Assembly: GCA_026693085.1 (NCBI GenBank)
Contig: JAPLNB010000325.1
Span: 1 to 64,000 of the forward strand
Reading direction: 5' to 3'
DNA length: 64,000 bases
Origin: Planctomycetota bacterium
GTDB taxonomy: Bacteria > Planctomycetota > Phycisphaerae > Tepidisphaerales > Tepidisphaeraceae
The notes beneath the pieces were generated by a model. The model did not search any database, had not been told where the DNA came from, and worked only from the letters and a program-made list of their open reading frames with translations. The translations under genes were made by a program, and so were the position numbers. This document shows, in pieces, positions 1-64,000 of this stretch. Numbering within the stretch: position 1 is the stretch's first letter; every line of letters starts with the position of its first letter.

Positions 1-1
1 G

Positions 2-199
2 GGCAATACGACGGTGGATTCAGCGGATTTCGTGGAGATCGGCGTGGATGGCAGCGGGAAGATCTCGCAAGTGGTCGGGATCAACCGCAGCGGGAAAGAT
101 GAGGTGATTCGGGAACTGATAAAAGGCCGGCTGAGCGGCGATGAACACGATGGGCTGCTGCGAGACCCGTGCAGGCAGCTTGGCGAGCTGTTGGGCTGA
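2..199 (+). CDS. C-terminal end of an unknown protein (5'-truncated by window)
   Basis: The frame is open from the left edge to a TGA at 197-199, so 65 residues of a C-terminus are visible. Third codon positions are strongly GC-rich, as in the neighbouring genes, and composition is balanced and hydrophilic (for example SGKISQVVGINRSGKDEV and GRLSGDEHDGLL). No motif was recognised, and no membrane segment or PEP-CTERM anchor is present. It is convergent with the MFS gene and abuts it with no spacer. A function cannot be given. It could be a chance open frame opposite to something on the other strand, but codon use favours a real gene tail. Confidence 0.55.
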   Translation, partial: GNTTVDSADFVEIGVDGSGKISQVVGINRSGKDEVIRELIKGRLSGDEHDGLLRDPCRQLGELLG

Positions 200-1558
200 T
201 TAACCTTGTGGGCCAGCGGTTGTCGGCGGGATCGGCTTGTTGACCGGGACGTCCTGAGGGCGATCGATCTGATGCGAGGCATTTTCGGTATCGTGATCGA
301 GGTATCGTGATCCCCAGAACCAGAAGATGGCGCCGGCGATCATCATGGCGCCGACGGCTCCGAAGCCGACGTTCATATTGCCGCCGGTGATGTCGGAGAG
401 CCGGCCGATGATGGGGGGCGAAATGGCGTCTCCGAGTGCGTGGATGAAGAAGATGTTGACGGCGAAGGCGGTAGCGCGGATGGCTGGGTGAGCGACGTTG
501 GCGAGCGCGGTGTTGCTGGGTCCGGTGTTGAAGAAGAGGCAGAATTCGGCGAGGAAGACGCAAATCCAGGCCCAGGGGAATGGCACAAAGAGCATCAGCA
601 AAAAGAATGGGAAAGCGGCGAGCAGCCCGATTGCCGAGACAATGAAGTAAGCGCCGCGAATCCTACCGCGGAGCTTATCGCCAGCGATGCCGCCCAGCAG
701 TGTCGCGGCAACGCCGGTGACGACGGTAATGGCGCCGAAGACGATGCTGACGGAGCCCTCGTCGCCCCAGTGTCGGAACTGCTGGACGTAGTTGGGCATC
801 CAATAGGCCATCCCACCAATGGAGAAGGTGAGTGCGGCCATGCCGAGGCAGTTCAGCACATAGGAGGGGTTCTTGAAAAGGGAGAGGTAATCACGGGTAG
901 TGGCTTTTCGTGGCGCGGCAACGGCGTCGGCCGAGCCGCGTTTTGGCTCTGGCATGAAGAAGCAGAGCAGGCCGAGAAAGATCCCGGGCGGGACGACGGC
1001 GTAGAACCCCCATCGCCAGTTGCCAAGGGAGGCGGCAGCCCCGCCGAGGACATAGCCCAAGGCGCTGCCAACGGGAATGGCCATATAGAACCAGGAAAGC
1101 ACCTTTCCGCGAATGCTGACGGGGTAGAGGTCGGAGATGATGGTTGGCGCGACAGGGCCGTAGGCGGCTTCGCCAACGCCGACAAACAAACGGGTGATAA
1201 GGAGGGGCATGTAGCTTCCGGCCAGTCCGGAGGCGCCGCTGGCGAGGCTCCAGAGGATGACGCCGACGCCGATCAAGACCCAGCGAGAGAAGCGATCGGC
1301 CAGCCAGCCGAACAGCGGCGAGACGATCATGTAACTGAACAAGAATGCGGTGGCAAGCCACCCCTTCTTGGTATCCATGAAAGGATCGCCGGCAAGCATG
1401 TCTTTTCCGACACTGACGAGGACGGCCGCCAGAACGAAGCGGTCGATGTAGTTGAACATGTTGATGGTGAGCAGGAGGACGAGAGCGCGACGGGCACCGG
1501 GGCGGGGCTGTTGATCAGAATCACCCGATGGGGACGAGTCAGAGAGGTTATTGTCCAT
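200..1558 (-). CDS. MFS transporter, Spinster-like
   Basis: A 452-residue, 12-helix major facilitator of the inner membrane. Visible family signs are NYIDRFVLAAVL in helix 1, the helix 2-3 loop GWLADRFSRW, and the GVGEAAYGPVAPTIISDLYP stretch in helix 4-5, which is characteristic of the Spinster (Spns) type group. Length is normal. Spns-like MFS proteins move lipids or organic anions, but the bacterial substrates are mostly unknown and none is inferred here. The start was placed at MDNNLSDSS, because the longer reading adds about 49 low-complexity residues that cross the flagellin terminator. No good Shine-Dalgarno is visible. It lies downstream of the flagellin gene on the same strand but beyond a hairpin terminator, so it is probably a separate unit. 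Confidence 0.85.
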   Translation of the reverse strand: MDNNLSDSSPSGDSDQQPRPGARRALVLLLTINMFNYIDRFVLAAVLVSVGKDMLAGDPFMDTKKGWLATAFLFSYMIVSPLFGWLADRFSRWVLIGVGVILWSLASGASGLAGSYMPLLITRLFVGVGEAAYGPVAPTIISDLYPVSIRGKVLSWFYMAIPVGSALGYVLGGAAASLGNWRWGFYAVVPPGIFLGLLCFFMPEPKRGSADAVAAPRKATTRDYLSLFKNPSYVLNCLGMAALTFSIGGMAYWMPNYVQQFRHWGDEGSVSIVFGAITVVTGVAATLLGGIAGDKLRGRIRGAYFIVSAIGLLAAFPFFLLMLFVPFPWAWICVFLAEFCLFFNTGPSNTALANVAHPAIRATAFAVNIFFIHALGDAISPPIIGRLSDITGGNMNVGFGAVGAMMIAGAIFWFWGSRYLDHDTENASHQIDRPQDVPVNKPIPPTTAGPQG

Positions 1559-1635
1559 CGACAGCCATGATCGTGGGGAACCGGGTGATTGGCAAGGGAA
1601 GCAGGCAGGGGGCAGGTCAGGGTCGGGTATGAAGA

Positions 1636-1664
1636 AACCCCCGGCCGTTGATTGGCCGGGGGTT
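1636..1664 (-). terminator. Hairpin terminator of the first flagellin gene
   Basis: A perfect 11-bp stem (AACCCCCGGCC pairing with GGCCGGGGGTT) closes a 7-nt loop about 57 bases past the flagellin stop codon. On the minus strand it is followed by TCTTC, so the T tract is poor. The stem is strong and the position fits the end of a highly expressed transcript. Confidence 0.7.
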
Positions 1665-1720
1665 GATGGACCTGTGAGAAAGAAAGAGGCGTTAATCTTG
1701 AACAAGCCTCATGTACCCTC

Positions 1721-3112
1721 TTACCCACGCAGAAGGGCGAGGGCGTTCTGAGGGGTTGCGTTAGCCTGTGCCAGCACAGTGGTGGCGGCTTGGCTCAAGA
1801 TCTGCGAACGGGTGAGTTGGGCGGTTTCCTGGGCGAAGTCGGTGTCGCGGATGGCGCTTTCGGCCGCGGAGGCGTTTTCGAGGGCAACGCCGAGGCTGTT
1901 CACGGTCGAACCGATCGTGAACTTCTGGAATGCGCCCAAGCGTCCACGAAGCTGGCTGACCTGCTTGATCGCCTTGTCGATGATTCTCTGGGCTTTGACC
2001 AGGTTGGTACCGGTCAGGGCGTTGGCACCGCCAGTGCCGAGGGTGCTGAGATAGCCGATGGAGTCACCGAGGGTAGCGGTTGAAACCGAGGCGATGCCGA
2101 TGGCGGCCTTGTCATTTTCGGTGACCTTGGAGCCCAGTGCAAAGGTGGCTCCGCCGCTGCTGATGGTGAAGCTGGCAGCGACGTTGGCGTGGTCGGCCAG
2201 CGTGAACTCGACGTCGAGGTTGCTGTTGCGGAAGGTGACGTTCAGACCATCGACGGTTGCAGCAGCGCCGTTGACGTTGACGACGGCATTGACGCCGGTG
2301 TCCTTGCCGTCGGTTCCGCCGACGGTGGCCCAGGTGCCGCTGATGACCTTGACGCTGACGAACTCGTTGGCGCCGAAGGTCTTGCTGTCGACTCGCAGGT
2401 CGGCACCGGAAAGGCTGGCGCTGACGCCGGTGGCAGTGGTGACGCTGTTGATGGCGGTGATCATGTCGGCGACCGCGGTGCCGGTGGCGAAGGTGAGCTG
2501 CTCGCTACCATCGTTGCCGGCGATTTCGACGGTGACGTTGTCGGCCGCCGCACCGACCTTGCCGACGTGCGCGGTCTGGGCGCTGGTGGTGACGGTGGCG
2601 GCGACCGCCACGGTTCCACCATCGGGAATACGCGCCGCGTTGACGCGGACGTTGGTGGCGTTTGTCGGGGTCGTCGTGGTGTAATCGTAGTTGCCGTTGA
2701 GAAGCTTCTTGCCCTCGAAGGAAGTGGATTGGGCGAGACGGTTGATGGTATTGAGGATCGAGTCAACCTGGAGCTGGTTGGCTGCGATTTCCTCAGTGCT
2801 GAGGCCGCCGGTATTGGCCGCCTGGTTGGTCAGACCCTGGATTTCGGTCAGCAGGGAGCTGACCTCGCTGAGGCCACCTTCGGCGGTGCCGATCAGGAGG
2901 CTGGCCCGCTGGGCATTGTCAATTGCCTGGGTGATGCCGACCTTTTCGGCGCGGAGGTTTTCGCTGGCAATCAGGCCGGCGGGGTTGTCCGAACCCCTGT
3001 TGATTTTCAGACCTGTGCTGAGCCTTTCAAGGCTCGTATTGACCTGGTTGTTGTTCCGTTGCAGCACGCGCTGGGCGATCAAAGACGTAACGTTGGTGTT
3101 AATTCTGCTCAT
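1721..3112 (-). CDS. fliC: Flagellin 1
   Basis: Filament subunit of 463 residues. The N-terminal D0/D1 region (about 1-140) begins MSRINTNVTSLIAQR and contains the classic SSLLIG/EGGLSEVSSLLTEIQ type helices. The conserved C-terminal D1/D0 region (about 375-463) ends in QANATPQNALALLRG. Between them lies an insert of about 230 residues with a flagellin IN-like module (near TAVADMITAINSVTTATGVS), expected to be surface-exposed. The start is the MSRIN methionine: a GGAAAG ribosome site lies 9 nt upstream, and the longer frame has no flagellin-like residues. It is the last gene of the flagellar block, 525 bp downstream of the second flagellin gene, and has its own long leader with a sigma-28-like promoter, a possible leader ORF and a hairpin. 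FliW and CsrA are encoded nearby. Confidence 0.96.
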   Translation of the reverse strand: MSRINTNVTSLIAQRVLQRNNNQVNTSLERLSTGLKINRGSDNPAGLIASENLRAEKVGITQAIDNAQRASLLIGTAEGGLSEVSSLLTEIQGLTNQAANTGGLSTEEIAANQLQVDSILNTINRLAQSTSFEGKKLLNGNYDYTTTTPTNATNVRVNAARIPDGGTVAVAATVTTSAQTAHVGKVGAAADNVTVEIAGNDGSEQLTFATGTAVADMITAINSVTTATGVSASLSGADLRVDSKTFGANEFVSVKVISGTWATVGGTDGKDTGVNAVVNVNGAAATVDGLNVTFRNSNLDVEFTLADHANVAASFTISSGGATFALGSKVTENDKAAIGIASVSTATLGDSIGYLSTLGTGGANALTGTNLVKAQRIIDKAIKQVSQLRGRLGAFQKFTIGSTVNSLGVALENASAAESAIRDTDFAQETAQLTRSQILSQAATTVLAQANATPQNALALLRG

Positions 3113-3135
3113 AATAATTGTCTTTCCGTGACTGT

Positions 3136-3154
3136 CCGCGGACGCAATCCGCGG
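3136..3154 (-). promoter_or_regulatory. Hairpin just upstream of the flagellin 1 ribosome site
   Basis: A perfect 7-bp stem (CCGCGGA pairing with TCCGCGG) with a 5-nt loop lies 8 nt upstream of the GGAAAG ribosome site. GGA trinucleotides sit on its arms and one follows it. It could position CsrA or affect ribosome access; both are inferences. Confidence 0.45.
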
Positions 3155-3198
3155 TACTGGATTTCCCACCTGCGGTTCTGCAGACCACACGGCGGGCT

Positions 3199-3282
3199 TC
3201 ATTCCCTTGAAAGGCTTTTTAGCTGGTGGATCAGGGGACGCTCCCCAGCAGCCTGCGGGAAACCATTGGCTTCCCTCTTCAC
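3199..3282 (-). CDS. Candidate 27-codon leader ORF in the flagellin 1 5' region
   Basis: A GTG codon at 3282 sits 8 nt after AAAGGAGGT, a near-perfect Shine-Dalgarno and one of the best ribosome sites in the window. The frame runs 27 codons to TGA at 3199-3201, starting MKREANGFPQAAG and ending KSLSRE. It lies wholly between the sigma-28-like promoter and the flagellin start, about 86 bases upstream of the latter, so it would be translated on the flagellin mRNA. The peptide is basic and resembles no family I know. It may be a leader peptide, a small flagellar regulator or a ribosome standby site. The ribosome site itself contains AAGGA, a minimal CsrA motif. Supported by the ribosome site and the location only. 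Confidence 0.4.
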   Translation of the reverse strand: MKREANGFPQAAGERPLIHQLKSLSRE

Positions 3283-3362
3283 GTCGGTGAACCTCCTTTC
3301 TCACAAGCCCGTACGCCGAGTGCGTCCCAACCGGGCTCGGCACCACGACGACATCCGTTGTG

Positions 3363-3391
3363 TTATCGACTTGAAAAATGGGGGGACTTTA
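3363..3391 (-). promoter_or_regulatory. Sigma-28 (FliA)-like promoter for flagellin 1
   Basis: On the minus strand TAAAGTCC (3391 to 3384) is followed 13 nt later by GTCGATAA (3370 to 3363). The known FliA consensus is TAAAGTTT, 11 nt, GCCGATAA. Both boxes match well but the gap is 2 nt longer than ideal. Transcription would start near 3356, giving a leader of about 244 nt. Confidence 0.4.
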
Positions 3392-3637
3392 GATGCGCAC
3401 CCTTGGTGGGCATGAATGTATTCGGGAATTTTGGGTGCTGCGATCAGGGCCGGTGGACAGCCACAAGGCTCGCTGCGATCGAGGACTATTATCAGACGTG
3501 CGTAATTCTGGCCGGCGTTAGTGTCGGCAGAGCGTTTTTTCGGACGTTGGGCGCGCAGGCGCCGACGTTCTCGGACGGGCCGCCCGGCAGGAGGATTTGT
3601 GTCGCCGAAGGCGAACCGGGATGCGGTTAAGCGTCCG

Positions 3638-5068
3638 TTACTGCCTGAGCAGCGAGAGAACGGACTGGGGTGTACTGTTGGCGGTGGCCAAAACGCTGGT
3701 TCCCGCCTGGGTGAGGATCTGCGCTCGGGTCAGGGCCGACGTTTCAGCCGCAAAGTCGGCATCACGAATGCTGCTTTCGGCGGCGGTGACGTTCTCCAGC
3801 GCGACCCCCAGACTGTTGATGTTGGTCTGGAGCGCATTTTTCTCGAAGGCGCCGAGCTTGCCGCGGAGGATCGCAACCTGGCTGATGGCGCGTTCGATGA
3901 TCTGGCTGGCCTTGGACGCACCGCCATTGTCCAGCGAGGCCACTCCGCCGGTGACGATATCGCTGAGGAATCCGATGTCATCGTCGCCAAGCTTGCTGCC
4001 GGCCACCGACTGGATTCCGAGGCTGACCTGCTGGTTGCTGGTGACCCGTGGCCCGAGTTGGAACTTAGCGCCGCCACCGACGACGGCGAAGCTGCTGGTG
4101 CCGGTGCCAAATGTCTTGTCGAGCGTCAACTCGAGGTCAAGGGTGGTGGTGTTGAGACGGACCTTCAGGCCGTCGCCGACGGTGACGGCACCGTTGATGG
4201 TAGCGACGGCATCAATACCGACGGCGCGCGTCTTGGCGGTGCCGGCGGTGTCAACGGTATTGAACGTTCCGGAGCGGGCCGTGATAGAGACGTAACTTTT
4301 GGAGCCGTACTCCGCGCTGCGGAAGACGATGCCGGAGGCCGCATTGGCGGAGTTGATCAGATCAACGGCAACGCCGGTGGAGTCGGCGACGCTGTTGATG
4401 GCATTGGCAATGGCGGAGGCATGAGTTCCGCTGACGAAGGTCAGCACGGTGGGACCTTCCTTGCCGGTGATCGTGAGCGTGACGGCAGAGGTGATGGCGC
4501 TGGTGCGGAACTGGAGGGCGGCCTTCTGGGCGGCAGAAACGACCTGAACCTGGACGGGCATGTTGGTGCTGGTGCCGAAGTTGGCCTGGCTGACCATGAG
4601 CGCTTTGATCAGGGAGCTGTTGACGCCGCTGGTAACGTAGTCGAGGTTTCCGTTGAGCAGGTGGAGTCCGGCGAAGGTGGCGGTGTTGCTGATGCGGGTG
4701 ATGCTCTCGATCGCGGAGTCGATCTGTAGCTGATTGGCCTGGATCTCGTCGGGAGAGAGCCCGCCGGTATTGGCGGCCTCGACGATGAGTTCTTTGACGT
4801 TCAGGAGGAGCGATGCAACCTCGCTGAGCGAGGCCTCGGCCGTCGAAATGACATTGCTGGCGCGAGAGGAATTGTCAATGGCCTGCTGAATTCCGGCCAT
4901 TTCGCTACGTAGACCCTCACTGGCGATAAGACCAGCCGGGTCGTCGGCGCCGCGATTGATCCGCAGACCACTGGAGAGCTTTTCGAGCGTGTCGCTCAAG
5001 GTCCGCTGGGACCTGGCTAGACCGCGGTGTGCTGCTAACGCAGAGACATTTGTATTGATGCGGGCCAT
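3638..5068 (-). CDS. fliC: Flagellin 2
   Basis: A second filament protein of 476 residues. The N-terminal helices begin MARINTNVSALAAHRGL and the C-terminus ends in ANSTPQSVLSLLRQ, both clearly homologous to flagellin 1. The central insert (about 145-385) is diverged and again carries an IN-like module (HASAIANAINSVADSTGVA). A strong ribosome site, GGAGG with 6-nt spacing, fixes the start. It lies 141 bp downstream of csrA and may share its transcript. The leader holds two candidate CsrA sites, one in a hairpin loop and one on the ribosome site. Divergence between the two flagellins, chiefly in the exposed domain, suggests different filament segments or surface variants. Confidence 0.96.
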   Translation of the reverse strand: MARINTNVSALAAHRGLARSQRTLSDTLEKLSSGLRINRGADDPAGLIASEGLRSEMAGIQQAIDNSSRASNVISTAEASLSEVASLLLNVKELIVEAANTGGLSPDEIQANQLQIDSAIESITRISNTATFAGLHLLNGNLDYVTSGVNSSLIKALMVSQANFGTSTNMPVQVQVVSAAQKAALQFRTSAITSAVTLTITGKEGPTVLTFVSGTHASAIANAINSVADSTGVAVDLINSANAASGIVFRSAEYGSKSYVSITARSGTFNTVDTAGTAKTRAVGIDAVATINGAVTVGDGLKVRLNTTTLDLELTLDKTFGTGTSSFAVVGGGAKFQLGPRVTSNQQVSLGIQSVAGSKLGDDDIGFLSDIVTGGVASLDNGGASKASQIIERAISQVAILRGKLGAFEKNALQTNINSLGVALENVTAAESSIRDADFAAETSALTRAQILTQAGTSVLATANSTPQSVLSLLRQ

Positions 5069-5074
5069 ACCAAT

Positions 5075-5140
5075 CCTCCATGATTGTTGATGGCTCTGAC
5101 GGAGCTAAAGTCCGTCTGAGAAGTTCCAAATCCATGGAAC
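5075..5140 (-). promoter_or_regulatory. Two candidate CsrA-binding sites in the flagellin 2 leader
   Basis: Site 1 is a perfect 6-bp hairpin at 5123-5140 (GTTCCA, loop TGGATT, TGGAAC) that shows GGA in its loop, read as ATGGA, matching the known ANGGA core. Site 2 is ATGGA at 5081 to 5077, overlapping the GGAGG ribosome site at 5079-5075. The two GGA cores are about 54 nt apart, within reach of a CsrA dimer. A third small hairpin (5098-5116, GACGGA/TCCGTC) lies between. The arrangement matches the known Bacillus hag leader, where CsrA blocks translation and FliW relieves it. Confidence 0.5.
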
Positions 5141-5209
5141 TACTTCGAGCGGAAAATGGAACTGAGCCACAGGCATGTGCAGGCCGGGTGAAGAACCACA
5201 CGACTGCCG

Positions 5210-5461
5210 TCAGGGCTTATCTTCCTTCTTGTCCGCTTTTGGGTTGATCTTTCCAAGACCCGAAAGATCCTCGGGTTTAACCTGTGCCGCCTCCCGGTTT
5301 TCTCGCCGGATGGCGTCATATACTTCTTTGCGATGGACGCTGATCTCTCTGGGGGCGTTGATTCCCAGACGCACCTTGTCACCGCGGATATCGACCACGG
5401 TCACTTCAATGTCGTCTCCGATCATGATCGTCTCGTCGCGTTGACGGGACAGCACCAACAT
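5210..5461 (-). CDS. csrA: Translational regulator CsrA
   Basis: An 83-residue CsrA/RsmA protein. The N-terminal core [20 protein letters not shown] and the RNA-contact segment with R44-type residues ([19 protein letters not shown]) are intact; the charged tail (about 60-83) is longer than in E. coli (61 residues). CsrA dimers bind GGA-containing hairpins and here most likely repress flagellin translation. An AAGGAG ribosome site with 5-nt spacing fixes the start. The gene follows fliW and precedes flagellin 2, the gene order typical of FliW-controlled CsrA in Gram-positive bacteria, Spirochaetes and Epsilonproteobacteria. A TATAAT box within the fliW-csrA gap may give it its own promoter. 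Confidence 0.96.
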
Positions 5462-5528
5462 AGGGGCTCCTTCCTGGGCAAGGGGCCTGATCGTTCAAGC
5501 CCGCTGGATACGCGATACTCCAACTCGC

Positions 5529-5570
5529 GCCGCACCGGAATCAGCTATCATTCATATTATAGCCGCACCG
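5529..5570 (-). promoter_or_regulatory. Candidate promoter of csrA with flanking 9-nt direct repeats
   Basis: A perfect TATAAT on the minus strand (5561 to 5556) lies in the 151-bp fliW-csrA gap. No good -35 box stands at 17 nt (ACTACC). The box is flanked by two copies of CGGTGCGGC at 5570-5562 and 5537-5529, one directly upstream and one near +12, which could be an operator. The start would be near 5549, about 88 nt before csrA. Confidence 0.35.
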
Positions 5571-5612
5571 AAGCGATAGGTAGTACGGAAGTTTCTGGCG
5601 AGGGCGGCTATT

Positions 5613-6062
5613 TCACGCCGACTTGGCCAGTGGGACTTCCACCTGGAGCCGCAGGAGAGGCTGTCGGGTCGTCCATTTCTTGTCATTGAGCACAACTTGT
5701 TCCGCCAGACGGTTTTGTGCGTTGACCACCAGTGGTCCCTGCAGGTTTCCCGTGAGCCACTGGCCAACCTTGTTGCAGATCACGAAGATTTGGGTGAAGC
5801 TCAGGTCGGTCATCGCGAGTTCCTGCTGCGTTTCCTCCTTCACCGGGAACTGGTAGTCCTTGAAGAAGATGCTCGGGTCGGTGACGACGAACGCCAAACT
5901 CGGCTCGTCGACCGACTGAAGCCAGAAGAAGTAGTTTTCTTCCCCGGTCTGGATGAGGGCAAATCGCTTGTGCTCCGGGAAGCCCAAGAGCCCGCGGGGG
6001 AAGTTGAGAATACGCTCCTCATCCACCGCCATACGTCCGAAACGCGTCGTGTCGATTTCCAT
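5613..6062 (-). CDS. fliW: Flagellar assembly factor FliW
   Basis: A 149-residue FliW. It has the usual N-terminus (MEIDTTRFGRMAVDEERIL, then FPRGLLGFPEHKRFAL) and the conserved PLVVNAQNRLAEQVVL near the end. FliW is a cytoplasmic protein that binds either flagellin or CsrA: when flagellin is exported, freed FliW sequesters CsrA and lets flagellin be translated. TGGAG with 5-nt spacing sets the start at 6062. The next gene downstream is csrA, then flagellin 2. FliS is not found in the window. Confidence 0.95.
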   Translation of the reverse strand: MEIDTTRFGRMAVDEERILNFPRGLLGFPEHKRFALIQTGEENYFFWLQSVDEPSLAFVVTDPSIFFKDYQFPVKEETQQELAMTDLSFTQIFVICNKVGQWLTGNLQGPLVVNAQNRLAEQVVLNDKKWTTRQPLLRLQVEVPLAKSA

Positions 6063-6611
6063 GCGAACTCCATTTCTGCAGCGTAGGTTGACATCGCGCT
6101 GCGACTGGCGGCATCCGCCGCGCATCTCCCGAGCCGGCCGCTGGGCAATCCGATGCCACGTGCAGCGACCGAGTGGGCTTGCCGCGAAGCGGCTCCGCCG
6201 CGTTCGCCGGTTGAGGCCCGGTGGCCCGCCATACGACAGCGGGCCCTGTTACATCTGCGGGCGACGGGTGCGACCTGCACCCATGCCGCCATAGGCGATC
6301 GCTCCGCATCGCCATCGCGGGGCCTGCTTCGGCCCCGATCCGTTTCGTGCCGAGCTCCGCCCGGCCGCAAAACCGCGCCGCTTCCTGCGGCACACTCCCT
6401 CCGAGAAACGCCGGCGTCCCGCCGGCTTGCGCTACTGAAAAATCCTACCGGCGAAGGCCTCCGCGATCGCCGCGGCCTGCGCTAATCCTGCGCCAGGCGG
6501 CATTTTCTGCTGCGCAGTAACCGATTCTATTGTTTTCTATAGAGTTACTACACATGTTGCACCATTTGTTACAAACCGTGTGCCAGAACCAAGCATCCCG
6601 AGACAACGGCT
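6063..6611. other. Intergenic region between flgL and fliW
   Basis: About 550 bp with no convincing gene; open frames here are arginine- and alanine-rich shadows of high GC. It contains GC-rich inverted repeats, the clearest at 6318-6337 (CGGGGCC/GGCCCCG, 6-nt loop) and 6410-6426 (GCCGGCG/CGCCGGC, 3-nt loop). These may end the flgL transcript or be degenerate REP-like repeats. Positions 6520-6600, next to flgL, are AT-richer. The fliW promoter must lie here unless it is read from flgL; I could not pick one. Confidence 0.5.
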
Positions 6612-8537
6612 CTAAGTCAGAAAATCCAGCAGGCTCAGGTTCAAGACCTTTCCCGCAGTCTGTAGATTGGCCTGCAAAGCCATCTGCAACGTCTGGAATC
6701 GGGTGATTGCCTCGGTGTAATCGGTGTCTTCGAGCGTCGAGAGCAGCGACTGGGTCGTCAGGTTCTGCTCGTCAATGCGATCCTGCCGCGAGTTGATGTC
6801 CTGAATGCGCGCCCCAACCTGGCCGCGGATGCAGACGACTCGCTTAAGATCCTTCTCCAGACCTTCGGCGGCTTCGGTGATGGCCTGCTGATCGCTGCGA
6901 GTCAGGGCATCGCGGAGCTTGGCGAGGTTCCCGAACAGGCCAGGGGTCTGCACGGCATTGACATCAGTTCCCGTCAGCGTGTTGGCACTGGTGCTGGCTC
7001 GGAGGCCGAGGTCATCGGCGGCCATGGAGAAGTTGACCGGCGCCACCGCCAGGGTTCCGGCGGCGCCGGTGGAGTCGGTGAGGACGATTCCGTTTCCGGT
7101 GGTGGCAAAGCTGGCCGCGACTCCTCCGCCGGCGTCGGCGGCATTGATCGCATCGATGACGTCCTGGATGGTCTTGGCGCTGTTCAGATCGACGGAAAGC
7201 GTCGTGCCATTGCGGCGGGTGATCTGGATATCGTCGCCGGCGACAGTGCGTACGCCCTTTCCGCCGTTCAGCTCGCTCAGCGGTGAATTGGGGCCGAAGC
7301 TGCGTACGCCGAGATCCGCCGCCGTCGTCCCGCCATTCTCTGCGATGGTCATGGAGAGGCCCTGGGTGGGATTGATGACGTCGATTCCGTTGGCCGCGTC
7401 ATTGATGCGTGCAAAGACGCCGGTGCCCGAGTCATTAATTGCATTGATGAGATCCTGCACGGTCGTAGCCGCCGCGAGGCTGATCGTGGCGGTTTTTGGT
7501 CCATTGCCGATGATGATGCCGCTGGCAGTGTCGATGCCCAGACTGTTGCGCAGGTCGGCCAGGCGAGTGAGCGGGGTGACGATCGGGCTGATGGTTTGGC
7601 CGTCCAAGCTGACGCCAGGCCCCGCGGGCGTGCTGGTGCGGATTCCGAGGTCGGCGGCTGCAGTTCCGGTTCCGAAGTCGGCAACGCTGATCGATTCGGT
7701 CGGTCCGCCGGACAACAGCAGGCTGTTTCCGTCAGCGGCAATGGATGCGGTGATGCCGCCGACAGCCGCGGTGTTGATGGCAGTGATCACGTTGCCGATG
7801 GTGTCCGCGTTGGCCAGGTCAACGTTGGCAGAGAGGGTGCCGTTGGACAACTGGAAGGTTCCGAGTCGGACCCCGTCGCCGGTGGCGCCGCGGACATCGC
7901 TCAGTCGCGTGTCCAGAGTGAGGCGGCCGGACAGGTCCACGTCGCCCCGCACGCGCGTGGACAGCGCGCCAAAGACCTCGTTGCCATCCACCATGAACGG
8001 CATTGTCGTGCCTACATCAACGGCATTGCTCAGGACGCGTGACGAGCCGACGAACTTGATCCCGCCGGACTCGCTGACAAAGGGGGCCTGGTCGCCTTGG
8101 TCACCGCCGAACAGGTACATCCCCCGGAACTGACGATTGCCGAGGTTGATTGCCTGCTGATAGAGGTTTTGGACGATGTTGGCGGCCTCGGATCGCTGAG
8201 TGTCGGAGACGTCGGAGCCGAGGTTGGCCTGTGCGACGATTATGGCCTGTTGTACCAGATCTCCGAGGCCGCCAAGGGTGGAATCGACCTCGCTGAGTTG
8301 CGACCCGGCAAACTGGAGGTTTTGGGAGAAGGTCTTGTGCTGATCGAGCATTCTGCGTAGTTGTGTCGCCATGGCGGCATCGCCGGGATCGTCGCTTGGC
8401 ACGTTGATCCGTTTTCCGGTCGCCAACTCGTTCTGCACCTGGGCCAGGTTCCGCTGGGTCCGGGTAATGGATTGCTGGGTGAGGGTCGTCCGGAGTGTGT
8501 TGCTGACGCGCGCGAGTTGTAAGGGGAGAATCGCCAT
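6612..8537 (-). CDS. flgL: Flagellar hook-filament junction protein FlgL, enlarged
   Basis: Junction protein (HAP3) of 641 residues, about twice the E. coli length (317). The N-terminal flagellin-like helices (1-150: RTQRNLAQVQNELATGKRINVPSDDP, then RGMYLFGG) and C-terminal helix (ITRFQTLQMALQANLQTAGKVLNLSL) are conserved. The extra length comes from three tandem modules at about 222-300, 334-413 and 428-515. Each has an [ITV]xDxIxAIN motif and ends AADLG-R, like flagellin IN modules. The gene starts 2 nt after the flgK stop, so translation is probably coupled. In the assembled flagellum FlgL links FlgK to the filament; the modules should decorate the outer surface. Confidence 0.93.
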   Translation of the reverse strand: MAILPLQLARVSNTLRTTLTQQSITRTQRNLAQVQNELATGKRINVPSDDPGDAAMATQLRRMLDQHKTFSQNLQFAGSQLSEVDSTLGGLGDLVQQAIIVAQANLGSDVSDTQRSEAANIVQNLYQQAINLGNRQFRGMYLFGGDQGDQAPFVSESGGIKFVGSSRVLSNAVDVGTTMPFMVDGNEVFGALSTRVRGDVDLSGRLTLDTRLSDVRGATGDGVRLGTFQLSNGTLSANVDLANADTIGNVITAINTAAVGGITASIAADGNSLLLSGGPTESISVADFGTGTAAADLGIRTSTPAGPGVSLDGQTISPIVTPLTRLADLRNSLGIDTASGIIIGNGPKTATISLAAATTVQDLINAINDSGTGVFARINDAANGIDVINPTQGLSMTIAENGGTTAADLGVRSFGPNSPLSELNGGKGVRTVAGDDIQITRRNGTTLSVDLNSAKTIQDVIDAINAADAGGGVAASFATTGNGIVLTDSTGAAGTLAVAPVNFSMAADDLGLRASTSANTLTGTDVNAVQTPGLFGNLAKLRDALTRSDQQAITEAAEGLEKDLKRVVCIRGQVGARIQDINSRQDRIDEQNLTTQSLLSTLEDTDYTEAITRFQTLQMALQANLQTAGKVLNLSLLDFLT

Positions 8538-8539
8538 GT

Positions 8540-10246
8540 TTATACCATTTGCAGGAGAGTTTGCATCATTTCGTCGATCGCAGAGACAACGCGAGCGGCG
8601 GCTTGATACGCTCGTTGTTCCTGCATGAGGTTGATCGCCTCTTCGTCGAGACTGACGCCGCTGAGGGCCTCGCGTTGGGTGCTCAGGGTTTCATTGATAA
8701 CCTGGGCGGCTTCGGCATTGCTTCTGGCGCCTGCGGCGGAGACGGCAAGATCGGTGACGATCGCATCGTAGCTGTCCTTGATGCTGACATTGCCAAGATC
8801 GGCCAGGGATTTTGTTTGCAGGTTGAAGATTTCCTGGGCAGTGGTGTTATCGAGTTTGGATCCGTTTTTGGCGGCGGCAATCAGGCTGGAATTGGCCTGC
8901 ACGTCGGCAATGACAGCGACGTCGGCCGCGCCGGTTCCGCTGAAGAAGGAGTTGATCCCCAGGGCCGCCAACACGTAGCTATGGTCCTCGCTGAAGGTGA
9001 CCTCCATGTCGGACTTGCTGACGGCTTCGATCTTGAGCTTTCCTCCGATGACGGAGGCGATAACGTCGGGGAGGCTGTTGTTGATCTTGGTGGCCAGCGA
9101 GTTCAGCGAGTCATCGGCGCCCAGCCCGTCCAAATCCACCTGGACCATGCCGCCCTTGATGACGCCGCCGTCGCTCTTGCGACGTACTTGGATCTGGAAG
9201 CTTCCGTTGACCGGTTTGAATGCAAGGCCCGCGGCATCCGAATCGAGCGTGGTGTTGGGATCGGCGACGGAATTGGAAGAGATGACCTGGGAGTAGCCGT
9301 CAATCCCCTGGCCCTGCGAGTGCAGGTGGTTGACTTGGAAGATGAGGTTTCCCACGAGCGTGTCCAGCTTATCGGATATGCTGCCGATTTCATCGCGAAG
9401 GCCCACGAGCGCGCCGGCTTGGCCGGAGGTCGCGTTCACGGTGGAGCCGTCGGCCTTGACCGCGAGCACGGTCGCGTGGTTCTGGCCATCAAGACTTTCC
9501 TTGGCGATGATCCCGCGGTTGATGTTTCCGGCGACCAGCGTTTCCCCGCCCACAGTGACCGTAACATCGCCGTTTTCGGATTCGGAGGTCTTGATGTCCA
9601 CGAGCTTGGCCAGCGATTTGAGATTGGCATCGCGCTGGTCTCGGAGCGAATTGGCAGTTCCGCCGCTGGAGCTCTCGATGCTTACGATCTGCTGGTTGAG
9701 CTTGGCGATCTTGTCCGCCAGCGAATTCGCGTCGGTGGCCAGCGATGACAGTTGCATGCGGATGTCGCTTTTCAGGCCATCCAACTGGGTCTTGAGGCTG
9801 CGTACCGTGTTGGCCAGAGACTGGGCGTTGTTCACGACAATTTCTCGCTTTGCTTCGTCCTGCGGCGTATTCGCAAGCTGGGACCAACTGTCGAAGAACG
9901 CGGTGAGTTGGTTGGAGAGGTAGTCTTCACCGGAGCCATTGAACACGGCCTCGACACGTCCAAGCCACTGCTGGCTTACGCCGGCCGACTCGCTGTCGCT
10001 GATGCTGCCGCGGATGCGTTCTTCCAGCGCCTGGTCAATCTGTCGGTCGATTCCGGTAATGGTCACGCCGGTTCCGATCATCGCGCCAGGCTTCAACTGG
10101 TGATCGGGATTCGGGGAGATGCGAGCGACCTGCCGGGTGTAGTCCGGATTCCCCGCGTTGGAGATATTGTTGCTCGTGACCTGGATGGCGGCTTGGTGGG
10201 CCGCCAGGGCACTTTTACCGATGTTGAGGGCGCCGATGAGAGACAT
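8540..10246 (-). CDS. flgK: Flagellar hook-associated protein FlgK
   Basis: HAP1 of 568 residues, close to the E. coli length. It starts MSLIGALNIGKSALAAHQ with the rod/hook signature VTSNNISNAGNPDYTRQ, and ends with the conserved EEAINLMQEQRAYQAAARVV helix. FlgK is exported, caps the hook and joins it to FlgL. It lies between flgN, its chaperone gene, and flgL. The ribosome site is weak, and a run of four heptanucleotide repeats sits just upstream. Confidence 0.96.
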   Translation of the reverse strand: MSLIGALNIGKSALAAHQAAIQVTSNNISNAGNPDYTRQVARISPNPDHQLKPGAMIGTGVTITGIDRQIDQALEERIRGSISDSESAGVSQQWLGRVEAVFNGSGEDYLSNQLTAFFDSWSQLANTPQDEAKREIVVNNAQSLANTVRSLKTQLDGLKSDIRMQLSSLATDANSLADKIAKLNQQIVSIESSSGGTANSLRDQRDANLKSLAKLVDIKTSESENGDVTVTVGGETLVAGNINRGIIAKESLDGQNHATVLAVKADGSTVNATSGQAGALVGLRDEIGSISDKLDTLVGNLIFQVNHLHSQGQGIDGYSQVISSNSVADPNTTLDSDAAGLAFKPVNGSFQIQVRRKSDGGVIKGGMVQVDLDGLGADDSLNSLATKINNSLPDVIASVIGGKLKIEAVSKSDMEVTFSEDHSYVLAALGINSFFSGTGAADVAVIADVQANSSLIAAAKNGSKLDNTTAQEIFNLQTKSLADLGNVSIKDSYDAIVTDLAVSAAGARSNAEAAQVINETLSTQREALSGVSLDEEAINLMQEQRAYQAAARVVSAIDEMMQTLLQMV

Positions 10247-10257
10247 AAGATGCTACC

Positions 10258-10285
10258 GATGAATGATGAATGATAAATGATGAAC
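10258..10285. repeat. Heptanucleotide tandem repeat between flgN and flgK
   Basis: Four consecutive 7-mers: GATGAAT, GATGAAT, GATAAAT, GATGAAC. They fill part of the 92-bp spacer just upstream of flgK. See related arrays at 11257, 12367, 15436 and 18145. Confidence 0.75.
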
Positions 10286-10338
10286 AAGAAGACGGGCCCC
10301 GCGGCCATCGCTCATCGTTCTGCGTTCATCGCTTCGTT

Positions 10339-10830
10339 TCATCCGACCGCCTCCATCACTCCGATCCTCGCAGACACCTGCGGCACACCGTGTTTGGTGT
10401 AGAGACCGGCCTGCTCGACAGCTCCGGCGACGAGCCTAACCATGGTGTTCAGATGCCCAAGCACGGCGCCCGCAAGCCGTGAAACAACGTGAGTTCGGGA
10501 AGCAATCTGTGCGATGACCGCCTTTAAGCGGTTGCGTAGTTCCAGGAGCCTGGCGCGTGCGTGCGGGACCGCATCGGCAATCGCAACCATGGTCGCTGGG
10601 CCGGCCATTCGCAGGGATATCGCCAACTGGGCTACAATTGCTCGGCGGCGCGTTTCCAATGCCGTGAGCCGGAGCCGCGTGGCCTCCTGCTGGTCCGCGG
10701 CTTCTTCGATCGCACGAACGTCGAGCATCTTCATGGCGGCCTGCTGCGCATCGAGCTGGCGCAGCAGCTTCTCGTGCTCGGCAATGAGCTGAAGCAAGAC
10801 GGTCTCGAGTTCAGCGAGTTGGCGTGACAT
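10339..10830 (-). CDS. flgN: FlgN-family export chaperone
   Basis: A 163-residue, almost wholly helical protein with heptads (LAELETVLLQLIAEHEKLLRQL) typical of FlgN, the cytoplasmic chaperone of FlgK and FlgL. Sequence conservation in this family is low, so the call rests on length, helical pattern, the LxxEHEKLL region and its place directly before flgK. The start overlaps the 3' end of the flgJ gene by 20 bp, which suggests translational coupling. Confidence 0.8.
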   Translation of the reverse strand: MSRQLAELETVLLQLIAEHEKLLRQLDAQQAAMKMLDVRAIEEAADQQEATRLRLTALETRRRAIVAQLAISLRMAGPATMVAIADAVPHARARLLELRNRLKAVIAQIASRTHVVSRLAGAVLGHLNTMVRLVAGAVEQAGLYTKHGVPQVSARIGVMEAVG

Positions 10831-11203
10831 TGCTCCTCGCTTTCAGGCTCAGGTCCATCCAGGTCTGGTTTTTTTTCATCGGATCAAGCTCATGCCGGGG
10901 CGTTTCTTTCTGAGCGTTCTCGATGTGGCGGACGATGCTGTCGGCCAGCCCTCGCCGGGATGATTTCGCCCCGGATGATTTCGCCATGCGATCGGCCAGG
11001 TGGAAGTCGAGCATGGATGCAAACGTTTCCCCTCCCCGGCCGCCCGAGAAAAGCTCGGACTTGAACGGGCTTTCGCGCATCTGCTTCAATACGGTGCCGA
11101 AGAACGCGTGGGACACGAATTTTCGGGCCACGCCAGTCAACTGCTCGTGCTGGGTGGGCGAGACCTGCAGGGCGGGAAGGGCTTGCATTCGTGGGACAGT
11201 CAT
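10811..11203 (-). CDS. flgJ: FlgJ-type rod-binding protein without muramidase domain
   Basis: A 130-residue protein matching only the N-terminal rod-binding half of FlgJ. The conserved core is KFVSHAFFGTVLKQMRESPF, followed by LFSGGRGGETFASMLDFHLADRMA. The muramidase half found in gamma-proteobacteria is absent, so peptidoglycan must be opened by another enzyme, as in many phyla with single-domain FlgJ. GGAG with 6-nt spacing supports the start. It follows flgI after a gap holding heptanucleotide repeats and overlaps flgN. Confidence 0.88.
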   Translation of the reverse strand: MTVPRMQALPALQVSPTQHEQLTGVARKFVSHAFFGTVLKQMRESPFKSELFSGGRGGETFASMLDFHLADRMAKSSGAKSSRRGLADSIVRHIENAQKETPRHELDPMKKNQTWMDLSLKARSNVTPTR

Positions 11204-11256
11204 GAGCGTCTCCGACGCTTGGGCAGGTGTGAGTTACGATTGGATGCCTTGGGCGG

Positions 11257-11284
11257 CAACTGGGAACTCACAACTGACAACTAC
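11257..11284. repeat. Heptanucleotide tandem repeat between flgI and flgJ
   Basis: Four consecutive 7-mers on the plus strand: CAACTGG, GAACTCA, CAACTGA, CAACTAC. They end two bases before the flgI stop codon. The sequence resembles one arm of the array at 15436-15506. Confidence 0.75.
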
Positions 11285-11286
11285 GT

Positions 11287-12351
11287 TCACTCGATCGTCA
11301 GCTTCGCGTGCAGCTTGCCGCTGTTGTAAAGCTGTTTGATGATCGTAATCCGGTCCTCGGCGGGCACCTTGATCATATCGAGGGCATTGACCAGGTCCTG
11401 AAGCTTGGGCCCGCCCTGGTTGGTGGTGTCCAGCAAGATCGTGTTCTTCTCGGTAATAACCGGCGTTCGCGGAGTGGGAAGGGGGGGCGGATTCGTCGTC
11501 GTGATGGTGAGGCCCTTATGGCTGATGACGACGGGGCTGATCTCGACGTCACCGGTCATGATGATGGTGCCGGTGCGTTCATTGATCAGAACCCGCGCCT
11601 CGGCAGGCAGCATCGGAACCGGCAGTCGCTGGATCCGGCTGATGAAGCTGTCCGGGCGCTCTCGCTCGTTGGTGGGAATGGTCACCTCGACGAGCTTTTC
11701 GTTCTTGACGACGGCGAGCGTTTCGCCGGTTCCCTCGGCATCGTTGATGATTTTGGCAATGGTGCTGGCGGTGGTCCAGTTGGTGGCGGGGTTCTCGAGG
11801 ATGAGCGAAATGCAGCCGTTTTCGATCACCTGTGCGGGGAGGTCCTCTTCCATGACAGCGCCGTCTTTGACGAGGACATGCAAGAGCGAGGTGGGATCTT
11901 CGATGCTGATGGGTCCTTCGGCGAGTGCAAACAGTCGGCCGTCGGGGATGGGGCCCTGCATGGGTGTGACAAAGAGTCGTCCGCCTTTGAGGCTGGAGGC
12001 AGCGCCGATGCTGCTGACATGGACATCGAGCTTGTCGCCGCTACGGACGCCGCCGGGCGGGACGGTCGCGGTGATGCTCACGAGCGCCACGTTCTGGACA
12101 TTGGCCAGATCACGGACAGTGGCCGGATCGGCGAACTTTGAGAGCATGGACACCAAAGGCCGGATCGCGGGCAGGTAGGCTCCGCCGTCGCCGGTACCCT
12201 TGAGGCCGAATACCAGCCCGAGACCGGTGAGGATATTGGATCGCTGCCCGTTCAGGCGGGTGATGTCGGCGATCTTCACCGCGTGGGTCGCCGAATCCAT
12301 CATCAGCACAGCGACGCAAGCCAGCAGGATGGTGGGATATGACGTTCTCAT
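11287..12351 (-). CDS. flgI: Flagellar P-ring protein FlgI
   Basis: A 354-residue periplasmic P-ring subunit with an N-terminal signal peptide (cleavage probably after THA). Family marks are VKIADITRLNGQRSNILTG, then GLGLVFGLKGTGDGG, and the C-terminal TIIKQLYNSGKLHAKLTIE. A P-ring implies peptidoglycan and a Gram-negative envelope. It lies between flgH and flgJ in the usual ring order. Confidence 0.95.
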   Translation of the reverse strand: MRTSYPTILLACVAVLMMDSATHAVKIADITRLNGQRSNILTGLGLVFGLKGTGDGGAYLPAIRPLVSMLSKFADPATVRDLANVQNVALVSITATVPPGGVRSGDKLDVHVSSIGAASSLKGGRLFVTPMQGPIPDGRLFALAEGPISIEDPTSLLHVLVKDGAVMEEDLPAQVIENGCISLILENPATNWTTASTIAKIINDAEGTGETLAVVKNEKLVEVTIPTNERERPDSFISRIQRLPVPMLPAEARVLINERTGTIIMTGDVEISPVVISHKGLTITTTNPPPLPTPRTPVITEKNTILLDTTNQGGPKLQDLVNALDMIKVPAEDRITIIKQLYNSGKLHAKLTIE

Positions 12352-12366
12352 AGGGCTCCGCCCGAC

Positions 12367-12394
12367 TCAGCACAGCGCACTCAGTACTTGCGGC
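12367..12394. repeat. Heptanucleotide repeat between flgH and flgI
   Basis: Four 7-nt units on the plus strand: ACTCAGC, ACAGCGC, ACTCAGT, ACTTGCG. They are more degenerate than the other arrays but in register. Confidence 0.55.
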
Positions 12395-12409
12395 TGCAGT
12401 GGTTATCGG

Positions 12410-13219
12410 TCAGAAGGGGTTGATGAAGTCCAATAATTTCGGGATCAGGCCTCGTTTGGTGGTGTCGTTGACGGCGCCCTTGTGCGTCGTCTCGATTTCC
12501 AGGTTGTAAACCTGGGTGCTCAGGACGGTGTTGTCGAGCGTGAGATCGGCGGCGCGGCAAATGCCGGTCAGCACGTAATCGGCCTCTTCCTCGTCGTGCT
12601 TGATGTGCTTGCGGGCCTGGACAACAAAGGTTCCATTGGGCTTGACGTCCAAGACCTCGGCGGCGATCCGGGTGACAAAGGAGTCGGTGCGGTCCACCTT
12701 CGCTTCACCCTTGAAATTGCGGCTGGCGCTGGCCTTGGCGCTGGGCGGGTTGGCGCCCTGTGCGCCACCCTTGATGGCGAAGTTGCTGGGGTCAAGCTTG
12801 ATCCATTCCTGCAGGCCGGCATCCAGATCCGCGCTTTTTTTCAGCTCGGTGTTGGCGTCGGAGGTGTACTCGCTTTCCTCGCGGATGATGATGGTGATCA
12901 GGTCGTGCTTCTGCACCACCTTCGGCTCGGGGTCGGGAACGGCCACGAAGCTAACGGCCATGAGGCGTGCCTTGATCGGGTCGGCCTTGGCGGACTCGGC
13001 TCTGGCGTTGATGGGGATGGTGCTGAGGCTGGCCTTGGCGAGTGATCCACCATGTCGGGCCCTCTCGGCCCCAATGGAGAATCCTTCGCCGGTCGCACCG
13101 CGCGCGGGCGATTGGGATGCGGATGGATTTCCCGAAGGCGGATACCCCGGGTTCTGGGCTAGGGTCCAGCCACAGCACAACGCGCACACAACCCCCGTGA
13201 TGCTCGCAAAACGGACCAC
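12410..13219 (-). CDS. flgH: Flagellar L-ring protein FlgH
   Basis: A 269-residue outer-membrane ring protein. It begins with a signal peptide (CALCCGWTLAQ). The family core is HDLITIIIREESEYTSDANTELKKSADLDAGL and the end contains VLTGICRAADLTLDNTVLSTQVYNLEIE. Most FlgH proteins are lipoproteins; no canonical lipobox is clear here. The start is a GTG with GGAG 6 nt upstream. Presence of FlgH with FlgI indicates that the motor crosses an outer membrane. Confidence 0.93.
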   Translation of the reverse strand: MVRFASITGVVCALCCGWTLAQNPGYPPSGNPSASQSPARGATGEGFSIGAERARHGGSLAKASLSTIPINARAESAKADPIKARLMAVSFVAVPDPEPKVVQKHDLITIIIREESEYTSDANTELKKSADLDAGLQEWIKLDPSNFAIKGGAQGANPPSAKASASRNFKGEAKVDRTDSFVTRIAAEVLDVKPNGTFVVQARKHIKHDEEEADYVLTGICRAADLTLDNTVLSTQVYNLEIETTHKGAVNDTTKRGLIPKLLDFINPF

Positions 13220-13344
13220 AACTCACTCCATCTGCGACTGCGGGCTGCTCCACCCTGGGTTACCACAGAGGCCTCCGGCCAATGCGAATGTACTGCTCGA
13301 CAACATGAATGCCAGGCCTTCCAGGCTCAGGCTGCTTTTTTTTG

Positions 13345-14583
13345 CTACGGCGCGACCGCCAACCTGGCCACGGATTGCTCACCGGGAGCCCCGATCAGCT
13401 TCGCCTGCTGCGGCCCGGTGAGAACCACGGTGAACTCGTCGCGCGTGCCAGGTTTTCGCACGCGAATCGACTGACCCAGGCACCCGGTTTCGCGGGCTTC
13501 GCCGACCCAGATCACATGCACCCGACCCAGCTCGACGGCCACGGTGATCAACTGCCCGATTCTCGCCAGTTGTACCGCCTCGATCATCCTGCCAGTAAGC
13601 ACCGCCCCAGGTCCGAGGTCGCGGCCGGCCTGCTGGCCAACGACCTGCTCCTTGGTCAGAGTCACGTCATCGCTGAGCCGATCGACCAAGATGCGGCGAT
13701 CGGTGAGGTCGTCATCATGGATGATCTGCTTGTACGCCAGGGGCCTTGCGGTGGTCACCTGGTTTTGCCACATTCGCACATTGGCGGTGATCGGAACCTT
13801 CTGCTTGGCGTGAGCGGCACAGATGGTGACGCTCCAGGTGACGTCGCCCAGCCGGCGGAGCTTTTGTGGCTCGACATCAAACTGAAAAAGCGGCTCCGCG
13901 AGGCTGACCAGCTTGTCGTCCGCATTGCTGAACCGGATCTGAAGCGACTCAGCCGGCACATTAAGCCGGTCAACCAAGTCGGCAACCAGGATATCGCGCA
14001 ACGACCGCACCGACTTTGATGGGACTTCTGTCTGCACCTGGTGCGGCGGTATGAACAGAGGCATGCCGATCGCCATAGGCCGCGTGGTCGGCCGGGACAC
14101 CTGGGCCGCGGTAATCGCCTGGGCAAGCTCCGCATCCAGACGGGTATCGCTTCGCGCCACCTTGCAGGATATCGCCCCCTGAAAGTTGATCAGCGCAAGG
14201 TTCACACCCGCGTCCTCGAGGGTGCTCTTGAGGCTTTCGATGTCGATGGTGCGGGCGGTCTGGTTCCGCTCAAAGCGTGAGACAACCAGGTCGGCGTTCT
14301 GCCGCATCGCCGCGGCATCGGCATCTGACCAGCGGGCAATCTGCTTGAGGCGGATTTCCGACCCTGCGATGGTCGCATCGCTTCGCAGCTCAACAGCCGC
14401 GACCGCAGCAAAACTCACCGAAGGCAGAAACTTTTCTTCAGAGAGAACGGGGGAATCCGCGCGCTGGATATCCGCTGCAAAGCCCCACTGACTGACCAGG
14501 GTGTGGGTCGCCCACGCCAAGAGGGTTAGGATGATCAATCCTTGTATTAGCCTGCGTGTCTCAGCCGGGCGGCGTCCAAACAT
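13345..14583 (-). CDS. flgA: Flagellar P-ring assembly protein FlgA, long form
   Basis: Periplasmic P-ring chaperone of 412 residues, nearly twice the E. coli length (219). The N-terminus has a single membrane/signal helix (about 12-30). The C-terminal SAF/FlgA part includes GPGAVLTGRMIEAVQLARIGQLITV and GCLGQSIRVRKPGTRDEF. The middle (about 50-260) is extra and appears to hold an additional copy-like domain. GGAGG with 6-nt spacing sets the start at 14583 rather than the upstream ATG at 14601. It lies between flgG and flgH. Confidence 0.88.
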   Translation of the reverse strand: MFGRRPAETRRLIQGLIILTLLAWATHTLVSQWGFAADIQRADSPVLSEEKFLPSVSFAAVAAVELRSDATIAGSEIRLKQIARWSDADAAAMRQNADLVVSRFERNQTARTIDIESLKSTLEDAGVNLALINFQGAISCKVARSDTRLDAELAQAITAAQVSRPTTRPMAIGMPLFIPPHQVQTEVPSKSVRSLRDILVADLVDRLNVPAESLQIRFSNADDKLVSLAEPLFQFDVEPQKLRRLGDVTWSVTICAAHAKQKVPITANVRMWQNQVTTARPLAYKQIIHDDDLTDRRILVDRLSDDVTLTKEQVVGQQAGRDLGPGAVLTGRMIEAVQLARIGQLITVAVELGRVHVIWVGEARETGCLGQSIRVRKPGTRDEFTVVLTGPQQAKLIGAPGEQSVARLAVAP

Positions 14584-14631
14584 CTGTGACCTCCATGTCA
14601 CTCAGGGGTCAATGTTGCAATCGCTCTTGAA

Positions 14632-15435
14632 TTAGAACCGTCTCAAGTTGCCGATGGTCTGCAGCGCCTGGTCGGCGGTCTGGATCGACTGGCTGTTCAA
14701 CTCAAACGCTCGCTGGGTCTTAATCAGCGCCACCAGTTCCTTGACCGGATCGACGTTGCTGCCCTCAAGGACGTTCTGCAGAATGACCCCCGACCCATTT
14801 TCCGATGGCAGCGATTCGATCGGGTCGCCGGACGCTGTCGTCTGGATATAGATGCTGCCGCCGAGCAGTTTCAGCCCCTGGGGGTTGACAAACTGGTTGA
14901 GCTTCAGTTGCCCAGCGGTGGACTTGGTCCCGCCCTTGGTGTATTCGATGAGTCCGGCCTGGCTGATGCTGATCTCGATCGCGTCTTTGGGAAGGGTGAC
15001 GGGGGGAACAAGCTTGTAGCCATCGCCCATTCCCAGCACGATCTCGCCGTTCTTGTTCTGGAAGAAATTGCCGTTACGGGTATAGCCGTAGCCGTCCCCG
15101 ACCGAGTCCATGATTTTGACTTTGAAGAAGCCGTTGCCCTGGATGCCGACGTCGAGCGGCCGACCGGTGTTTTCCGGGCTTCCCGGTTCAAGGTCGAGCT
15201 GGGTGTTGCTGATCCGCACACCCAGACCCACAAACGTACCCGACGGCGAAATATCGCCGGCGCTGTTCGTGGCGCCCGGCTCCCTCATCGTCAGATACAT
15301 CAGGTCCTCGAAATTGACCCGGCTGCGTTTGAACGCGGTGGTCTCGGCGTTGGCGAGGTTGTTGGCGATGACGTCGATTCGGGTGGACAACGCCCGCAGC
15401 CCCGTCGCCGCCGAATTGAGTGCCGTGATTGCCAT
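14632..15435 (-). CDS. flgG: Flagellar distal rod protein FlgG
   Basis: A 267-residue distal rod protein of usual size. The rod signature ALSTRIDVIANNLANAETTAFKRSRV lies at the N-terminus, the middle has YGYTRNGNFFQNKNGEIV, and the C-terminal helix is VKELVALIKTQRAFELNSQSIQTADQ. The start is the ATG at 15435 (MAITALNSAATG), which aligns with other FlgG proteins; the upstream extension reads through a heptanucleotide repeat. It follows flgF after a 77-bp gap. Confidence 0.95.
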   Translation of the reverse strand: MAITALNSAATGLRALSTRIDVIANNLANAETTAFKRSRVNFEDLMYLTMREPGATNSAGDISPSGTFVGLGVRISNTQLDLEPGSPENTGRPLDVGIQGNGFFKVKIMDSVGDGYGYTRNGNFFQNKNGEIVLGMGDGYKLVPPVTLPKDAIEISISQAGLIEYTKGGTKSTAGQLKLNQFVNPQGLKLLGGSIYIQTTASGDPIESLPSENGSGVILQNVLEGSNVDPVKELVALIKTQRAFELNSQSIQTADQALQTIGNLRRF

Positions 15436-15506
15436 AGTTGGTAGTTGCCAGTTGGTAGTTGTGAGTTGCCGGCTGCCGGCTGCTTCACTGGCAACTGGCA
15501 ACTGGC
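15436..15506. repeat. Heptanucleotide repeat array between flgF and flgG
   Basis: Seven tandem 7-mers run from 15436 to 15484 (AGTTGGT, AGTTGCC, AGTTGGT, AGTTGTG, AGTTGCC, GGCTGCC, GGCTGCT). One base later three more 7-mers follow in the opposite sense at 15486-15506 (CACTGGC, AACTGGC, AACTGGC). The two arms pair: GTTGCCAGT at 15444-15452 matches ACTGGCAAC at 15487-15495, so a hairpin can form in the flgF-flgG mRNA. Confidence 0.8.
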
Positions 15507-15512
15507 CACTAC

Positions 15513-16097
15513 TTATCCGATCTTGCCCACGTCGTTGACAAGGCGTCCCAGAGTCTGGTCCTGGTAGCGGATGAGATTCGCATTGGCTTCGAGCTGCCGC
15601 TGCGCATCGAGCAGCGCCGTCAACTCGTTCGTAGGCTCGGCGTTGCTGCGTTCAACAAACCCGCTGCGCAGCACCCCATCGGCGGGGCGCAGGGGCTTGG
15701 TCTGGGCGTACGCGAACATGGCATCGCCGCGCTTGGTGAGTTTCGCGTCCTGGGGCACATCGAATAGCCCCACCCTCGCCACCACCTGCCCGTTCTGGTT
15801 GACGGCGCCATCTCGCTCGATGGATGATACCCCGCCGGGCGGCAGCTTGATGGGGCTGCCTTTGTCGTCGAGAACCATCTGAACCTTGATGCCCCCGCCG
15901 ATCCCCTCCAACACCCGATTGCTATACATGGCCGGGCTGAGACCTCGGAGCCTCGCCTCGGTCCGCTGTTCCTGAAACACCGCCAGGTCGCGTTTAAAGC
16001 CAACGGTTTCCGCATTGGCCAAGTTGTTGGCAATGACGTCCTGCCGATAGGAATTGGCAAGGACGCCCGTGGCCGAGAGGTACAGGCCGTAGATCAT
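15513..16097 (-). CDS. flgF: FlgF-type flagellar basal-body rod protein (short)
   Basis: A 194-residue rod protein of the FlgE/F/G family. It has the N-terminal signature GLYLSATGVLANSYRQDVIANNLANAETVGFK and the C-terminal SNAEPTNELTALLDAQRQLEANANLI. It is shorter than FlgF (about 250) because the central D1 region is reduced. The start at 16097 overlaps the stop of the preceding small gene in an ATGA, so the two are coupled. FlgF is the best match by position before flgG. Confidence 0.88.
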   Translation of the reverse strand: MIYGLYLSATGVLANSYRQDVIANNLANAETVGFKRDLAVFQEQRTEARLRGLSPAMYSNRVLEGIGGGIKVQMVLDDKGSPIKLPPGGVSSIERDGAVNQNGQVVARVGLFDVPQDAKLTKRGDAMFAYAQTKPLRPADGVLRSGFVERSNAEPTNELTALLDAQRQLEANANLIRYQDQTLGRLVNDVGKIG

Positions 16098-16309
16098 TCG
16101 GCCCCTCCCTCGGCAATGAGTGACAGCCGTCCGAGACGGCCATCCGTTGCGGTCAGCTCTCCGTCCTTGGAGAAGCGAGGTTCGGCTCCGCCGGTTGCCT
16201 CCTGCTGCCGCTGCCTTTGCACATCCTGTTCCTGGCGCAGATGCATGACCAGCGCCAGTCGCGCCGCTTCGACAATCCTTTGTCCCAGCGTGTTTCGCAG
16301 ATAATCCAT
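16094..16309 (-). CDS. Unknown 71-residue protein, first gene of the flg operon
   Basis: A small soluble protein, MDYLRNTLGQRIVEAARLAL followed by a glutamine-rich helix (LRQEQDVQRQRQQE) and a short acidic tail. No family was recognised. It is translationally coupled to flgF through an ATGA overlap and is first in the minus-strand flg run, so a flagellar role such as a rod chaperone or regulator is plausible but is inference. The GGAG ribosome site, 7 nt before ATG, lies in the 3-nt loop of a perfect 6-bp inverted repeat (16312-16326), which suggests control of its translation. Confidence 0.7.
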   Translation of the reverse strand: MDYLRNTLGQRIVEAARLALVMHLRQEQDVQRQRQQEATGGAEPRFSKDGELTATDGRLGRLSLIAEGGAE

Positions 16310-16311
16310 AG

Positions 16312-16326
16312 ACGTACTCCGTACGT
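16312..16326 (-). promoter_or_regulatory. Hairpin that presents the ribosome site (GGA loop) of the flg operon
   Basis: On the minus strand ACGTAC-GGA-GTACGT is a perfect 6-bp stem with GGA as its loop. The GGAG of this hairpin is the only ribosome site for the 71-residue gene. ACGGA matches the CsrA core, and a GGA in a stem-loop is the known CsrA preference. It may be a CsrA-operated switch for the first cistron. Confidence 0.5.
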
Positions 16327-16548
16327 GTTGCCACGACAGGTCATTCAATCCGTGTGCCGCAAGCACAAACAGGCCATCACATAGATATGGGACGTTACCG
16401 ATCCTCTTTCCTCAAGTATTTGCGTCAAATGGATTAAAGCGACAACAGATCGACGGAGTGTGGGTCTGAGATACCCCGATCCGCCGGCACCCGGCGTTGC
16501 GGCGTTGGCGCAGCGACTGCTTTGTCAGGGCAGAAACTGCGCCCCGAA
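16327..16548. other. Upstream region of the flg operon
   Basis: About 220 bp between the flg operon and the next gene. It should hold the operon promoter. A TTGACG on the minus strand lacks a good -10 at 17 nt, and no sigma-28 or sigma-54 match was found. No gene is visible. Confidence 0.4.
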
Positions 16549-17415
16549 TCAGCGTTCTGATTTTGGCTGGCCGACCGGGCCGGCGCGGATGTGTTTGAGG
16601 AGTGTTTCGCGTTGCGCGGGGTTCATGGATTCGACGGTGAATGTGACCGACTGACCGGCCAGGCGCAATCCCGTGAGCCGCAAGGGAACCGACTTGCCGC
16701 CCTGCACGGGCACGAAGACGACCGGCTCCGCAGGCGTGTCGCTTAAGAGGTCTTTCAGCCAGTCCGCCATCGCCGCCGACACCGCACTGCTATTGGTCAA
16801 CCCCGTGCTGTCCATGGCGGCCTCTCGCCGCCAGCGAGGCAATTGCGGGGCCAGTGCGCTGCGAAACCGTTCGAGCTGGGTGGTAACCAACGTCTTGGGC
16901 AGCGGCAGACGCCCACCCATCGTCCTCGTCAGGCGAAGGTGCAGTCGCCCGTGCTGATCCAACTCCGGCTGAAATTGCACGCTGGCAATAATTCCCCCAA
17001 AGTCCTGGACGCGTCCGGCCAGGATAATCTGCCCGTCCCTCAACAGAACAACGGGATTGCCCACATATCGCTGGTACTCCCGATCCAAGCCTTCCACCTC
17101 GGCATTGTGCAGGAGAAGGGCGTTGATCTGCTCCTCAGTGAGGCTGACCGTCAGGGGTGCAGTAACCGGCCCGGTGTTCGGCGACCCCCGCTGCGCCCGG
17201 CGTTCCCGAGCCTGCGATTCACTGGCCAAGTTGTGAACCCGGGCAAGGTTATCCATGGCCTGCTGATTCGTAACGCCGCGTTGCTCGCCCTCCCAAGTGT
17301 AGGGCCGATAGAACGCCGGTCTGGAGCGCAGCAAGCCATAACCCACGGCAACGGCAAGAATAACCGTCAACAGCAGGCCCGCCAAGAACAGCCTCAGGCG
17401 TTTGAAGATTTTCAT
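16549..17415 (-). CDS. Unknown single-span membrane protein
   Basis: A 288-residue protein with an N-terminal signal anchor (about 8-29: LFLAGLLLTVILAVAVGYGLL) and a long extracytoplasmic part. The latter contains APLTVSLTEEQINALLLHNAE and VLLRDGQIILAGRVQDFGGIIASV, a pattern similar to DUF2140/YpmS-like or LptC-like domains, but I am not sure of either. It ends with a hydrophilic tail. It is upstream of the flagellar operon on the same strand, with about 240 bp between. Codon use matches neighbours, so a real gene is likely though its function is unknown. Confidence 0.75.
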   Translation of the reverse strand: MKIFKRLRLFLAGLLLTVILAVAVGYGLLRSRPAFYRPYTWEGEQRGVTNQQAMDNLARVHNLASESQARERRAQRGSPNTGPVTAPLTVSLTEEQINALLLHNAEVEGLDREYQRYVGNPVVLLRDGQIILAGRVQDFGGIIASVQFQPELDQHGRLHLRLTRTMGGRLPLPKTLVTTQLERFRSALAPQLPRWRREAAMDSTGLTNSSAVSAAMADWLKDLLSDTPAEPVVFVPVQGGKSVPLRLTGLRLAGQSVTFTVESMNPAQRETLLKHIRAGPVGQPKSER

Positions 17416-17646
17416 CGTTAACCCTGCCAGCCGTTAGCCACTTTACCGGAGAACTCCGTATAACCGCTATAATGCGAAGTAGAAAGGCGTATCACATGTT
17501 GGCGCATCGATAATTCGGCGCCTCGCACCACCGGATGAGGTAGACTACCGGCTACTGAGGATCACGCGGTCAATCGGCGGGTCGATGAACGCAGGTTGCA
17601 TCCGCTTTGACCGCCAAGCAGATCATTATTGCTCAGGATTGTCAGA

Positions 17647-18138
17647 ATGCCATTTCATGAGCGTAGGCCAAGTTGGATTGCCGAAGATGCCGCCCTGGGT
17701 TCGGCGGATACCCTTCGGCGTGCGCGGCGCCTGCGGCATCGGCTGCGCCACGACCCGGCTCGCCTGCACGCGTGTTTGCGTAATCTCTGCTCCAAGTCGG
17801 CAACCCCGGCCGCAGCCACCAGAGCCTTGGCCCCTCGACTGGCCGCCCCGTTCTTGCAGGCCGATCCGATCGTCGTTTCGGCGTTCACCGATCAGGTAAC
17901 CCAGGCACTCGATGGCTACGTGCTCCGCTATTCCAATCGCCTCGCTCTGCTGGCGAGCGCCGCGAAACTGGGCATCAGCCGTTTCGAGGCCAACTTGATC
18001 ATCGCCACGGTTCAGTACCGCCATAATACCCCCCCCCCACCGCCGACCACCGGCTCGTTTTGGCTAATGCTGATCGCGTTCGTCATCACGGTGCAAGCCG
18101 CCATCGTGCTCGCCGTCTGGCGACTCTTCGGCGTATAG
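17647..18138 (+). CDS. Unknown small tail-anchored protein with a C10 tract
   Basis: A 163-residue protein. The N-terminal half is arginine- and alanine-rich and soluble, the middle (AFTDQVTQALDGYVLRYSNRLALLASAAKLGISRFEANLIIATV) resembles a helical bundle, then a proline linker leads to one C-terminal membrane helix (about 138-160). The start ATG at 17647 has AGGA 8 nt upstream. A run of ten C residues at 18029-18038 encodes the proline linker; slippage there would remove the membrane anchor. A TATAAT at 17468-17473 on this strand could be the promoter, but no -35 is clear. No family recognised. Confidence 0.65.
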   Translation: MPFHERRPSWIAEDAALGSADTLRRARRLRHRLRHDPARLHACLRNLCSKSATPAAATRALAPRLAAPFLQADPIVVSAFTDQVTQALDGYVLRYSNRLALLASAAKLGISRFEANLIIATVQYRHNTPPPPPTTGSFWLMLIAFVITVQAAIVLAVWRLFGV

Positions 18139-18144
18139 CCGCCG

Positions 18145-18165
18145 AAATCGAAAATCGAAAATCCG
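18145..18165. repeat. Heptanucleotide repeat downstream of the tail-anchored gene
   Basis: Three tandem 7-mers: AAATCGA, AAATCGA, AAATCCG. Another example of the 7-nt periodic arrays in this window, here outside the flagellar block. Confidence 0.6.
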
Positions 18166-18289
18166 GGTCGATCATGACACCGCGGCTCACCCACAGTAGC
18201 CGGCCGCCGGTTCGTCTCCTCGCCAGCTTTGGCGTATAATGCCCCCCACAGGTGGACGTGCTCTGGGGTCATACCGAAGGAGACAGGAC

Positions 18290-20323
18290 ATGAAAACGGC
18301 TTACGCGGTGTTGGCACTGTGTGTGACATTCAGCTTCCTGATCCAGCCGGCGTGCTCTGAGGAGCTGACCTACAAAGACCTGGTCGGCCGGCTCACCGAT
18401 CTGGAATACCTCGCGACCCTGCCCACGGCGGGCAACACGTGCGCCCAATGGTCCAGTTGGGACCGCGCGAGCCAATATGACGCCGCCACCGATAAGTACA
18501 TCAAGTGGGACGCCAATGGCGACGGCAACGGCATCATCCGGCGTGAAGGTGAGCAGATCGTGATGGCCGAAATGGAAGGGCCGGGCTGCATCTGGCGAAT
18601 CTGGTCGGCGATGCCGCAGAACGGACATGTGAAGATCTATCTCGACGGCTCGGCGACGCCGGTGGTCGATCTGCCGTTCATCGGGTACTTCGACCATAAG
18701 AATCCGCCGTTCACTGGGCTGGCGTTGGTCCACATGACCGCCCGCGGGCAGAACTGCTACGTCCCGATCCCCTATCAGAAGTCCTGCAAGATTGTCGCGG
18801 ACAAAGGGTGGGGCAATTACTACCACTTCAACTACGAAACCTTCCCGAAGGGCACCAAAGTGCCTACGTTCAGCCGAAATCTTTCCGCCCAAGACGCCGC
18901 CGCTCTGGAAGCCGCGGACAAGAAGCTGGCCGATTCCGGCAAAGACCCCGCGCGACTTCAGGCGGACATCCACGGCGCACAGACCGCGCTCACAATCGCG
19001 CCCGGATCATCCACGACGCTCGCCGAGATCATCGGCCCCCGCGCCATCACGGCGATCCGGGCCAAGGTGACGCTCGCGGCGTCGGCGGACGATCGCACCG
19101 TGTTGCGCGAGCTAGCGGTGCGCATCACGTGGGACGGCGAAGAGCAGCCGGCGGTCTGGGCGCCGCTGGGCGACTTCTTCGGCACGGCCGCCGGCGCAAA
19201 CCGCTACCGCTCGCTGCCGACGGGCCTGGCCGAAAACGGCTGGTTCTACAGCTACTGGTACATGCCGTTCGCCAAGAGCGCCAAGCTCGACATCATCAAT
19301 GACGGCACGCAGCCGCGGCAGATTCAGCTTGAAGTCGTCAATGCGCCGCTCACCAGGCCGATCGAGCAGCTCGGGCGTTTCCATGCCAAGTGGCACCGCG
19401 ACGCGTTCCTGCCGCAGCGCGCCGATCGGCAGATTGACTGGCCCATGCTCATCACCGAAGGCCGCGGCCGATTTGTCGGGGTCATGCTGCACGTCTGGAA
19501 CCCGAAGGGCGGCTGGTGGGGCGAAGGGGATGAGAAATTCTTTGTCGATGGCGAGAAATTTCCATCGACCATCGGCACCGGCTCCGAAGATTACTTCGGG
19601 TACGCCTGGGGCGACCCCAAGCTCTTCCAAAACGCCTACCACAACCAAACGATCTCGCAGAACAACAAAGGCCACATCTCTGTCAACCGCTGGCACATCA
19701 CCGACAATGTTCCCTTCCAGAAATCTTTCCAGGCGGACATCGAAAAGTACTTCCCCAACACCCGCCCGTGTCTCTTCGCCGCCACAACCTACTGGTATCT
19801 CGCGGCTGGTGGCAAAGACCCCTACCCGGCAGTGCCGCTGTCGCAACGTGCCGGCTATTGGACCAACAGCCCCGATGCCTCGAAGATCCAGGGCGCCATC
19901 GAAGGCGAACAGATGAAAATCCTGAGCAAGACCGCCGGCAACACCCAAACACAGGATCTGGCCGATCACGAAGGCGATTGGTCCGACGGCAAGCATCTCT
20001 GGTGGACGGGCGCCAAACCCGGCGACAAACTCGAACTGGCGCTGCCCGTCGCGGCCGCTGGAAAGTACAACCTCACCCTCCAGCTCACCAAGGCCAGCGA
20101 CTACGCGATTGTCCAGATCGATCTCGACGGCGTGAAACTCGGCCAGCCCGTGAACCTCTACAGCCCCAACGTGCGACTGGCCCCAAAACTGACGGGCGAC
20201 GCCATCGATCTTGCGGCGGGCCAGCACAAGCTCACGTTCGAGATCACCGGCGCCGCCCCCGAAGCCAAGAAAGGCTACATGGTCGGAATCGACTACGTGA
20301 AACTCGACCCCGTGAAGAAGTGA
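18290..20323 (+). CDS. DUF2961 (GH172-type) secreted protein with C-terminal beta domain
   Basis: A 677-residue secreted protein with an N-terminal signal peptide (cleaved near ACSEE). The DUF2961 core spans about 40-420 and has GEQIVMAEMEGPGCIWRIW and the hallmark STIGTGSEDYFGYAWG. Members tested elsewhere (GH172) act as alpha-D-fructofuranosidase/difructose-dianhydride synthase or D-arabinofuranosidase, so a furanoside-active enzyme is likely. Residues about 535-677 form an extra jelly-roll-like domain with LDGVKLGQPVNLYS, perhaps for carbohydrate binding. AAGGAG with 7-nt spacing supports the start at 18290. Confidence 0.9.
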   Translation: MKTAYAVLALCVTFSFLIQPACSEELTYKDLVGRLTDLEYLATLPTAGNTCAQWSSWDRASQYDAATDKYIKWDANGDGNGIIRREGEQIVMAEMEGPGCIWRIWSAMPQNGHVKIYLDGSATPVVDLPFIGYFDHKNPPFTGLALVHMTARGQNCYVPIPYQKSCKIVADKGWGNYYHFNYETFPKGTKVPTFSRNLSAQDAAALEAADKKLADSGKDPARLQADIHGAQTALTIAPGSSTTLAEIIGPRAITAIRAKVTLAASADDRTVLRELAVRITWDGEEQPAVWAPLGDFFGTAAGANRYRSLPTGLAENGWFYSYWYMPFAKSAKLDIINDGTQPRQIQLEVVNAPLTRPIEQLGRFHAKWHRDAFLPQRADRQIDWPMLITEGRGRFVGVMLHVWNPKGGWWGEGDEKFFVDGEKFPSTIGTGSEDYFGYAWGDPKLFQNAYHNQTISQNNKGHISVNRWHITDNVPFQKSFQADIEKYFPNTRPCLFAATTYWYLAAGGKDPYPAVPLSQRAGYWTNSPDASKIQGAIEGEQMKILSKTAGNTQTQDLADHEGDWSDGKHLWWTGAKPGDKLELALPVAAAGKYNLTLQLTKASDYAIVQIDLDGVKLGQPVNLYSPNVRLAPKLTGDAIDLAAGQHKLTFEITGAAPEAKKGYMVGIDYVKLDPVKK

Positions 20324-20338
20324 CCCCAAGCCGCCGCA

Positions 20339-21478
20339 TCATCCACCAACGCTGATCGACTCTTGTCCCGAGTCGCGGGGTTCGTTGTTCGCTGCTGAAT
20401 CGGAATTCGGCTTCGCGCGTTCGGCCTTGGCAGCGGCTGTGGCCTGCTCCGCCGGCTCCACCATGGCCACCACTTTCTCGAACCCGCTGTGGCCGTACTC
20501 CTGGCCATACCACCGGGTCAGTTCCGCCATCCGCTTCCGCTCCCGCTCGGGAGTGCTGCCGAAAAACGCCATCCACCGTGGCGTCATCTTCTTGACATTC
20601 GACCTCACCCCCAGGCGCAACGGCCAACCATATTTCGACGGGTTCATCGCCTCGCTCAGATGCTCCGTGATGTACACTCGCATGAAATCCCCGCCCGCCG
20701 CCGGGTTCAGTCGCCACTGGTTGTTCTCCAGGACCAGCATCGGCTCCCGCCTCGCGCCATCGATGACGATCGGCCGCGTCAGATTCAAGTAGAACTTCAG
20801 GCCCGCGTAGTTCGCCGCCATGTCGCCGTTCGAATAGACGCTATCGATCGCCATCCCGAAGAATCCGTTCTCCTGATCGATCCCCAGCTTCACCACCTTG
20901 CGATACGCCGCCGCCTCGTCGCCGCTGTTCTTCATCTCCTCTGTGAAGACCTCGTAGTACTCGTAGCCCTGCTCGAAGAGATGCCCCAGCTTGTCGCTGC
21001 CGAAATAGATCCCATTGAAGTTGACGGTGGGCGAGATGATGACCATCAGAATCGGCCGATAGATTGTGCCATAGACCGACTCCCTCGGCCAAGGATCAAA
21101 CTTCATCGGCTGCCGCTCGAACTCGCCGTATCGGACCCAGGCTTCCATGTAGCACTGTGCGGTTCCGCCGCGAACCGTCACATCGAATACGGCCCTGGCG
21201 ATGGCCGCCTCCGTCAGCCGGTCCGCCGCCTTCTCCAACTCCGATTTGCGTATGAACTGGAACGAGGTCCGCTCCGCTTTGGTCATGTGCTCGTGATACT
21301 GCTCATTGACCCGCCCCACGGCCGTCTCCAGCGACCTGACAACTTCCTGCTGGAACTCGGCCCCCAGATCCACCAGCGGCTTGGGCGGCGTCGTGAACTG
21401 GTCGGTCTCCAGCGCCGCACACCAACGGGCCAGCATCACCACGCACACCACACATCCGCCATATCGCCCGATGACCAT
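20339..21478 (-). CDS. Conserved unknown exported protein
   Basis: A 379-residue protein with an N-terminal signal sequence (MVIGRYGGCVVCVVMLARWC). The mature part holds SPTVNFNGIYFGSDKLGHLF and EQGYEYYEVFTEEMKNSGDE, a block I associate with uncharacterised bacterial exported proteins. The His and acidic residues in it could bind metal, which is inference. GGAGG with a 6-nt gap sets the start at 21478. It is convergent with the GH172-type gene (15-bp gap) and divergent from the oxidoreductase. Confidence 0.75.
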   Translation of the reverse strand: MVIGRYGGCVVCVVMLARWCAALETDQFTTPPKPLVDLGAEFQQEVVRSLETAVGRVNEQYHEHMTKAERTSFQFIRKSELEKAADRLTEAAIARAVFDVTVRGGTAQCYMEAWVRYGEFERQPMKFDPWPRESVYGTIYRPILMVIISPTVNFNGIYFGSDKLGHLFEQGYEYYEVFTEEMKNSGDEAAAYRKVVKLGIDQENGFFGMAIDSVYSNGDMAANYAGLKFYLNLTRPIVIDGARREPMLVLENNQWRLNPAAGGDFMRVYITEHLSEAMNPSKYGWPLRLGVRSNVKKMTPRWMAFFGSTPERERKRMAELTRWYGQEYGHSGFEKVVAMVEPAEQATAAAKAERAKPNSDSAANNEPRDSGQESISVGG

Positions 21479-21589
21479 AGCCATCCTCCCCATACCATGT
21501 CCCATTTCACACACCATCATGGCTGATCTCTGCCTCATCCACAAGCCCACAAGACCCCCGCCCCCGTTCGTGTTACATTATCGGCCACT

Positions 21590-22636
21590 ATGGGCAACAC
21601 CTTCGTTCGCGTTGGAATCATCGGCATGGGGATCGGCCGCCAAAACGGCAAAGCCATCGCTTCCAACCCCCGCGGCCGGGTCGTCGGGCTCTGCGACATC
21701 GTCGAAGAGAGAATGCACGACTTCCAGAAGGATCTCCTTGAGCCAACGAGGAAATACACCGACTATCGCGAACTATTGCGCGCCAAGGAAATCGATGCCG
21801 TGTTCGTCGGCACCCCCAACCAGCTCCACATCCCCATGGCGATCGACGCCATCAAGGCCGGCAAACACGTCCTGTGCACCAAGCCCCTCGGACACGATCT
21901 GAAACTCGCGAAGAAACTCGTCGAAGCCGCTGAATCGTCGGGCCTGGTCAACATGATGTCGCTCTCCTGCCGGTTCAGCGCCGAAAGCAAGCACCTCGAA
22001 TCGCTGGCAAGAAAGCGCGTTTTCGGCGACCTCTATTACGCCAAGGCCCGCTCCATCCGCCGTAGCGGGATTCCCGCGTGGAACCTGGGGTTCATCCAGA
22101 AGGGCGGCGGCGCGTTTCGGGACATGGGGGTGCACTGCCTGGACGCCGCCTGGGCGCTGCTCGGCTTCCCAAAACCCCTCTCCGTCCTCGGTGTCGCCGG
22201 CGCCCGCTTCGGCCCACGCGGCCAAGGCTACTGGGAATTCAAAGCACCCCCCAGGCGCACCTGGAAACAATTCGCGGCCGACGACTACGCCGGCGGGTTC
22301 ATCCGCTTCGAAAACAACATCGGCATGCAGGTCGAGAGCTTCTGGGCATCGCATCAGCCGGAAGAGTTCCAGATCGAAATCTTCGGCTCCGAAGCGGGCG
22401 CGAAAATGTACCCGTTGACGATCTACCGCACGGAGAATGGCTCGGCAGTCGATAGCACGGTCAAGATTCAACAAAAACCCGACTCCGCCTGGGACAACGT
22501 CGCCGGCCATTTCATCGACTGCATCCTGGATGGCACGAAATGCCAAGCCCCACTACGGCACGGGTACAGGGTCCAACAAATGATGGAAGCACTCCTCGAA
22601 AGCGGCAAGACCGGCAAGGAAGTCCGCCTCGGGTAA
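21590..22636 (+). CDS. Gfo/Idh/MocA-family NAD(P)-dependent oxidoreductase
   Basis: A 348-residue cytoplasmic oxidoreductase. The Rossmann motif is VGIIGMGIGRQNGKAI, the conserved active-site block is KHVLCTKPLG (the usual EKP is TKP here), and HCLDAAW corresponds to the catalytic His region near GVHCLDA. These enzymes oxidise or epimerise sugars, inositol or related alcohols using NAD(P). The Glu of the usual EKP is replaced by Thr, as in some family members. Substrate unknown. It stands alone, divergent from the unknown exported protein. Confidence 0.9.
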   Translation: MGNTFVRVGIIGMGIGRQNGKAIASNPRGRVVGLCDIVEERMHDFQKDLLEPTRKYTDYRELLRAKEIDAVFVGTPNQLHIPMAIDAIKAGKHVLCTKPLGHDLKLAKKLVEAAESSGLVNMMSLSCRFSAESKHLESLARKRVFGDLYYAKARSIRRSGIPAWNLGFIQKGGGAFRDMGVHCLDAAWALLGFPKPLSVLGVAGARFGPRGQGYWEFKAPPRRTWKQFAADDYAGGFIRFENNIGMQVESFWASHQPEEFQIEIFGSEAGAKMYPLTIYRTENGSAVDSTVKIQQKPDSAWDNVAGHFIDCILDGTKCQAPLRHGYRVQQMMEALLESGKTGKEVRLG

Positions 22637-22685
22637 TCGTTACGAATAGCGTGGAGACGCAGAGTCACTGAGGCAGGCTCCTGCT

Positions 22686-23588
22686 TTAGAGAACCCAATC
22701 GCCCGCCCTCGCCTCATAGTACTGGCGCAATCGCGCATATCGCAGGGCCAGTTTGTGGTCACCGGCCTCTACAAACCGCTGATGCTCCTTCCTGGCGAAA
22801 TCAAGACCCTTCTGCACGAGATCGCGATTTGATCCGGAGCCAATTTTCTTCCGGATGCCTTCGCCCAGGAAGTCCAGAAATGGAACCCCGTCTTGATCGA
22901 TATTCGCTAAGTTACGGCAGAACTCAGCATGCGCACGTACGTCTTGAGCTACCCGATCGTCGCCAGGCATGCTCATCTGAAGATTCAACCATCGGCCCAA
23001 TTCTTTCCCCAGAACGATGCGCGGGTACTGGGCGATACGCTCTTGCAGCTCAAATGCCGCCAGAAACCCGGGCCCGTATAACTCGTCCCCTTCGCACTCA
23101 ATGCCGGTCCCAATCTCGATCGCGCCACGGATCGGTACGGAGTCCGATACCGACCCGAGTAGCGTCCATGCGCAGTTTTCCATGATCCGATACACATCCC
23201 ACACAGCTGGATCCTTGTTCGGTGTCATCAATGGAGCATAGAGCACGACCGTGTCAGAGAATGAGTACGTCTTCAGACCACAATGAAGACATCGCCCAAC
23301 TTGGCCCTTGGTCTCCGGTGGCATCTGCTGAACACACTGGGCCGAGGATGCATTCCGGAAACTCGTGACAACCCCCGTTGCAAGGTCCCGCACCAGATTC
23401 CTCTTTCCGACAGACTCGTGCAATCGAACAGTGATCTCGCTTCGATTATCTTCCTTCAGAGGCACCTTCTGCAGTTGCCGAATTGCCTCTTTCTGCCCCA
23501 GCACGTCGATCACAGCCACGATGTACCAACGGTACTGCACTGAATCGGCTCGCCGTGTTACTGCCTCACCAGTATCGATTCCACTCAT
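22686..23588 (-). CDS. Class III nucleotide-cyclase-like protein (Pycsar-type fold)
   Basis: A 300-residue soluble protein. Two likely metal-binding aspartates are visible: VAVIDVLG (D28) and SFSDTVVLY (D112), followed by the RGAIEIGTG block (about 152-162). This order is that of single-domain class III cyclases, the fold of Pycsar uridylate/cytidylate cyclases. A CxxC (CLHC, about 100-103) lies just before the second Asp. The protein has no sensor or membrane part. It begins 10 bp after higA and probably shares one transcript with higB-higA. No Pycsar effector (TIR or membrane) is adjacent. Cyclase activity is inferred; a degenerate enzyme is possible. Confidence 0.55.
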   Translation of the reverse strand: MSGIDTGEAVTRRADSVQYRWYIVAVIDVLGQKEAIRQLQKVPLKEDNRSEITVRLHESVGKRNLVRDLATGVVTSFRNASSAQCVQQMPPETKGQVGRCLHCGLKTYSFSDTVVLYAPLMTPNKDPAVWDVYRIMENCAWTLLGSVSDSVPIRGAIEIGTGIECEGDELYGPGFLAAFELQERIAQYPRIVLGKELGRWLNLQMSMPGDDRVAQDVRAHAEFCRNLANIDQDGVPFLDFLGEGIRKKIGSGSNRDLVQKGLDFARKEHQRFVEAGDHKLALRYARLRQYYEARAGDWVL

Positions 23589-23598
23589 CGCAATGCCC

Positions 23599-23895
23599 TC
23601 ACCCCACCATCCTCGCCCTCTTCGCGATCTGCGGGTCTGGCGGGCCTACCTGGGACAACTGATACGCCGTCTCCAGGTTCAGCCAAGCGTCCGGCGAGGT
23701 GCCGAATGCGGCGGCCAACTCAACCGCAGTCTCGGGGGTGATCCGCTTCTTGCCCTTGATGATCTGGTTGACCACTTGCAGCGGCCGGCCGATGATCCTC
23801 GCCAGATCACCCTGCGACCAGCCGCGTTCCTTCAACTCATCACGGATGAACTCGCCGGGCGGGAACACCTCCGCGGGCATCAGTCTCTTACGCAT
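23599..23895 (-). CDS. higA: HigA-type antitoxin (XRE helix-turn-helix)
   Basis: A 98-residue antitoxin. The motif PGEFIRDELKERGWSQGDLARIIGRPLQVVNQIIKGKKRITPETAVELAAAFG is a standard HigA/VapI helix-turn-helix (given here in parts: ERGWSQGDLARIIG, QVVNQIIKGK). It binds its own promoter and neutralises HigB. The start ATG at 23895 has GAGGGA upstream; a TTG at 23919 would extend it. Between higB and the cyclase-like gene. Confidence 0.9.
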   Translation of the reverse strand: MRKRLMPAEVFPPGEFIRDELKERGWSQGDLARIIGRPLQVVNQIIKGKKRITPETAVELAAAFGTSPDAWLNLETAYQLSQVGPPDPQIAKRARMVG

Positions 23896-23915
23896 GGCTC
23901 GGTCCCTCGTCGAAT

Positions 23916-24209
23916 TCAATGATAGTCCTCAATGCTCACAACAACGATGGTCCTGTCATTCACAATTTCAATCTCAAGGATCAGCCGGAACTGATCGTTC
24001 AGCCGCATCGATCGCTGATGGGCACGGCGGCCCTTGAGCTTCTCATAATGCAGCGACTTCATCGCGTAGAAGTCGCGTTCGTCAGCCGCCGCCCTGATCC
24101 ACTGCATCACCTTGCGGAATGCTCGGATCACATCGCGGCCAAAGCCGCCCGTGTACCCAGGATCGACTTCCAGACGCTCCAGCTTCTTATCGGCATGCCT
24201 GACATTCAT
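23916..24209 (-). CDS. higB: HigB/RelE-family toxin
   Basis: A 97-residue toxin of the ParE/RelE fold. The C-terminal block RRAHQRSMRLNDQFRLIL, then IVVVSIEDYH, is the HigB signature with the basic residues used for mRNA cleavage on the ribosome and a final DYH. The order toxin before antitoxin is that of higBA. A promoter with TATCAT lies just upstream. Confidence 0.9.
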   Translation of the reverse strand: MNVRHADKKLERLEVDPGYTGGFGRDVIRAFRKVMQWIRAAADERDFYAMKSLHYEKLKGRRAHQRSMRLNDQFRLILEIEIVNDRTIVVVSIEDYH

Positions 24210-24232
24210 CAGGACCTCATTTCAGCCATACA

Positions 24233-24261
24233 ATGATACACTGAAAAGGTGATATGAGCAA
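24233..24261 (-). promoter_or_regulatory. Candidate sigma-70 promoter of the higBA-cyclase unit
   Basis: On the minus strand a -35-like TTGCTC (24261-24256) and -10 TATCAT (24238-24233) are separated by exactly 17 nt. The start would lie near 24226, giving a leader of about 17 nt before higB. Confidence 0.5.
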
Positions 24262-24268
24262 ACTGAGC

Positions 24269-24301
24269 GATGAAAACCGGGACGGGGACGGTTTTTTCAT
24301 C
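24269..24301 (-). terminator. Hairpin terminator after the Asp-box propeller gene
   Basis: GATGAAAACCG (24269-24279) pairs with CGGTTTT-TTCATC (24289-24301) around a G-rich 9-nt loop. It lies about 30 bases past the stop of the gene at 24329 and just upstream of the higBA promoter, so it may insulate the two units. Confidence 0.55.
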
Positions 24302-24328
24302 TCTCTGTCTATCCAGCACTTCTGGCTG

Positions 24329-25357
24329 CTACCTTTCAAACACAATCTCCCGCTCCGATACCCCCGCCATGAAAAACCGCGCGGCCCTCCCCGCCAGCTT
24401 ATCCGTCCCGCCCGGCTCCAAGCCCATCACCTGCGGATACCACGCCCCGCCCTCTAATATCTTCACCGGCTTCGACCACGCCTTCGTATCCCCCAACTGC
24501 TTCGCAAAACTCACATAAATACCATCCTGTACCCACCCCTTGGCCTTCGACCGGTTCAGCAGCATCACGTAACACTGCAGATGCGTGTTCCAATGGATGG
24601 ACGGCCCCCAAAACGCGTTGCAATCCTCACGTTCCCATGCCACGAAGCCCGGCCAGATCGGCGTCAGCTTGCCCCGCAATCCCGGCTCGCTCCATTTTCC
24701 CTGATACCACTTCTGCACTTTGCCGACGGGTTGATCCCGGTCCTCCCACTTCAATCGCGCCACCGCCACGCCCTGCTCGGACACGTCGCCGCCATAGTTG
24801 CCATAGTAGATGTACAGGACCTTTTCATCCTGATCGAGGTAGACGCAGAAATCGCCATGCCCGCCGATGAAATATCCGTTCCTGGCATCGAGCTTGAAGG
24901 TCGCGGGGTCGGCCTCCATGATGATCCCCAGGTCTTTCCACGTCCGGCCGTTGTCGGTGGACTTGGCCGCCCCGATCTTCGGGGCGGTCAGGGTGGTCCC
25001 CGGCGCAAGGCCACCCGGCTCGATATGGTAGTAGCCATACAGCGATCCGCCGGTCTGCCAGATGGCCTCGATCCACCGCCCGCCGTTGACGGTGTTGTCG
25101 TATTCGATTTTCTGGGGATTGGCCAGAGAGACAAGATCCTTGCCGGTGCTCCGCCAGGGATGCCCGGCGGAGTTGAGAATGCCCAACTGCCCCGCCGCCC
25201 ACCACGCCGGGCTGTTGCAGTCGGTCTCATGCGGGAAAACCACCTTGGTCGCCGGCCGGAGCGTTGCCTTGGGCGTCGCCTCGGAACGGTCCAGCGCCGA
25301 ACTGCACGATACCGCACCCGCCATCAGGCCCAGCATCAGCAACACGTTTCTCATCAC
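24329..25357 (-). CDS. Secreted Asp-box beta-propeller, probable carbohydrate-active protein
   Basis: A 342-residue protein with an N-terminal lipoprotein-like signal (MAGAVSC). An Asp-box (STDNGRTW, about 132) and repeated strands with KDLGIIMEADPATF suggest a sialidase- or GH43-type propeller. Catalytic residues are not assignable by eye. The start overlaps the upstream GH5-like gene by 4 nt (ATGA), so the two are coupled and probably act on the same glycan. Confidence 0.7.
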   Translation of the reverse strand: MMRNVLLMLGLMAGAVSCSSALDRSEATPKATLRPATKVVFPHETDCNSPAWWAAGQLGILNSAGHPWRSTGKDLVSLANPQKIEYDNTVNGGRWIEAIWQTGGSLYGYYHIEPGGLAPGTTLTAPKIGAAKSTDNGRTWKDLGIIMEADPATFKLDARNGYFIGGHGDFCVYLDQDEKVLYIYYGNYGGDVSEQGVAVARLKWEDRDQPVGKVQKWYQGKWSEPGLRGKLTPIWPGFVAWEREDCNAFWGPSIHWNTHLQCYVMLLNRSKAKGWVQDGIYVSFAKQLGDTKAWSKPVKILEGGAWYPQVMGLEPGGTDKLAGRAARFFMAGVSEREIVFER

Positions 25358-26364
25358 CTCTGCTCCTTCCGCGACGCTGGCTTCCGCAAGAGTTCGATTT
25401 CGGCCGCATCGTACGGCTTACCATCCGCATGGAAGATATCATGCTGCCACACCGCCGGCATCGGATCGCCCTTCTTCGACCCCCATGGCATATAGGTCTG
25501 CGTCCGCCCCGCGACCAATCCCCAGTTGTACCAGCCGACATCAAGCTCATTGAAGATCGGCAGGATGGCTGCGAAGGTGTTTCCGCTCTGGCGATGCAGG
25601 AACTCGGTGCAGATCACCGGCCGGCCCGACGGCGCGCACAACTTGATCTTCGCCATGGCCCCCTCCGGGTTGTCATACCCGTGAAACGACGCCACATCGC
25701 TCAATTCGATCATCCGCTTGGACATGGCGTCGTTGAAATCGGCCCAGAGCGCAACGGTCAGCGGCTGCGATGGATTGGCGTCCCTCGCCCACTCGAACGC
25801 GGCCTCGACCAGCGGCAGGCTCTTCTGGCCCATGCCCGAAGCGCCCGGCTCGTTGTAGAGATCCCACACCAGCACCCGCCGGTCGTCCGCGAATGCCGAC
25901 ACGATGTCCTTGATGTACTTCGCCAGATCCCCCCACGCCGGCCGATCCACCACGCGCTTCAGCCCCGGGCTCGGCACCCATCCGCTGTTGTGCACCCCCG
26001 CGACCGGGTCATCCTGCTTGCCCAGATACGGCTCACGTCCGGCAAACGCGCAATCGTCGAACGGCACAAACATCACCGTGATCCCATGCCTCTTCGCTGT
26101 CTCCAGCAACTTTGCCATCCGATCCTTCATCCCCCGCGGATCGTTCTGCCAGACAATGTACTGCAAAAACACACGGATCGAGTTGTATCCCGCCGCCTGC
26201 GCCCAAGTGAGCTCTTGATCGATCGTTTTGATGTCAAACGTGTCCGCCTGCCACATCTCGGTATCATTGACCGCCGTCCGAGGCAGGTAATTGCACCCGC
26301 GAATAGGTGCAACCGATCGATACCAGGCATACGCTCGCTGCGGACTCCACTGCGACATGGCCAT
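25354..26364 (-). CDS. GH5-like TIM-barrel glycoside hydrolase
   Basis: A 336-residue barrel protein. The expected proton donor is in VLVWDLYNEPG and the nucleophile in GRPVICTEFLHR, at the ends of strands 4 and 7, as in GH5/GH-A enzymes. Beta-strand YNSIRVFLQYIVW is typical. No signal peptide follows the chosen start (26364, GGAG with 7-nt spacing). Substrate unknown; beta-mannan or cellulose-type glycans are usual in the clan. It overlaps the Asp-box propeller gene by 4 nt. Confidence 0.8.
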   Translation of the reverse strand: MAMSQWSPQRAYAWYRSVAPIRGCNYLPRTAVNDTEMWQADTFDIKTIDQELTWAQAAGYNSIRVFLQYIVWQNDPRGMKDRMAKLLETAKRHGITVMFVPFDDCAFAGREPYLGKQDDPVAGVHNSGWVPSPGLKRVVDRPAWGDLAKYIKDIVSAFADDRRVLVWDLYNEPGASGMGQKSLPLVEAAFEWARDANPSQPLTVALWADFNDAMSKRMIELSDVASFHGYDNPEGAMAKIKLCAPSGRPVICTEFLHRQSGNTFAAILPIFNELDVGWYNWGLVAGRTQTYMPWGSKKGDPMPAVWQHDIFHADGKPYDAAEIELLRKPASRKEQR

Positions 26365-26423
26365 GATGTTGCTCCAGTGGCGGTGTTTTACCACGGAGCA
26401 TCAGCAGCGCATAGCGACGCCCA

Positions 26424-27086
26424 CTACCCCGTGTAGGCGCACATCCCCACCCGCGGTGAATTGACCACCGGAAGCAGCATCTCCTCGCCGCAGTCGTGTT
26501 CCACGGCACATTGGTCACACAGCCAACCCGCTCCCTCGTAGATGCACTGGCTGCAAACATGGGTCGCCGGCTCACCGCACTTGCAGCGGATATCGGGCGG
26601 CGTGTTCGTCGCGAGTACTTCGACCGCGTTCTTCCCCATGCTGCCCTCTCGTTCATTGACAACCTTCAGCACCAGGTCCGTCGTCGTGCCGAAATCGTAC
26701 TCATATAGAAAGCTGTCGCCCTTCACGACGACCTCGCCGATCTTCGCCGCCATGCTCTCCCCCTCGAGCTGGTCCTCGGCACCGGAACAGTATTGCTCTT
26801 GGTCGATGGTAAAGGCGCTCATGTGCCCGCAGCACTCCAGCCAGACGTCCCGCAGGTGACTGTCGAGCGTCCAGAGGCTCGCTTCAGCGGACATCTCGAT
26901 CACCATCCAGTATTGAGGCAGGCCGGCGCCCTGAACCATCAACTGCAGAATCCGGCCGTGCCGCGGCTTGGGCGCCCCAAGCCGCTCCTGGCGCTTCGGG
27001 CACGACGCCAAATGCCTGGTGATCGTCGCCTTTGAAACCTGCGCTTTGCAGAAATGACAGACGCCTGGGTTGGGTTTCCTAGCCAT
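26424..27086 (-). CDS. Plasmid pRiA4b ORF-3-like zinc-finger protein
   Basis: A 220-residue protein. The N-terminal CHFCKAQVSKATITRHLASC is a C2HC zinc finger. The middle (about 55-145: YWMVIEMSAEASLWTLDSHL, then FLYEYDFGTTTDLVLKVV) matches the pRiA4b ORF-3 domain. The C-terminus adds CKCGEP, CSQCIY and CDQCAVEH, likely more zinc sites. The family is common on chromosomes and plasmids, with no known function. No adjacent transposase, so it is not read as a mobile element. Confidence 0.8.
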   Translation of the reverse strand: MARKPNPGVCHFCKAQVSKATITRHLASCPKRQERLGAPKPRHGRILQLMVQGAGLPQYWMVIEMSAEASLWTLDSHLRDVWLECCGHMSAFTIDQEQYCSGAEDQLEGESMAAKIGEVVVKGDSFLYEYDFGTTTDLVLKVVNEREGSMGKNAVEVLATNTPPDIRCKCGEPATHVCSQCIYEGAGWLCDQCAVEHDCGEEMLLPVVNSPRVGMCAYTG

Positions 27087-27142
27087 GATGTATCAGTATA
27101 CCCAACTGGGCCGACAGTTCGAGTATTCAAAGCCACCGCCCG

Positions 27143-28210
27143 TTACGCTTTATCTCTGCGATCCTGCTCGGCGTCGCGGCGTCGCTGCCAGGCCGTCGCC
27201 TTGCGCAGCGCCCGGCGTTCGAGCCAGTTCAGCGATTGCATCCCCTTCTCGTGCACTTTTTCCAGGATCGCGTCGATCTTTGCTTGTTCTCGGCGTTCGC
27301 GTGCGACCTGCTTTGCCTTGGCCGCCGCCCATCCCCAGCGCTGCCGCCGGGTGGTTTTTCGCTCTGGCTGTGTGGCAGCGCTGAATGCAATCGCATTCTC
27401 CAGCTCGGCGGTCCCTTGCGTCTGCAACTGTTTTCGGCGGTTGTAGGAACTGGAGAACAGCAACCCCCAGAAGACCATCCCCAAGAAACTGCCGGCGGCC
27501 AGCGACAGCAGGAACATCGGCAACGCCAACACCATCCCCACGATGCACGTGACGTTGATCGCCCGATACAACCCAGTCCACGGCCAAAGGATAGTCTGCA
27601 ACAGATACCCGCCGTCAAACCAGTAGTAGGGCAGCAGATTGTCGAAGATGATCCCTACGTTGATCAACAAGAACACGCCCAGAGAACTCGCCAGCAATGA
27701 CGCGGGGTTCAGCGGTCCCAGGGTGCCACTGAAGTTGGAGAAAAGCCCGATGACCGGCAAGGTGACTCGCCCGGTCAACCCCAGCAGCCCGCCGACGCAA
27801 ATCCCGGCGAGCAAGAGATTCATGCCAATTCCGCCCAGATGCGCGATGAACATGGCGTGCGGGTGCGGCGGGGCGTTGGGCGGCACCATCCCGCCCGCGG
27901 GCCAGAGCACGAATTCATCGTGCGACCCCCCTACCCATCTGGCCATGAACCGATGGCCAAACTCGTGTAGCATCAGCGCCAGCAGAATCATCCCCAGCGA
28001 CAGTGGCAACAGGCGCAGGTTCCCCGACTGAGCGCTTTGTACGGCAATGAAGACAAAGGTCAGCAGGAGCCAGAAGTGGAGGCGGACCCGGGCGCCCCAC
28101 CAGGTTCCGAAAGGCAGGGAGTAACCCAATAATGCTGCGGGATTGCTCAGGTACTCACCGCCCCCGCCGGAGGGTCCTCGGCCATGATAGTCGCGGCTTT
28201 CCCAGCCCAT
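27143..28210 (-). CDS. M50-family (site-2-like) membrane protease
   Basis: A 355-residue membrane protein with about 6 spans. The zinc site HEFGH (HExxH) lies in LMLHEFGHRFMARWVGG in the second helical region, and an NVGIIFDNLLPYYWFDGG stretch later supplies the third ligand of the NPxPxxDG type. The C-terminal 100 residues are charged and coiled. These proteases cleave membrane proteins, for example anti-sigma factors. GGAGG with 4-nt spacing supports the start. Confidence 0.85.
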   Translation of the reverse strand: MGWESRDYHGRGPSGGGGEYLSNPAALLGYSLPFGTWWGARVRLHFWLLLTFVFIAVQSAQSGNLRLLPLSLGMILLALMLHEFGHRFMARWVGGSHDEFVLWPAGGMVPPNAPPHPHAMFIAHLGGIGMNLLLAGICVGGLLGLTGRVTLPVIGLFSNFSGTLGPLNPASLLASSLGVFLLINVGIIFDNLLPYYWFDGGYLLQTILWPWTGLYRAINVTCIVGMVLALPMFLLSLAAGSFLGMVFWGLLFSSSYNRRKQLQTQGTAELENAIAFSAATQPERKTTRRQRWGWAAAKAKQVARERREQAKIDAILEKVHEKGMQSLNWLERRALRKATAWQRRRDAEQDRRDKA

Positions 28211-28325
28211 GCTTCCTCCGCCGCCACCCTATCTGGCACCCGGCTGCAACGCAACCCCAGCAGTACGGTATCACCCATCAGGGCCATTGGCCCGGCCATA
28301 AATCAAACCAATTCAGGAGGCTCTG

Positions 28326-29675
28326 ATGGGCGAGATCAAGACCAGGATTACCCGACGTCAGTTTGTTGGCTCGACGGTGGCGGCGGCGGCTTTCAGCATC
28401 GTGCCCCGGCACGTTCTGGGGCAGGGACAGACGCCGCCCAGTGAGAAGCTGAGGCTCGCGTTCATCGGGAGCGGGGGGCAGGCGGGGTTCAGCATGGATA
28501 ATCTGGCCAGCCAGGAGTTTGTGGCCTTTTGCGACGTAGACCAGCAACACGCGGCGGGCGCGTACAAGAAGTATCCGGATGTCAAACGGTACAAGGACTT
28601 CCGGAAGATGCTTCCGGAGATCGAGAAGCAGATCGACGCAGTGGTGGTAGCGACGCCGGACCATATCCATGCGGTGGCGGCGATCGCGGCGATGAAGCTG
28701 AAGAAGCATGTCTATTGCGAAAAGCCTTTGGCGCACTCGATTTACGAAGTTCGGCAGATGATGAAGGCGGCGGCGGAGAACAAGGTTGTGACGCAGATGG
28801 GCAACCAGGGGCATTCGTCGGAGTCGATCCGGATGTTCTGCGAATGGATCTGGGATGGGGCGTGTGGGAAAGTGCACACGATCCACGCGGGGTGTAGCGC
28901 CCCGAACAACGCGATGGGGCAGCTTGAGCGGATCAAGGAGGCGCAACCTGTGCCTGCGGAGGTGGATTGGGATCTGTGGCTGGGGCCTGCGCAGTCCAGG
29001 CCGTACCATCAGGCGTATATACGTGGGAGGTGGCGGAGTTGGATGCCGTTTGGGACGGGGACGATTGGGGATTGGACGTGCCATGTGATCGATCCGGTGT
29101 TCTGGGCATTGGATCTGGGGGCGCCGGTGAGCGTGAAGGCGGATGCGGAGGGCTATGATCCGAAGCTGCATGCAGATACGTTCCCGCGGCGGACGCATAT
29201 GGAGTTCAAGTTTGCGGGGAATGGGAAGCGTGGGCCTATTACGTTGCATTGGTATAGCGGGTATCCGAGCCTGCCTCGGCCAGAGGGATTGGAGGCGGAA
29301 CGGAAGGTTGTGGATACTGGCGCAATTGTAATTGGGGACAAGGGCAACATCATGTACGGGTCGCACGGGGCGGGCGGGGTTCGGATTTTCCCGGAAGCGA
29401 AGATGAAAGCGTATAAGCAGCCGGCGAAGACGTTGCCGCGGGTGAGGAACGGGAACCATCACCAGGACTGGTTGGCGGCGATCAAGAATGGGACGAAGGC
29501 GGGGTCGGACTTTTCGTATGGTGGTCCGCTGACTGAGATTGCGTTGTTGGGCGTGATTGGGACGAAGCTTCTGGGGCAGGAGTTGAAGTGGGATGGGGGG
29601 AACATGCGGTTTACGAATAACGAGGAGGCGAATGGGTTCGTGACGCCGAAGTTCAGGGAGGGTTGGGCGATTTGA
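28326..29675 (+). CDS. Tat-exported Gfo/Idh/MocA-family oxidoreductase
   Basis: A 449-residue oxidoreductase with a Tat signal (RITRRQFVGSTVAAAAFS). The Rossmann motif is LAFIGSGGQAGFSM, the active block is KHVYCEKPLAHS. The C-terminal domain has GDWTCHVIDP, the typical periplasmic type in planctomycetes and Bacteroidetes. GGAGG with 5-nt spacing supports the start. Codons in the second half favour G and T endings more than the neighbours, a hint of different history. A G-run tract follows the stop. Substrate unknown. Confidence 0.92.
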   Translation: MGEIKTRITRRQFVGSTVAAAAFSIVPRHVLGQGQTPPSEKLRLAFIGSGGQAGFSMDNLASQEFVAFCDVDQQHAAGAYKKYPDVKRYKDFRKMLPEIEKQIDAVVVATPDHIHAVAAIAAMKLKKHVYCEKPLAHSIYEVRQMMKAAAENKVVTQMGNQGHSSESIRMFCEWIWDGACGKVHTIHAGCSAPNNAMGQLERIKEAQPVPAEVDWDLWLGPAQSRPYHQAYIRGRWRSWMPFGTGTIGDWTCHVIDPVFWALDLGAPVSVKADAEGYDPKLHADTFPRRTHMEFKFAGNGKRGPITLHWYSGYPSLPRPEGLEAERKVVDTGAIVIGDKGNIMYGSHGAGGVRIFPEAKMKAYKQPAKTLPRVRNGNHHQDWLAAIKNGTKAGSDFSYGGPLTEIALLGVIGTKLLGQELKWDGGNMRFTNNEEANGFVTPKFREGWAI

Positions 29676-29681
29676 GATAGG

Positions 29682-29769
29682 CCCCCCCCCGACGGACCCC
29701 CTGCGGGCACCCTTAGACCCCCCTGCGGACCCCCGTGTAACCCCCGGCCGACCCCCTGTGGACCCCCTA
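29682..29769 (-). repeat. Tract of seven G-runs (G-quadruplex-prone)
   Basis: On the plus strand there are repeated C runs (C9 at 29682-29690, then several of C5-C6) spaced about 7-20 nt, partly as degenerate GACCCCCTGYGG units. On the minus strand this is seven runs of five or more G residues, enough for G-quadruplexes, while the plus strand could form an i-motif. It follows the oxidoreductase stop by a few bases. Confidence 0.6.
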
Positions 29770-29894
29770 TATTTCAGGGGCCTGAGGATTGGGCGGGGGT
29801 CATGGTATTGGGGATGGTTGGTATTCGATTTTTCAGATTGGGCGCGCCGGGGCGTTCATTTGTTGTGCACGAAACGGCGGTCGTACCCAAGAAG

Positions 29895-29922
29895 ATGGCA
29901 CGGCCTGAGAAGTCCGTGCCAT
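29895..29922 (-). terminator. Hairpin terminator of the discoidin-domain gene
   Basis: ATGGCACGG pairs with CCGTGCCAT, a perfect 9-bp stem with a 10-nt loop, about 34 bases past the stop of the minus-strand gene at 29956. No T tract follows, so its use is inferred. Confidence 0.5.
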
Positions 29923-29955
29923 CGGCAAATTCATGGTTTTGACAGGCGAAATGGG

Positions 29956-30684
29956 TTACTTGGCCGGCAGGCCGAAGACCTCGACTTCGGTGTAGTGGTT
30001 CTGATCGTCGGAGGTGTTTCCCTTGCTGTAGAGTCGCAGATAGCGGCCCTTGACGCCCTTGGTCTCGACGAGTTTTCCTTCGAAGTTTTCGAAGTACATG
30101 AAGTCTTTTCCAAGGCCTAGGCCGGAGCTGTTGTCGTTGTCGTTGTTGAAGACGGTCTTGACGTTGGTGATGAAGTCTTCATCGTCGGCGATCTGGATGA
30201 CGACGTCCTTGTAGACGCGGGGATCGCCGTGGTGATGCCACATGAGGATGCCCCAGATTTCGGCGGTCTTTCCGAGGTCGATCTGGACCCACTGGAGTCC
30301 AGGGCCAAGCTCGACCCAGCTACCGTCGGTGGCTTCTTTGTCGCCATCGGTGACCTGATCGAGCTTGCCGATGATCGGCTCCTTGTCCGAACTGTTGACG
30401 GGGCGTTTGAGGGCGAGGTTGGCGGTTCCGGAGGGGGCCATGAAGGGCGGCCTGGGGCCCTTGCGCGGGGGTTCGATGACGATGCCGGGGGGGGGATTTT
30501 TGGGCGTGCCGATGAATGCGGGTTTCGGCGTCTTGATCTTCACTTCCTGCTGATCGCCAGTTGCCGCCGGTGCCGGCGCTGCCGCTTTTTCATCGGCAGC
30601 CGTCGCCAATCGCGGGGTGTTCATCCAGACCACCAACACCGCTACGACACACACCAATCCGGTTGCTTTTCTCAAAGTAGTCAT
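29956..30684 (-). CDS. Secreted discoidin (F5/8 type C)-domain protein
   Basis: A 242-residue protein with a signal peptide, a proline-rich linker (about 55-85) and one C-terminal discoidin-like domain (about 88-242) with LQWVQIDLGKTAEIW, RYLRLYSKG and HYTEVEVFGL. Such domains bind glycans or surfaces. No catalytic domain is attached. Stand-alone, with about 110 bp upstream before the coaB gene. Confidence 0.8.
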   Translation of the reverse strand: MTTLRKATGLVCVVAVLVVWMNTPRLATAADEKAAAPAPAATGDQQEVKIKTPKPAFIGTPKNPPPGIVIEPPRKGPRPPFMAPSGTANLALKRPVNSSDKEPIIGKLDQVTDGDKEATDGSWVELGPGLQWVQIDLGKTAEIWGILMWHHHGDPRVYKDVVIQIADDEDFITNVKTVFNNDNDNSSGLGLGKDFMYFENFEGKLVETKGVKGRYLRLYSKGNTSDDQNHYTEVEVFGLPAK

Positions 30685-30794
30685 TTCCAGCTCCTCTATA
30701 ATCTCTTACTGACACGATCCAGCCCGGTGAGGACTGAGTTTCGTAGTATACCGGATACCGCCGCCACTTCGCCAGTAACCGTAACGCGTTACAA

Positions 30795-31517
30795 TCACTG
30801 GGTTTGGACTAATTCGACCATTCGTTTCGGCAGAGCAGCCCTGGGTATCCACTCATGGCCGCCTTCTCGCAACAGATACGCTCCGGCGGGCGATCCGTTG
30901 ACCATTTCCAGGGTGTTGGCCACGAGGTAATCCGCGCCGCTGCTAACCCGGCTGTGCTCGGCGATCATCAGAAGCTCATCCGGCGTAATGCCGACTTCCA
31001 GCTTGAACTTCACCAAGAGGCCGCGATGGCCCCACTCACTGCGGAACAGATCGACCAGCTTCTGGGTGGGCTGGCCGAGGATGGCGATCAACTGGTGGGT
31101 GCTTTTCACTTTGCCGGCCTGCACATCCTGCACCACCCAGTGTTCTCGCCCGTCGTGCTGCGGGTCCGGGTTCCTTTCGGTCACCGAAAAGGTTCGCATC
31201 GGCGTATAGTCAGACACTGCGGCGGTCATGAAGATAGCGTCGTACTGCTGGTGCGCAAGCAGAGCGGCGAGGGCATTTTTGAGTTCCGCGTGATTCGTGA
31301 ACCCCGAGCCAACGATGGGATACCGAGTGTGCTGCCCAGCCCCGACTTGAGCTAAATGCGACTGGTTGCTTGTGAGCAGATGAACCTGCCCGACATCGGC
31401 CAAAGCCTCTGCGATGGCCAACCCGGTGTTTCCGGTGAAGACATTGCCCCAGTCGCGGACGTGGTCGATCTTCTCGCGGGTGTTGCCGGCGGTGACGAGG
31501 AAACGCATGCTCGACAT
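30795..31517 (-). CDS. coaB: Stand-alone phosphopantothenate-cysteine ligase (CoaB)
   Basis: A 240-residue protein matching only the CoaB half of CoaBC. Visible marks are FLVTAGNTREKIDHVRD, FMTAAVSDYTP (the conserved AAVxDY loop) and LVKFKLEVG (the lysine-containing KFxxE motif), then DYLVANTLE. CoaB ligates cysteine to 4'-phosphopantothenate in coenzyme A synthesis. The absence of a fused CoaC suggests split CoaB and CoaC genes here. Confidence 0.85.
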   Translation of the reverse strand: MSSMRFLVTAGNTREKIDHVRDWGNVFTGNTGLAIAEALADVGQVHLLTSNQSHLAQVGAGQHTRYPIVGSGFTNHAELKNALAALLAHQQYDAIFMTAAVSDYTPMRTFSVTERNPDPQHDGREHWVVQDVQAGKVKSTHQLIAILGQPTQKLVDLFRSEWGHRGLLVKFKLEVGITPDELLMIAEHSRVSSGADYLVANTLEMVNGSPAGAYLLREGGHEWIPRAALPKRMVELVQTQ

Positions 31518-31573
31518 TCTAGCACATCGGCGTCGCTGGGGCGGAGGGGTATCGATTCAACGGAAGCGGTGAT

Positions 31574-32689
31574 TCAGGCGGAGGTGACCTTGTGGATGGC
31601 CGCCATGAGGTTGGCCTGGGTCACCGGCTTGAACAAAGCCGGCTGGCCGGTGGAATTCAGGAAGTTGTTGGTCATCGCCCAGAGCGCATCGCCCGTCAGG
31701 AACACAACGGTTTTCTTCAGATGCTTGGGCAAGCGTTCGTAAAGCTCTTGGCCGGAGATGCCGGGCATACGCAGGTCCAGGACCACGGCGTCGAATTGTT
31801 CGCGTTCGAGCAGTTGCAGCGCGACCCCCCCCGACGCACAGGTGCGGACACTGCCGCCACACATGCTCTTGAGCATCAACTGGAGCACTTTTCGGATCGG
31901 TTCCTCATCATCGACAACGAGAATCCGGCAGCCCTTCAGGGCCGATCTTGCGACGATGGACGGGACAATGGGGTCTTGTGCAACCGGCTTTGCGATCGGG
32001 AGGGCGAGTGTGAAGAGCACGCCGCCATTGGTGTTGCGGGCCGACAGGGTCCCGCCCGCGCGCTCGGTCAGACGCCGGGCGACGGCCAACCCCAACCCGC
32101 TCCCCTTGCCGCGGGCCTTGGTGGTGAAAAAAGGATTGAAAATCTTGGGAAGAAGCTGTCTTGGGATAGCCGGCCCCGAATTCCAGACGCCGAGCCTGAG
32201 GACACGGGCGACGGGTACGGCAGTGATCCGGATCGTTGCCGACGGGCATTCGGCGACGGCATCCATGGCATTCTTGATGATATTCGCGAGGATCAACTGC
32301 AAGTGTCCAGTCGGCATGGCAACGGTGGGGAGCGTCGCGGCAGCCGACCACTCGAATTCCACTCCTTTGCGAGTCCGATAAGAATAGAGGTCCAGAACCG
32401 CTCGCACAGCTTCGTCGACGACTCCCTGAGTCGATGCGACCGGGCTAGCGAAATAGAGCACGTTCATCGACAATTGGCTGGCAAGTTGGGCAAGCTGGAC
32501 GACATATGCCAGATGCCGCCGCGACTCTGGCCTGGATTGCTGTTGTATTTCCAGCTCGGCGTAGCCGATGGCCGCTCCCATGAGGTTATTTAATTCGTGA
32601 GCGACCTCCGCAAACATCTCGCCAAGAATAGCCAGACGTTCTAGTTGAGCGGATTCCCGTTCCGATGCTGGTCGCAAGCGTTTGCCCAT
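31574..32689 (-). CDS. Cytoplasmic histidine kinase with C-terminal receiver
   Basis: A 371-residue hybrid kinase without membrane segments. The H-box is VAHELNNLMGAAIGY (about 28-45), the N-box LANIIKNAMDAV, the G1 position WNSGPAIP has Asn where DxG is usual, then FNPFFTTK and GSGLGLAVARR. A C-terminal receiver (about 252-371) has ILVVDDEEPIRK, VVLDLRMPG, VFLTGDA and LFKPV. It is divergent from the phc-like cluster (168-bp gap), so it may belong to the same pathway. The altered G1 Asp could lower ATP binding. Confidence 0.88.
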   Translation of the reverse strand: MGKRLRPASERESAQLERLAILGEMFAEVAHELNNLMGAAIGYAELEIQQQSRPESRRHLAYVVQLAQLASQLSMNVLYFASPVASTQGVVDEAVRAVLDLYSYRTRKGVEFEWSAAATLPTVAMPTGHLQLILANIIKNAMDAVAECPSATIRITAVPVARVLRLGVWNSGPAIPRQLLPKIFNPFFTTKARGKGSGLGLAVARRLTERAGGTLSARNTNGGVLFTLALPIAKPVAQDPIVPSIVARSALKGCRILVVDDEEPIRKVLQLMLKSMCGGSVRTCASGGVALQLLEREQFDAVVLDLRMPGISGQELYERLPKHLKKTVVFLTGDALWAMTNNFLNSTGQPALFKPVTQANLMAAIHKVTSA

Positions 32690-32856
32690 GAGTTGCGATT
32701 AAGATTATGCGGCGAGATCGGTGTCGGGTCAACGGATTGTGAGCGTGCAGCTCTTCTTTTTTTTGCGATTCGCGGTAGACTGCATGTGCTGGAACTGTTT
32801 CGTCAGGAGCCAGTAGGGCTGGGCCACGGGGTATTCTTTGGAAGTGGGCAAGCACC

Positions 32857-34263
32857 TTGGAACGCTCAACTGTTGGGTTTGACAGTGTTATTGCATTCCG
32901 CAACAGCCAGAACCTTGAGGCTCGCGGCACGCTGATCCACGTTACGCGCAACGTCGTCGTCTTCGAGGTCTACAACCCTTATTCCGTCGTGCAGCTTAGC
33001 GAAGTGCTGCACGATCTTCGGATCATGCGCGGAGAGCGGGTGATCTACTCCGGCCGGGCGGTTGTCAGCAGCATCGTGGCCACGGGCGTGATGCTAATCG
33101 TTTCGGCGACCCTGGTGGACCCGTGGTCGGACTTGGCGGGAGTGGCACCGGGGCGCGCGTTGACCGAAGAGGTCCGCGGCTTCGTGCGCGACTGGGAAAC
33201 GAGTTTTCGCATCAGGCCCAGCTATCAACTGGTCGTCGGCAGCATCGCGGGCTTTTTCGCCGAGCTGAACCGATGGCTCAACCATGCGGAGGCCGCCGGC
33301 GCCTCCGGCGACTCGCTGTCCCTGCAGGAGGAGCTGGCGCTGTCGGTGGAAGCGGGTCTCACGGACAAGCTTGGGTCGTTGTTCGGGACATTTGAAGCCG
33401 AAGCCGCCCAGGTGGCTCCGGAGGAAGCTGAAAGCCACAAGGCCTTTGCTCGCCGGCAAATGCACCCGCTGATGCTGGTTTCTCCGTTCATCCACCGCAC
33501 GTTCACCAAGCCACTGGGGTACGCGGGGGATTATGAGATGGTGAACATGATTGTGCGTAGCCCCCTGGAAGGCCCCAACACGTACGCGCGTGTCCTGAAT
33601 GCCGCCATCCTCCGCTCGAAAGGCGCCCAGGCCCACCGCAACCGGATCGACCGGCTGGTTCATTACCTCAAGACGGAAGCTCGCCGGGTCACCGCAATGA
33701 ACCGGCCTCTGCGCGTGCTGAACATCGGGTGCGGGCCGGCGGTCGAAGTGCAACAATTCGTGCGTTCCGATTCGCTGTCGGACGACTGTGAACTGCACCT
33801 GATGGACTTCAACCGCGAAACGCTCGCGTATGCGCGCCAAAGACTGGTCGAGGCCTCCCGTGAGAGTGGACACAGCCCGGCGATCATCTACCACCACAAG
33901 TCGGTCAACGAGCTTCTGAAAGAGGCCTCCCGCGAAGCGCTCGGGCAGGGCACGATCCCCTTCGTCACCGCCGACCTGGTCTACTGCGCCGGATTATTTG
34001 ACTACCTCTCGGACCGCATATGCAAGCGACTGCTGCAGTTGTTCAGCAGTTGGACCCGCCCGGGCGGACTGGTTGTGGCCACAAACGTCCACCCGCGTAA
34101 CGACGTGAGGTACTTTCTTGAGCACGTGCTGGAATGGAACCTGATCTACCGCGATGAGAAGCAGATGGAAGAACTGGCTCCCGACGGAGGGACCAAGACC
34201 GTGAACAGCGAATCCACCGGGATGAACGTTTTCCTGGAGATCCGTAAACCCGAAACGAGATAG
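32857..34263 (+). CDS. PhcB-like SAM methyltransferase (3-hydroxypalmitate methyl ester synthase family)
   Basis: A 468-residue protein. The N-terminal ~85 residues resemble a PilZ-like beta barrel (ARGTLIHVTRNVVVFEVYNP, then GVMLIVSATLV). A helical middle contains RQMHPLMLVSPFIHRTFTKP. The C-terminal methyltransferase (about 278-465) has motif I LRVLNIGCGPAVEVQQF and LHLMDFNRETLAYAR. This architecture is that annotated as extracellular factor 3-hydroxypalmitate methyl ester biosynthesis, PhcB in Ralstonia. The start is a TTG at 32857, no ATG fits. Next genes are a membrane sensor kinase and a receiver/kinase, the order of phcBSR. Confidence 0.8.
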   Translation: MERSTVGFDSVIAFRNSQNLEARGTLIHVTRNVVVFEVYNPYSVVQLSEVLHDLRIMRGERVIYSGRAVVSSIVATGVMLIVSATLVDPWSDLAGVAPGRALTEEVRGFVRDWETSFRIRPSYQLVVGSIAGFFAELNRWLNHAEAAGASGDSLSLQEELALSVEAGLTDKLGSLFGTFEAEAAQVAPEEAESHKAFARRQMHPLMLVSPFIHRTFTKPLGYAGDYEMVNMIVRSPLEGPNTYARVLNAAILRSKGAQAHRNRIDRLVHYLKTEARRVTAMNRPLRVLNIGCGPAVEVQQFVRSDSLSDDCELHLMDFNRETLAYARQRLVEASRESGHSPAIIYHHKSVNELLKEASREALGQGTIPFVTADLVYCAGLFDYLSDRICKRLLQLFSSWTRPGGLVVATNVHPRNDVRYFLEHVLEWNLIYRDEKQMEELAPDGGTKTVNSESTGMNVFLEIRKPETR

Positions 34264-34292
34264 CCGATCGTTTCGCAAACGATGCCGAGAAG

Positions 34293-36989
34293 ATGACGGA
34301 TACGAACTCCATCCCGATGCAGGGGTTGCAGGGGCACCTGCTCAGCAAGGCCTACCACGAGGCGGACTGCGACTTCCGCGTGCAGCAGGCCAAGGTGGGG
34401 TGCATCCTCGTGCTGATCTGCATGCCGCTGGGGACGGCCTTGGACTGGTTTGTCTATCCTCAGCTTCTGTGGCCTGTGCTCATCAGTCGCCTGCTTTGCG
34501 ATCTGGCTGTGGCGCCGATCTTCGTTCTTCTGTTCACGCAATGGGGCCGGCGGCTGATCGGCCTGTGGGGTTTTCTCTGGCCGTTGCTGCCCGCGGCGTG
34601 CATTTCCTGGATGATCTACGCCTCGCAAGGCACGGCATCCCCGTACTATGCGGGCCTCAACCTCGTGCTGATCGTCGCCTGCCAGCTCATGCCGTACACC
34701 CTTGCCGAAGCCCTGGGCGTGTGCTCGGCAACACTGTTGAGCTACCTGGTGGCCTGCGGGGCGCATGGGTCTGCCGCGGTTGGCGAATCAACCAGCGGCA
34801 TCCTGTTCAACAACGTTTATTTCATCGGCCTGACGACGTTGATCTGCGTCACCTCCTGCCACTTCACCACCCGCCGGCGAATGCAGGAGTTCAGGCTCCG
34901 CCGCGAAGTGGGCCTGCGGAACAAGCAACTGGCCGAGTCCTACGAGCAGCTTGCGCAGCTCGACAAGCTCAAGGGCCAGTTTTTTGCCAACATCAGCCAC
35001 GAACTTCGCACGCCCCTGACGCTGATTCTCTCGCCCGTCGAGGAACTGCTCCGGTGCCGAAACCGGCTTCCGGCCCAGAGCGTGGAAGCTTTGGAGATCG
35101 TCCGGCAGAACGCCTTGCGATTGCTCAAGCTCATTACCGATCTCCTGGAGATCATTCGGCTCGAGGAAGGGCGCAGCAACCTCAGACGCCAGCCGATGAA
35201 CCTCAGCCAGTTCGTGCCGGCGATGCTGGATTCGGTGCGGCATCTGGCCAAGGCAAAGCGACTGACCCTCAACGTTCAGGGCGCGGACGGCCTGATCGTC
35301 AACGGCGATCCGGAGCGGCTCGAGAAGGTCGTTCTCAATATTCTGACGAACGCCATCAAATTCACACCGGCCGGCGGCAGCATCACCACCGCCTGGTGGC
35401 AGGGCAATGCCCGCGCCGTCGTCGAGTTCAGGGACTCTGGGGTCGGCATCACCAGCCAAGACCTGCCCTTCATTTTTGACCGTTTCCGCCAAGCGGATGG
35501 TTCGTCAACCCGGAAGTACCAGGGCATGGGCATCGGCCTCGCTCTGGCGAAGGATCTGGTTCGCGAGCACGACGGCAGCCTCACCGCCAGGAGCGAAGTC
35601 GGCAAGGGCACGACGCTGCGATTGGAATTGCCCCTGACCACGGAAAGGGTCGCCGAACCGGCCGAGGGAACACAGGCTTGCACCGACGAAGATCCTATCG
35701 CGCGCATGTACTACGACGCAGACCGCACGGTCAATGTGGCCACTGAACAGTCCCCCGAAAGCCTGGCTTCAGTTGGCAGCGGCAAGTTAAGCGTCCTGGT
35801 CGTCGACGACGAGGCGGACATGCGGCGGTTTCTGGTTTCGATCCTCGCGCCCGACTATCGAGTCCTGCAGGCCGCCGACGGCAAAGCCGGTTTGGATATG
35901 ATCCGGCAGCACAAGCCCCATCTGGTCCTTCTGGACCTCATGCTCCCGATCATGGACGGGCTGGACGTGTGCCAGAGCATCAAAAGCGACGAGCAGACTC
36001 GCAACATCAAGGTTCTCCTGCTCACCGCCCGCACCGACGAGCACTCGAAGATCACGGCTCTCCAGCGTGGCGCCGATGACTTCCTCACGAAGCCTTTCAG
36101 CACCACCGAGGTTCGCACGCGCCTGGCCAATCTGCTTCAGAATGCCAAGCTCGAGGAAGATCTGCGGCAGCAGAACGTCCAGCTCGAGCAGACGCTCCGG
36201 CGTTTGAAGGAAACGGAAGTCCAACTGGTCCAGAGCGAGAAGATGAACGCTCTCGGCAAGCTCGCTTCGGGCCTGCTGCATGAGATCCACAACCCGCTCA
36301 ACTTCACTCTCATGGCGATTCAGGTGGCCAGGCAATCGGTTGGCAGCGATGCGGAACTCACGGAAACGCTCGACGACATCGGGCACGGCATGAACCGGAT
36401 CAAGGACATCATTTCCGACCTCCGCGCGTTCGCCTACCCATCGAGCGAGAAGATGCAGGAGCGTTTCACGCTCGATGAGGCCATCACCACGTCGTTGCGG
36501 CTGGTCTCCCACGAGACCGACAACATACAGATTACCCGCCATGGCACCGGCGGCCTGATCGCGGTCGGTTCAAAGACGCAGGTCGTACAGGTCCTGCTGA
36601 ACCTCGTGATGAACGCAGCGCAGGCATTGCGCGCGGTACGGTCAATCCGCCAGCCCCAGATAGCCATCTCGGCCGAGATCCGGTTGCAGCGTCTGCAGGT
36701 ATGCGTCCGGGACAACGGCACCGGCGTCCGCGCAGCCGATCTTCCGCGGCTCTTCGAGCCGTTTTTCACAACCAAAGAAGTCGGCCAAGGCATGGGCCTC
36801 GGCCTCAGTGTGTGTCATACGATCGTTAAGCACCACGGGGGCACAATCGTCGTCCACAGCCAAGAGGGGCAATGGACCGAAGTCTCTTTCGATCTGCCAC
36901 TGGATGATCGGTCGAGCATCTCATCTGCTGGGCGCGCAAGCGATAGACCTGCGTGTATGTCGTCCAGTTCAGAACCAGGAGCGACATGA
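34293..36989 (+). CDS. PhcS-like membrane hybrid histidine kinase
   Basis: An 898-residue sensor. About six membrane helices (about 33-190) with no large periplasmic loop suggest a lipophilic ligand. Then come HisKA (NISHELRTPLTL, H236), an HATPase, a receiver (about 495-612: VLVVDDEADMRRF, VLLDLMLPIMDG, LTKPFS), and a second kinase core (GLLHEIHNPLNF, about 660, with FEPFFTTKEVGQGMGLGLS). PhcS in Ralstonia senses 3-hydroxypalmitate methyl ester; the extra receiver and kinase make this protein longer. It starts 29 bp after the methyltransferase and overlaps the next gene in ATGA. Confidence 0.88.
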   Translation: MTDTNSIPMQGLQGHLLSKAYHEADCDFRVQQAKVGCILVLICMPLGTALDWFVYPQLLWPVLISRLLCDLAVAPIFVLLFTQWGRRLIGLWGFLWPLLPAACISWMIYASQGTASPYYAGLNLVLIVACQLMPYTLAEALGVCSATLLSYLVACGAHGSAAVGESTSGILFNNVYFIGLTTLICVTSCHFTTRRRMQEFRLRREVGLRNKQLAESYEQLAQLDKLKGQFFANISHELRTPLTLILSPVEELLRCRNRLPAQSVEALEIVRQNALRLLKLITDLLEIIRLEEGRSNLRRQPMNLSQFVPAMLDSVRHLAKAKRLTLNVQGADGLIVNGDPERLEKVVLNILTNAIKFTPAGGSITTAWWQGNARAVVEFRDSGVGITSQDLPFIFDRFRQADGSSTRKYQGMGIGLALAKDLVREHDGSLTARSEVGKGTTLRLELPLTTERVAEPAEGTQACTDEDPIARMYYDADRTVNVATEQSPESLASVGSGKLSVLVVDDEADMRRFLVSILAPDYRVLQAADGKAGLDMIRQHKPHLVLLDLMLPIMDGLDVCQSIKSDEQTRNIKVLLLTARTDEHSKITALQRGADDFLTKPFSTTEVRTRLANLLQNAKLEEDLRQQNVQLEQTLRRLKETEVQLVQSEKMNALGKLASGLLHEIHNPLNFTLMAIQVARQSVGSDAELTETLDDIGHGMNRIKDIISDLRAFAYPSSEKMQERFTLDEAITTSLRLVSHETDNIQITRHGTGGLIAVGSKTQVVQVLLNLVMNAAQALRAVRSIRQPQIAISAEIRLQRLQVCVRDNGTGVRAADLPRLFEPFFTTKEVGQGMGLGLSVCHTIVKHHGGTIVVHSQEGQWTEVSFDLPLDDRSSISSAGRASDRPACMSSSSEPGAT

Positions 36990-38245
36990 CTATGAGCACC
37001 GGTTATGATTATCGTAAATTCTCCATTCTCTTCGTCGATGATGAGGAGCAGGCGCTGAAGTACTTCGCCAAGACCTACGAGAAGGATTTCCGAGTCCTGA
37101 CCGCGCCAAGCGTGCCCGACGCACAAACGATTATCAACCGTGAAGGCGACCGCATCGGCGTCGTCATCACCGACCAGCGAATGCCCGGCAAGACGGGCGT
37201 CGACCTGCTCGGGGAACTTCGGCGGACCCACGCCTCCATCATCCGCATCCTCACCACCGCGTATTCCGACATCGACAGCGCCATCGACGCCGTCAACTCC
37301 GGCGCCATCTACAAGTACATCGTCAAGCCCTGGAACCTGCGCGACCTTCGCGGCATCCTGCTGCGGTCGATGGAGTTTTTTCTCGTGCAACGTGAGCGCG
37401 ACATGCTTCTCCGCCAGAAACTCCACGTCATCCAAAGGCTGGTCATCACCGACCGTGTCCGCAGCCTCGCTGCCCTGGCCGCCGGCCTCTCCCATCACAT
37501 CCGCAACTCGATGATGGCTTTGAAGAGCTTCCTGGACATGGCGCCCATGAAACTCCAGGAGGAACTGCCCGCCGGAACCACCAAGAGCCCCGAGTTTTGG
37601 GAAGATCTCTGGGGGCTGGCGCAGCGCGAAAGCCAGCAGATTCTCGAGATGGTCCAGAAAGTCGCCGAGACGGTCGTCACACCCAGCTACACCTTCGCCG
37701 ACGAAATCGACCTCGGCCAGCTCATCCGCAGCGGCGTTGATCGGGGCGCCAGCCAGGCCGGCCATCAAAATCAAACCGTCATCGAGCTGGCGTCCGGGCT
37801 GCCTCGGGTCAAGGTCGATGCGAATATGGCCAAACGCCTCTTCACCATCCTCACCGAACGAACCATCGGCCTGAACCGTTTCGGCGGCACCATCGTCGTC
37901 CGCGCCAAGGCGCCTGTCCCCATCTGGGACACCGAGGGCATACAGATCGTTTTTTCCGGCGAAGGGCCCGCATGGACAGACGAAGACGCCGCATCGCTTT
38001 TCACGGCCTTCGCGCCCTCCCGCCAGGATCCTCGCGAGCTCGGCCTCGACCTGCTGTCGGCTTTCTTCATCGCCTACCACCACGGCGGCGAAATCAACGT
38101 TCACAAATCCGCCCCCCTCGGCCCCGGCTTTGAGCTGATTCTGCCCTTCAGCCCCGACGCTGTTCAACGCCCCGACATGCACGTCGGCTTCCTCGAGAAA
38201 CTCTTCCTCCGCTTCGACGCCATGGGCGGCGACAACTTCATGTAA
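36986..38245 (+). CDS. PhcR/PhcQ-like receiver with a kinase-like output
   Basis: A 419-residue protein. The receiver (about 10-130) has ILFVDDEEQALKYF, VVITDQRMPGKTG and YIVKPWN. The output part has an H-box-like LAAGLSHHIRNSMMALKSFL (about 168) and a weak HATPase whose end reads LDLLSAFFIAYHHGGEI. Such a receiver joined to a degenerate kinase domain is the layout of PhcR/PhcQ. AGGAG and an ATGA overlap couple it to the sensor gene. A strong terminator follows, so the three genes form one operon. Confidence 0.85.
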   Translation: MTMSTGYDYRKFSILFVDDEEQALKYFAKTYEKDFRVLTAPSVPDAQTIINREGDRIGVVITDQRMPGKTGVDLLGELRRTHASIIRILTTAYSDIDSAIDAVNSGAIYKYIVKPWNLRDLRGILLRSMEFFLVQRERDMLLRQKLHVIQRLVITDRVRSLAALAAGLSHHIRNSMMALKSFLDMAPMKLQEELPAGTTKSPEFWEDLWGLAQRESQQILEMVQKVAETVVTPSYTFADEIDLGQLIRSGVDRGASQAGHQNQTVIELASGLPRVKVDANMAKRLFTILTERTIGLNRFGGTIVVRAKAPVPIWDTEGIQIVFSGEGPAWTDEDAASLFTAFAPSRQDPRELGLDLLSAFFIAYHHGGEINVHKSAPLGPGFELILPFSPDAVQRPDMHVGFLEKLFLRFDAMGGDNFM

Positions 38246-38270
38246 CCGCCTTCATGCTCTTGCGCAACCC

Positions 38271-38298
38271 AAAGCCCCGGATGCACATCCGGGGCTTT
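38271..38298 (+). terminator. Strong terminator of the phc-like operon (repeated palindrome)
   Basis: AAAGCCCCGGATG pairs perfectly with CATCCGGGGCTTT, a 13-bp stem around a CA, followed by TC. It is symmetrical and may end the convergent PQQ-type gene too. The 22-bp core recurs exactly at 49301-49322. Confidence 0.85.
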
Positions 38299-38359
38299 TC
38301 TATCGGTTCATCTGCTCCCCCTCCGTGTTCCGCAGGATCTCCGTGGTAAGCAACACGCG

Positions 38360-39661
38360 TTATTTGCCCCTGACGTCATAGCACCAGAGGCTGTCGTGAT
38401 ACCGCAGATACATCCGCCCATCCAAGACCACCGGATGGGTCCACACATCCTCCTTCCGTTCCTCCAGGAGCCTGAATTTCCCGGTGATCTCATAGCCCTT
38501 GCCATCGGCCTTGATCAACGCCATCAGTCCCTGCTGGCTCAGGTAATACAGGCGCCCATCGGCGTGGATCATCGAGCCCATCGCCAGTTCGCGAGTGCGG
38601 TAAAGCTGCTTGCCCGTGTTTGCATCGATGCAGCCGAAGCCGCTGTTGGTTCGATACCACGAGCCAAAAAGCACGCCATCGACGGGCACGACCCCGCCGT
38701 GGCAGGTGTCCAGAGTCGTCGTCCAGAGATCTTCGACATTGACATTCTGGCCGTCGATCCGCAGCCGCCTCAGCTTGGCATCGGTCGAATCGGGTGCGGC
38801 CATGAATACGCCGTCGCCCAACAGCACCGGCGTCATTCCGATCACCTCATACTTTGTCTGCATCGGCCGTTTCCATAGGAACTGCCCGTTTTGGGCATCC
38901 ACGCCGAAGATGTGGCGCGTGCTGCAACTGACAATATGCCGCCGACCGCTTAGCTCGAACAAAACCGGTGACGCATAGCTGGGCCCGTCGGTGCCCCGTT
39001 CGTAGGTTAATGGCCCACTGGACCAGAGCGTCTGTCCCGTTTTCCGGTCCAGCGCCGCCATCATCGCCTTTTTCCCGCCGGGCGTGACGATGAGCCGCTC
39101 GCCATCCAGCAGCAGATTTTCAGCCAATCCCCAGGTGATATTCTTGCCCTCGAACCGATCGAGCACGTTCACCGCCCATCGCTCTTGGCCGCTCTGCGCA
39201 TCGATACACAGAACGCGCCCATGCGCATTCATCTGGTAGATCGCGCCCTCCTCATAGCGGCAGCACGCACGGGCCCCCGGGTACGGGCCCTGCCAGGCCT
39301 TCCCATTGGTCGTTCGCCACTTCACCTTTCCATCCAGATCCAACGCCACGATCTGCAGGTCATCCCCGACATCCCCCGTGAGGTAGATCGTGCCCCGGCT
39401 GACGATCGGGGATGACCAGCCCGAGGCAATCCCCGATACCGTCCACAACAGCTTCGGCCCCCCCGCCGGCCACGATTGAAGCAACCCCTTCTCATCGCAA
39501 ATCCCATCCCGCCGCGGCCCCCGCCATTGCGGCCAGCCCGGCTCCTTCGATGCCACCGCCACCAGCCTCTCCATGTCAGCGGCGTCAACGCAAAGGCAGA
39601 ACCCAAGCATTAGAACCACCACAATGACCCGGCAACCCAACTTCGCTCCATGGTGCATCAT
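38360..39661 (-). CDS. Exported PQQ-binding-like beta-propeller protein
   Basis: A 433-residue protein with an N-terminal signal peptide (VIVVVLMLGFCLCVDA). It carries the typical opening WPQWRGPRRDGI and repeated blades ending like ALDLDGKVKWRT and CIDAQSGQERWAV. This is the outer-membrane/periplasmic WD-like PQQ-repeat family (BamB-like). No PQQ-coordinating residues can be assigned. Start by ATG at 39661 or 39658. Stand-alone; function unknown. Confidence 0.85.
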   Translation of the reverse strand: MMHHGAKLGCRVIVVVLMLGFCLCVDAADMERLVAVASKEPGWPQWRGPRRDGICDEKGLLQSWPAGGPKLLWTVSGIASGWSSPIVSRGTIYLTGDVGDDLQIVALDLDGKVKWRTTNGKAWQGPYPGARACCRYEEGAIYQMNAHGRVLCIDAQSGQERWAVNVLDRFEGKNITWGLAENLLLDGERLIVTPGGKKAMMAALDRKTGQTLWSSGPLTYERGTDGPSYASPVLFELSGRRHIVSCSTRHIFGVDAQNGQFLWKRPMQTKYEVIGMTPVLLGDGVFMAAPDSTDAKLRRLRIDGQNVNVEDLWTTTLDTCHGGVVPVDGVLFGSWYRTNSGFGCIDANTGKQLYRTRELAMGSMIHADGRLYYLSQQGLMALIKADGKGYEITGKFRLLEERKEDVWTHPVVLDGRMYLRYHDSLWCYDVRGK

Positions 39662-39873
39662 GCCAAGATGCTTGCCATCATTGGCATCGCTGTCAACCCG
39701 CGCCGGGGCAGGGCAGGACTTGTGAGTACCACGCGCTGTACGAGCAACAACGGCGAACCCGCGGCGGACGCCCGGAAAACGCGCATGCAACCATTTTCTG
39801 CGCTTCCCTGTAATCACTGGCCGCCTCCTTGTGTTCTCATCTTGGTTCGGTGGCCAGTGAGCGCGAGTGAAAA

Positions 39874-39897
39874 AGGCCCTCGCGGATGCGAGGGCCT
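39874..39897 (-). terminator. Rho-independent terminator of the PEP-CTERM gene
   Basis: AGGCCCTCGC and GCGAGGGCCT form a perfect 10-bp stem with a 4-nt loop. On the minus strand the stem runs straight into a T tract (TTTTT with the stem T). Textbook terminator 31 bases past the stop at 39929. Confidence 0.9.
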
Positions 39898-39928
39898 ATT
39901 ACGAATTTGGTCTTGGATCAAGCGAAGA

Positions 39929-40666
39929 TCAGCGGCGACGGCGGCTGACGACGAGGCAGCCGAGAAGGAGACCGCCCCAGATGGCCGCGGGCGTGGGGAC
40001 GACGGAGGCGGAGAGGTTTGCACCGAGCCCGGTGGTGTCATTGTAGTAGCTGCGGTTGGCGCCGCGGCCGACGGCAATATCGATGGTGTCGCCTTGGGCA
40101 AGCCCGATGCTGGGGGCATAGGTGACGGGGGGGCCGTTGAAACCGGAGACGGCGGACGAGAAGGTCTGCACGCCGTTAACGAGGGCGTAGACGGTGGTGG
40201 TGGTACCGAAGACATCGCGGCCGACGAACTCGGCGTTGAAGGCGTAGGTGGCAGTCTGGGGGGCGGTGAAGCGAATGATGCTGTACTGGAACGCTCCCTC
40301 GCCCGGATGGAAAGCCATTTCGTTGCCAGCCAATGTGACCGTGCTCCATGTTACGGAGCTGGCGGACGTATTGCGCGAGACCAATGGGGAGAGGTTGTCA
40401 CCGGAAAGCCCTGAGGCATGGAGGAAGTTGATGGAGGAGATAGTCTGGGCTGCGGTATACGGGGTGATGGAGCCACCGAGGCTGCCGGCATAGCCGAAAC
40501 TGAACGGTCCGCCGGATAGGCCGCCGTTGCCAGCAGCGAAGGCAGCGTCGAAGTCGGTGCTGGCTTTGTAGATAGTGGCGGCGCCAGCTTGCTGCCAAGC
40601 GGCGAGCATCGCAAGAGTCGCGATGAGCGCAACGCAAGTACGGGGAACGATCGAACGAATAATCAT
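39929..40666 (-). CDS. PEP-CTERM protein 1
   Basis: A 245-residue exported protein with a signal peptide (VALIATLAMLAAWQQAGA) and a C-terminal sorting signal: VPTPAA, a hydrophobic helix (WGGLLLGCLVV) and SRRRR. PEP-CTERM proteins are processed by exosortase and may be attached to the surface or extracellular polymer. The body is a beta-rich domain of unknown function (FVGRDVFGTTTTVYALVNG). GAGGG precedes the ATG by 7 nt. Confidence 0.9.
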   Translation of the reverse strand: MIIRSIVPRTCVALIATLAMLAAWQQAGAATIYKASTDFDAAFAAGNGGLSGGPFSFGYAGSLGGSITPYTAAQTISSINFLHASGLSGDNLSPLVSRNTSASSVTWSTVTLAGNEMAFHPGEGAFQYSIIRFTAPQTATYAFNAEFVGRDVFGTTTTVYALVNGVQTFSSAVSGFNGPPVTYAPSIGLAQGDTIDIAVGRGANRSYYNDTTGLGANLSASVVPTPAAIWGGLLLGCLVVSRRRR

Positions 40667-41041
40667 GTTTCTGCCCTCAAAAAAAATGTTCCGGACCCAC
40701 AGCGGTCTTCATCCACCAAGTGCCGCTCATTTTCCTATGTGTAGAACTTACTCCACTGCACGCGGACGGGCGACCTGCTGGATCGATAATATCTGATTGA
40801 GAGTGAACGCGGGTGGGATTTGGGTAGGATGTAGGAGATATAACGATTGAGGATACGTATGGAATGAGTCTATTGGGTGAGCCTTGCCCCACCAGATCCC
40901 TGTTTTCGCCGGTAGTGAGCATGCTTCTGCCCCCGCCAGCGCCACTGCGGCCGAAGCCCCTCCCCTGCCACCACCCTTGCTTGCCTCGTCGTGCCTTTTG
41001 GGGTCTATTCTGTGGGTCGCCAATTCTGCAGAAGGATCAGC
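40667..41041. other. Divergent promoter region between PEP-CTERM 1 and the symporter
   Basis: About 375 bp, AT-richer than average (a T8 stretch at 40679-40686 on the minus strand). It should hold both promoters. I see TTGAGG and TCTATT (plus strand, 16-nt gap, near 40846-40875), a weak candidate for the symporter. No gene is visible here. Confidence 0.35.
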
Positions 41042-42724
41042 ATGCCGCTCGCCGCCGCCGCTTTTACCGTCCTGGACTGGATTGTGCTCGGTGCCTACTT
41101 CGTCGGGATCACGGGTTTCGGCCTGTGGATCGCCCGCAAGATCAAGAGCACGCAAGGCTATTTTCTGGGCGACCGCAAGCTCCCCTGGTACGTGATGATG
41201 GGGCAGGCTTTCGGCACCGGCACCCACGCCGAGAACCCCGTCGCGCAGGCCGGCGCCACGTATAGCGCCGGCTTCGCCACGATCTGGTACCAGTGGAAGA
41301 ACATGCTGATCACGCCCTTTTACTGGCTCATGGCGCCGTGGTACCGTCGCTGCCAGCGTACCACGATCGGCGAGTTGGTGGAAGACCGGTACGGCCGGCC
41401 GATGGCGATTCTCTACACGGCGTTCGCGATGTGCTACTTCGTTTTCAACCAGGGCACGATGATGAAAGGCGCGGGCAAAGCCATCTCGATGGCCACGGGG
41501 GGCCAGATGATTTCCGCCAACCAGGTCGTCATCGCCATGGTCGCCAGCTTCATCCTCTACAGTCTGTTCGGCGGCCTGGTCGCGTCGGCTTATACCGATT
41601 TCGTCCAGTCCTTTCTCATCATCGCCATGTCGTTCATGCTCATCCCCGCGGGACTTTATGCGGTCGGGGGCTTCCATGGCATGCGACAGAACCTCCCGGC
41701 GAGTTTCTTCGATCTCTACAACCAATCGAGCGGCGTGGGCGCCTTCGCCATCCTCATGCTCACGCTCAACGGCTTCATCGGGATCACCGCGCAGCCGCAC
41801 ATTCTCTCGATGAACGCGACCGGCAAGACCGAACGCGCCGGCCGCATCGGCCAAACCTACGGCTCTTTCGTCAAACGCGTCTGCACGATCGGCTGGGCAC
41901 TGACCGGCCTGATCGTCGCCGCCATGTTCGTGAAATCCGGCTCCACACTCGATGACCAGGAAAAGGCCTTCGGCTACGCCTGCCTGCACCTGCTCGGGCC
42001 CGGGCTGGTCGGCCTCATGGTGGCCTGCATCCTCGCCGCCAACATGTCCACCTGCTCCAACTTCATGGTCAACACGGGCGCGCTGTTCACGAAGAACTTC
42101 TACAGTCCCTACATCCGCCCGAACGCCTCCGACAAGGAACTCCTGCGGGTCGGCCAGCTCTCGGGGCTGGCTTTGACCAGCCTGGGCGTTCTGTTCGCCC
42201 TCACCGTCGGCCAGGTCCTCGACGCCTTCATGTTCAACGAAACTATCCCCGCCTTCCTGGGCATCGCGGTGATGGGCGGATTCCTCTGGAAGCGTGCCAA
42301 CCGCCACGGCGCCCTCGCCGCGGTCATCCTCTCCCTCGCCGCCTATTATGCCCTCAACTACCACCAAACCGGCAAGCTCCAACTTGTGTACAAATGGCTC
42401 CCGGGTCCCTATGGCCTGGCAACCCTGATCGGCATCGTCACCTTCATCATCATCAGCCTCCTGACGCGTCCGGAGGACCCCGAACGCATCAGAGCCTTCT
42501 TCGACCGCATGGCCCGCTCGAGCGATCAAGAGAGCGAACGCGTCCTGGCCGCCGAGCACGGCCAAGATCTCATCCTCCTCGACCTCCCTTCATGGTTCAC
42601 CCGCGCCCGCTGGACCCACTTCTTCCGCCGCTACCGCGAAGACCTCGTCGGCTTCCTCCTCGGCTGGTCCACCGTCGTCTTCCTGCTGCTGCTCGCCTAC
42701 GCCATCATGCAAATCGGCAGATAA
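41042..42724 (+). CDS. Sodium:solute symporter (SSF family)
   Basis: A 560-residue inner-membrane transporter with about 13 helices, of usual length. It contains WIARKIKSTQGYFLGDRKLPW, GGLVASAYTDFVQSFLIIAM and ILAANMSTCSNFMVNTGA, all typical of SSF proteins. The gene is followed after 15 bp by a GH28 enzyme gene, so sugar acid or oligogalacturonide uptake is likely. AAGGA and 5-6-nt spacing sets the start. Confidence 0.93.
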   Translation: MPLAAAAFTVLDWIVLGAYFVGITGFGLWIARKIKSTQGYFLGDRKLPWYVMMGQAFGTGTHAENPVAQAGATYSAGFATIWYQWKNMLITPFYWLMAPWYRRCQRTTIGELVEDRYGRPMAILYTAFAMCYFVFNQGTMMKGAGKAISMATGGQMISANQVVIAMVASFILYSLFGGLVASAYTDFVQSFLIIAMSFMLIPAGLYAVGGFHGMRQNLPASFFDLYNQSSGVGAFAILMLTLNGFIGITAQPHILSMNATGKTERAGRIGQTYGSFVKRVCTIGWALTGLIVAAMFVKSGSTLDDQEKAFGYACLHLLGPGLVGLMVACILAANMSTCSNFMVNTGALFTKNFYSPYIRPNASDKELLRVGQLSGLALTSLGVLFALTVGQVLDAFMFNETIPAFLGIAVMGGFLWKRANRHGALAAVILSLAAYYALNYHQTGKLQLVYKWLPGPYGLATLIGIVTFIIISLLTRPEDPERIRAFFDRMARSSDQESERVLAAEHGQDLILLDLPSWFTRARWTHFFRRYREDLVGFLLGWSTVVFLLLLAYAIMQIGR

Positions 42725-42739
42725 ACAAAGGAGATTTCC

Positions 42740-44335
42740 GTGCGACTAACAACCCGCCTTTTCGCGATACCCGTTCTCTTCCTCACGGCATCATTACACG
42801 CCCAATCGGTGTACAACATCCTCGACTACGGCGCCAAAGCCGACGGCCAGACCCTCAGTACCCAAGCCATCCAATCCGCCATCGACAAAGCCGCCTCCGC
42901 CGGTGGGGGGACCATCCTCTTCCCCGCCGGCCAGTTCCTCTCCGGCACCATCCGCCTCAAGAACAACATCACCCTCCGGCTCGACGCCGGCGCTGTTCTC
43001 CTTGGCAGCACCAACATCAAAGACTACCCCCACACCATCCCCGCCATCCGCTCCTACACCGACAACTACGTCAAACAATCCCTCATCTACGGCGAAGACC
43101 TGACCAACATTTCGCTCACCGGCAACGGCACGATCGACGGCCAGGGGGCGGCCTTCAAGATCGTCGACCGCAGCCGCCCCTACGAAAACCGGCCGTACCT
43201 CCTCCGCTTGATCAACTGCCGCGACATCTCTGTGTCCGACCTCCACCTGACCAACTCCGCCATGTGGGTGCAGCATTACCTCGGCTGCGAACGCCTGGCT
43301 CTGCGCAACCTCACCGTCATCAGCCACGCCAACGCCAACAACGACGGCACCGACATCGACGGGTGCCGCGACGTCACCATTTCCGATTGCGTCATCGATT
43401 CTGAAGACGACGCCATCACCCTCAAGAGCACCCTCGACAAGCCCTGCGAGAACATAACGATCACCAACTGCATCGCCCGCAGCCGGTGCAACGCCATCAA
43501 AATGGGCACCGAATCCAACGGCGGGTTCGTCAACATCACCATCTCGAACTGCGTCATCACCTCGTCGCGGATCGCCAACTACCGAGGCCTGGCTGGCATC
43601 GCGCTGGAAATCGTCGACGGCGGCCGGCTCGACCGGGTCACCATCTCCAACATCACCATCCAAGGCGTGTCGGTCCCCCTGTTCATGCGTCTTGGCAATC
43701 GCGCCCGCCCATTTGAAAAAGACTCCCCCGCCCCGCGTGTCGGCTCATTCAAGAACGTCATCGTCTCCAATATCGTCGCCACCGACGTCTCCCCGATCGG
43801 CTGCTCGATCACCGGCCTGCCGGATCATCCGATCGAGAACGTCTCGCTCACCAACATCCGCCTCATATTCGAAGGCGCCGGCGCAAAGGATCTGGCCTCC
43901 AAATCCGTCCCCGAACTCCCCGGCAATTACCCCGAATGCACGATGTTCGGCAACCTCCCCGCATATGGCCTCTACGTTCGCCATACCAAGGGCCTCAAGC
44001 TCGACAACATCGTCCTGCAAACCGCGAAACCCGACCTCCGCCACGCCATCGAATGCGACGATGTCGAGAACCTGACCGTCAACGACCTCGACGCCATCTG
44101 CTGGCCAACCGCCGCCCCCATCCTGCATTTCATCGGCGTCCGCGACGCCATGATCCGCGCCTGCCGCCCCCGCGCCGCCGATGGTGCGTTCCTCAAGCTC
44201 GACGGCCCGGCCACGCGCGACATCGTCCTCCTGGGCAACATCCTTGGCCGAGTTGCCGAGACGGTTCAGGTCGCGGCCGAGGTGCCCGGCAATGCCTGGT
44301 CCCTTTCAGGCAACAACGGCGCGGTCGATCGCTGA
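42740..44335 (+). CDS. GH28-family glycoside hydrolase, polygalacturonase-like
   Basis: A 531-residue secreted enzyme with a signal peptide (cleaved near ASLHA). The beta-helix has the GH28 aspartates: ANNDGTDIDGC and SEDDAITLKS, and the position of the usual GHG reads SRCNAIKMGTES, so the catalytic His is absent. Many non-pectinase members, for example rhamnogalacturonan-related ones, show such change. The start is a GTG with AGGAG 6 nt upstream. Co-transcribed with the symporter. Confidence 0.9.
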   Translation: MRLTTRLFAIPVLFLTASLHAQSVYNILDYGAKADGQTLSTQAIQSAIDKAASAGGGTILFPAGQFLSGTIRLKNNITLRLDAGAVLLGSTNIKDYPHTIPAIRSYTDNYVKQSLIYGEDLTNISLTGNGTIDGQGAAFKIVDRSRPYENRPYLLRLINCRDISVSDLHLTNSAMWVQHYLGCERLALRNLTVISHANANNDGTDIDGCRDVTISDCVIDSEDDAITLKSTLDKPCENITITNCIARSRCNAIKMGTESNGGFVNITISNCVITSSRIANYRGLAGIALEIVDGGRLDRVTISNITIQGVSVPLFMRLGNRARPFEKDSPAPRVGSFKNVIVSNIVATDVSPIGCSITGLPDHPIENVSLTNIRLIFEGAGAKDLASKSVPELPGNYPECTMFGNLPAYGLYVRHTKGLKLDNIVLQTAKPDLRHAIECDDVENLTVNDLDAICWPTAAPILHFIGVRDAMIRACRPRAADGAFLKLDGPATRDIVLLGNILGRVAETVQVAAEVPGNAWSLSGNNGAVDR

Positions 44336-44394
44336 CGCGCGACATCTCCGCCCCACACCAAACAACAGACAACATCGGTGTGTGTCTGTGGTTC

Positions 44395-45399
44395 CTAATT
44401 CAGCTTCAGATCGCTCGGCTTCATGCCCTTCTTATGCTTGCCGCCCCCGATCGGCGTCGGCTCATACGTCCCAACCACATCAACCTTCGCTTTCGCCGGA
44501 ATTTTGTCCTCCATCCCGATCGCCCAGAAACTCGCGTTCACGAGCAGCCGCCGGAAACCTTCGCTCTGCAAATCGCCCGCGTGGCCCATCGTCGTCGTGA
44601 AAATTCGCGACGCCTTTCCCTCCGAGCCTGTATAGGTCTTCGTCCACGCCACCGGCACGAGCTTTTTGGCGGTGTTCGGCTCATCGGTCGGCTTCATCCC
44701 CACCAACACCTGACCCATAATCACCGGCTTTGAATCGCCCGTCAGGGTCGTGATCTCATACACATCGGACGGCCCCCAGATGTCCTGGCAACCCCTCACG
44801 ATCGGATTGTCCTTCTGCCCTTCCGCCACCAGCCCACGCGTGCTCTCCCTCTGGTGATCCCCATAATGATTCACCCAGGTCTCGCCGAGAACCTGCCTGC
44901 CGAAACCGCCCTTCATCTGGCCACTCGAGTTCCACTGCCATTTCGCATACGGCCCGTTCTTGTGCTTCTGGAAGTTGAACGCATGGGTATTGGTCCGCAG
45001 GCTTATGATCGGCTTGCCCGCGTTCGTGTAGTCCATGATGGCTTTCATCTGATCGTCCGGCAGATCGCGGAAGCGCAGGAACATGATCAACAGATCCGCG
45101 GTCTTCAGCGCTTCCAGGCCCGGGATATTGTCCAACGTTGACGGATCAATCTCGCCGGTCTGCTTTTTGACGGCGAACAAGACCGTGCACTTAAAGCCCT
45201 GATGCACCGCCAGGATCTTGCCCAACTGCGGGATCAGATCCTCCGCGCGATACTCATCGTCGCCGGCGATCAGGACAATGTGCTTGCCCTTGCCCAACCC
45301 TTCTTTTCCTTCATAAACCACCCAGGGATCATCCGCCATTGCCCAACCAGCCATTGCCCACGCTATCGCCACCAACGCCATCACGGATAATCTAAGCAT
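44395..45399 (-). CDS. Exported ThuA-like protein
   Basis: A 334-residue protein with a signal peptide (LVAIAWAMAGWAMA). ThuA domain: KHIVLIAGDDEYRAEDLIPQL, LIMFLRFRDLPDDQMKAIMDY, GKPIISLRTNTHAF, MGHAGDLQSEGFRRLLVN. The fold is glutamine-amidotransferase-like and the family is linked to trehalose/sugar-related functions, but enzymatic activity is not established. Common in planctomycetes. GAGG precedes the start. Confidence 0.85.
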   Translation of the reverse strand: MLRLSVMALVAIAWAMAGWAMADDPWVVYEGKEGLGKGKHIVLIAGDDEYRAEDLIPQLGKILAVHQGFKCTVLFAVKKQTGEIDPSTLDNIPGLEALKTADLLIMFLRFRDLPDDQMKAIMDYTNAGKPIISLRTNTHAFNFQKHKNGPYAKWQWNSSGQMKGGFGRQVLGETWVNHYGDHQRESTRGLVAEGQKDNPIVRGCQDIWGPSDVYEITTLTGDSKPVIMGQVLVGMKPTDEPNTAKKLVPVAWTKTYTGSEGKASRIFTTTMGHAGDLQSEGFRRLLVNASFWAIGMEDKIPAKAKVDVVGTYEPTPIGGGKHKKGMKPSDLKLN

Positions 45400-45473
45400 G
45401 ACCTCGCTCCTTTGCTGTCTTGCAGCTCACCATCAACTTAAACCGCGCAACAATCGATCCGTTGAATCGGACC

Positions 45474-47411
45474 TCACTGCGCCGTCGCGCGCTTCAGATG
45501 CCGCCACACCGCCCACGGCATCACCTTCTGAACCTTCCCCTTGTACTGGTCAACCAGCCGGCTCCGCGGGTCGTTGCTGCCGACCGGCACCAGGCGGTTG
45601 TCCACCACCTCATACAACTTCGACCTCGCCGATTGATCATCCAGAACATACACCAGCCCGTTGTCCGCAACCCCGCTGACCTTCCCCTGGTCCATGCGCA
45701 TGAACAGCATCCTCGCGGGAACCTGATCCGCCAGAATATCCCGCCCCAGCCACTCCCCCGATTCCTCCACCCCCAGCAAATGCGCCAACGTCGGCGCCAC
45801 GTCCAGATGACTCGTGCTCAGACGCCCTTCCTGCTTCGTCGGAAACAGCTTCGGGTTTGAAATGATGCACGGCGTCCGAATCTCCTCCAGCGTCATCGCC
45901 AGCCCATGCCCCACCGGGAACGACGATACCGTCTCCCCATGATCCCCCACCACCACGATCAGCGTATTCTCCCGCAGCTTCTCCTTGTCCAGAAAATCGA
46001 TCAGCTTCCCGACGTTGTAGTCCGCATAAGCCAGTGAATTGGAGTACCGGTGCACCCACGTGTCATGCGGAAAAGGCCTCTCCTTCAGGAGGCTCACATA
46101 GGGGTGGTGCGGAAAGATTGTCGAATACACCATGAAGAACGGCTTGCCCTTGTTCGCACTGATCCACTGCGACAAAGCCGCCACCGTCTGTTCCTCGTGA
46201 ATCCCCCAGACCCATGGCTTGGTCGCCCCCGGGATCATCGCCCCATCAACCTTCGCGTCAAAGCCCGCCACCAGGTAATCCAGCCCCGCATATGCCAGAT
46301 ACCCCGAATGGAAAAACGCCGTCTGATAGCCCCGCGTCTTCAGCACATCCGCAATCGATCGTTGCGGCAACGGCCGGTTGTACAAAGCCCGCGGACGCCC
46401 CCCCAATTCCGGCAGATAATCCGAGTAAATCAGCGCATACAACGCCTTGTACGTCTCCGAAAAAACAATGTAGTGGTCCTTCAGGCTCAACCCCGTCTCC
46501 GCCAGCCGCAACAGGTTCGGCGTCGTCTTTGCGTCAATGTACGCCGCCGACGTCGACTCCATCAGGACGATCAACACATTGAACCCGTCCGCCTTGCCTT
46601 CGTGTTTCCCCGCCGCCGGCAACATCGGCGTGCTGACGCTAATCGACGCCGCCTGGCGCAGCTCATCATCGTAATCTTTCACGCTCGCGTTCGTCTTCGC
46701 CAGCAAATCCTTCACATCCACCGCCTTGGGCACCGGGTGGTAATACTGCACAAAATGTAGAACCGCGTTCCGCTTCAGCCCATAGGCATAAATCCCCCTC
46801 ATCCTCACCATCCACATCGCGCCAATCGCAGCCGCCCCAACCAGCGTCACCGCCCACAGCCGCCAGCGCACTTGCAGCCACATCACCTTCCCCAGCAGCC
46901 ACCTAAACAACCACCCCAGCAGCGGGTAACTCAACAACCCCACGAGGATGAATGTGATGGGCAAAAGCCCAAGATACGCCGCGATTGAGTCCCACATCGT
47001 CGCCAGGTTGTCGGCCGCCCGCAGATGCCCGATCTCCAACGGACAGGCATAGATCTGATGCACCTGCCAGCTCACCGTCGAAAACACCACGATCGCCGCA
47101 TGCGCCACAAACGGCAGTATCGTTGCGACAATCACCCCCCCCACTCGCCCCAGTGCCCTCCCGCCATGAAACAGCATCGCATACACCGCCGCCACGATTG
47201 CGCACAGAACCACATCCCCCCCGCCCAGCAGGAGCACGCTGAGAAACCCCAACTCCTCGAGCGCCGGAACCCCCCGCGAAAAAATGTACCAGCACGCCAG
47301 GTGGACCTTCAAAATCCACAGAAACACGCAGAGCGCCAATGCACACGCAACCGCGTGAACATCATCCCGCGTCTGGCGGCTGCGCATCCAGCGGTAAGCG
47401 TCAGAAAGCAT
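45474..47411 (-). CDS. LtaS-type membrane sulfatase-superfamily transferase
   Basis: A 645-residue protein. About five N-terminal membrane helices (to about 220) precede an alkaline-phosphatase-superfamily domain (about 270-600). It has IVLMESTSAAY (acidic metal ligand), the probable nucleophile Thr in SETYKALYAL, TLIVVVGDHGETV (DH metal pair) and the LtaS-like TTPNLLRLAETG. No CxPxR motif of true sulfatases is present, so it should be a phosphoglycerol- or phosphoethanolamine-type transferase acting on envelope glycans. It follows an FGE-fold gene by 51 bp. Confidence 0.85.
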   Translation of the reverse strand: MLSDAYRWMRSRQTRDDVHAVACALALCVFLWILKVHLACWYIFSRGVPALEELGFLSVLLLGGGDVVLCAIVAAVYAMLFHGGRALGRVGGVIVATILPFVAHAAIVVFSTVSWQVHQIYACPLEIGHLRAADNLATMWDSIAAYLGLLPITFILVGLLSYPLLGWLFRWLLGKVMWLQVRWRLWAVTLVGAAAIGAMWMVRMRGIYAYGLKRNAVLHFVQYYHPVPKAVDVKDLLAKTNASVKDYDDELRQAASISVSTPMLPAAGKHEGKADGFNVLIVLMESTSAAYIDAKTTPNLLRLAETGLSLKDHYIVFSETYKALYALIYSDYLPELGGRPRALYNRPLPQRSIADVLKTRGYQTAFFHSGYLAYAGLDYLVAGFDAKVDGAMIPGATKPWVWGIHEEQTVAALSQWISANKGKPFFMVYSTIFPHHPYVSLLKERPFPHDTWVHRYSNSLAYADYNVGKLIDFLDKEKLRENTLIVVVGDHGETVSSFPVGHGLAMTLEEIRTPCIISNPKLFPTKQEGRLSTSHLDVAPTLAHLLGVEESGEWLGRDILADQVPARMLFMRMDQGKVSGVADNGLVYVLDDQSARSKLYEVVDNRLVPVGSNDPRSRLVDQYKGKVQKVMPWAVWRHLKRATAQ

Positions 47412-47462
47412 CGACCAGAATCTAACGGATCGTCACCGCCGCAACCAGCCCCGGCGTAGCCG

Positions 47463-48296
47463 CTATTCCTCCATCACAATCCGGAATCCGCAGTGATGGC
47501 CGTCCGATAGCCACCATTTGCTCTTGGGGATCTGTGGATCGCGGAACTGCCAGCTCGGAAGATATGCACGCCGTGGCGCACTCTGGATCAGCTTGATACC
47601 GTCCTTGTACGATCCGCCTTTCACCACCGGCTCATCATCCCCGATCGTCCACTCGGCCGCGTTGCCCAGCATGTCGTACAATCCCCACGCGTTCGGCTGC
47701 TTGCTGGCAACCGGATGGCTGATCCGCTCGCCATCCACCTCGCAGTTGTCCCGGTACCAGGCCACCTTGTCCAGCGCCGCCGCACCCAGCCCCTTCGGCT
47801 CGGCCCCGGCGTTGCACGCATATTCCCACTCCGCCTCCGTCGGCAGCCGGAATTTCTTGCCTAGTTTCTCCGACAGCCACTTGCAGTACATCTGGCCGGA
47901 GTACGCCGTAATACAGATCATCGGATAGCCATCGTGCCCCCACACGCAATCCGCCGCGCCGTAGAGCTTCGTCGGCCGGGTCTTGCCGATGGCAGAAATT
48001 CGCGCCGCCTCGGTCTTCAAATCCGGGCACAGCCGCCACGCGTCGTACTCATCCCACGTCACTTCCGTGCGCCCCACCCAGATCGACTTGATCGGCGTCT
48101 GCTTCCCCGAAAGCGCATACGTTCCGGCCGGTATTTTGATCATCTGAAACGTGACCACCGTGTCGGGAATGCGCAGTTCCTGCATCTGCATCCCCGCCGG
48201 CGCCGGTTCCGGCTTCGCCGGCTGCTCAGCCGCCGGCAAGACCGATGTCCATACCAAGACCCCTACGACCGCAACAGTGGTCATGTGGCGAATCAT
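47463..48296 (-). CDS. FGE-fold (SUMF1-like) exported protein without catalytic cysteines
   Basis: A 277-residue protein with an N-terminal signal. It shows the formylglycine-generating fold: IPAGTYAL, VTWDEYDAW, CKWLSEKLGKKFRLPTEAEWEYA, GLYDMLGNAAEWTIGDD. The region that should hold the two catalytic Cys of FGE (after VVKGGSY) reads KDGIKLIQSAPRRAYLP, with none. It is therefore a structural or binding member. GGAG with a 6-nt gap supports the start. Same strand and next to the LtaS-type gene. Confidence 0.85.
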   Translation of the reverse strand: MIRHMTTVAVVGVLVWTSVLPAAEQPAKPEPAPAGMQMQELRIPDTVVTFQMIKIPAGTYALSGKQTPIKSIWVGRTEVTWDEYDAWRLCPDLKTEAARISAIGKTRPTKLYGAADCVWGHDGYPMICITAYSGQMYCKWLSEKLGKKFRLPTEAEWEYACNAGAEPKGLGAAALDKVAWYRDNCEVDGERISHPVASKQPNAWGLYDMLGNAAEWTIGDDEPVVKGGSYKDGIKLIQSAPRRAYLPSWQFRDPQIPKSKWWLSDGHHCGFRIVMEE

Positions 48297-48403
48297 GGCT
48301 AGCTCCCTGTTCTACACGCCCGTCGAACACCGGGCTTCCACTCGCATATACACCGCAACTGGCAGAGTGTTGCTTGCTACATCACCGGAGCCGGCAAAAA
48401 AAC

Positions 48404-48432
48404 TTGCGTATCCTTTCCCGATCGCGTATAGT
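48404..48432 (+). promoter_or_regulatory. Candidate sigma-70 promoter of PEP-CTERM 2
   Basis: TTGCGT (48404-48409) and TATAGT (48427-48432) are 17 nt apart, close to the consensus. The start would be near 48439, leader about 50 nt before the ATG at 48490. Confidence 0.6.
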
Positions 48433-48454
48433 CGCGGCGTATTTTCAGGGTAAC

Positions 48455-48466
48455 GTATCGCGATAC
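48455..48466. promoter_or_regulatory. 12-bp palindrome in the PEP-CTERM 2 leader
   Basis: GTATCGCGATAC is a perfect palindrome located about +17 to +28 from the predicted start and 24 nt before the ATG. It could be an operator for a dimeric regulator; it is not a terminator as no loop or T tract exists. Confidence 0.4.
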
Positions 48467-48489
48467 ATACATTGAACGGGAGAGACACC

Positions 48490-49245
48490 ATGAGAAGCCT
48501 GATCGCCGCCATCGCTCTGGTTCTGACCTTGTCCATCGGCTGCCCCGTCCGCGCAAGCCTGATTGAATTCGCCATTGATTCCGAACGCAGCTCCCTGACC
48601 GCCGGCGGCTATTTCGCCGACTCCTCGTTCGCCCAGCCACAAATCGGAGACAGCGACACCACCTCCTACACCGGCACCATCTCCGTCGAACTCACCGGCA
48701 ACACCATCCAATTCGTCGCCGGCAGTTGGATCGACGCCACCGCCCAATCCATCAAGATGCAGCCGGGCTTCGGGGGCGAACCCGGCATTGCCAAGGCCGA
48801 CTACGGGCACAAAGCCACCGTCGGCATGTTCCAGACCACCGGCTACGCCGCCACCCGCAACCTCGTCCTCGATCTCACCAGCGACCCCCTCACCCTCACC
48901 TTCCTCGCCGGCTCACGCAGCTTCGACTCCACCGCGCTGCTCTTCGCCCCCGCCATGGGCTCCGTCGATTTCGACACGGGCATGCCCGCCCAGTGGGGCA
49001 ACGCCCCTCTCGATGGCTCCTCCGACAGCAACGCCAACGACAGCCCCTCAACCCTCGTCCTCGGCGACGGCCTCGAGACCCTCACCATCCCCGTCAGCCT
49101 CTGGTTCAAGTACTCCGGCATGACCCTCGGCGACAGCGCCCTGTCCCTCGACGGCCAAATCGTCGGCACACGCATCGTCCCCGAGCCCGCCGCCCTCTCG
49201 CTCCTGTCGCTCGGAGCCCTTGCTCTCCTCCGCCGCAGAAGCTGA
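48490..49245 (+). CDS. PEP-CTERM protein 2
   Basis: A 251-residue exported protein with a signal peptide (LIAAIALVLTLSIGCPVRA) and a C-terminal signal VPEPAALSLLSLGALALLRRRS (in parts: VPEPAA, hydrophobic helix, RRRS). The body is a beta-rich domain of unknown function with YTGTISVELTGNTIQFVAG. GGAG with a 7-nt gap sets the start. The gene has its own sigma-70-like promoter and a terminator that copies the one after the phc-like operon. Confidence 0.92.
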   Translation: MRSLIAAIALVLTLSIGCPVRASLIEFAIDSERSSLTAGGYFADSSFAQPQIGDSDTTSYTGTISVELTGNTIQFVAGSWIDATAQSIKMQPGFGGEPGIAKADYGHKATVGMFQTTGYAATRNLVLDLTSDPLTLTFLAGSRSFDSTALLFAPAMGSVDFDTGMPAQWGNAPLDGSSDSNANDSPSTLVLGDGLETLTIPVSLWFKYSGMTLGDSALSLDGQIVGTRIVPEPAALSLLSLGALALLRRRS

Positions 49246-49300
49246 TGCAGGATCAGCACGTCGAAATCGGATTCCTGCCAAACTCATGCCTCAAATCAGA

Positions 49301-49322
49301 GCCCCGGATGCACATCCGGGGC
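49301..49322 (+). terminator. Terminator of PEP-CTERM 2, copy of the phc-like operon terminator
   Basis: A perfect 22-bp palindrome: GCCCCGGATG, CA, CATCCGGGGC, with a TCTTTTC tail two bases later. The core is identical to 38274-38295 although the flanking genes are unrelated. Confidence 0.8.
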
Positions 49323-49674
49323 CTCTTTTCTCCCGCCCCTTCTTAGCGCCGGGTGGCAGTGGCAGCTTGCTGCCAGTGCTTCCGCCAGGGGACCACGGGC
49401 GGACAAGTCGGCCGCGGCACCCGATAAGATGGGATCAGCATGAGACACTACAATAGCAATAAGGTGGGCCCTGCCCACCCCGGCACCAGGCGTACCAGCC
49501 TGACCGTCGCCTCCGCCAATTTCCGGCCCGTCCATAATTTCAGGATGAACCTTGGGTGTTGGAAATAAGGTAGCGATCAATCGGCCAGATTGCAGGGCCA
49601 AGTCCGCGCGCAGAACTACCTCGGCCTGCGATTGATCAGTTCTCTTTGTGTTAAGTCAGATCCCCCCCAGGCGT
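49323..49674. other. Noncoding stretch after PEP-CTERM 2
   Basis: About 350 bp without a credible gene. It holds a perfect 7-bp hairpin at 49463-49479 (GGTGGGC, loop CCT, GCCCACC) and a related TGGCAG/CTGCCA near 49367. These look like dispersed noncoding hairpins. Nothing else is visible. Confidence 0.5.
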
Positions 49675-49866
49675 TCATGAATTGGCGGAAGAACCTGACG
49701 ACGGCGCCGACCGGCCGTACCCCGCTGCCTGCGATTTCTGCGACAACATCGGAACGCGGAGCGACGTCTGGCACTGCTGGCACTTGACCATCTTGCCGCG
49801 CACGTCATCCGGGACCGACAACACCCTGCGACATCTCAGATTTGGGCAGATTACCTGAACCGACAT
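49675..49866 (-). CDS. Small zinc-ribbon protein
   Basis: A 63-residue protein: ICPNLRCRRVLSVPDDVRG followed by KMVKCQQCQTSLRVP, that is, two pairs of Cys (CxxxxC and CxxC) in the zinc-ribbon form usual for planctomycete MJ0042/VP-type ribbons. A serine-rich tail ends the protein. GGAG precedes the ATG (9 nt). A zinc-binding scaffold of unknown role. It follows nuoA by 77 bp. Confidence 0.7.
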   Translation of the reverse strand: MSVQVICPNLRCRRVLSVPDDVRGKMVKCQQCQTSLRVPMLSQKSQAAGYGRSAPSSGSSANS

Positions 49867-49943
49867 AACACACAACTCCAAGCGATTCATCGACCAGATC
49901 ATCCCAAGTCTTGAGTCTTGTTTGCGCCAGCTCCCCGCGATTC

Positions 49944-50423
49944 TCATTCCACCCGATCCGTGCGGGCTTCCTGGCGCGGATCGATGCCCGGTCGATAATT
50001 CACTCTCAGGCTGGTCGTTGCGGCCGACCGCACCCAATCCAGGTACCCAAACCGCCAGAGGTAGGCAAATCCCACCAGCAGGACGCCAAAGAAGAAGAGC
50101 ATATCGACCACGGCGACCAGCCGGATGCTGAACACATCGACGCCCAACTCCTTGGCCAGTGCCACGGCGTTTCCGAACGCCACCGCCCAGGGGTAGAACA
50201 GCGCCACCTCGACATCGAAGATCAGGAAGACCAATGCAACGATATAGAACCGCAGGTCAAACTGCACCCAGTTGGAGCCAATGGTGTTTTCGCCGCACTC
50301 ATACACCGCTGCCTTTTCCGGATGGGGCACGCGCGGGCGAAGGAAACTTCCCGCAAACATGGCGATAAATACAAAAAACACCCCCATGATGAGGAAGATG
50401 GTGATTGACAGCAACAAGCCCAT
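49944..50423 (-). CDS. nuoA: NADH-quinone oxidoreductase subunit A
   Basis: A 159-residue complex I membrane subunit. It has three helices and the marks YECGENTIGS and FDLRFYIVALVFLIFDVEVALFYPWA, the quinone-proximal loop. Length is a little above the usual 120-150 owing to an extended C-terminus. GGGAG with an 8-nt gap sets the start. No nuoB follows; the next gene is the small zinc ribbon, which is unusual. Confidence 0.95.
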   Translation of the reverse strand: MGLLLSITIFLIMGVFFVFIAMFAGSFLRPRVPHPEKAAVYECGENTIGSNWVQFDLRFYIVALVFLIFDVEVALFYPWAVAFGNAVALAKELGVDVFSIRLVAVVDMLFFFGVLLVGFAYLWRFGYLDWVRSAATTSLRVNYRPGIDPRQEARTDRVE

Positions 50424-50621
50424 ACGTCTGGCTCCCAAAGGCAGGGGATCTTAATCAAAGATCCCCTGCGAATCCAACGCCCGTGCCGGTTGCCAAGCGT
50501 ATTTTGGGTTCAGATGTCCGGTGTTTTCGGTCAATTTGTCACGGTTCTGCCAATTTGCGTCCGTCCGGTGGCTTTCACTCTCCGCATGGGCCTAAGATCA
50601 GCCATGCGTGCAGGAGTAACC

Positions 50622-50930
50622 ATGGCAATGGACATTCTGATACAGGGCTTCAATCACAAGGTTCATGCGGATCGCATCGTCCAGCAATTGCAGACCCAGC
50701 AGCACCTGGTCCCTCATCAGTCGCTTGCGGTTGCGCTGCAGGAGGCCCAGGTTCGGATCGGCTTCTGTCCCCAGGCCGCTCAACTGGCGATGGGCGTTCT
50801 GCAATTGGATCCCAGCCGGAAGATCGGACGGCTGAGGCAGTGCGAGCTGGCTCAATTATCGCGTACGATCTACCGCTTGTGGCATCAGAAGAGCAGCGCC
50901 AACCCTGCTGCGCTGCGTCAGCCGGCCTGA
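50622..50930 (+). CDS. Unknown small protein
   Basis: A 102-residue protein (MAMDILIQGFNHKVHADRIV, then many Gln, Leu). A very good ribosome site (GGAG, 5-nt gap) and GC-rich third positions support it. No motif recognised. It is convergent with carB, 35 bp from its end. The opposite strand also has an open frame but no ribosome site. Confidence 0.55.
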   Translation: MAMDILIQGFNHKVHADRIVQQLQTQQHLVPHQSLAVALQEAQVRIGFCPQAAQLAMGVLQLDPSRKIGRLRQCELAQLSRTIYRLWHQKSSANPAALRQPA

Positions 50931-50965
50931 CATCGCATGGCATCCGGTTCCGGGATCGTGGGCTA

Positions 50966-54487
<3,522 letters not shown>

Positions 54488-54664
54488 CGAAGAGGTCTTT
54501 CAGTTCAAAATCGGAGGTAATGTACAGATCATCGTAGGGATTGCCAACCCAGCCGGGCTGGAGTTCGCGGGCGTGTTGCGATACAATTGCCGATGTCGTA
54601 TCACCTTGTAAACACATAGTTTGTCGTTTGCGAAGTTGCAGCATGGCGCGTATGGCCGCTTGTC

Positions 54665-55492
54665 TTGAGCTTGTCTCTTGGCGGGAATCCGGCAGATTTG
54701 GCTGGCTTCAGCGACGGTGCCCCAATTAACCAACTTCCCCCCATCATCCTTCTGCACGGCATCTTCGGGTACGACCGGCTCAAGCTGGGCCCGATCACGC
54801 TCAACTACTTTGCGGGCATCGGCCGGGCGATCGGCGACCGCGGCCACGCGATCCTGACGCCTCAGGTTCACCCTACGGCGTCGATCGCCCGGCGAGCCCA
54901 ACAGGGCCGGGATGCGATTTTGCCTTTTTTGGCGGGTTTGGGCGGGCAATCCAGCCGCGCGATCATCATCGCCCACTCCATGGGCGGGCTGGATGCCCGC
55001 TATATGATCACCCACTTGGGGCTCGCTGAGCACGTCGGCGCATTGGTGACGATCGCCACGCCGCACCGGGGCAGCTCGCTGGCAGACTTCTGGTTTCACC
55101 ATTCGGCCATGAAGCGAATCGGCTTGCCCGTCTTGGCGCAGCTTGGCTTGGACGTCGGTGCCGGAGCTGACCTGACGACGGCGGCGATGACGCGGTTCAA
55201 TGACCAGACCCCGGATTCTCCGCAGGTCCGTTATTTCTCCATTTCTGCCGCCTGTCCGTCCGATCGGGTTCCCCTGCCGCTGCAATTTGGCTACCGCATC
55301 ATCCGCCGCAAGGAAGGCGACAATGATTCGATGGTCTCGGTCAGCAGCGCGCAATGGGGCGAGCACCTGGGCACCTGGCCGGTGCATCATCTGCACGCGA
55401 TCAACCGGCGATTCCCGATCGACGGCCGGTGCCCGATCGGCGATATTGCGCCAATGTACTTGCAGATTCTGGATCGGCTTGCGGCGGGCTAG
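54665..55492 (+). CDS. Alpha/beta-hydrolase, lipase-like
   Basis: A 275-residue hydrolase. It begins with PPIILLHGIFGYDRLKLGPI (oxyanion region HG), the nucleophile elbow IIIAHSMGGLDARYMITHLG, then VTIATPHRGSSLADFW, and the terminal HHLHAIN His. These are the marks of bacterial triacylglycerol lipase/esterases of the LipA type. No signal peptide. The start is a TTG at 54665; no ATG is in frame. Divergent from carB. Confidence 0.82.
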   Translation: MSLSLGGNPADLAGFSDGAPINQLPPIILLHGIFGYDRLKLGPITLNYFAGIGRAIGDRGHAILTPQVHPTASIARRAQQGRDAILPFLAGLGGQSSRAIIIAHSMGGLDARYMITHLGLAEHVGALVTIATPHRGSSLADFWFHHSAMKRIGLPVLAQLGLDVGAGADLTTAAMTRFNDQTPDSPQVRYFSISAACPSDRVPLPLQFGYRIIRRKEGDNDSMVSVSSAQWGEHLGTWPVHHLHAINRRFPIDGRCPIGDIAPMYLQILDRLAAG

Positions 55493-55563
55493 AATAGACC
55501 GATGATGGGTTTTGGCATGGGCGGCTTGCCCGTGCGGGTTCCCAGGCGATTCGGACAACAATC

Positions 55564-56472
55564 ATGAGCACCAACACCCCACCGTTCGCCATTCTGGCTG
55601 CTGCACTAACAGACCGCCCCCGCGAAGCGCCTCGGCTGGCGCGTGGCGCCGGCTTCGCCGGCTTGCTGTTTGACGCGTACTCGGCTCGGCTCAACATCCC
55701 CGATCTGACCCTCTCCGGTCGGCGGGACTTTCGGCATATGCTTGCCGCGCAGGATGAGCAGTTGTCGGGGCTGCGTGTTGACATCGGCATCAAAGGCATC
55801 TCGATCGGCGCGGACGTTGATCGCGTTTTGGCGCGACTGGACCGGGTGATGGAATGTGCGGTCGGACTGAGCTGCCGCCAGCTTTGCGTCGATCTGGGTC
55901 CGCTGCCGGAGCCGCCGCATACGCCGATCTCGAAGCCGGCGATCAAGCGGGAACCTGCGGGCCTGATTACTCTTCCGGAATCGTTGATTTCGCCAGCCCC
56001 CACCAGCCAATCCGAGCGAACGCCGTTCGACGCGACTGCGGCTGCTCAAGTCGATGCTGCGCTGCTCGACCTCGGGCGGCGTGCAGACCGGTATGGTGTT
56101 ACGATCGCCTTCCGCAACGACTTGGCGAGCTTCGGCGCGCTTGAGCGTGCTCTTAGGGGCGCCGACTGCCCCTGGTTCGCGGTCGATCTCGATCCGGTCG
56201 CGATTCTTCGGGACGGCTGGGCGTTGGATGAGGTCTTCTCTCGCCTGGGCAAGCTCGTCCGGCATGTCTGCGCTTGCGACGCGGTGCTTGGGTCCGACCG
56301 CCGGACCCGACCCTCGGCGATCGGCCAAGGCAGCACGAATTGGGGGGAGTTTCTGTCGGCTCTGGATCAGGCCGGGTATCACGGCTGGATCACCATCGAC
56401 CCGACCGAGCTGACGAACCGCACCGCCGCGGCGACCGTGGGTTTGGAATACCTGCGAAACGCTTGCCATTAG
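55564..56472 (+). CDS. TIM-barrel sugar-phosphate isomerase/epimerase-like protein
   Basis: A 302-residue protein with a xylose-isomerase-like barrel. Strands FAGLLFDAYS, CRQLCVDLGP, ITIDPTEL and WFAVDLDPVAI fit the family, with Asp/Glu positions that could bind a divalent metal. These enzymes act on sugars or inosose, but substrate is unknown. It follows the lipase with a 71-bp gap, so co-transcription is likely. Confidence 0.78.
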   Translation: MSTNTPPFAILAAALTDRPREAPRLARGAGFAGLLFDAYSARLNIPDLTLSGRRDFRHMLAAQDEQLSGLRVDIGIKGISIGADVDRVLARLDRVMECAVGLSCRQLCVDLGPLPEPPHTPISKPAIKREPAGLITLPESLISPAPTSQSERTPFDATAAAQVDAALLDLGRRADRYGVTIAFRNDLASFGALERALRGADCPWFAVDLDPVAILRDGWALDEVFSRLGKLVRHVCACDAVLGSDRRTRPSAIGQGSTNWGEFLSALDQAGYHGWITIDPTELTNRTAAATVGLEYLRNACH

Positions 56473-56599
56473 TATTACAGTTGCGCATCGTGCTAGAAGT
56501 TACACTTTGGCGGCCATCGGCGGCCGAGGAGACTCATGGGCATCGGAGCAGGAATCGAATCTGGCGGAGGGGTGGACGGCGTATCAGTGGAACTTGTCT

Positions 56600-57334
56600 T
56601 CAGCCACCCCTGGCCAATGCTCTGGCGACCTCTGCCAACCTCTGATGCGCCAGTTCACAGGCATAATCGACGCGGATGGTGCGGCGATAGCTTTCGATCT
56701 TGCTGATCGGATCGCGCTGCGCATCGGCCGCCTTCAGAAAGGGTGCGTGCAGGCGTTCCCACAACGCCATGACTTGCGCATAGGTCTGTGCGGTTCCCTG
56801 GCGAACACCGGGTGGGATCTCGTGTTCGCGCAGCAGCAAGCAGTGAGGAGGTAGCACGCGTGCCAAGCCGTCGGCGGTCTGCCGACTGGCCTTGGGCAGC
56901 GAGACGTCCTCTTCCGGCACAACGAGAACGACGCGCCCGTCGGGTGTCGGATATACGGCGGCTAGAAAGGTCTCGAGATAAAGGCGGTGTGCGGCCGCCA
57001 GCTGGCGGACCTGTTTGGCCGGCTCAATCGAGGCCCAACCGGCCACCAGGAGTTGTCCGAAGGGGTAGTTTTCAACGACACGGGGGCCCTCGATTCGATC
57101 TTGGGGCGCGTTGGCGATCAGATCCAGACAGACCCTACCTTCGCCGCACTTTTGGCGGCGCTGGCGTCTGGCTTCCTGCAGCGGCATGTACAGGCGGGCG
57201 AGCGTATCAAAATCCAGCTCGTCCCATGCCTGCTGTTCGGCCGCCGCCAGCGTGCGCTCCGCCTCAACATACTCATTGTGCATGAGCTGCCGCTGACCGA
57301 CTTCGCAGAGGCCCTGTAGAACTTCGCTGATCAT
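56600..57334 (-). CDS. Unknown cytoplasmic protein, helical
   Basis: A 244-residue protein, helical at the start (LQGLCEVGQRQLMHNEYVEAERTLAAAEQQAWDELD, TPR-like) and with a central domain (GRVVLVVPEEDVSLPKASRQ). No signal or membrane parts. It lies 68 bp downstream of another unknown gene on the same strand; both may form an operon. No family recognised. Confidence 0.68.
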   Translation of the reverse strand: MISEVLQGLCEVGQRQLMHNEYVEAERTLAAAEQQAWDELDFDTLARLYMPLQEARRQRRQKCGEGRVCLDLIANAPQDRIEGPRVVENYPFGQLLVAGWASIEPAKQVRQLAAAHRLYLETFLAAVYPTPDGRVVLVVPEEDVSLPKASRQTADGLARVLPPHCLLLREHEIPPGVRQGTAQTYAQVMALWERLHAPFLKAADAQRDPISKIESYRRTIRVDYACELAHQRLAEVARALARGG

Positions 57335-57402
57335 GCTCTCATTTCAGGCGTGGCGACGACCATCGGCACAGCCCGCGATATTGGGTGCGGCGGTCGCGCG
57401 GT

Positions 57403-58008
57403 TCACGCATCGCCGGTGACCATGTCCCTCATCGCGCCCACCGCGGCGATCCACTGGCGCTGCGTATCGGCAGTCTCATACATCAGGACATCGCCGAGGA
57501 GCACGAAATCTCGCTGTTCCAGGGCGCCTTTGATCGCGCGCAACTTGACGGCGAATTCGGTTAGCATCTCCTGCAGCGCCCGGCCCTCGACGCAGATCAC
57601 GCCGGGGTCGAGCCGCAACAATTCCGCTGTCTTTACGATGGATTCCTGCGCAGTCTGCCAGCTTCGCAGACAGCCGCCGAGCTTTTCCATCGCCTTGCCC
57701 AACTGATTTTTCTGCAACAGTTCGGCTGCCTGGTCTTTCAACGGTCCGGCCTGCTCGATTTGGGCCGCCACCTCATCCAGGACCTGCATCGCGAGCGCTC
57801 GAGGATCCGCGGTCTCGATGAAAACGCTGTGGCCCTCCAAGGCGGTTCGCCGCATGGCAGCCATTTCGCCCGGCGGCGGCTCCTGGCCGTCGATCAACAC
57901 CTGCACCACCAGCCGATTCACCCTCTGCAAATGGGACAAGACCTGCCCGACCGTGCATAAACCCAGATCCTTCACCGCCAACGGCTCGCGATCCACAGTT
58001 ACAGCCAC
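57403..58008 (-). CDS. Unknown cytoplasmic protein, GTG start
   Basis: A 201-residue protein. The start is a GTG at 58008 with GAAGGAG 5 nt upstream; the longer frame adds residues without such support. The sequence opens VAVTVDREPLAVKDLGLCTVG, followed by a helical part (VLDEVAAQIEQAGPLKDQAAELLQKNQ). No family recognised, but codon use is good. Same strand and adjacent to the previous unknown gene. Confidence 0.68.
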   Translation of the reverse strand: MAVTVDREPLAVKDLGLCTVGQVLSHLQRVNRLVVQVLIDGQEPPPGEMAAMRRTALEGHSVFIETADPRALAMQVLDEVAAQIEQAGPLKDQAAELLQKNQLGKAMEKLGGCLRSWQTAQESIVKTAELLRLDPGVICVEGRALQEMLTEFAVKLRAIKGALEQRDFVLLGDVLMYETADTQRQWIAAVGAMRDMVTGDA

Positions 58009-58220
58009 GCAGTCTCCTTCAGTTGTACAAAGGATCATCGGCACAACGACGGCCGTTGCGTGATGGCGTCCGATAATGTGGGGATACGGCTCTGCGCTGG
58101 CTGGGACCAACTTGACGCAACATGGCGAGTCCGTCAGACTTTGTGGAGTCTGCACACATCAGGCGGCTTGCTGGATGCCGCAGGTCGGCAGGGCTTTGGG
58201 TTTGCGTATGCGGAGGCGAC

Positions 58221-59495
58221 ATGGGAAAGCGCGTGCGACCGTTCGGCGTTCTGTTAATTGGCATGGTGATCGTCATCTCAGGTTGTCATACGGCGCCCGA
58301 CTCGAAATGGCAATGGTACAAGGGCGCGCTGCATGTGCATTCGCTGTGGAGCGATGGCGATGAGTTTCCCGAAGTGGTGGCGCAGTGGCATCGGGATCAT
58401 GGCTACAGCTTTCTGGCGATGACCGAACATGACCGCATTGCCCAAGACGATCGCTGGATCGACCTTGATGAGGACTTTGGTGAGGCGGTGGCCGAGGGCA
58501 TGACAACCGATCCCGCGCGGCTTCCTCGGTCGCTGCAGAAGCGAGCCAATCGAGTCACCGGCGCGCAGCAGATGAGGCTCAGCACGCTCGACGAGATTCG
58601 CCCGCACATCGAGCAGCCGGAGCGATTCATCCTGGTCAATGCCGAAGAGATCACCGATACCTGCGGGAAAAAGCCCGTTCACGTGAACGCCATTAACCTC
58701 GGCACGGCAATCAAGCCGCAGCATGGGCCGACGGTGGTGGCCACGATCGATAACAACCTTCGCGCGGTGCGAGAGCAATCCGAATCGCTGCAGAGGCCGA
58801 TGCTGGCGGTCGTGAACCATCCGAATTGGAAATACGGCATCACCGCGAAGGAATTGGCGGAGAGCCATGCCAGTTTTTTCGAGGTGTACAGCGGCGACCC
58901 GTCGGTGAATCATCTCGGCGACGATCGTCATCCGCCGGTCGAGCGGATTTGGGATCTTGCCAACACGATTCGCCTGGCCTGCCTCAAGCGGCCGCCGCTG
59001 TGGGGCATCGCCGGCGACGATGCGCACGAATACGGGGACTTGGGCATGCACCGCATGTGCCCGGGCCGGGGATGGGTGAAGGTGCGATCGAAAGAGCTGA
59101 CGCCGAGCGCCCTGATCTCGGCGATGAACCGCGGGCAGTTTTACGCGTCGAGTGGCGTGGCCATTCGCAAGATCAGGACGTCATCGATCATGCTGAAACT
59201 CGAGATCGAGCCGGATGGCGGCGCCATCTTCACCACGCAGTTCATCGGAACGCTCTATGATCCGGATCTGGTTGCGGAGCATGGCTATGCGGGCGCGATC
59301 AACCCCGGGCGCATCGGGACGGTTCTGGCGACCGTCTATGGACGTCAACCCAGCTACAACCTGACCGGCAAGGAGCTTTATGTGCGTGCGGTCGTCACTT
59401 CGAGCAAACCCAAGGATCTTCCGACCTACCGCGGCCAGCTCGAGCAGGCATGGACCCAGCCGGTGCATTGCATCGATTTGAAATCGCGTGGGTAG
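58221..59495 (+). CDS. PHP-domain lipoprotein
   Basis: A 424-residue protein with a lipoprotein signal (VIVISGCHT, the Cys at about 18). The PHP metal motifs are visible: ALHVHSLWSDGDE, MTEHDRI, VVNHPNW and GDDAHEY. PHP proteins are metal-dependent phosphoesterases; the exported planctomycete forms have no known substrate. GGAGG with a 4-nt gap sets the start. Confidence 0.87.
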   Translation: MGKRVRPFGVLLIGMVIVISGCHTAPDSKWQWYKGALHVHSLWSDGDEFPEVVAQWHRDHGYSFLAMTEHDRIAQDDRWIDLDEDFGEAVAEGMTTDPARLPRSLQKRANRVTGAQQMRLSTLDEIRPHIEQPERFILVNAEEITDTCGKKPVHVNAINLGTAIKPQHGPTVVATIDNNLRAVREQSESLQRPMLAVVNHPNWKYGITAKELAESHASFFEVYSGDPSVNHLGDDRHPPVERIWDLANTIRLACLKRPPLWGIAGDDAHEYGDLGMHRMCPGRGWVKVRSKELTPSALISAMNRGQFYASSGVAIRKIRTSSIMLKLEIEPDGGAIFTTQFIGTLYDPDLVAEHGYAGAINPGRIGTVLATVYGRQPSYNLTGKELYVRAVVTSSKPKDLPTYRGQLEQAWTQPVHCIDLKSRG

Positions 59496-59527
59496 AGAGA
59501 GCGGCGAGTTTCGCGTGTGCGGAGGTG

Positions 59528-60331
59528 CTACTGCTCCGCCGGTAGATAGATGCTGAACGTGGTGCCTTTGCCGACCTCTGATGCGACTTCGATGCGGCCC
59601 TTGTGGTGCTCGACGATCTCTTTGCAGATCGCCAGGCCCAGGCCGGTGCCCTTGGCTTCGCCTTTGCGGGTTGTGCCCTTGGTGGTGAAGAATGGTTCGA
59701 AGATCCGCGGCAGGTGCTTTTCGGCAATGCCTGGGCCGCTGTCGATCACCTGCAATTTGACCTCATCGGTCCCGTCGCATCGGCTGGCTTTGATCGTCAG
59801 CGATCCGCCCTTTCCCAGCATGGCATGGCGGGCGTTGATCATGAGGTTCAAGAGCACCTGTTCGAGTTGGACGGGATCGCCGAACACGGTCAAATCCGGT
59901 TGAACCTGGACGCGTAGGGCGATGGCATCTTTCTTGGGGTCGCGCGCCATGACCAATAGCGTTTCATCGACCAGTTTCTGCACAGAGACGCTGCCGAAGA
60001 CCGATTGGCCGCGTGCAAGTCCGAGCATGGATTGGCAGATGCGGCCGGCCTTGTCGGCGCTTTGGAACGACTTGGTCAGGGCCTTGACGATGAGTTCCAT
60101 GTCCGGCGTGGGCCCCTGGGCAGTCTGTAATGCATATTGGCAATAGCTGACGATGGGGGTGAGCAGGTTATTGAACTCGTGGGCGATGACGGCGGCGATG
60201 GTCCCGATGGTTGCCAGCCGCTGCGACTCCATGAGCTGACCATGCAATGAGTCAAGCTGCTGCTGCATGTCGCCGAGCTGTTGCGTCAGCGATTGTTCCA
60301 GTGCATGTGGTGCCGATGGGTTCTGGCTCAC
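59528..60331 (-). CDS. Soluble histidine kinase without receiver
   Basis: A 267-residue kinase. A coiled coil (about 8-40) leads to H-box VIAHEFNNLLTPIVSY (about 51), N-box LLNLMINARHAM, G1 DSGPGI, FEPFFTTKG and GTGLGLAICKEIV. No sensor or membrane part. Upstream is a SIMPL gene on the same strand with about 130 bp and a hairpin between them. A partner regulator is not seen here. Confidence 0.92.
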   Translation of the reverse strand: MSQNPSAPHALEQSLTQQLGDMQQQLDSLHGQLMESQRLATIGTIAAVIAHEFNNLLTPIVSYCQYALQTAQGPTPDMELIVKALTKSFQSADKAGRICQSMLGLARGQSVFGSVSVQKLVDETLLVMARDPKKDAIALRVQVQPDLTVFGDPVQLEQVLLNLMINARHAMLGKGGSLTIKASRCDGTDEVKLQVIDSGPGIAEKHLPRIFEPFFTTKGTTRKGEAKGTGLGLAICKEIVEHHKGRIEVASEVGKGTTFSIYLPAEQ

Positions 60332-60400
60332 GGGGTCTCTCGCTCCAATGCCACCATGGCGTTTATCGGCACGCGCGATGTTCCGTCTTCATAATGCCCA

Positions 60401-60427
60401 CCGGCGGCGCAGCAACTGCACCGCCGG
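60401..60427 (-). terminator. Inverted repeat after the SIMPL gene
   Basis: CCGGCGG-C-GCAG pairs with CTGC-A-CCGCCGG around CAA, an 11-bp stem with one mismatch. It lies about 37 bases past the minus-strand SIMPL stop. No T tract. Confidence 0.45.
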
Positions 60428-60463
60428 CGTCAGAATTCCCGTGATTATCGGACCCCCAAGCCG

Positions 60464-61207
60464 CTACGGCACGACCAGGTCGAAGATCACGCTGACATTG
60501 GCGCGGATGCCGATCTGGCCCATGGGCATTGTCTGGCCGCCCTCGCCGCTGCTTTCGCCGTATTGGGCGGCGTTCTGGGTCATCGCATTCGTCCGGTTCC
60601 AGCCCCATTGCGAGCTGGCGCCGATGTAGCCAACGCCGCCTTCATGAATTGTCCGCGGCCGGCCGACGGTGCACCCCAACTCGCCGCTCAGGGCCACGGC
60701 CTTCTCCTTGGCCGCCTTGATGGCCATCGCCCTGGCCTGATCGCGATGCTTCCTCAGTTCTTTCGAGCGATAGTCAAATCCCATCAGCCGGTTGGCGCCG
60801 TTCTTCAGGCAGGTATCCACCAGCTTCTCGAACTGTTTCACATCCTTGAGCGTGATCGCGTATGCACGGCGCGCGTAGTAGCCATCGATCCCGAATGAAG
60901 GCCTGTTCGAATCCTTGTACCTGACATCGATCTCCAGATTGGCAGTCTGGATGTTCTTTTCCTCGACTTTCATTTCCTTGATGGCTGCCAGGAGGCGTTG
61001 GGACGCCTGGTCATTGGCGGCCTTGGTCCGGTCGAGTTGGGGATCAAAGGTCTCCACCCCCACATTGACGATGACCTCATCGGGCGCCACAAACACAACC
61101 GCCTCGCCGCTGGTGTTGATGGTCCGCGGCAGATTTCCCTCCGCCGCCTTGGCAACCGAGCCCATCACCAACGCCGCCATCGCTACCAACACGCTGATCC
61201 TGTTCAT
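60464..61207 (-). CDS. SIMPL-domain (DUF541) exported protein
   Basis: A 247-residue periplasmic or outer-membrane protein with a signal peptide (ALVMGSVAKAA). It has VNVGVETFDPQLDRTKAAND and the SIMPL core KNIQTANLEIDVRYKDSNRP, and KAVALSGELGCTVG. E. coli YggE belongs to this family, linked to stress tolerance, but the mechanism is not known. AAAGGAG precedes the start. Confidence 0.92.
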   Translation of the reverse strand: MNRISVLVAMAALVMGSVAKAAEGNLPRTINTSGEAVVFVAPDEVIVNVGVETFDPQLDRTKAANDQASQRLLAAIKEMKVEEKNIQTANLEIDVRYKDSNRPSFGIDGYYARRAYAITLKDVKQFEKLVDTCLKNGANRLMGFDYRSKELRKHRDQARAMAIKAAKEKAVALSGELGCTVGRPRTIHEGGVGYIGASSQWGWNRTNAMTQNAAQYGESSGEGGQTMPMGQIGIRANVSVIFDLVVP

Positions 61208-61319
61208 CGGGTTTCTCCTTTGGGTTTATGACTGCTTCATTTGAAGCCAACCTGTGCGCAGAGTTCCCGTCGCTGGTGTTTGTTACACGGCGGTTACATC
61301 GCGTTGCGCCAGTTGCCGA

Positions 61320-64000
61320 TCAATAATAAACCGAGATCTCCGTCTTCCCCGCCAGGTTCTTCAGTTCGACCCACTCCTTTTCCGGATCGAAGCTGGTATA
61401 TGCCTTGCCGTTCACCTCGACCCTGGCCATCTTCTTTCCCTCTGGGTGTCTGAGCCTGGCGCGGATCACCTTGGGCGCGTTGCGGGTCGGCGGATCGATG
61501 GTCATCCGAATCACGCCCTTGTTCACCTCGGACACGGTCTGCCAGGACACGTTGCCAAAGTAGGTTCGCGCGGCGGTGATGCCGATCTTTTTGCCATCCT
61601 CGAGCCAATACCTGGGAATGGCGGCGCCGAGCCAGAGTTCGTCGCCGCGTTCCTGGGCGAACATCAGGCGCAGCCAGTATGTGGAGTTGGACTCATCGGA
61701 GGACTTGTAGTGATCGCCACGCCAGTCGCCGATGTTCGGCAGCGCGTGCTCGGTCATCATGCGGGTGTCGGGGAAATAGCTGACTGCGAAGGCATTGAAA
61801 AACGCCCGGATGTAGTGCTTGGCCTCATCGCGCTGCAGGTAGGGCACCGGATTGTGCAGCAGATTGGCCTGCTGCGACACCCCGCCGTGGCTGAACCACC
61901 GCCGGTCAAACTCGTTATCCGGCAGCTTGTAGCCATACTGCTCAGACAGATACAGATTGTCCTCGTAATCCTTGATGATCCAGGTGGCCAAGGCGCTGTT
62001 GGGATCGACCGCGCCGGTGCGGATGAGGTAGATAGATCCTTCGAGTGTTTCGGTGATCCACCCGAACGACCGGCCGCGGCGATGCACGTCAGACGGTATC
62101 TTCGGCACCCAACTGGCATCGCGCAATCGAACGACGGGTGATCGGCGCATTGCTTCGGTGAAGGCGGCGATCAGATCCTTGTGATATGCGTCGGCCTCTT
62201 TGACGAGGCGTTTGCCTTCCGGATGCCCGGCGGCGGCCAGGGCACGGGCGGCGTTGTCCATGCCCCACCAACTGAAGTTGTTGTTCGACAGCCACACTCG
62301 CCAATCGCCGATGTCCTCGAGGCTGCCCGGCGGGAGCAGGCCTTTTTCAATCGCCCGCATTGGGGTGCGTTTGGCCTCTTCGATCGTGCGTTTTCGCTCG
62401 CGGGTGATCCAGTCGCACGCCTTGATCAAGCCGGTCGCGGCGTGATCGATCCACTTTTGATCGCGGGTGTACCAATAGTGTTCGCCCATGCACCAGAGGA
62501 CCCAGCCATGATGCTGGTTGTAGCCGCCATGTTCATAGCCGTTCGCGCCGTAGAACATGCCATCCCGGCTGAGGTAATCGCCGGGGAGCTTGACCGTTCC
62601 CTGGTACTTCAAGAACGTCTCCAGCGCCCGCTGGGCCACGTCGTGGTAGCCGCGGCGATCGAGGTCGCTGATCATCATGGTCGATTCGTTGGAATAGACG
62701 CCGTAATGGAACGTGCCGACCTTGGCCATGTAACAATCGGAGTCTCCGACCTCTCGCTCGGTGTTGATCAGCAGATGCGAGACATCGGCCTTATAGAAAT
62801 CGTTGACCATTGCCTCCGGCGTCTGAATCTGCGTGCCGGCGGCGATGCGGGAACGCCAGTAATCGCGGACCTTTGCATGCAATTCCGTGAACCTCATCTC
62901 CCGCAACTTCTCGATGTCTTCCACCGCATCGATCGCCACAAACGGTATCGCCGTATCAATCGTTCTCGTCTTGTCATTGGACGACAGCATGGCCCGGAAT
63001 GCCACGCGCCCATCGGTGTCGCTCAGCGTATAGGCGTCCTGTGGATCCGGCGAGGCGACTCTCATCCGCAGTGTCTTCTCCACATCCGTCAGAATGTTGC
63101 CCCCCGCGCGGATCAGCTTCTGCTGTCCCTTCCCGTGCGACACCGCAAGGTCCAACTTCGCCACCACATCGCCGCCGCTGATATTCTCCATGTCAAATCG
63201 AACCATCAGCACCATTGCACTATCCGCAAGAATCCGCTCGCCCGGCCTCGGCACGCCGTTCAGGGGAATCGCGAACGCCGTCTGCCGATACCTCACCCCA
63301 CCCTCCTCCCACTGATTCACGATGATCGGCAGACATCCATCGGCCAACTCCCGCTTGACGGGAGCCGACTTTGGCAAGCCGAAGCTGTAGCGGATCTCAT
63401 CCCCCTCCCACTTGCAGAGCGGCGTGTCTTTGCCCTTGATTCGCGCAATCCAGTTCTTGTTGCAGACCACATCGCCGTTGGCGTCGGAGCGGAAATGCTG
63501 CCGGGTTCCCTCGAAACTCAGCGGGATGTACTGCGGCGACTTTGCCGGGGTATCGGCCCATGCCCTGGTGAATGTCTGTTCCGGCATCACCTTGACGCGC
63601 GAATACAAGTCCATCTTCCGCTCGTCGCGCCGGTTTGCCTGCCACTCTTTTTCCGCGCCTGCGTAGGTCACCGTGGACCCCGCTCGCCTCACCAGTACAC
63701 CAAAATCCGGCAGGAGGATGTGGCCGTACTTGATCAGGTCCCTGGCTGCGAATGAGAACGTGTCCTCTGCGGCCCGGATCGTCACGATCGTCTCATCAAA
63801 CGAGTTGTACCCCTTCGGCTCGGCGTAGAGCACTTTCGCGAGCACCAGGTCCTTCGCATACGCCGACGCCGCCGTCAGCGAGCCATTGAAGACCTCGATT
63901 GTCTTGTCATGTCCGTGCTGCCGTCCGGGAATCGTCCAGAGCACCTCGAATTCCATTGGGCGGAGGACCGAATCGGTATAGGTTTCAAACGATTCGACCT
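61320..64000 (-). CDS. Large six-hairpin-type glycosidase-like protein (5'-truncated by window)
   Basis: 893 residues are visible; the frame stays open to the right edge (the ATG at 63956 is probably internal), so the true N-terminus is outside. The N-terminal part is beta-rich, the middle (about 370-740) is helical with HGWVLWCMGEHYWYTRD, SWWGMDNAARALAA and ETLEGSIYLIRTG, typical of (alpha/alpha)6 barrels. A small beta domain ends the protein (ARVEVNGKAYTSFDPEKEW). Catalytic acids cannot be picked by eye. Probably exported and involved in polysaccharide breakdown. Confidence 0.7.
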   Translation of the reverse strand, partial: VESFETYTDSVLRPMEFEVLWTIPGRQHGHDKTIEVFNGSLTAASAYAKDLVLAKVLYAEPKGYNSFDETIVTIRAAEDTFSFAARDLIKYGHILLPDFGVLVRRAGSTVTYAGAEKEWQANRRDERKMDLYSRVKVMPEQTFTRAWADTPAKSPQYIPLSFEGTRQHFRSDANGDVVCNKNWIARIKGKDTPLCKWEGDEIRYSFGLPKSAPVKRELADGCLPIIVNQWEEGGVRYRQTAFAIPLNGVPRPGERILADSAMVLMVRFDMENISGGDVVAKLDLAVSHGKGQQKLIRAGGNILTDVEKTLRMRVASPDPQDAYTLSDTDGRVAFRAMLSSNDKTRTIDTAIPFVAIDAVEDIEKLREMRFTELHAKVRDYWRSRIAAGTQIQTPEAMVNDFYKADVSHLLINTEREVGDSDCYMAKVGTFHYGVYSNESTMMISDLDRRGYHDVAQRALETFLKYQGTVKLPGDYLSRDGMFYGANGYEHGGYNQHHGWVLWCMGEHYWYTRDQKWIDHAATGLIKACDWITRERKRTIEEAKRTPMRAIEKGLLPPGSLEDIGDWRVWLSNNNFSWWGMDNAARALAAAGHPEGKRLVKEADAYHKDLIAAFTEAMRRSPVVRLRDASWVPKIPSDVHRRGRSFGWITETLEGSIYLIRTGAVDPNSALATWIIKDYEDNLYLSEQYGYKLPDNEFDRRWFSHGGVSQQANLLHNPVPYLQRDEAKHYIRAFFNAFAVSYFPDTRMMTEHALPNIGDWRGDHYKSSDESNSTYWLRLMFAQERGDELWLGAAIPRYWLEDGKKIGITAARTYFGNVSWQTVSEVNKGVIRMTIDPPTRNAPKVIRARLRHPEGKKMARVEVNGKAYTSFDPEKEWVELKNLAGKTEISVYY

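Follow-up and report, generated by a model that had tools for sequence, protein, structure and literature searches.

A probable Phc-type signalling operon with a hybrid PhcS in a planctomycete-type bacterium

Quorum sensing through fatty-acid methyl esters is tied to the phc genes, which serve cell-to-cell signalling in bacterial wilt, and the question raised by this locus is whether such signalling also occurs in a planctomycete-type bacterium, where the initial annotation had read three coupled genes as phcB-phcS-phcR. To our knowledge, no bacterium of the planctomycete phylum is known to signal with a fatty-acid methyl ester, and no paper linking PhcB with planctomycetes was found among those consulted. 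A survey of Proteobacteria placed the phc cluster in Betaproteobacteria only (PMC10653808).

Organization of the operon

The window analyzed here, a stretch of DNA of 64,000 nucleotides, sits in contig 325 (71,340 bases) of a genome of 6.2 Mb in 384 contigs. Three co-directional genes lie on its plus strand, exactly where the initial annotation had placed them. The predicted features, with the evidence for each, are as follows:

32857..34263, plus strand: gene 1, PhcB-type SAM-dependent methyltransferase, 468 aa (similarity, reciprocal match, tree, AF2 model)
34293..36989, plus strand: gene 2, hybrid PhcS comprising six-helix sensor, HK1, receiver and HK2, 898 aa (domains, profiles, tree)
34293..34982, plus strand: six-helix PhcS-type sensor and linker of gene 2, aa 1-230 (match to PhcS only, profile, AF2 model)
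34944..35639, plus strand: inserted kinase core HK1 of gene 2, ~aa 218-449, His236, all motifs intact (domains, motifs)
35787..36128, plus strand: inserted receiver of gene 2, ~aa 499-612, Asp548 (domains, motifs; own clade in the receiver tree)
36210..36902, plus strand: PhcS kinase core HK2 of gene 2, ~aa 640-870, His663 (identity, profile, tree)
36986..38245, plus strand: gene 3, 419 aa, receiver protein of the PhcQ type whose kinase-like C-terminal domain is degenerate (receiver clade, alignment, motif loss)
38271..38298, no strand assigned: intrinsic terminator hairpin with a 12-bp perfect stem, a 4-nt loop and T residues after it (folding against shuffles)

The best guess for the start of gene 1 is the TTG at 32857; its stop is at 34263, and genes 1 and 2 are spaced by 29 nt. 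Gene 3 most likely starts at the ATG at 36986, which overlaps the gene 2 stop by 4 nt (ATGA); the GTG at 36953 is disfavoured. The hairpin (-21.5 kcal/mol, z -4.2, with no shuffle equally good) separates the operon from a convergent PQQ-repeat gene. With its co-directional order beginning B-S, the ATGA overlap and the shared terminator, the locus is organized as expected of a Phc operon. The coupling of the three genes and the single strong terminator that had been proposed are thus both borne out, the former also by its retention in ten genomes, far beyond chance.

Pfam identified a weak SAM methyltransferase match in gene 1, a HisKA-HATPase, a receiver and a second HisKA-HATPase in gene 2, and a receiver with a weak HisKA in gene 3. 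Among the NCBIfam models listed for the three proteins, none scored above its own cut-off. Divergent from the operon, and having a 167-bp upstream region in common with it, a soluble kinase-receiver hybrid of 371 aa is encoded at 31574-32689 on the minus strand; its position beside the operon is not conserved in most relatives.

Assignment of the three genes to Phc families

The reference set was obtained by a scan of genome contigs, which yielded 80 beta-proteobacterial relatives of gene 1 from Paraburkholderia, Cupriavidus, Janthinobacterium, Nitrotoga and others. Most of these have four genes, encoding a methyltransferase of ~465 aa, a single-core kinase of ~445 aa, a receiver plus kinase of ~375 aa and a receiver protein of ~335 aa, which is the published phcBSRQ layout (PMC8578825, PMC6989110); phc operons have been reported in Cupriavidus (PMC2842291, PMC2864759) and in B. 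xenovorans LB400 (PMC3639386). Ralstonia-type operons (L148-L150) were recognized not by genome name but through three published landmarks, namely an LqsR-type receiver gene immediately 5' of phcB (PMC10653808), a nearby LysR gene adjoining fur (PMC2864759), and a phospho-accepting histidine of PhcS at exactly residue 230 (PMC11960443). In the Paraburkholderia group that contains LB400 (L053:10757-11155, L044, L060), the PhcR position is occupied by a lone receiver of ~133 aa without the kinase part.

Gene 1 is 45% identical to PhcB of a Ralstonia-type genome over its full length (457 aa, E 3e-138). As a query it retrieved a single gene per genome in six out of six beta-proteobacterial genomes, and the reverse search with Cupriavidus PhcB retrieved exactly one gene in the window genome, namely gene 1, which is the single reciprocal match between the window genome and the beta-proteobacterial genomes. 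Against 399 Pseudomonadota genomes, seven matches exceeded 400 bits and all others were at or below 70 bits. In the methyltransferase tree, ten planctomycete sequences adjoin the beta-proteobacterial PhcB clade, far from other methyltransferases; the long outgroup branches mean that the root is not safe. Clustering with unrelated SAM enzymes, an outcome that would have refuted the initial reading, is excluded by the reciprocal match and by this place beside the PhcB clade. On these sequence comparisons, gene 1 is a PhcB ortholog. The position of PhcB R22, one of the published functional residues (PMC11960443, PMC6989110), is matched in the alignment with gene 1; R22 is not retained in the relatives from genus g102.

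In the AF2 model of gene 1 (pLDDT 82), an N-terminal six-stranded barrel is followed by a helical middle part and a Rossmann methyltransferase. Sequence comparison found no solved structure for gene 1, and a fold search with the C-terminal part returned ordinary Rossmann methyltransferases (best 3ocj), adding no specificity. The description of the N-terminus as PilZ-like found no sequence support and was rejected: Pfam detected no PilZ in gene 1 even at E 10, the PilZ motifs RxxxR and [DN]xSxxG are absent from the N-terminus, and a profile comparison with five PilZ proteins of the window genome gave no match, leaving the predicted six-stranded barrel as the only point of agreement.

The first 205 residues of gene 2 alone match PhcS in seven out of seven beta-proteobacterial genomes (E 1e-20 to 1e-25), the only other match in these genomes being at E 0.67, so that the sensor helices do not fall into a non-PhcS or LqsS family as a refutation would have required. 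The AF2 model of the sensor contains six long transmembrane-type helices (pLDDT 90), which are only ~25-35% identical to those of PhcS; the loop pattern SWMIYxxxGxxSPYYxGLNL of PhcS is retained in the sensor. A single profile alignment joins the sensor and HK2 to PhcS (E 3e-141), with HK1 and the receiver as an insertion; compared piecewise with PhcS, the sensor gave E 6e-46, HK2 9e-82 and HK1 only 2e-30. HK2 is 44% identical to the kinase core of PhcS from a Ralstonia-type genome and groups with PhcS kinases in the kinase tree (support 98), PhcR kinases forming a separate clade (100), and its His663 aligns with His230 of Ralstonia PhcS (published as H230, PMC11960443). The catalytic motifs are intact in HK1, the inserted receiver and HK2, whereas the beta-proteobacterial PhcS proteins of the set, at 440-464 aa, all lack the insertion. 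Gene 2 is accordingly a PhcS whose sensor and kinase core are separated by an inserted HK1-receiver module. The six-helix hybrid sensor with an inner receiver and a second kinase core that had been described at the outset is thus confirmed, by the AF2 helices and PhcS-specific matches on the one hand and by domain search and intact motifs on the other. A PhcS-PhcR fusion, with the receiver and HK2 representing PhcR, was also considered and rejected on the placement of HK2 in the kinase tree. In a fold search the sensor weakly resembled membrane domains of ImcA and of adenylyl cyclases (best E 1e-3), which also have six helices; this added no specificity.

The reading of the third gene as phcR did not hold. 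In the receiver tree, the gene 3 receiver falls with PhcQ (support 99), separate from PhcR, and gene 3 and PhcQ have the stretches TDQRMP, ILTTAYS, YIxKPW and RERDxLLREKL in common. Gene 3 also retains the arginine equivalent to PhcQ R154, mutation of which has a known phenotype (PMC6989110). Its C-terminal part is kinase-like (profile E 7e-14 to HK2) and is probably a dead kinase, judging from the N box and G1 box, which are gone in eight out of eight sequences, and from the histidine, which is lost in five of the eight. Of the PhcQ tail, only the first ~90 residues align with the gene 3 tail (E 3e-7). PhcR was rejected as an identity for gene 3 by the receiver tree, the alignment and the loss of kinase motifs, and these data identify gene 3 as a PhcQ-type receiver protein with a tail that is probably a dead kinase. 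The initially proposed order therefore stands, through orthology, for phcB and phcS only, and the proposed receiver with a kinase-like output is right in architecture, its tail having lost the ATP-binding motifs. No gene was found to occupy the phcR position, nor is gene 3 followed by a fourth one, a result that concerns the operon only and not the rest of the genome. Orthology of the three predicted proteins to Phc proteins is regarded as close to certain.

Distribution in planctomycetes and comparison with known systems

The full-length gene 1 family was found in seven of 246 genomes sampled across the phylum and in four of 298 genomes in the class (the window genome included in both), the carriers amounting to ten genomes in four family-level groups. 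A hybrid kinase with HK1-receiver lies downstream of gene 1 in all ten, two of the contigs ending within it, and gene 3 is present in all eight carriers whose contigs continue past the hybrid kinase. Conservation of this layout across ten genomes and four family-level groups argues against both chance and contamination. Neighbouring genes are in common only among three genomes of one genus, and no output gene conserved beside the operon across families was found. That the carriers' phylum is Planctomycetota is an inference, based on repeated SBP_bac_10 (DUF1559) genes, which were detected in 40 of 41 genomes searched (the window genome and relatives) and in none of 14 controls, and on the impression recorded in the initial annotation.

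The absence of a PhcA-type LysR regulator, also proposed initially, was corroborated, no PhcA ortholog being detected at E 1e-10 in the window genome. At the same threshold none was found in four of the five relatives tested, the fifth having one remote LysR match (24%). C. necator has a clear PhcA ortholog (76% identical), and the best LysR match in LB400 is only 29-30% identical, meaning that LB400 is without a PhcA ortholog.

The planctomycete operon resembles phcBSRQ of Ralstonia, Cupriavidus and Paraburkholderia in its PhcB ortholog, its PhcS sensor with an H230-type core, its PhcQ-type receiver and its gene order within one operon. It differs in the HK1-receiver within PhcS, the kinase-like tail of PhcQ, the absence of a PhcR gene and of PhcA, and the phylum. 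Because PhcR and PhcA were not found, the operon as a whole is not a canonical Phc system; PhcB, PhcS and PhcQ are family members. An autoinducer synthase beside a multi-helix sensor kinase is also characteristic of the Lqs/Cqs systems (LqsS, CqsS), but there the synthase is a PLP enzyme, whereas the planctomycete synthase is a SAM methyltransferase. The genus Cupriavidus is reported to carry lqs as well (PMC10653808), and in Cupriavidus genomes PhcS is the only kinase that the gene 2 sensor matches with a meaningful E-value. The phcBSRQ operons of Paraburkholderia likewise occur without a PhcA ortholog, as in P. xenovorans LB400 and in B. phytofirmans PsJN, which has phcBSRQ without phcA (PMC3639386), but unlike the planctomycete operon they encode a PhcS with one kinase core and have phcR as a gene of its own, which in LB400 specifies a lone receiver.

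Inferred signalling and alternative explanations

The three genes probably form a phcB - hybrid phcS - phcQ operon for Phc-type signalling in a planctomycete-type bacterium, with its chemistry and density response inferred. In such a system, the PhcB-type enzyme of gene 1 would methylate a (3-hydroxy) fatty acid to give a diffusible methyl ester, which would be detected by the six-helix membrane sensor of gene 2. Phosphate would then pass from HK1 to the internal receiver, and/or from HK2 (His663) to the gene 3 receiver (Asp63). Gene 3 lacks a DNA-binding domain and would therefore exert its effect by contacting another protein, as does PhcQ of Ralstonia, which binds and stabilizes PhcA (PMC13320629); no PhcA ortholog having been found, its partner must be a different one. 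Against this explanation, neither a gene at the phcR position nor PhcA was found, leaving the known pathway without its downstream half; the loss of R22 in the g102 relatives and the lack of any known use of this signal in the phylum also count against it. A Phc system would be expected to make 3-OH PAME or 3-OH MAME and to respond to cell density through phosphorylation of PhcS. A fatty-acid methyl ester is the likely, though inferred, product, and the acyl substrate may differ at 45% identity. Cupriavidus metallidurans CH34 has all five phc genes and yet may make a variant of 3-OH PAME (PMC2864759).

This last case bears on an explanation that we consider unlikely, in which the same orthologous operon and logic serve another methylated lipid or carboxylate suited to planctomycete metabolism. 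The moderate identity of the enzyme leaves room for a changed pocket, and the sensor helices have diverged further from PhcS; against this, enzyme and sensor occur together in ten out of ten genomes and the kept PhcS loop pattern suggests a related ligand. Considerably less probable is a function outside quorum sensing, with gene 2 sensing membrane-lipid or fatty-acid stress and the methyltransferase modifying or marking an intracellular lipid. Such a function would fit the absence of PhcA and of an output gene conserved beside the operon across families, but synthase and sensor are both orthologous to a proven autoinducer pair, and Paraburkholderia also has phcBSRQ without phcA (PMC3639386).

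It is very improbable that the operon was recently acquired from a Burkholderiales genome or is contamination from one. Although phc operons are common in Burkholderiales, one being on a Paraburkholderia plasmid, the identity is only 45%, the HK1-REC insertion is seen only in the planctomycete phylum, and the nearest relatives are all from the same phylum and group by host family; an ancient transfer, whichever its direction, is still possible. Hardly any weight remains for the idea that an ordinary methyltransferase, a hybrid kinase and a receiver protein are encoded side by side by chance and merely resemble phc. Two-component genes abound in bacteria with genomes of this size and an unrelated hybrid kinase lies directly upstream (31574-32689), but the reciprocal matches, the clade membership and the operon kept in ten genomes refute this idea.

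With a Phc-type operon as the preferred explanation, these orthologies suggest that fatty-acid methyl ester signalling extends beyond the beta-proteobacteria, and a PhcB-PhcS-PhcQ operon in another phylum points to a candidate signal molecule that can be searched for directly by LC-MS. More tentatively, and with somewhat less than even confidence, planctomycetes may use fatty-acid methyl ester quorum sensing with an internal kinase-receiver relay in PhcS and with PhcQ as the sole soluble output, whose target would be some regulator different from PhcA. The soluble partner kept is PhcQ and not PhcR, in agreement with genetics in which PhcQ is more important than PhcR (PMC8578825). PhcQ may be the ancient core output, with PhcR and PhcA as later beta-proteobacterial additions, the root of the trees not being fixed. 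The poorly understood tail of Ralstonia PhcQ now also has a recognizably kinase-like counterpart.

Several further observations concern related loci. At L201:6736-10200, a PhcB-like sequence ends an open frame of 1155 aa and is perhaps fused there to an N-terminal part of 690 aa that has no Pfam match. In another genome of the phylum, a distant methyltransferase (26%) occurs near a hybrid kinase (L042:8263-10161 and 12777-15536); over 872 aa this kinase shares 29% identity with gene 2, and the locus may represent a more remote related system. In genus g102, genes of the epimerase family and of the esterase/alpha-beta hydrolase type lie just upstream of the methyltransferase (L033:6232-8073), and a 288-aa protein without a Pfam family is encoded after gene 3, overlapping its end (L033:13423-14286, L034, L035), making it a candidate extra member of the operon.
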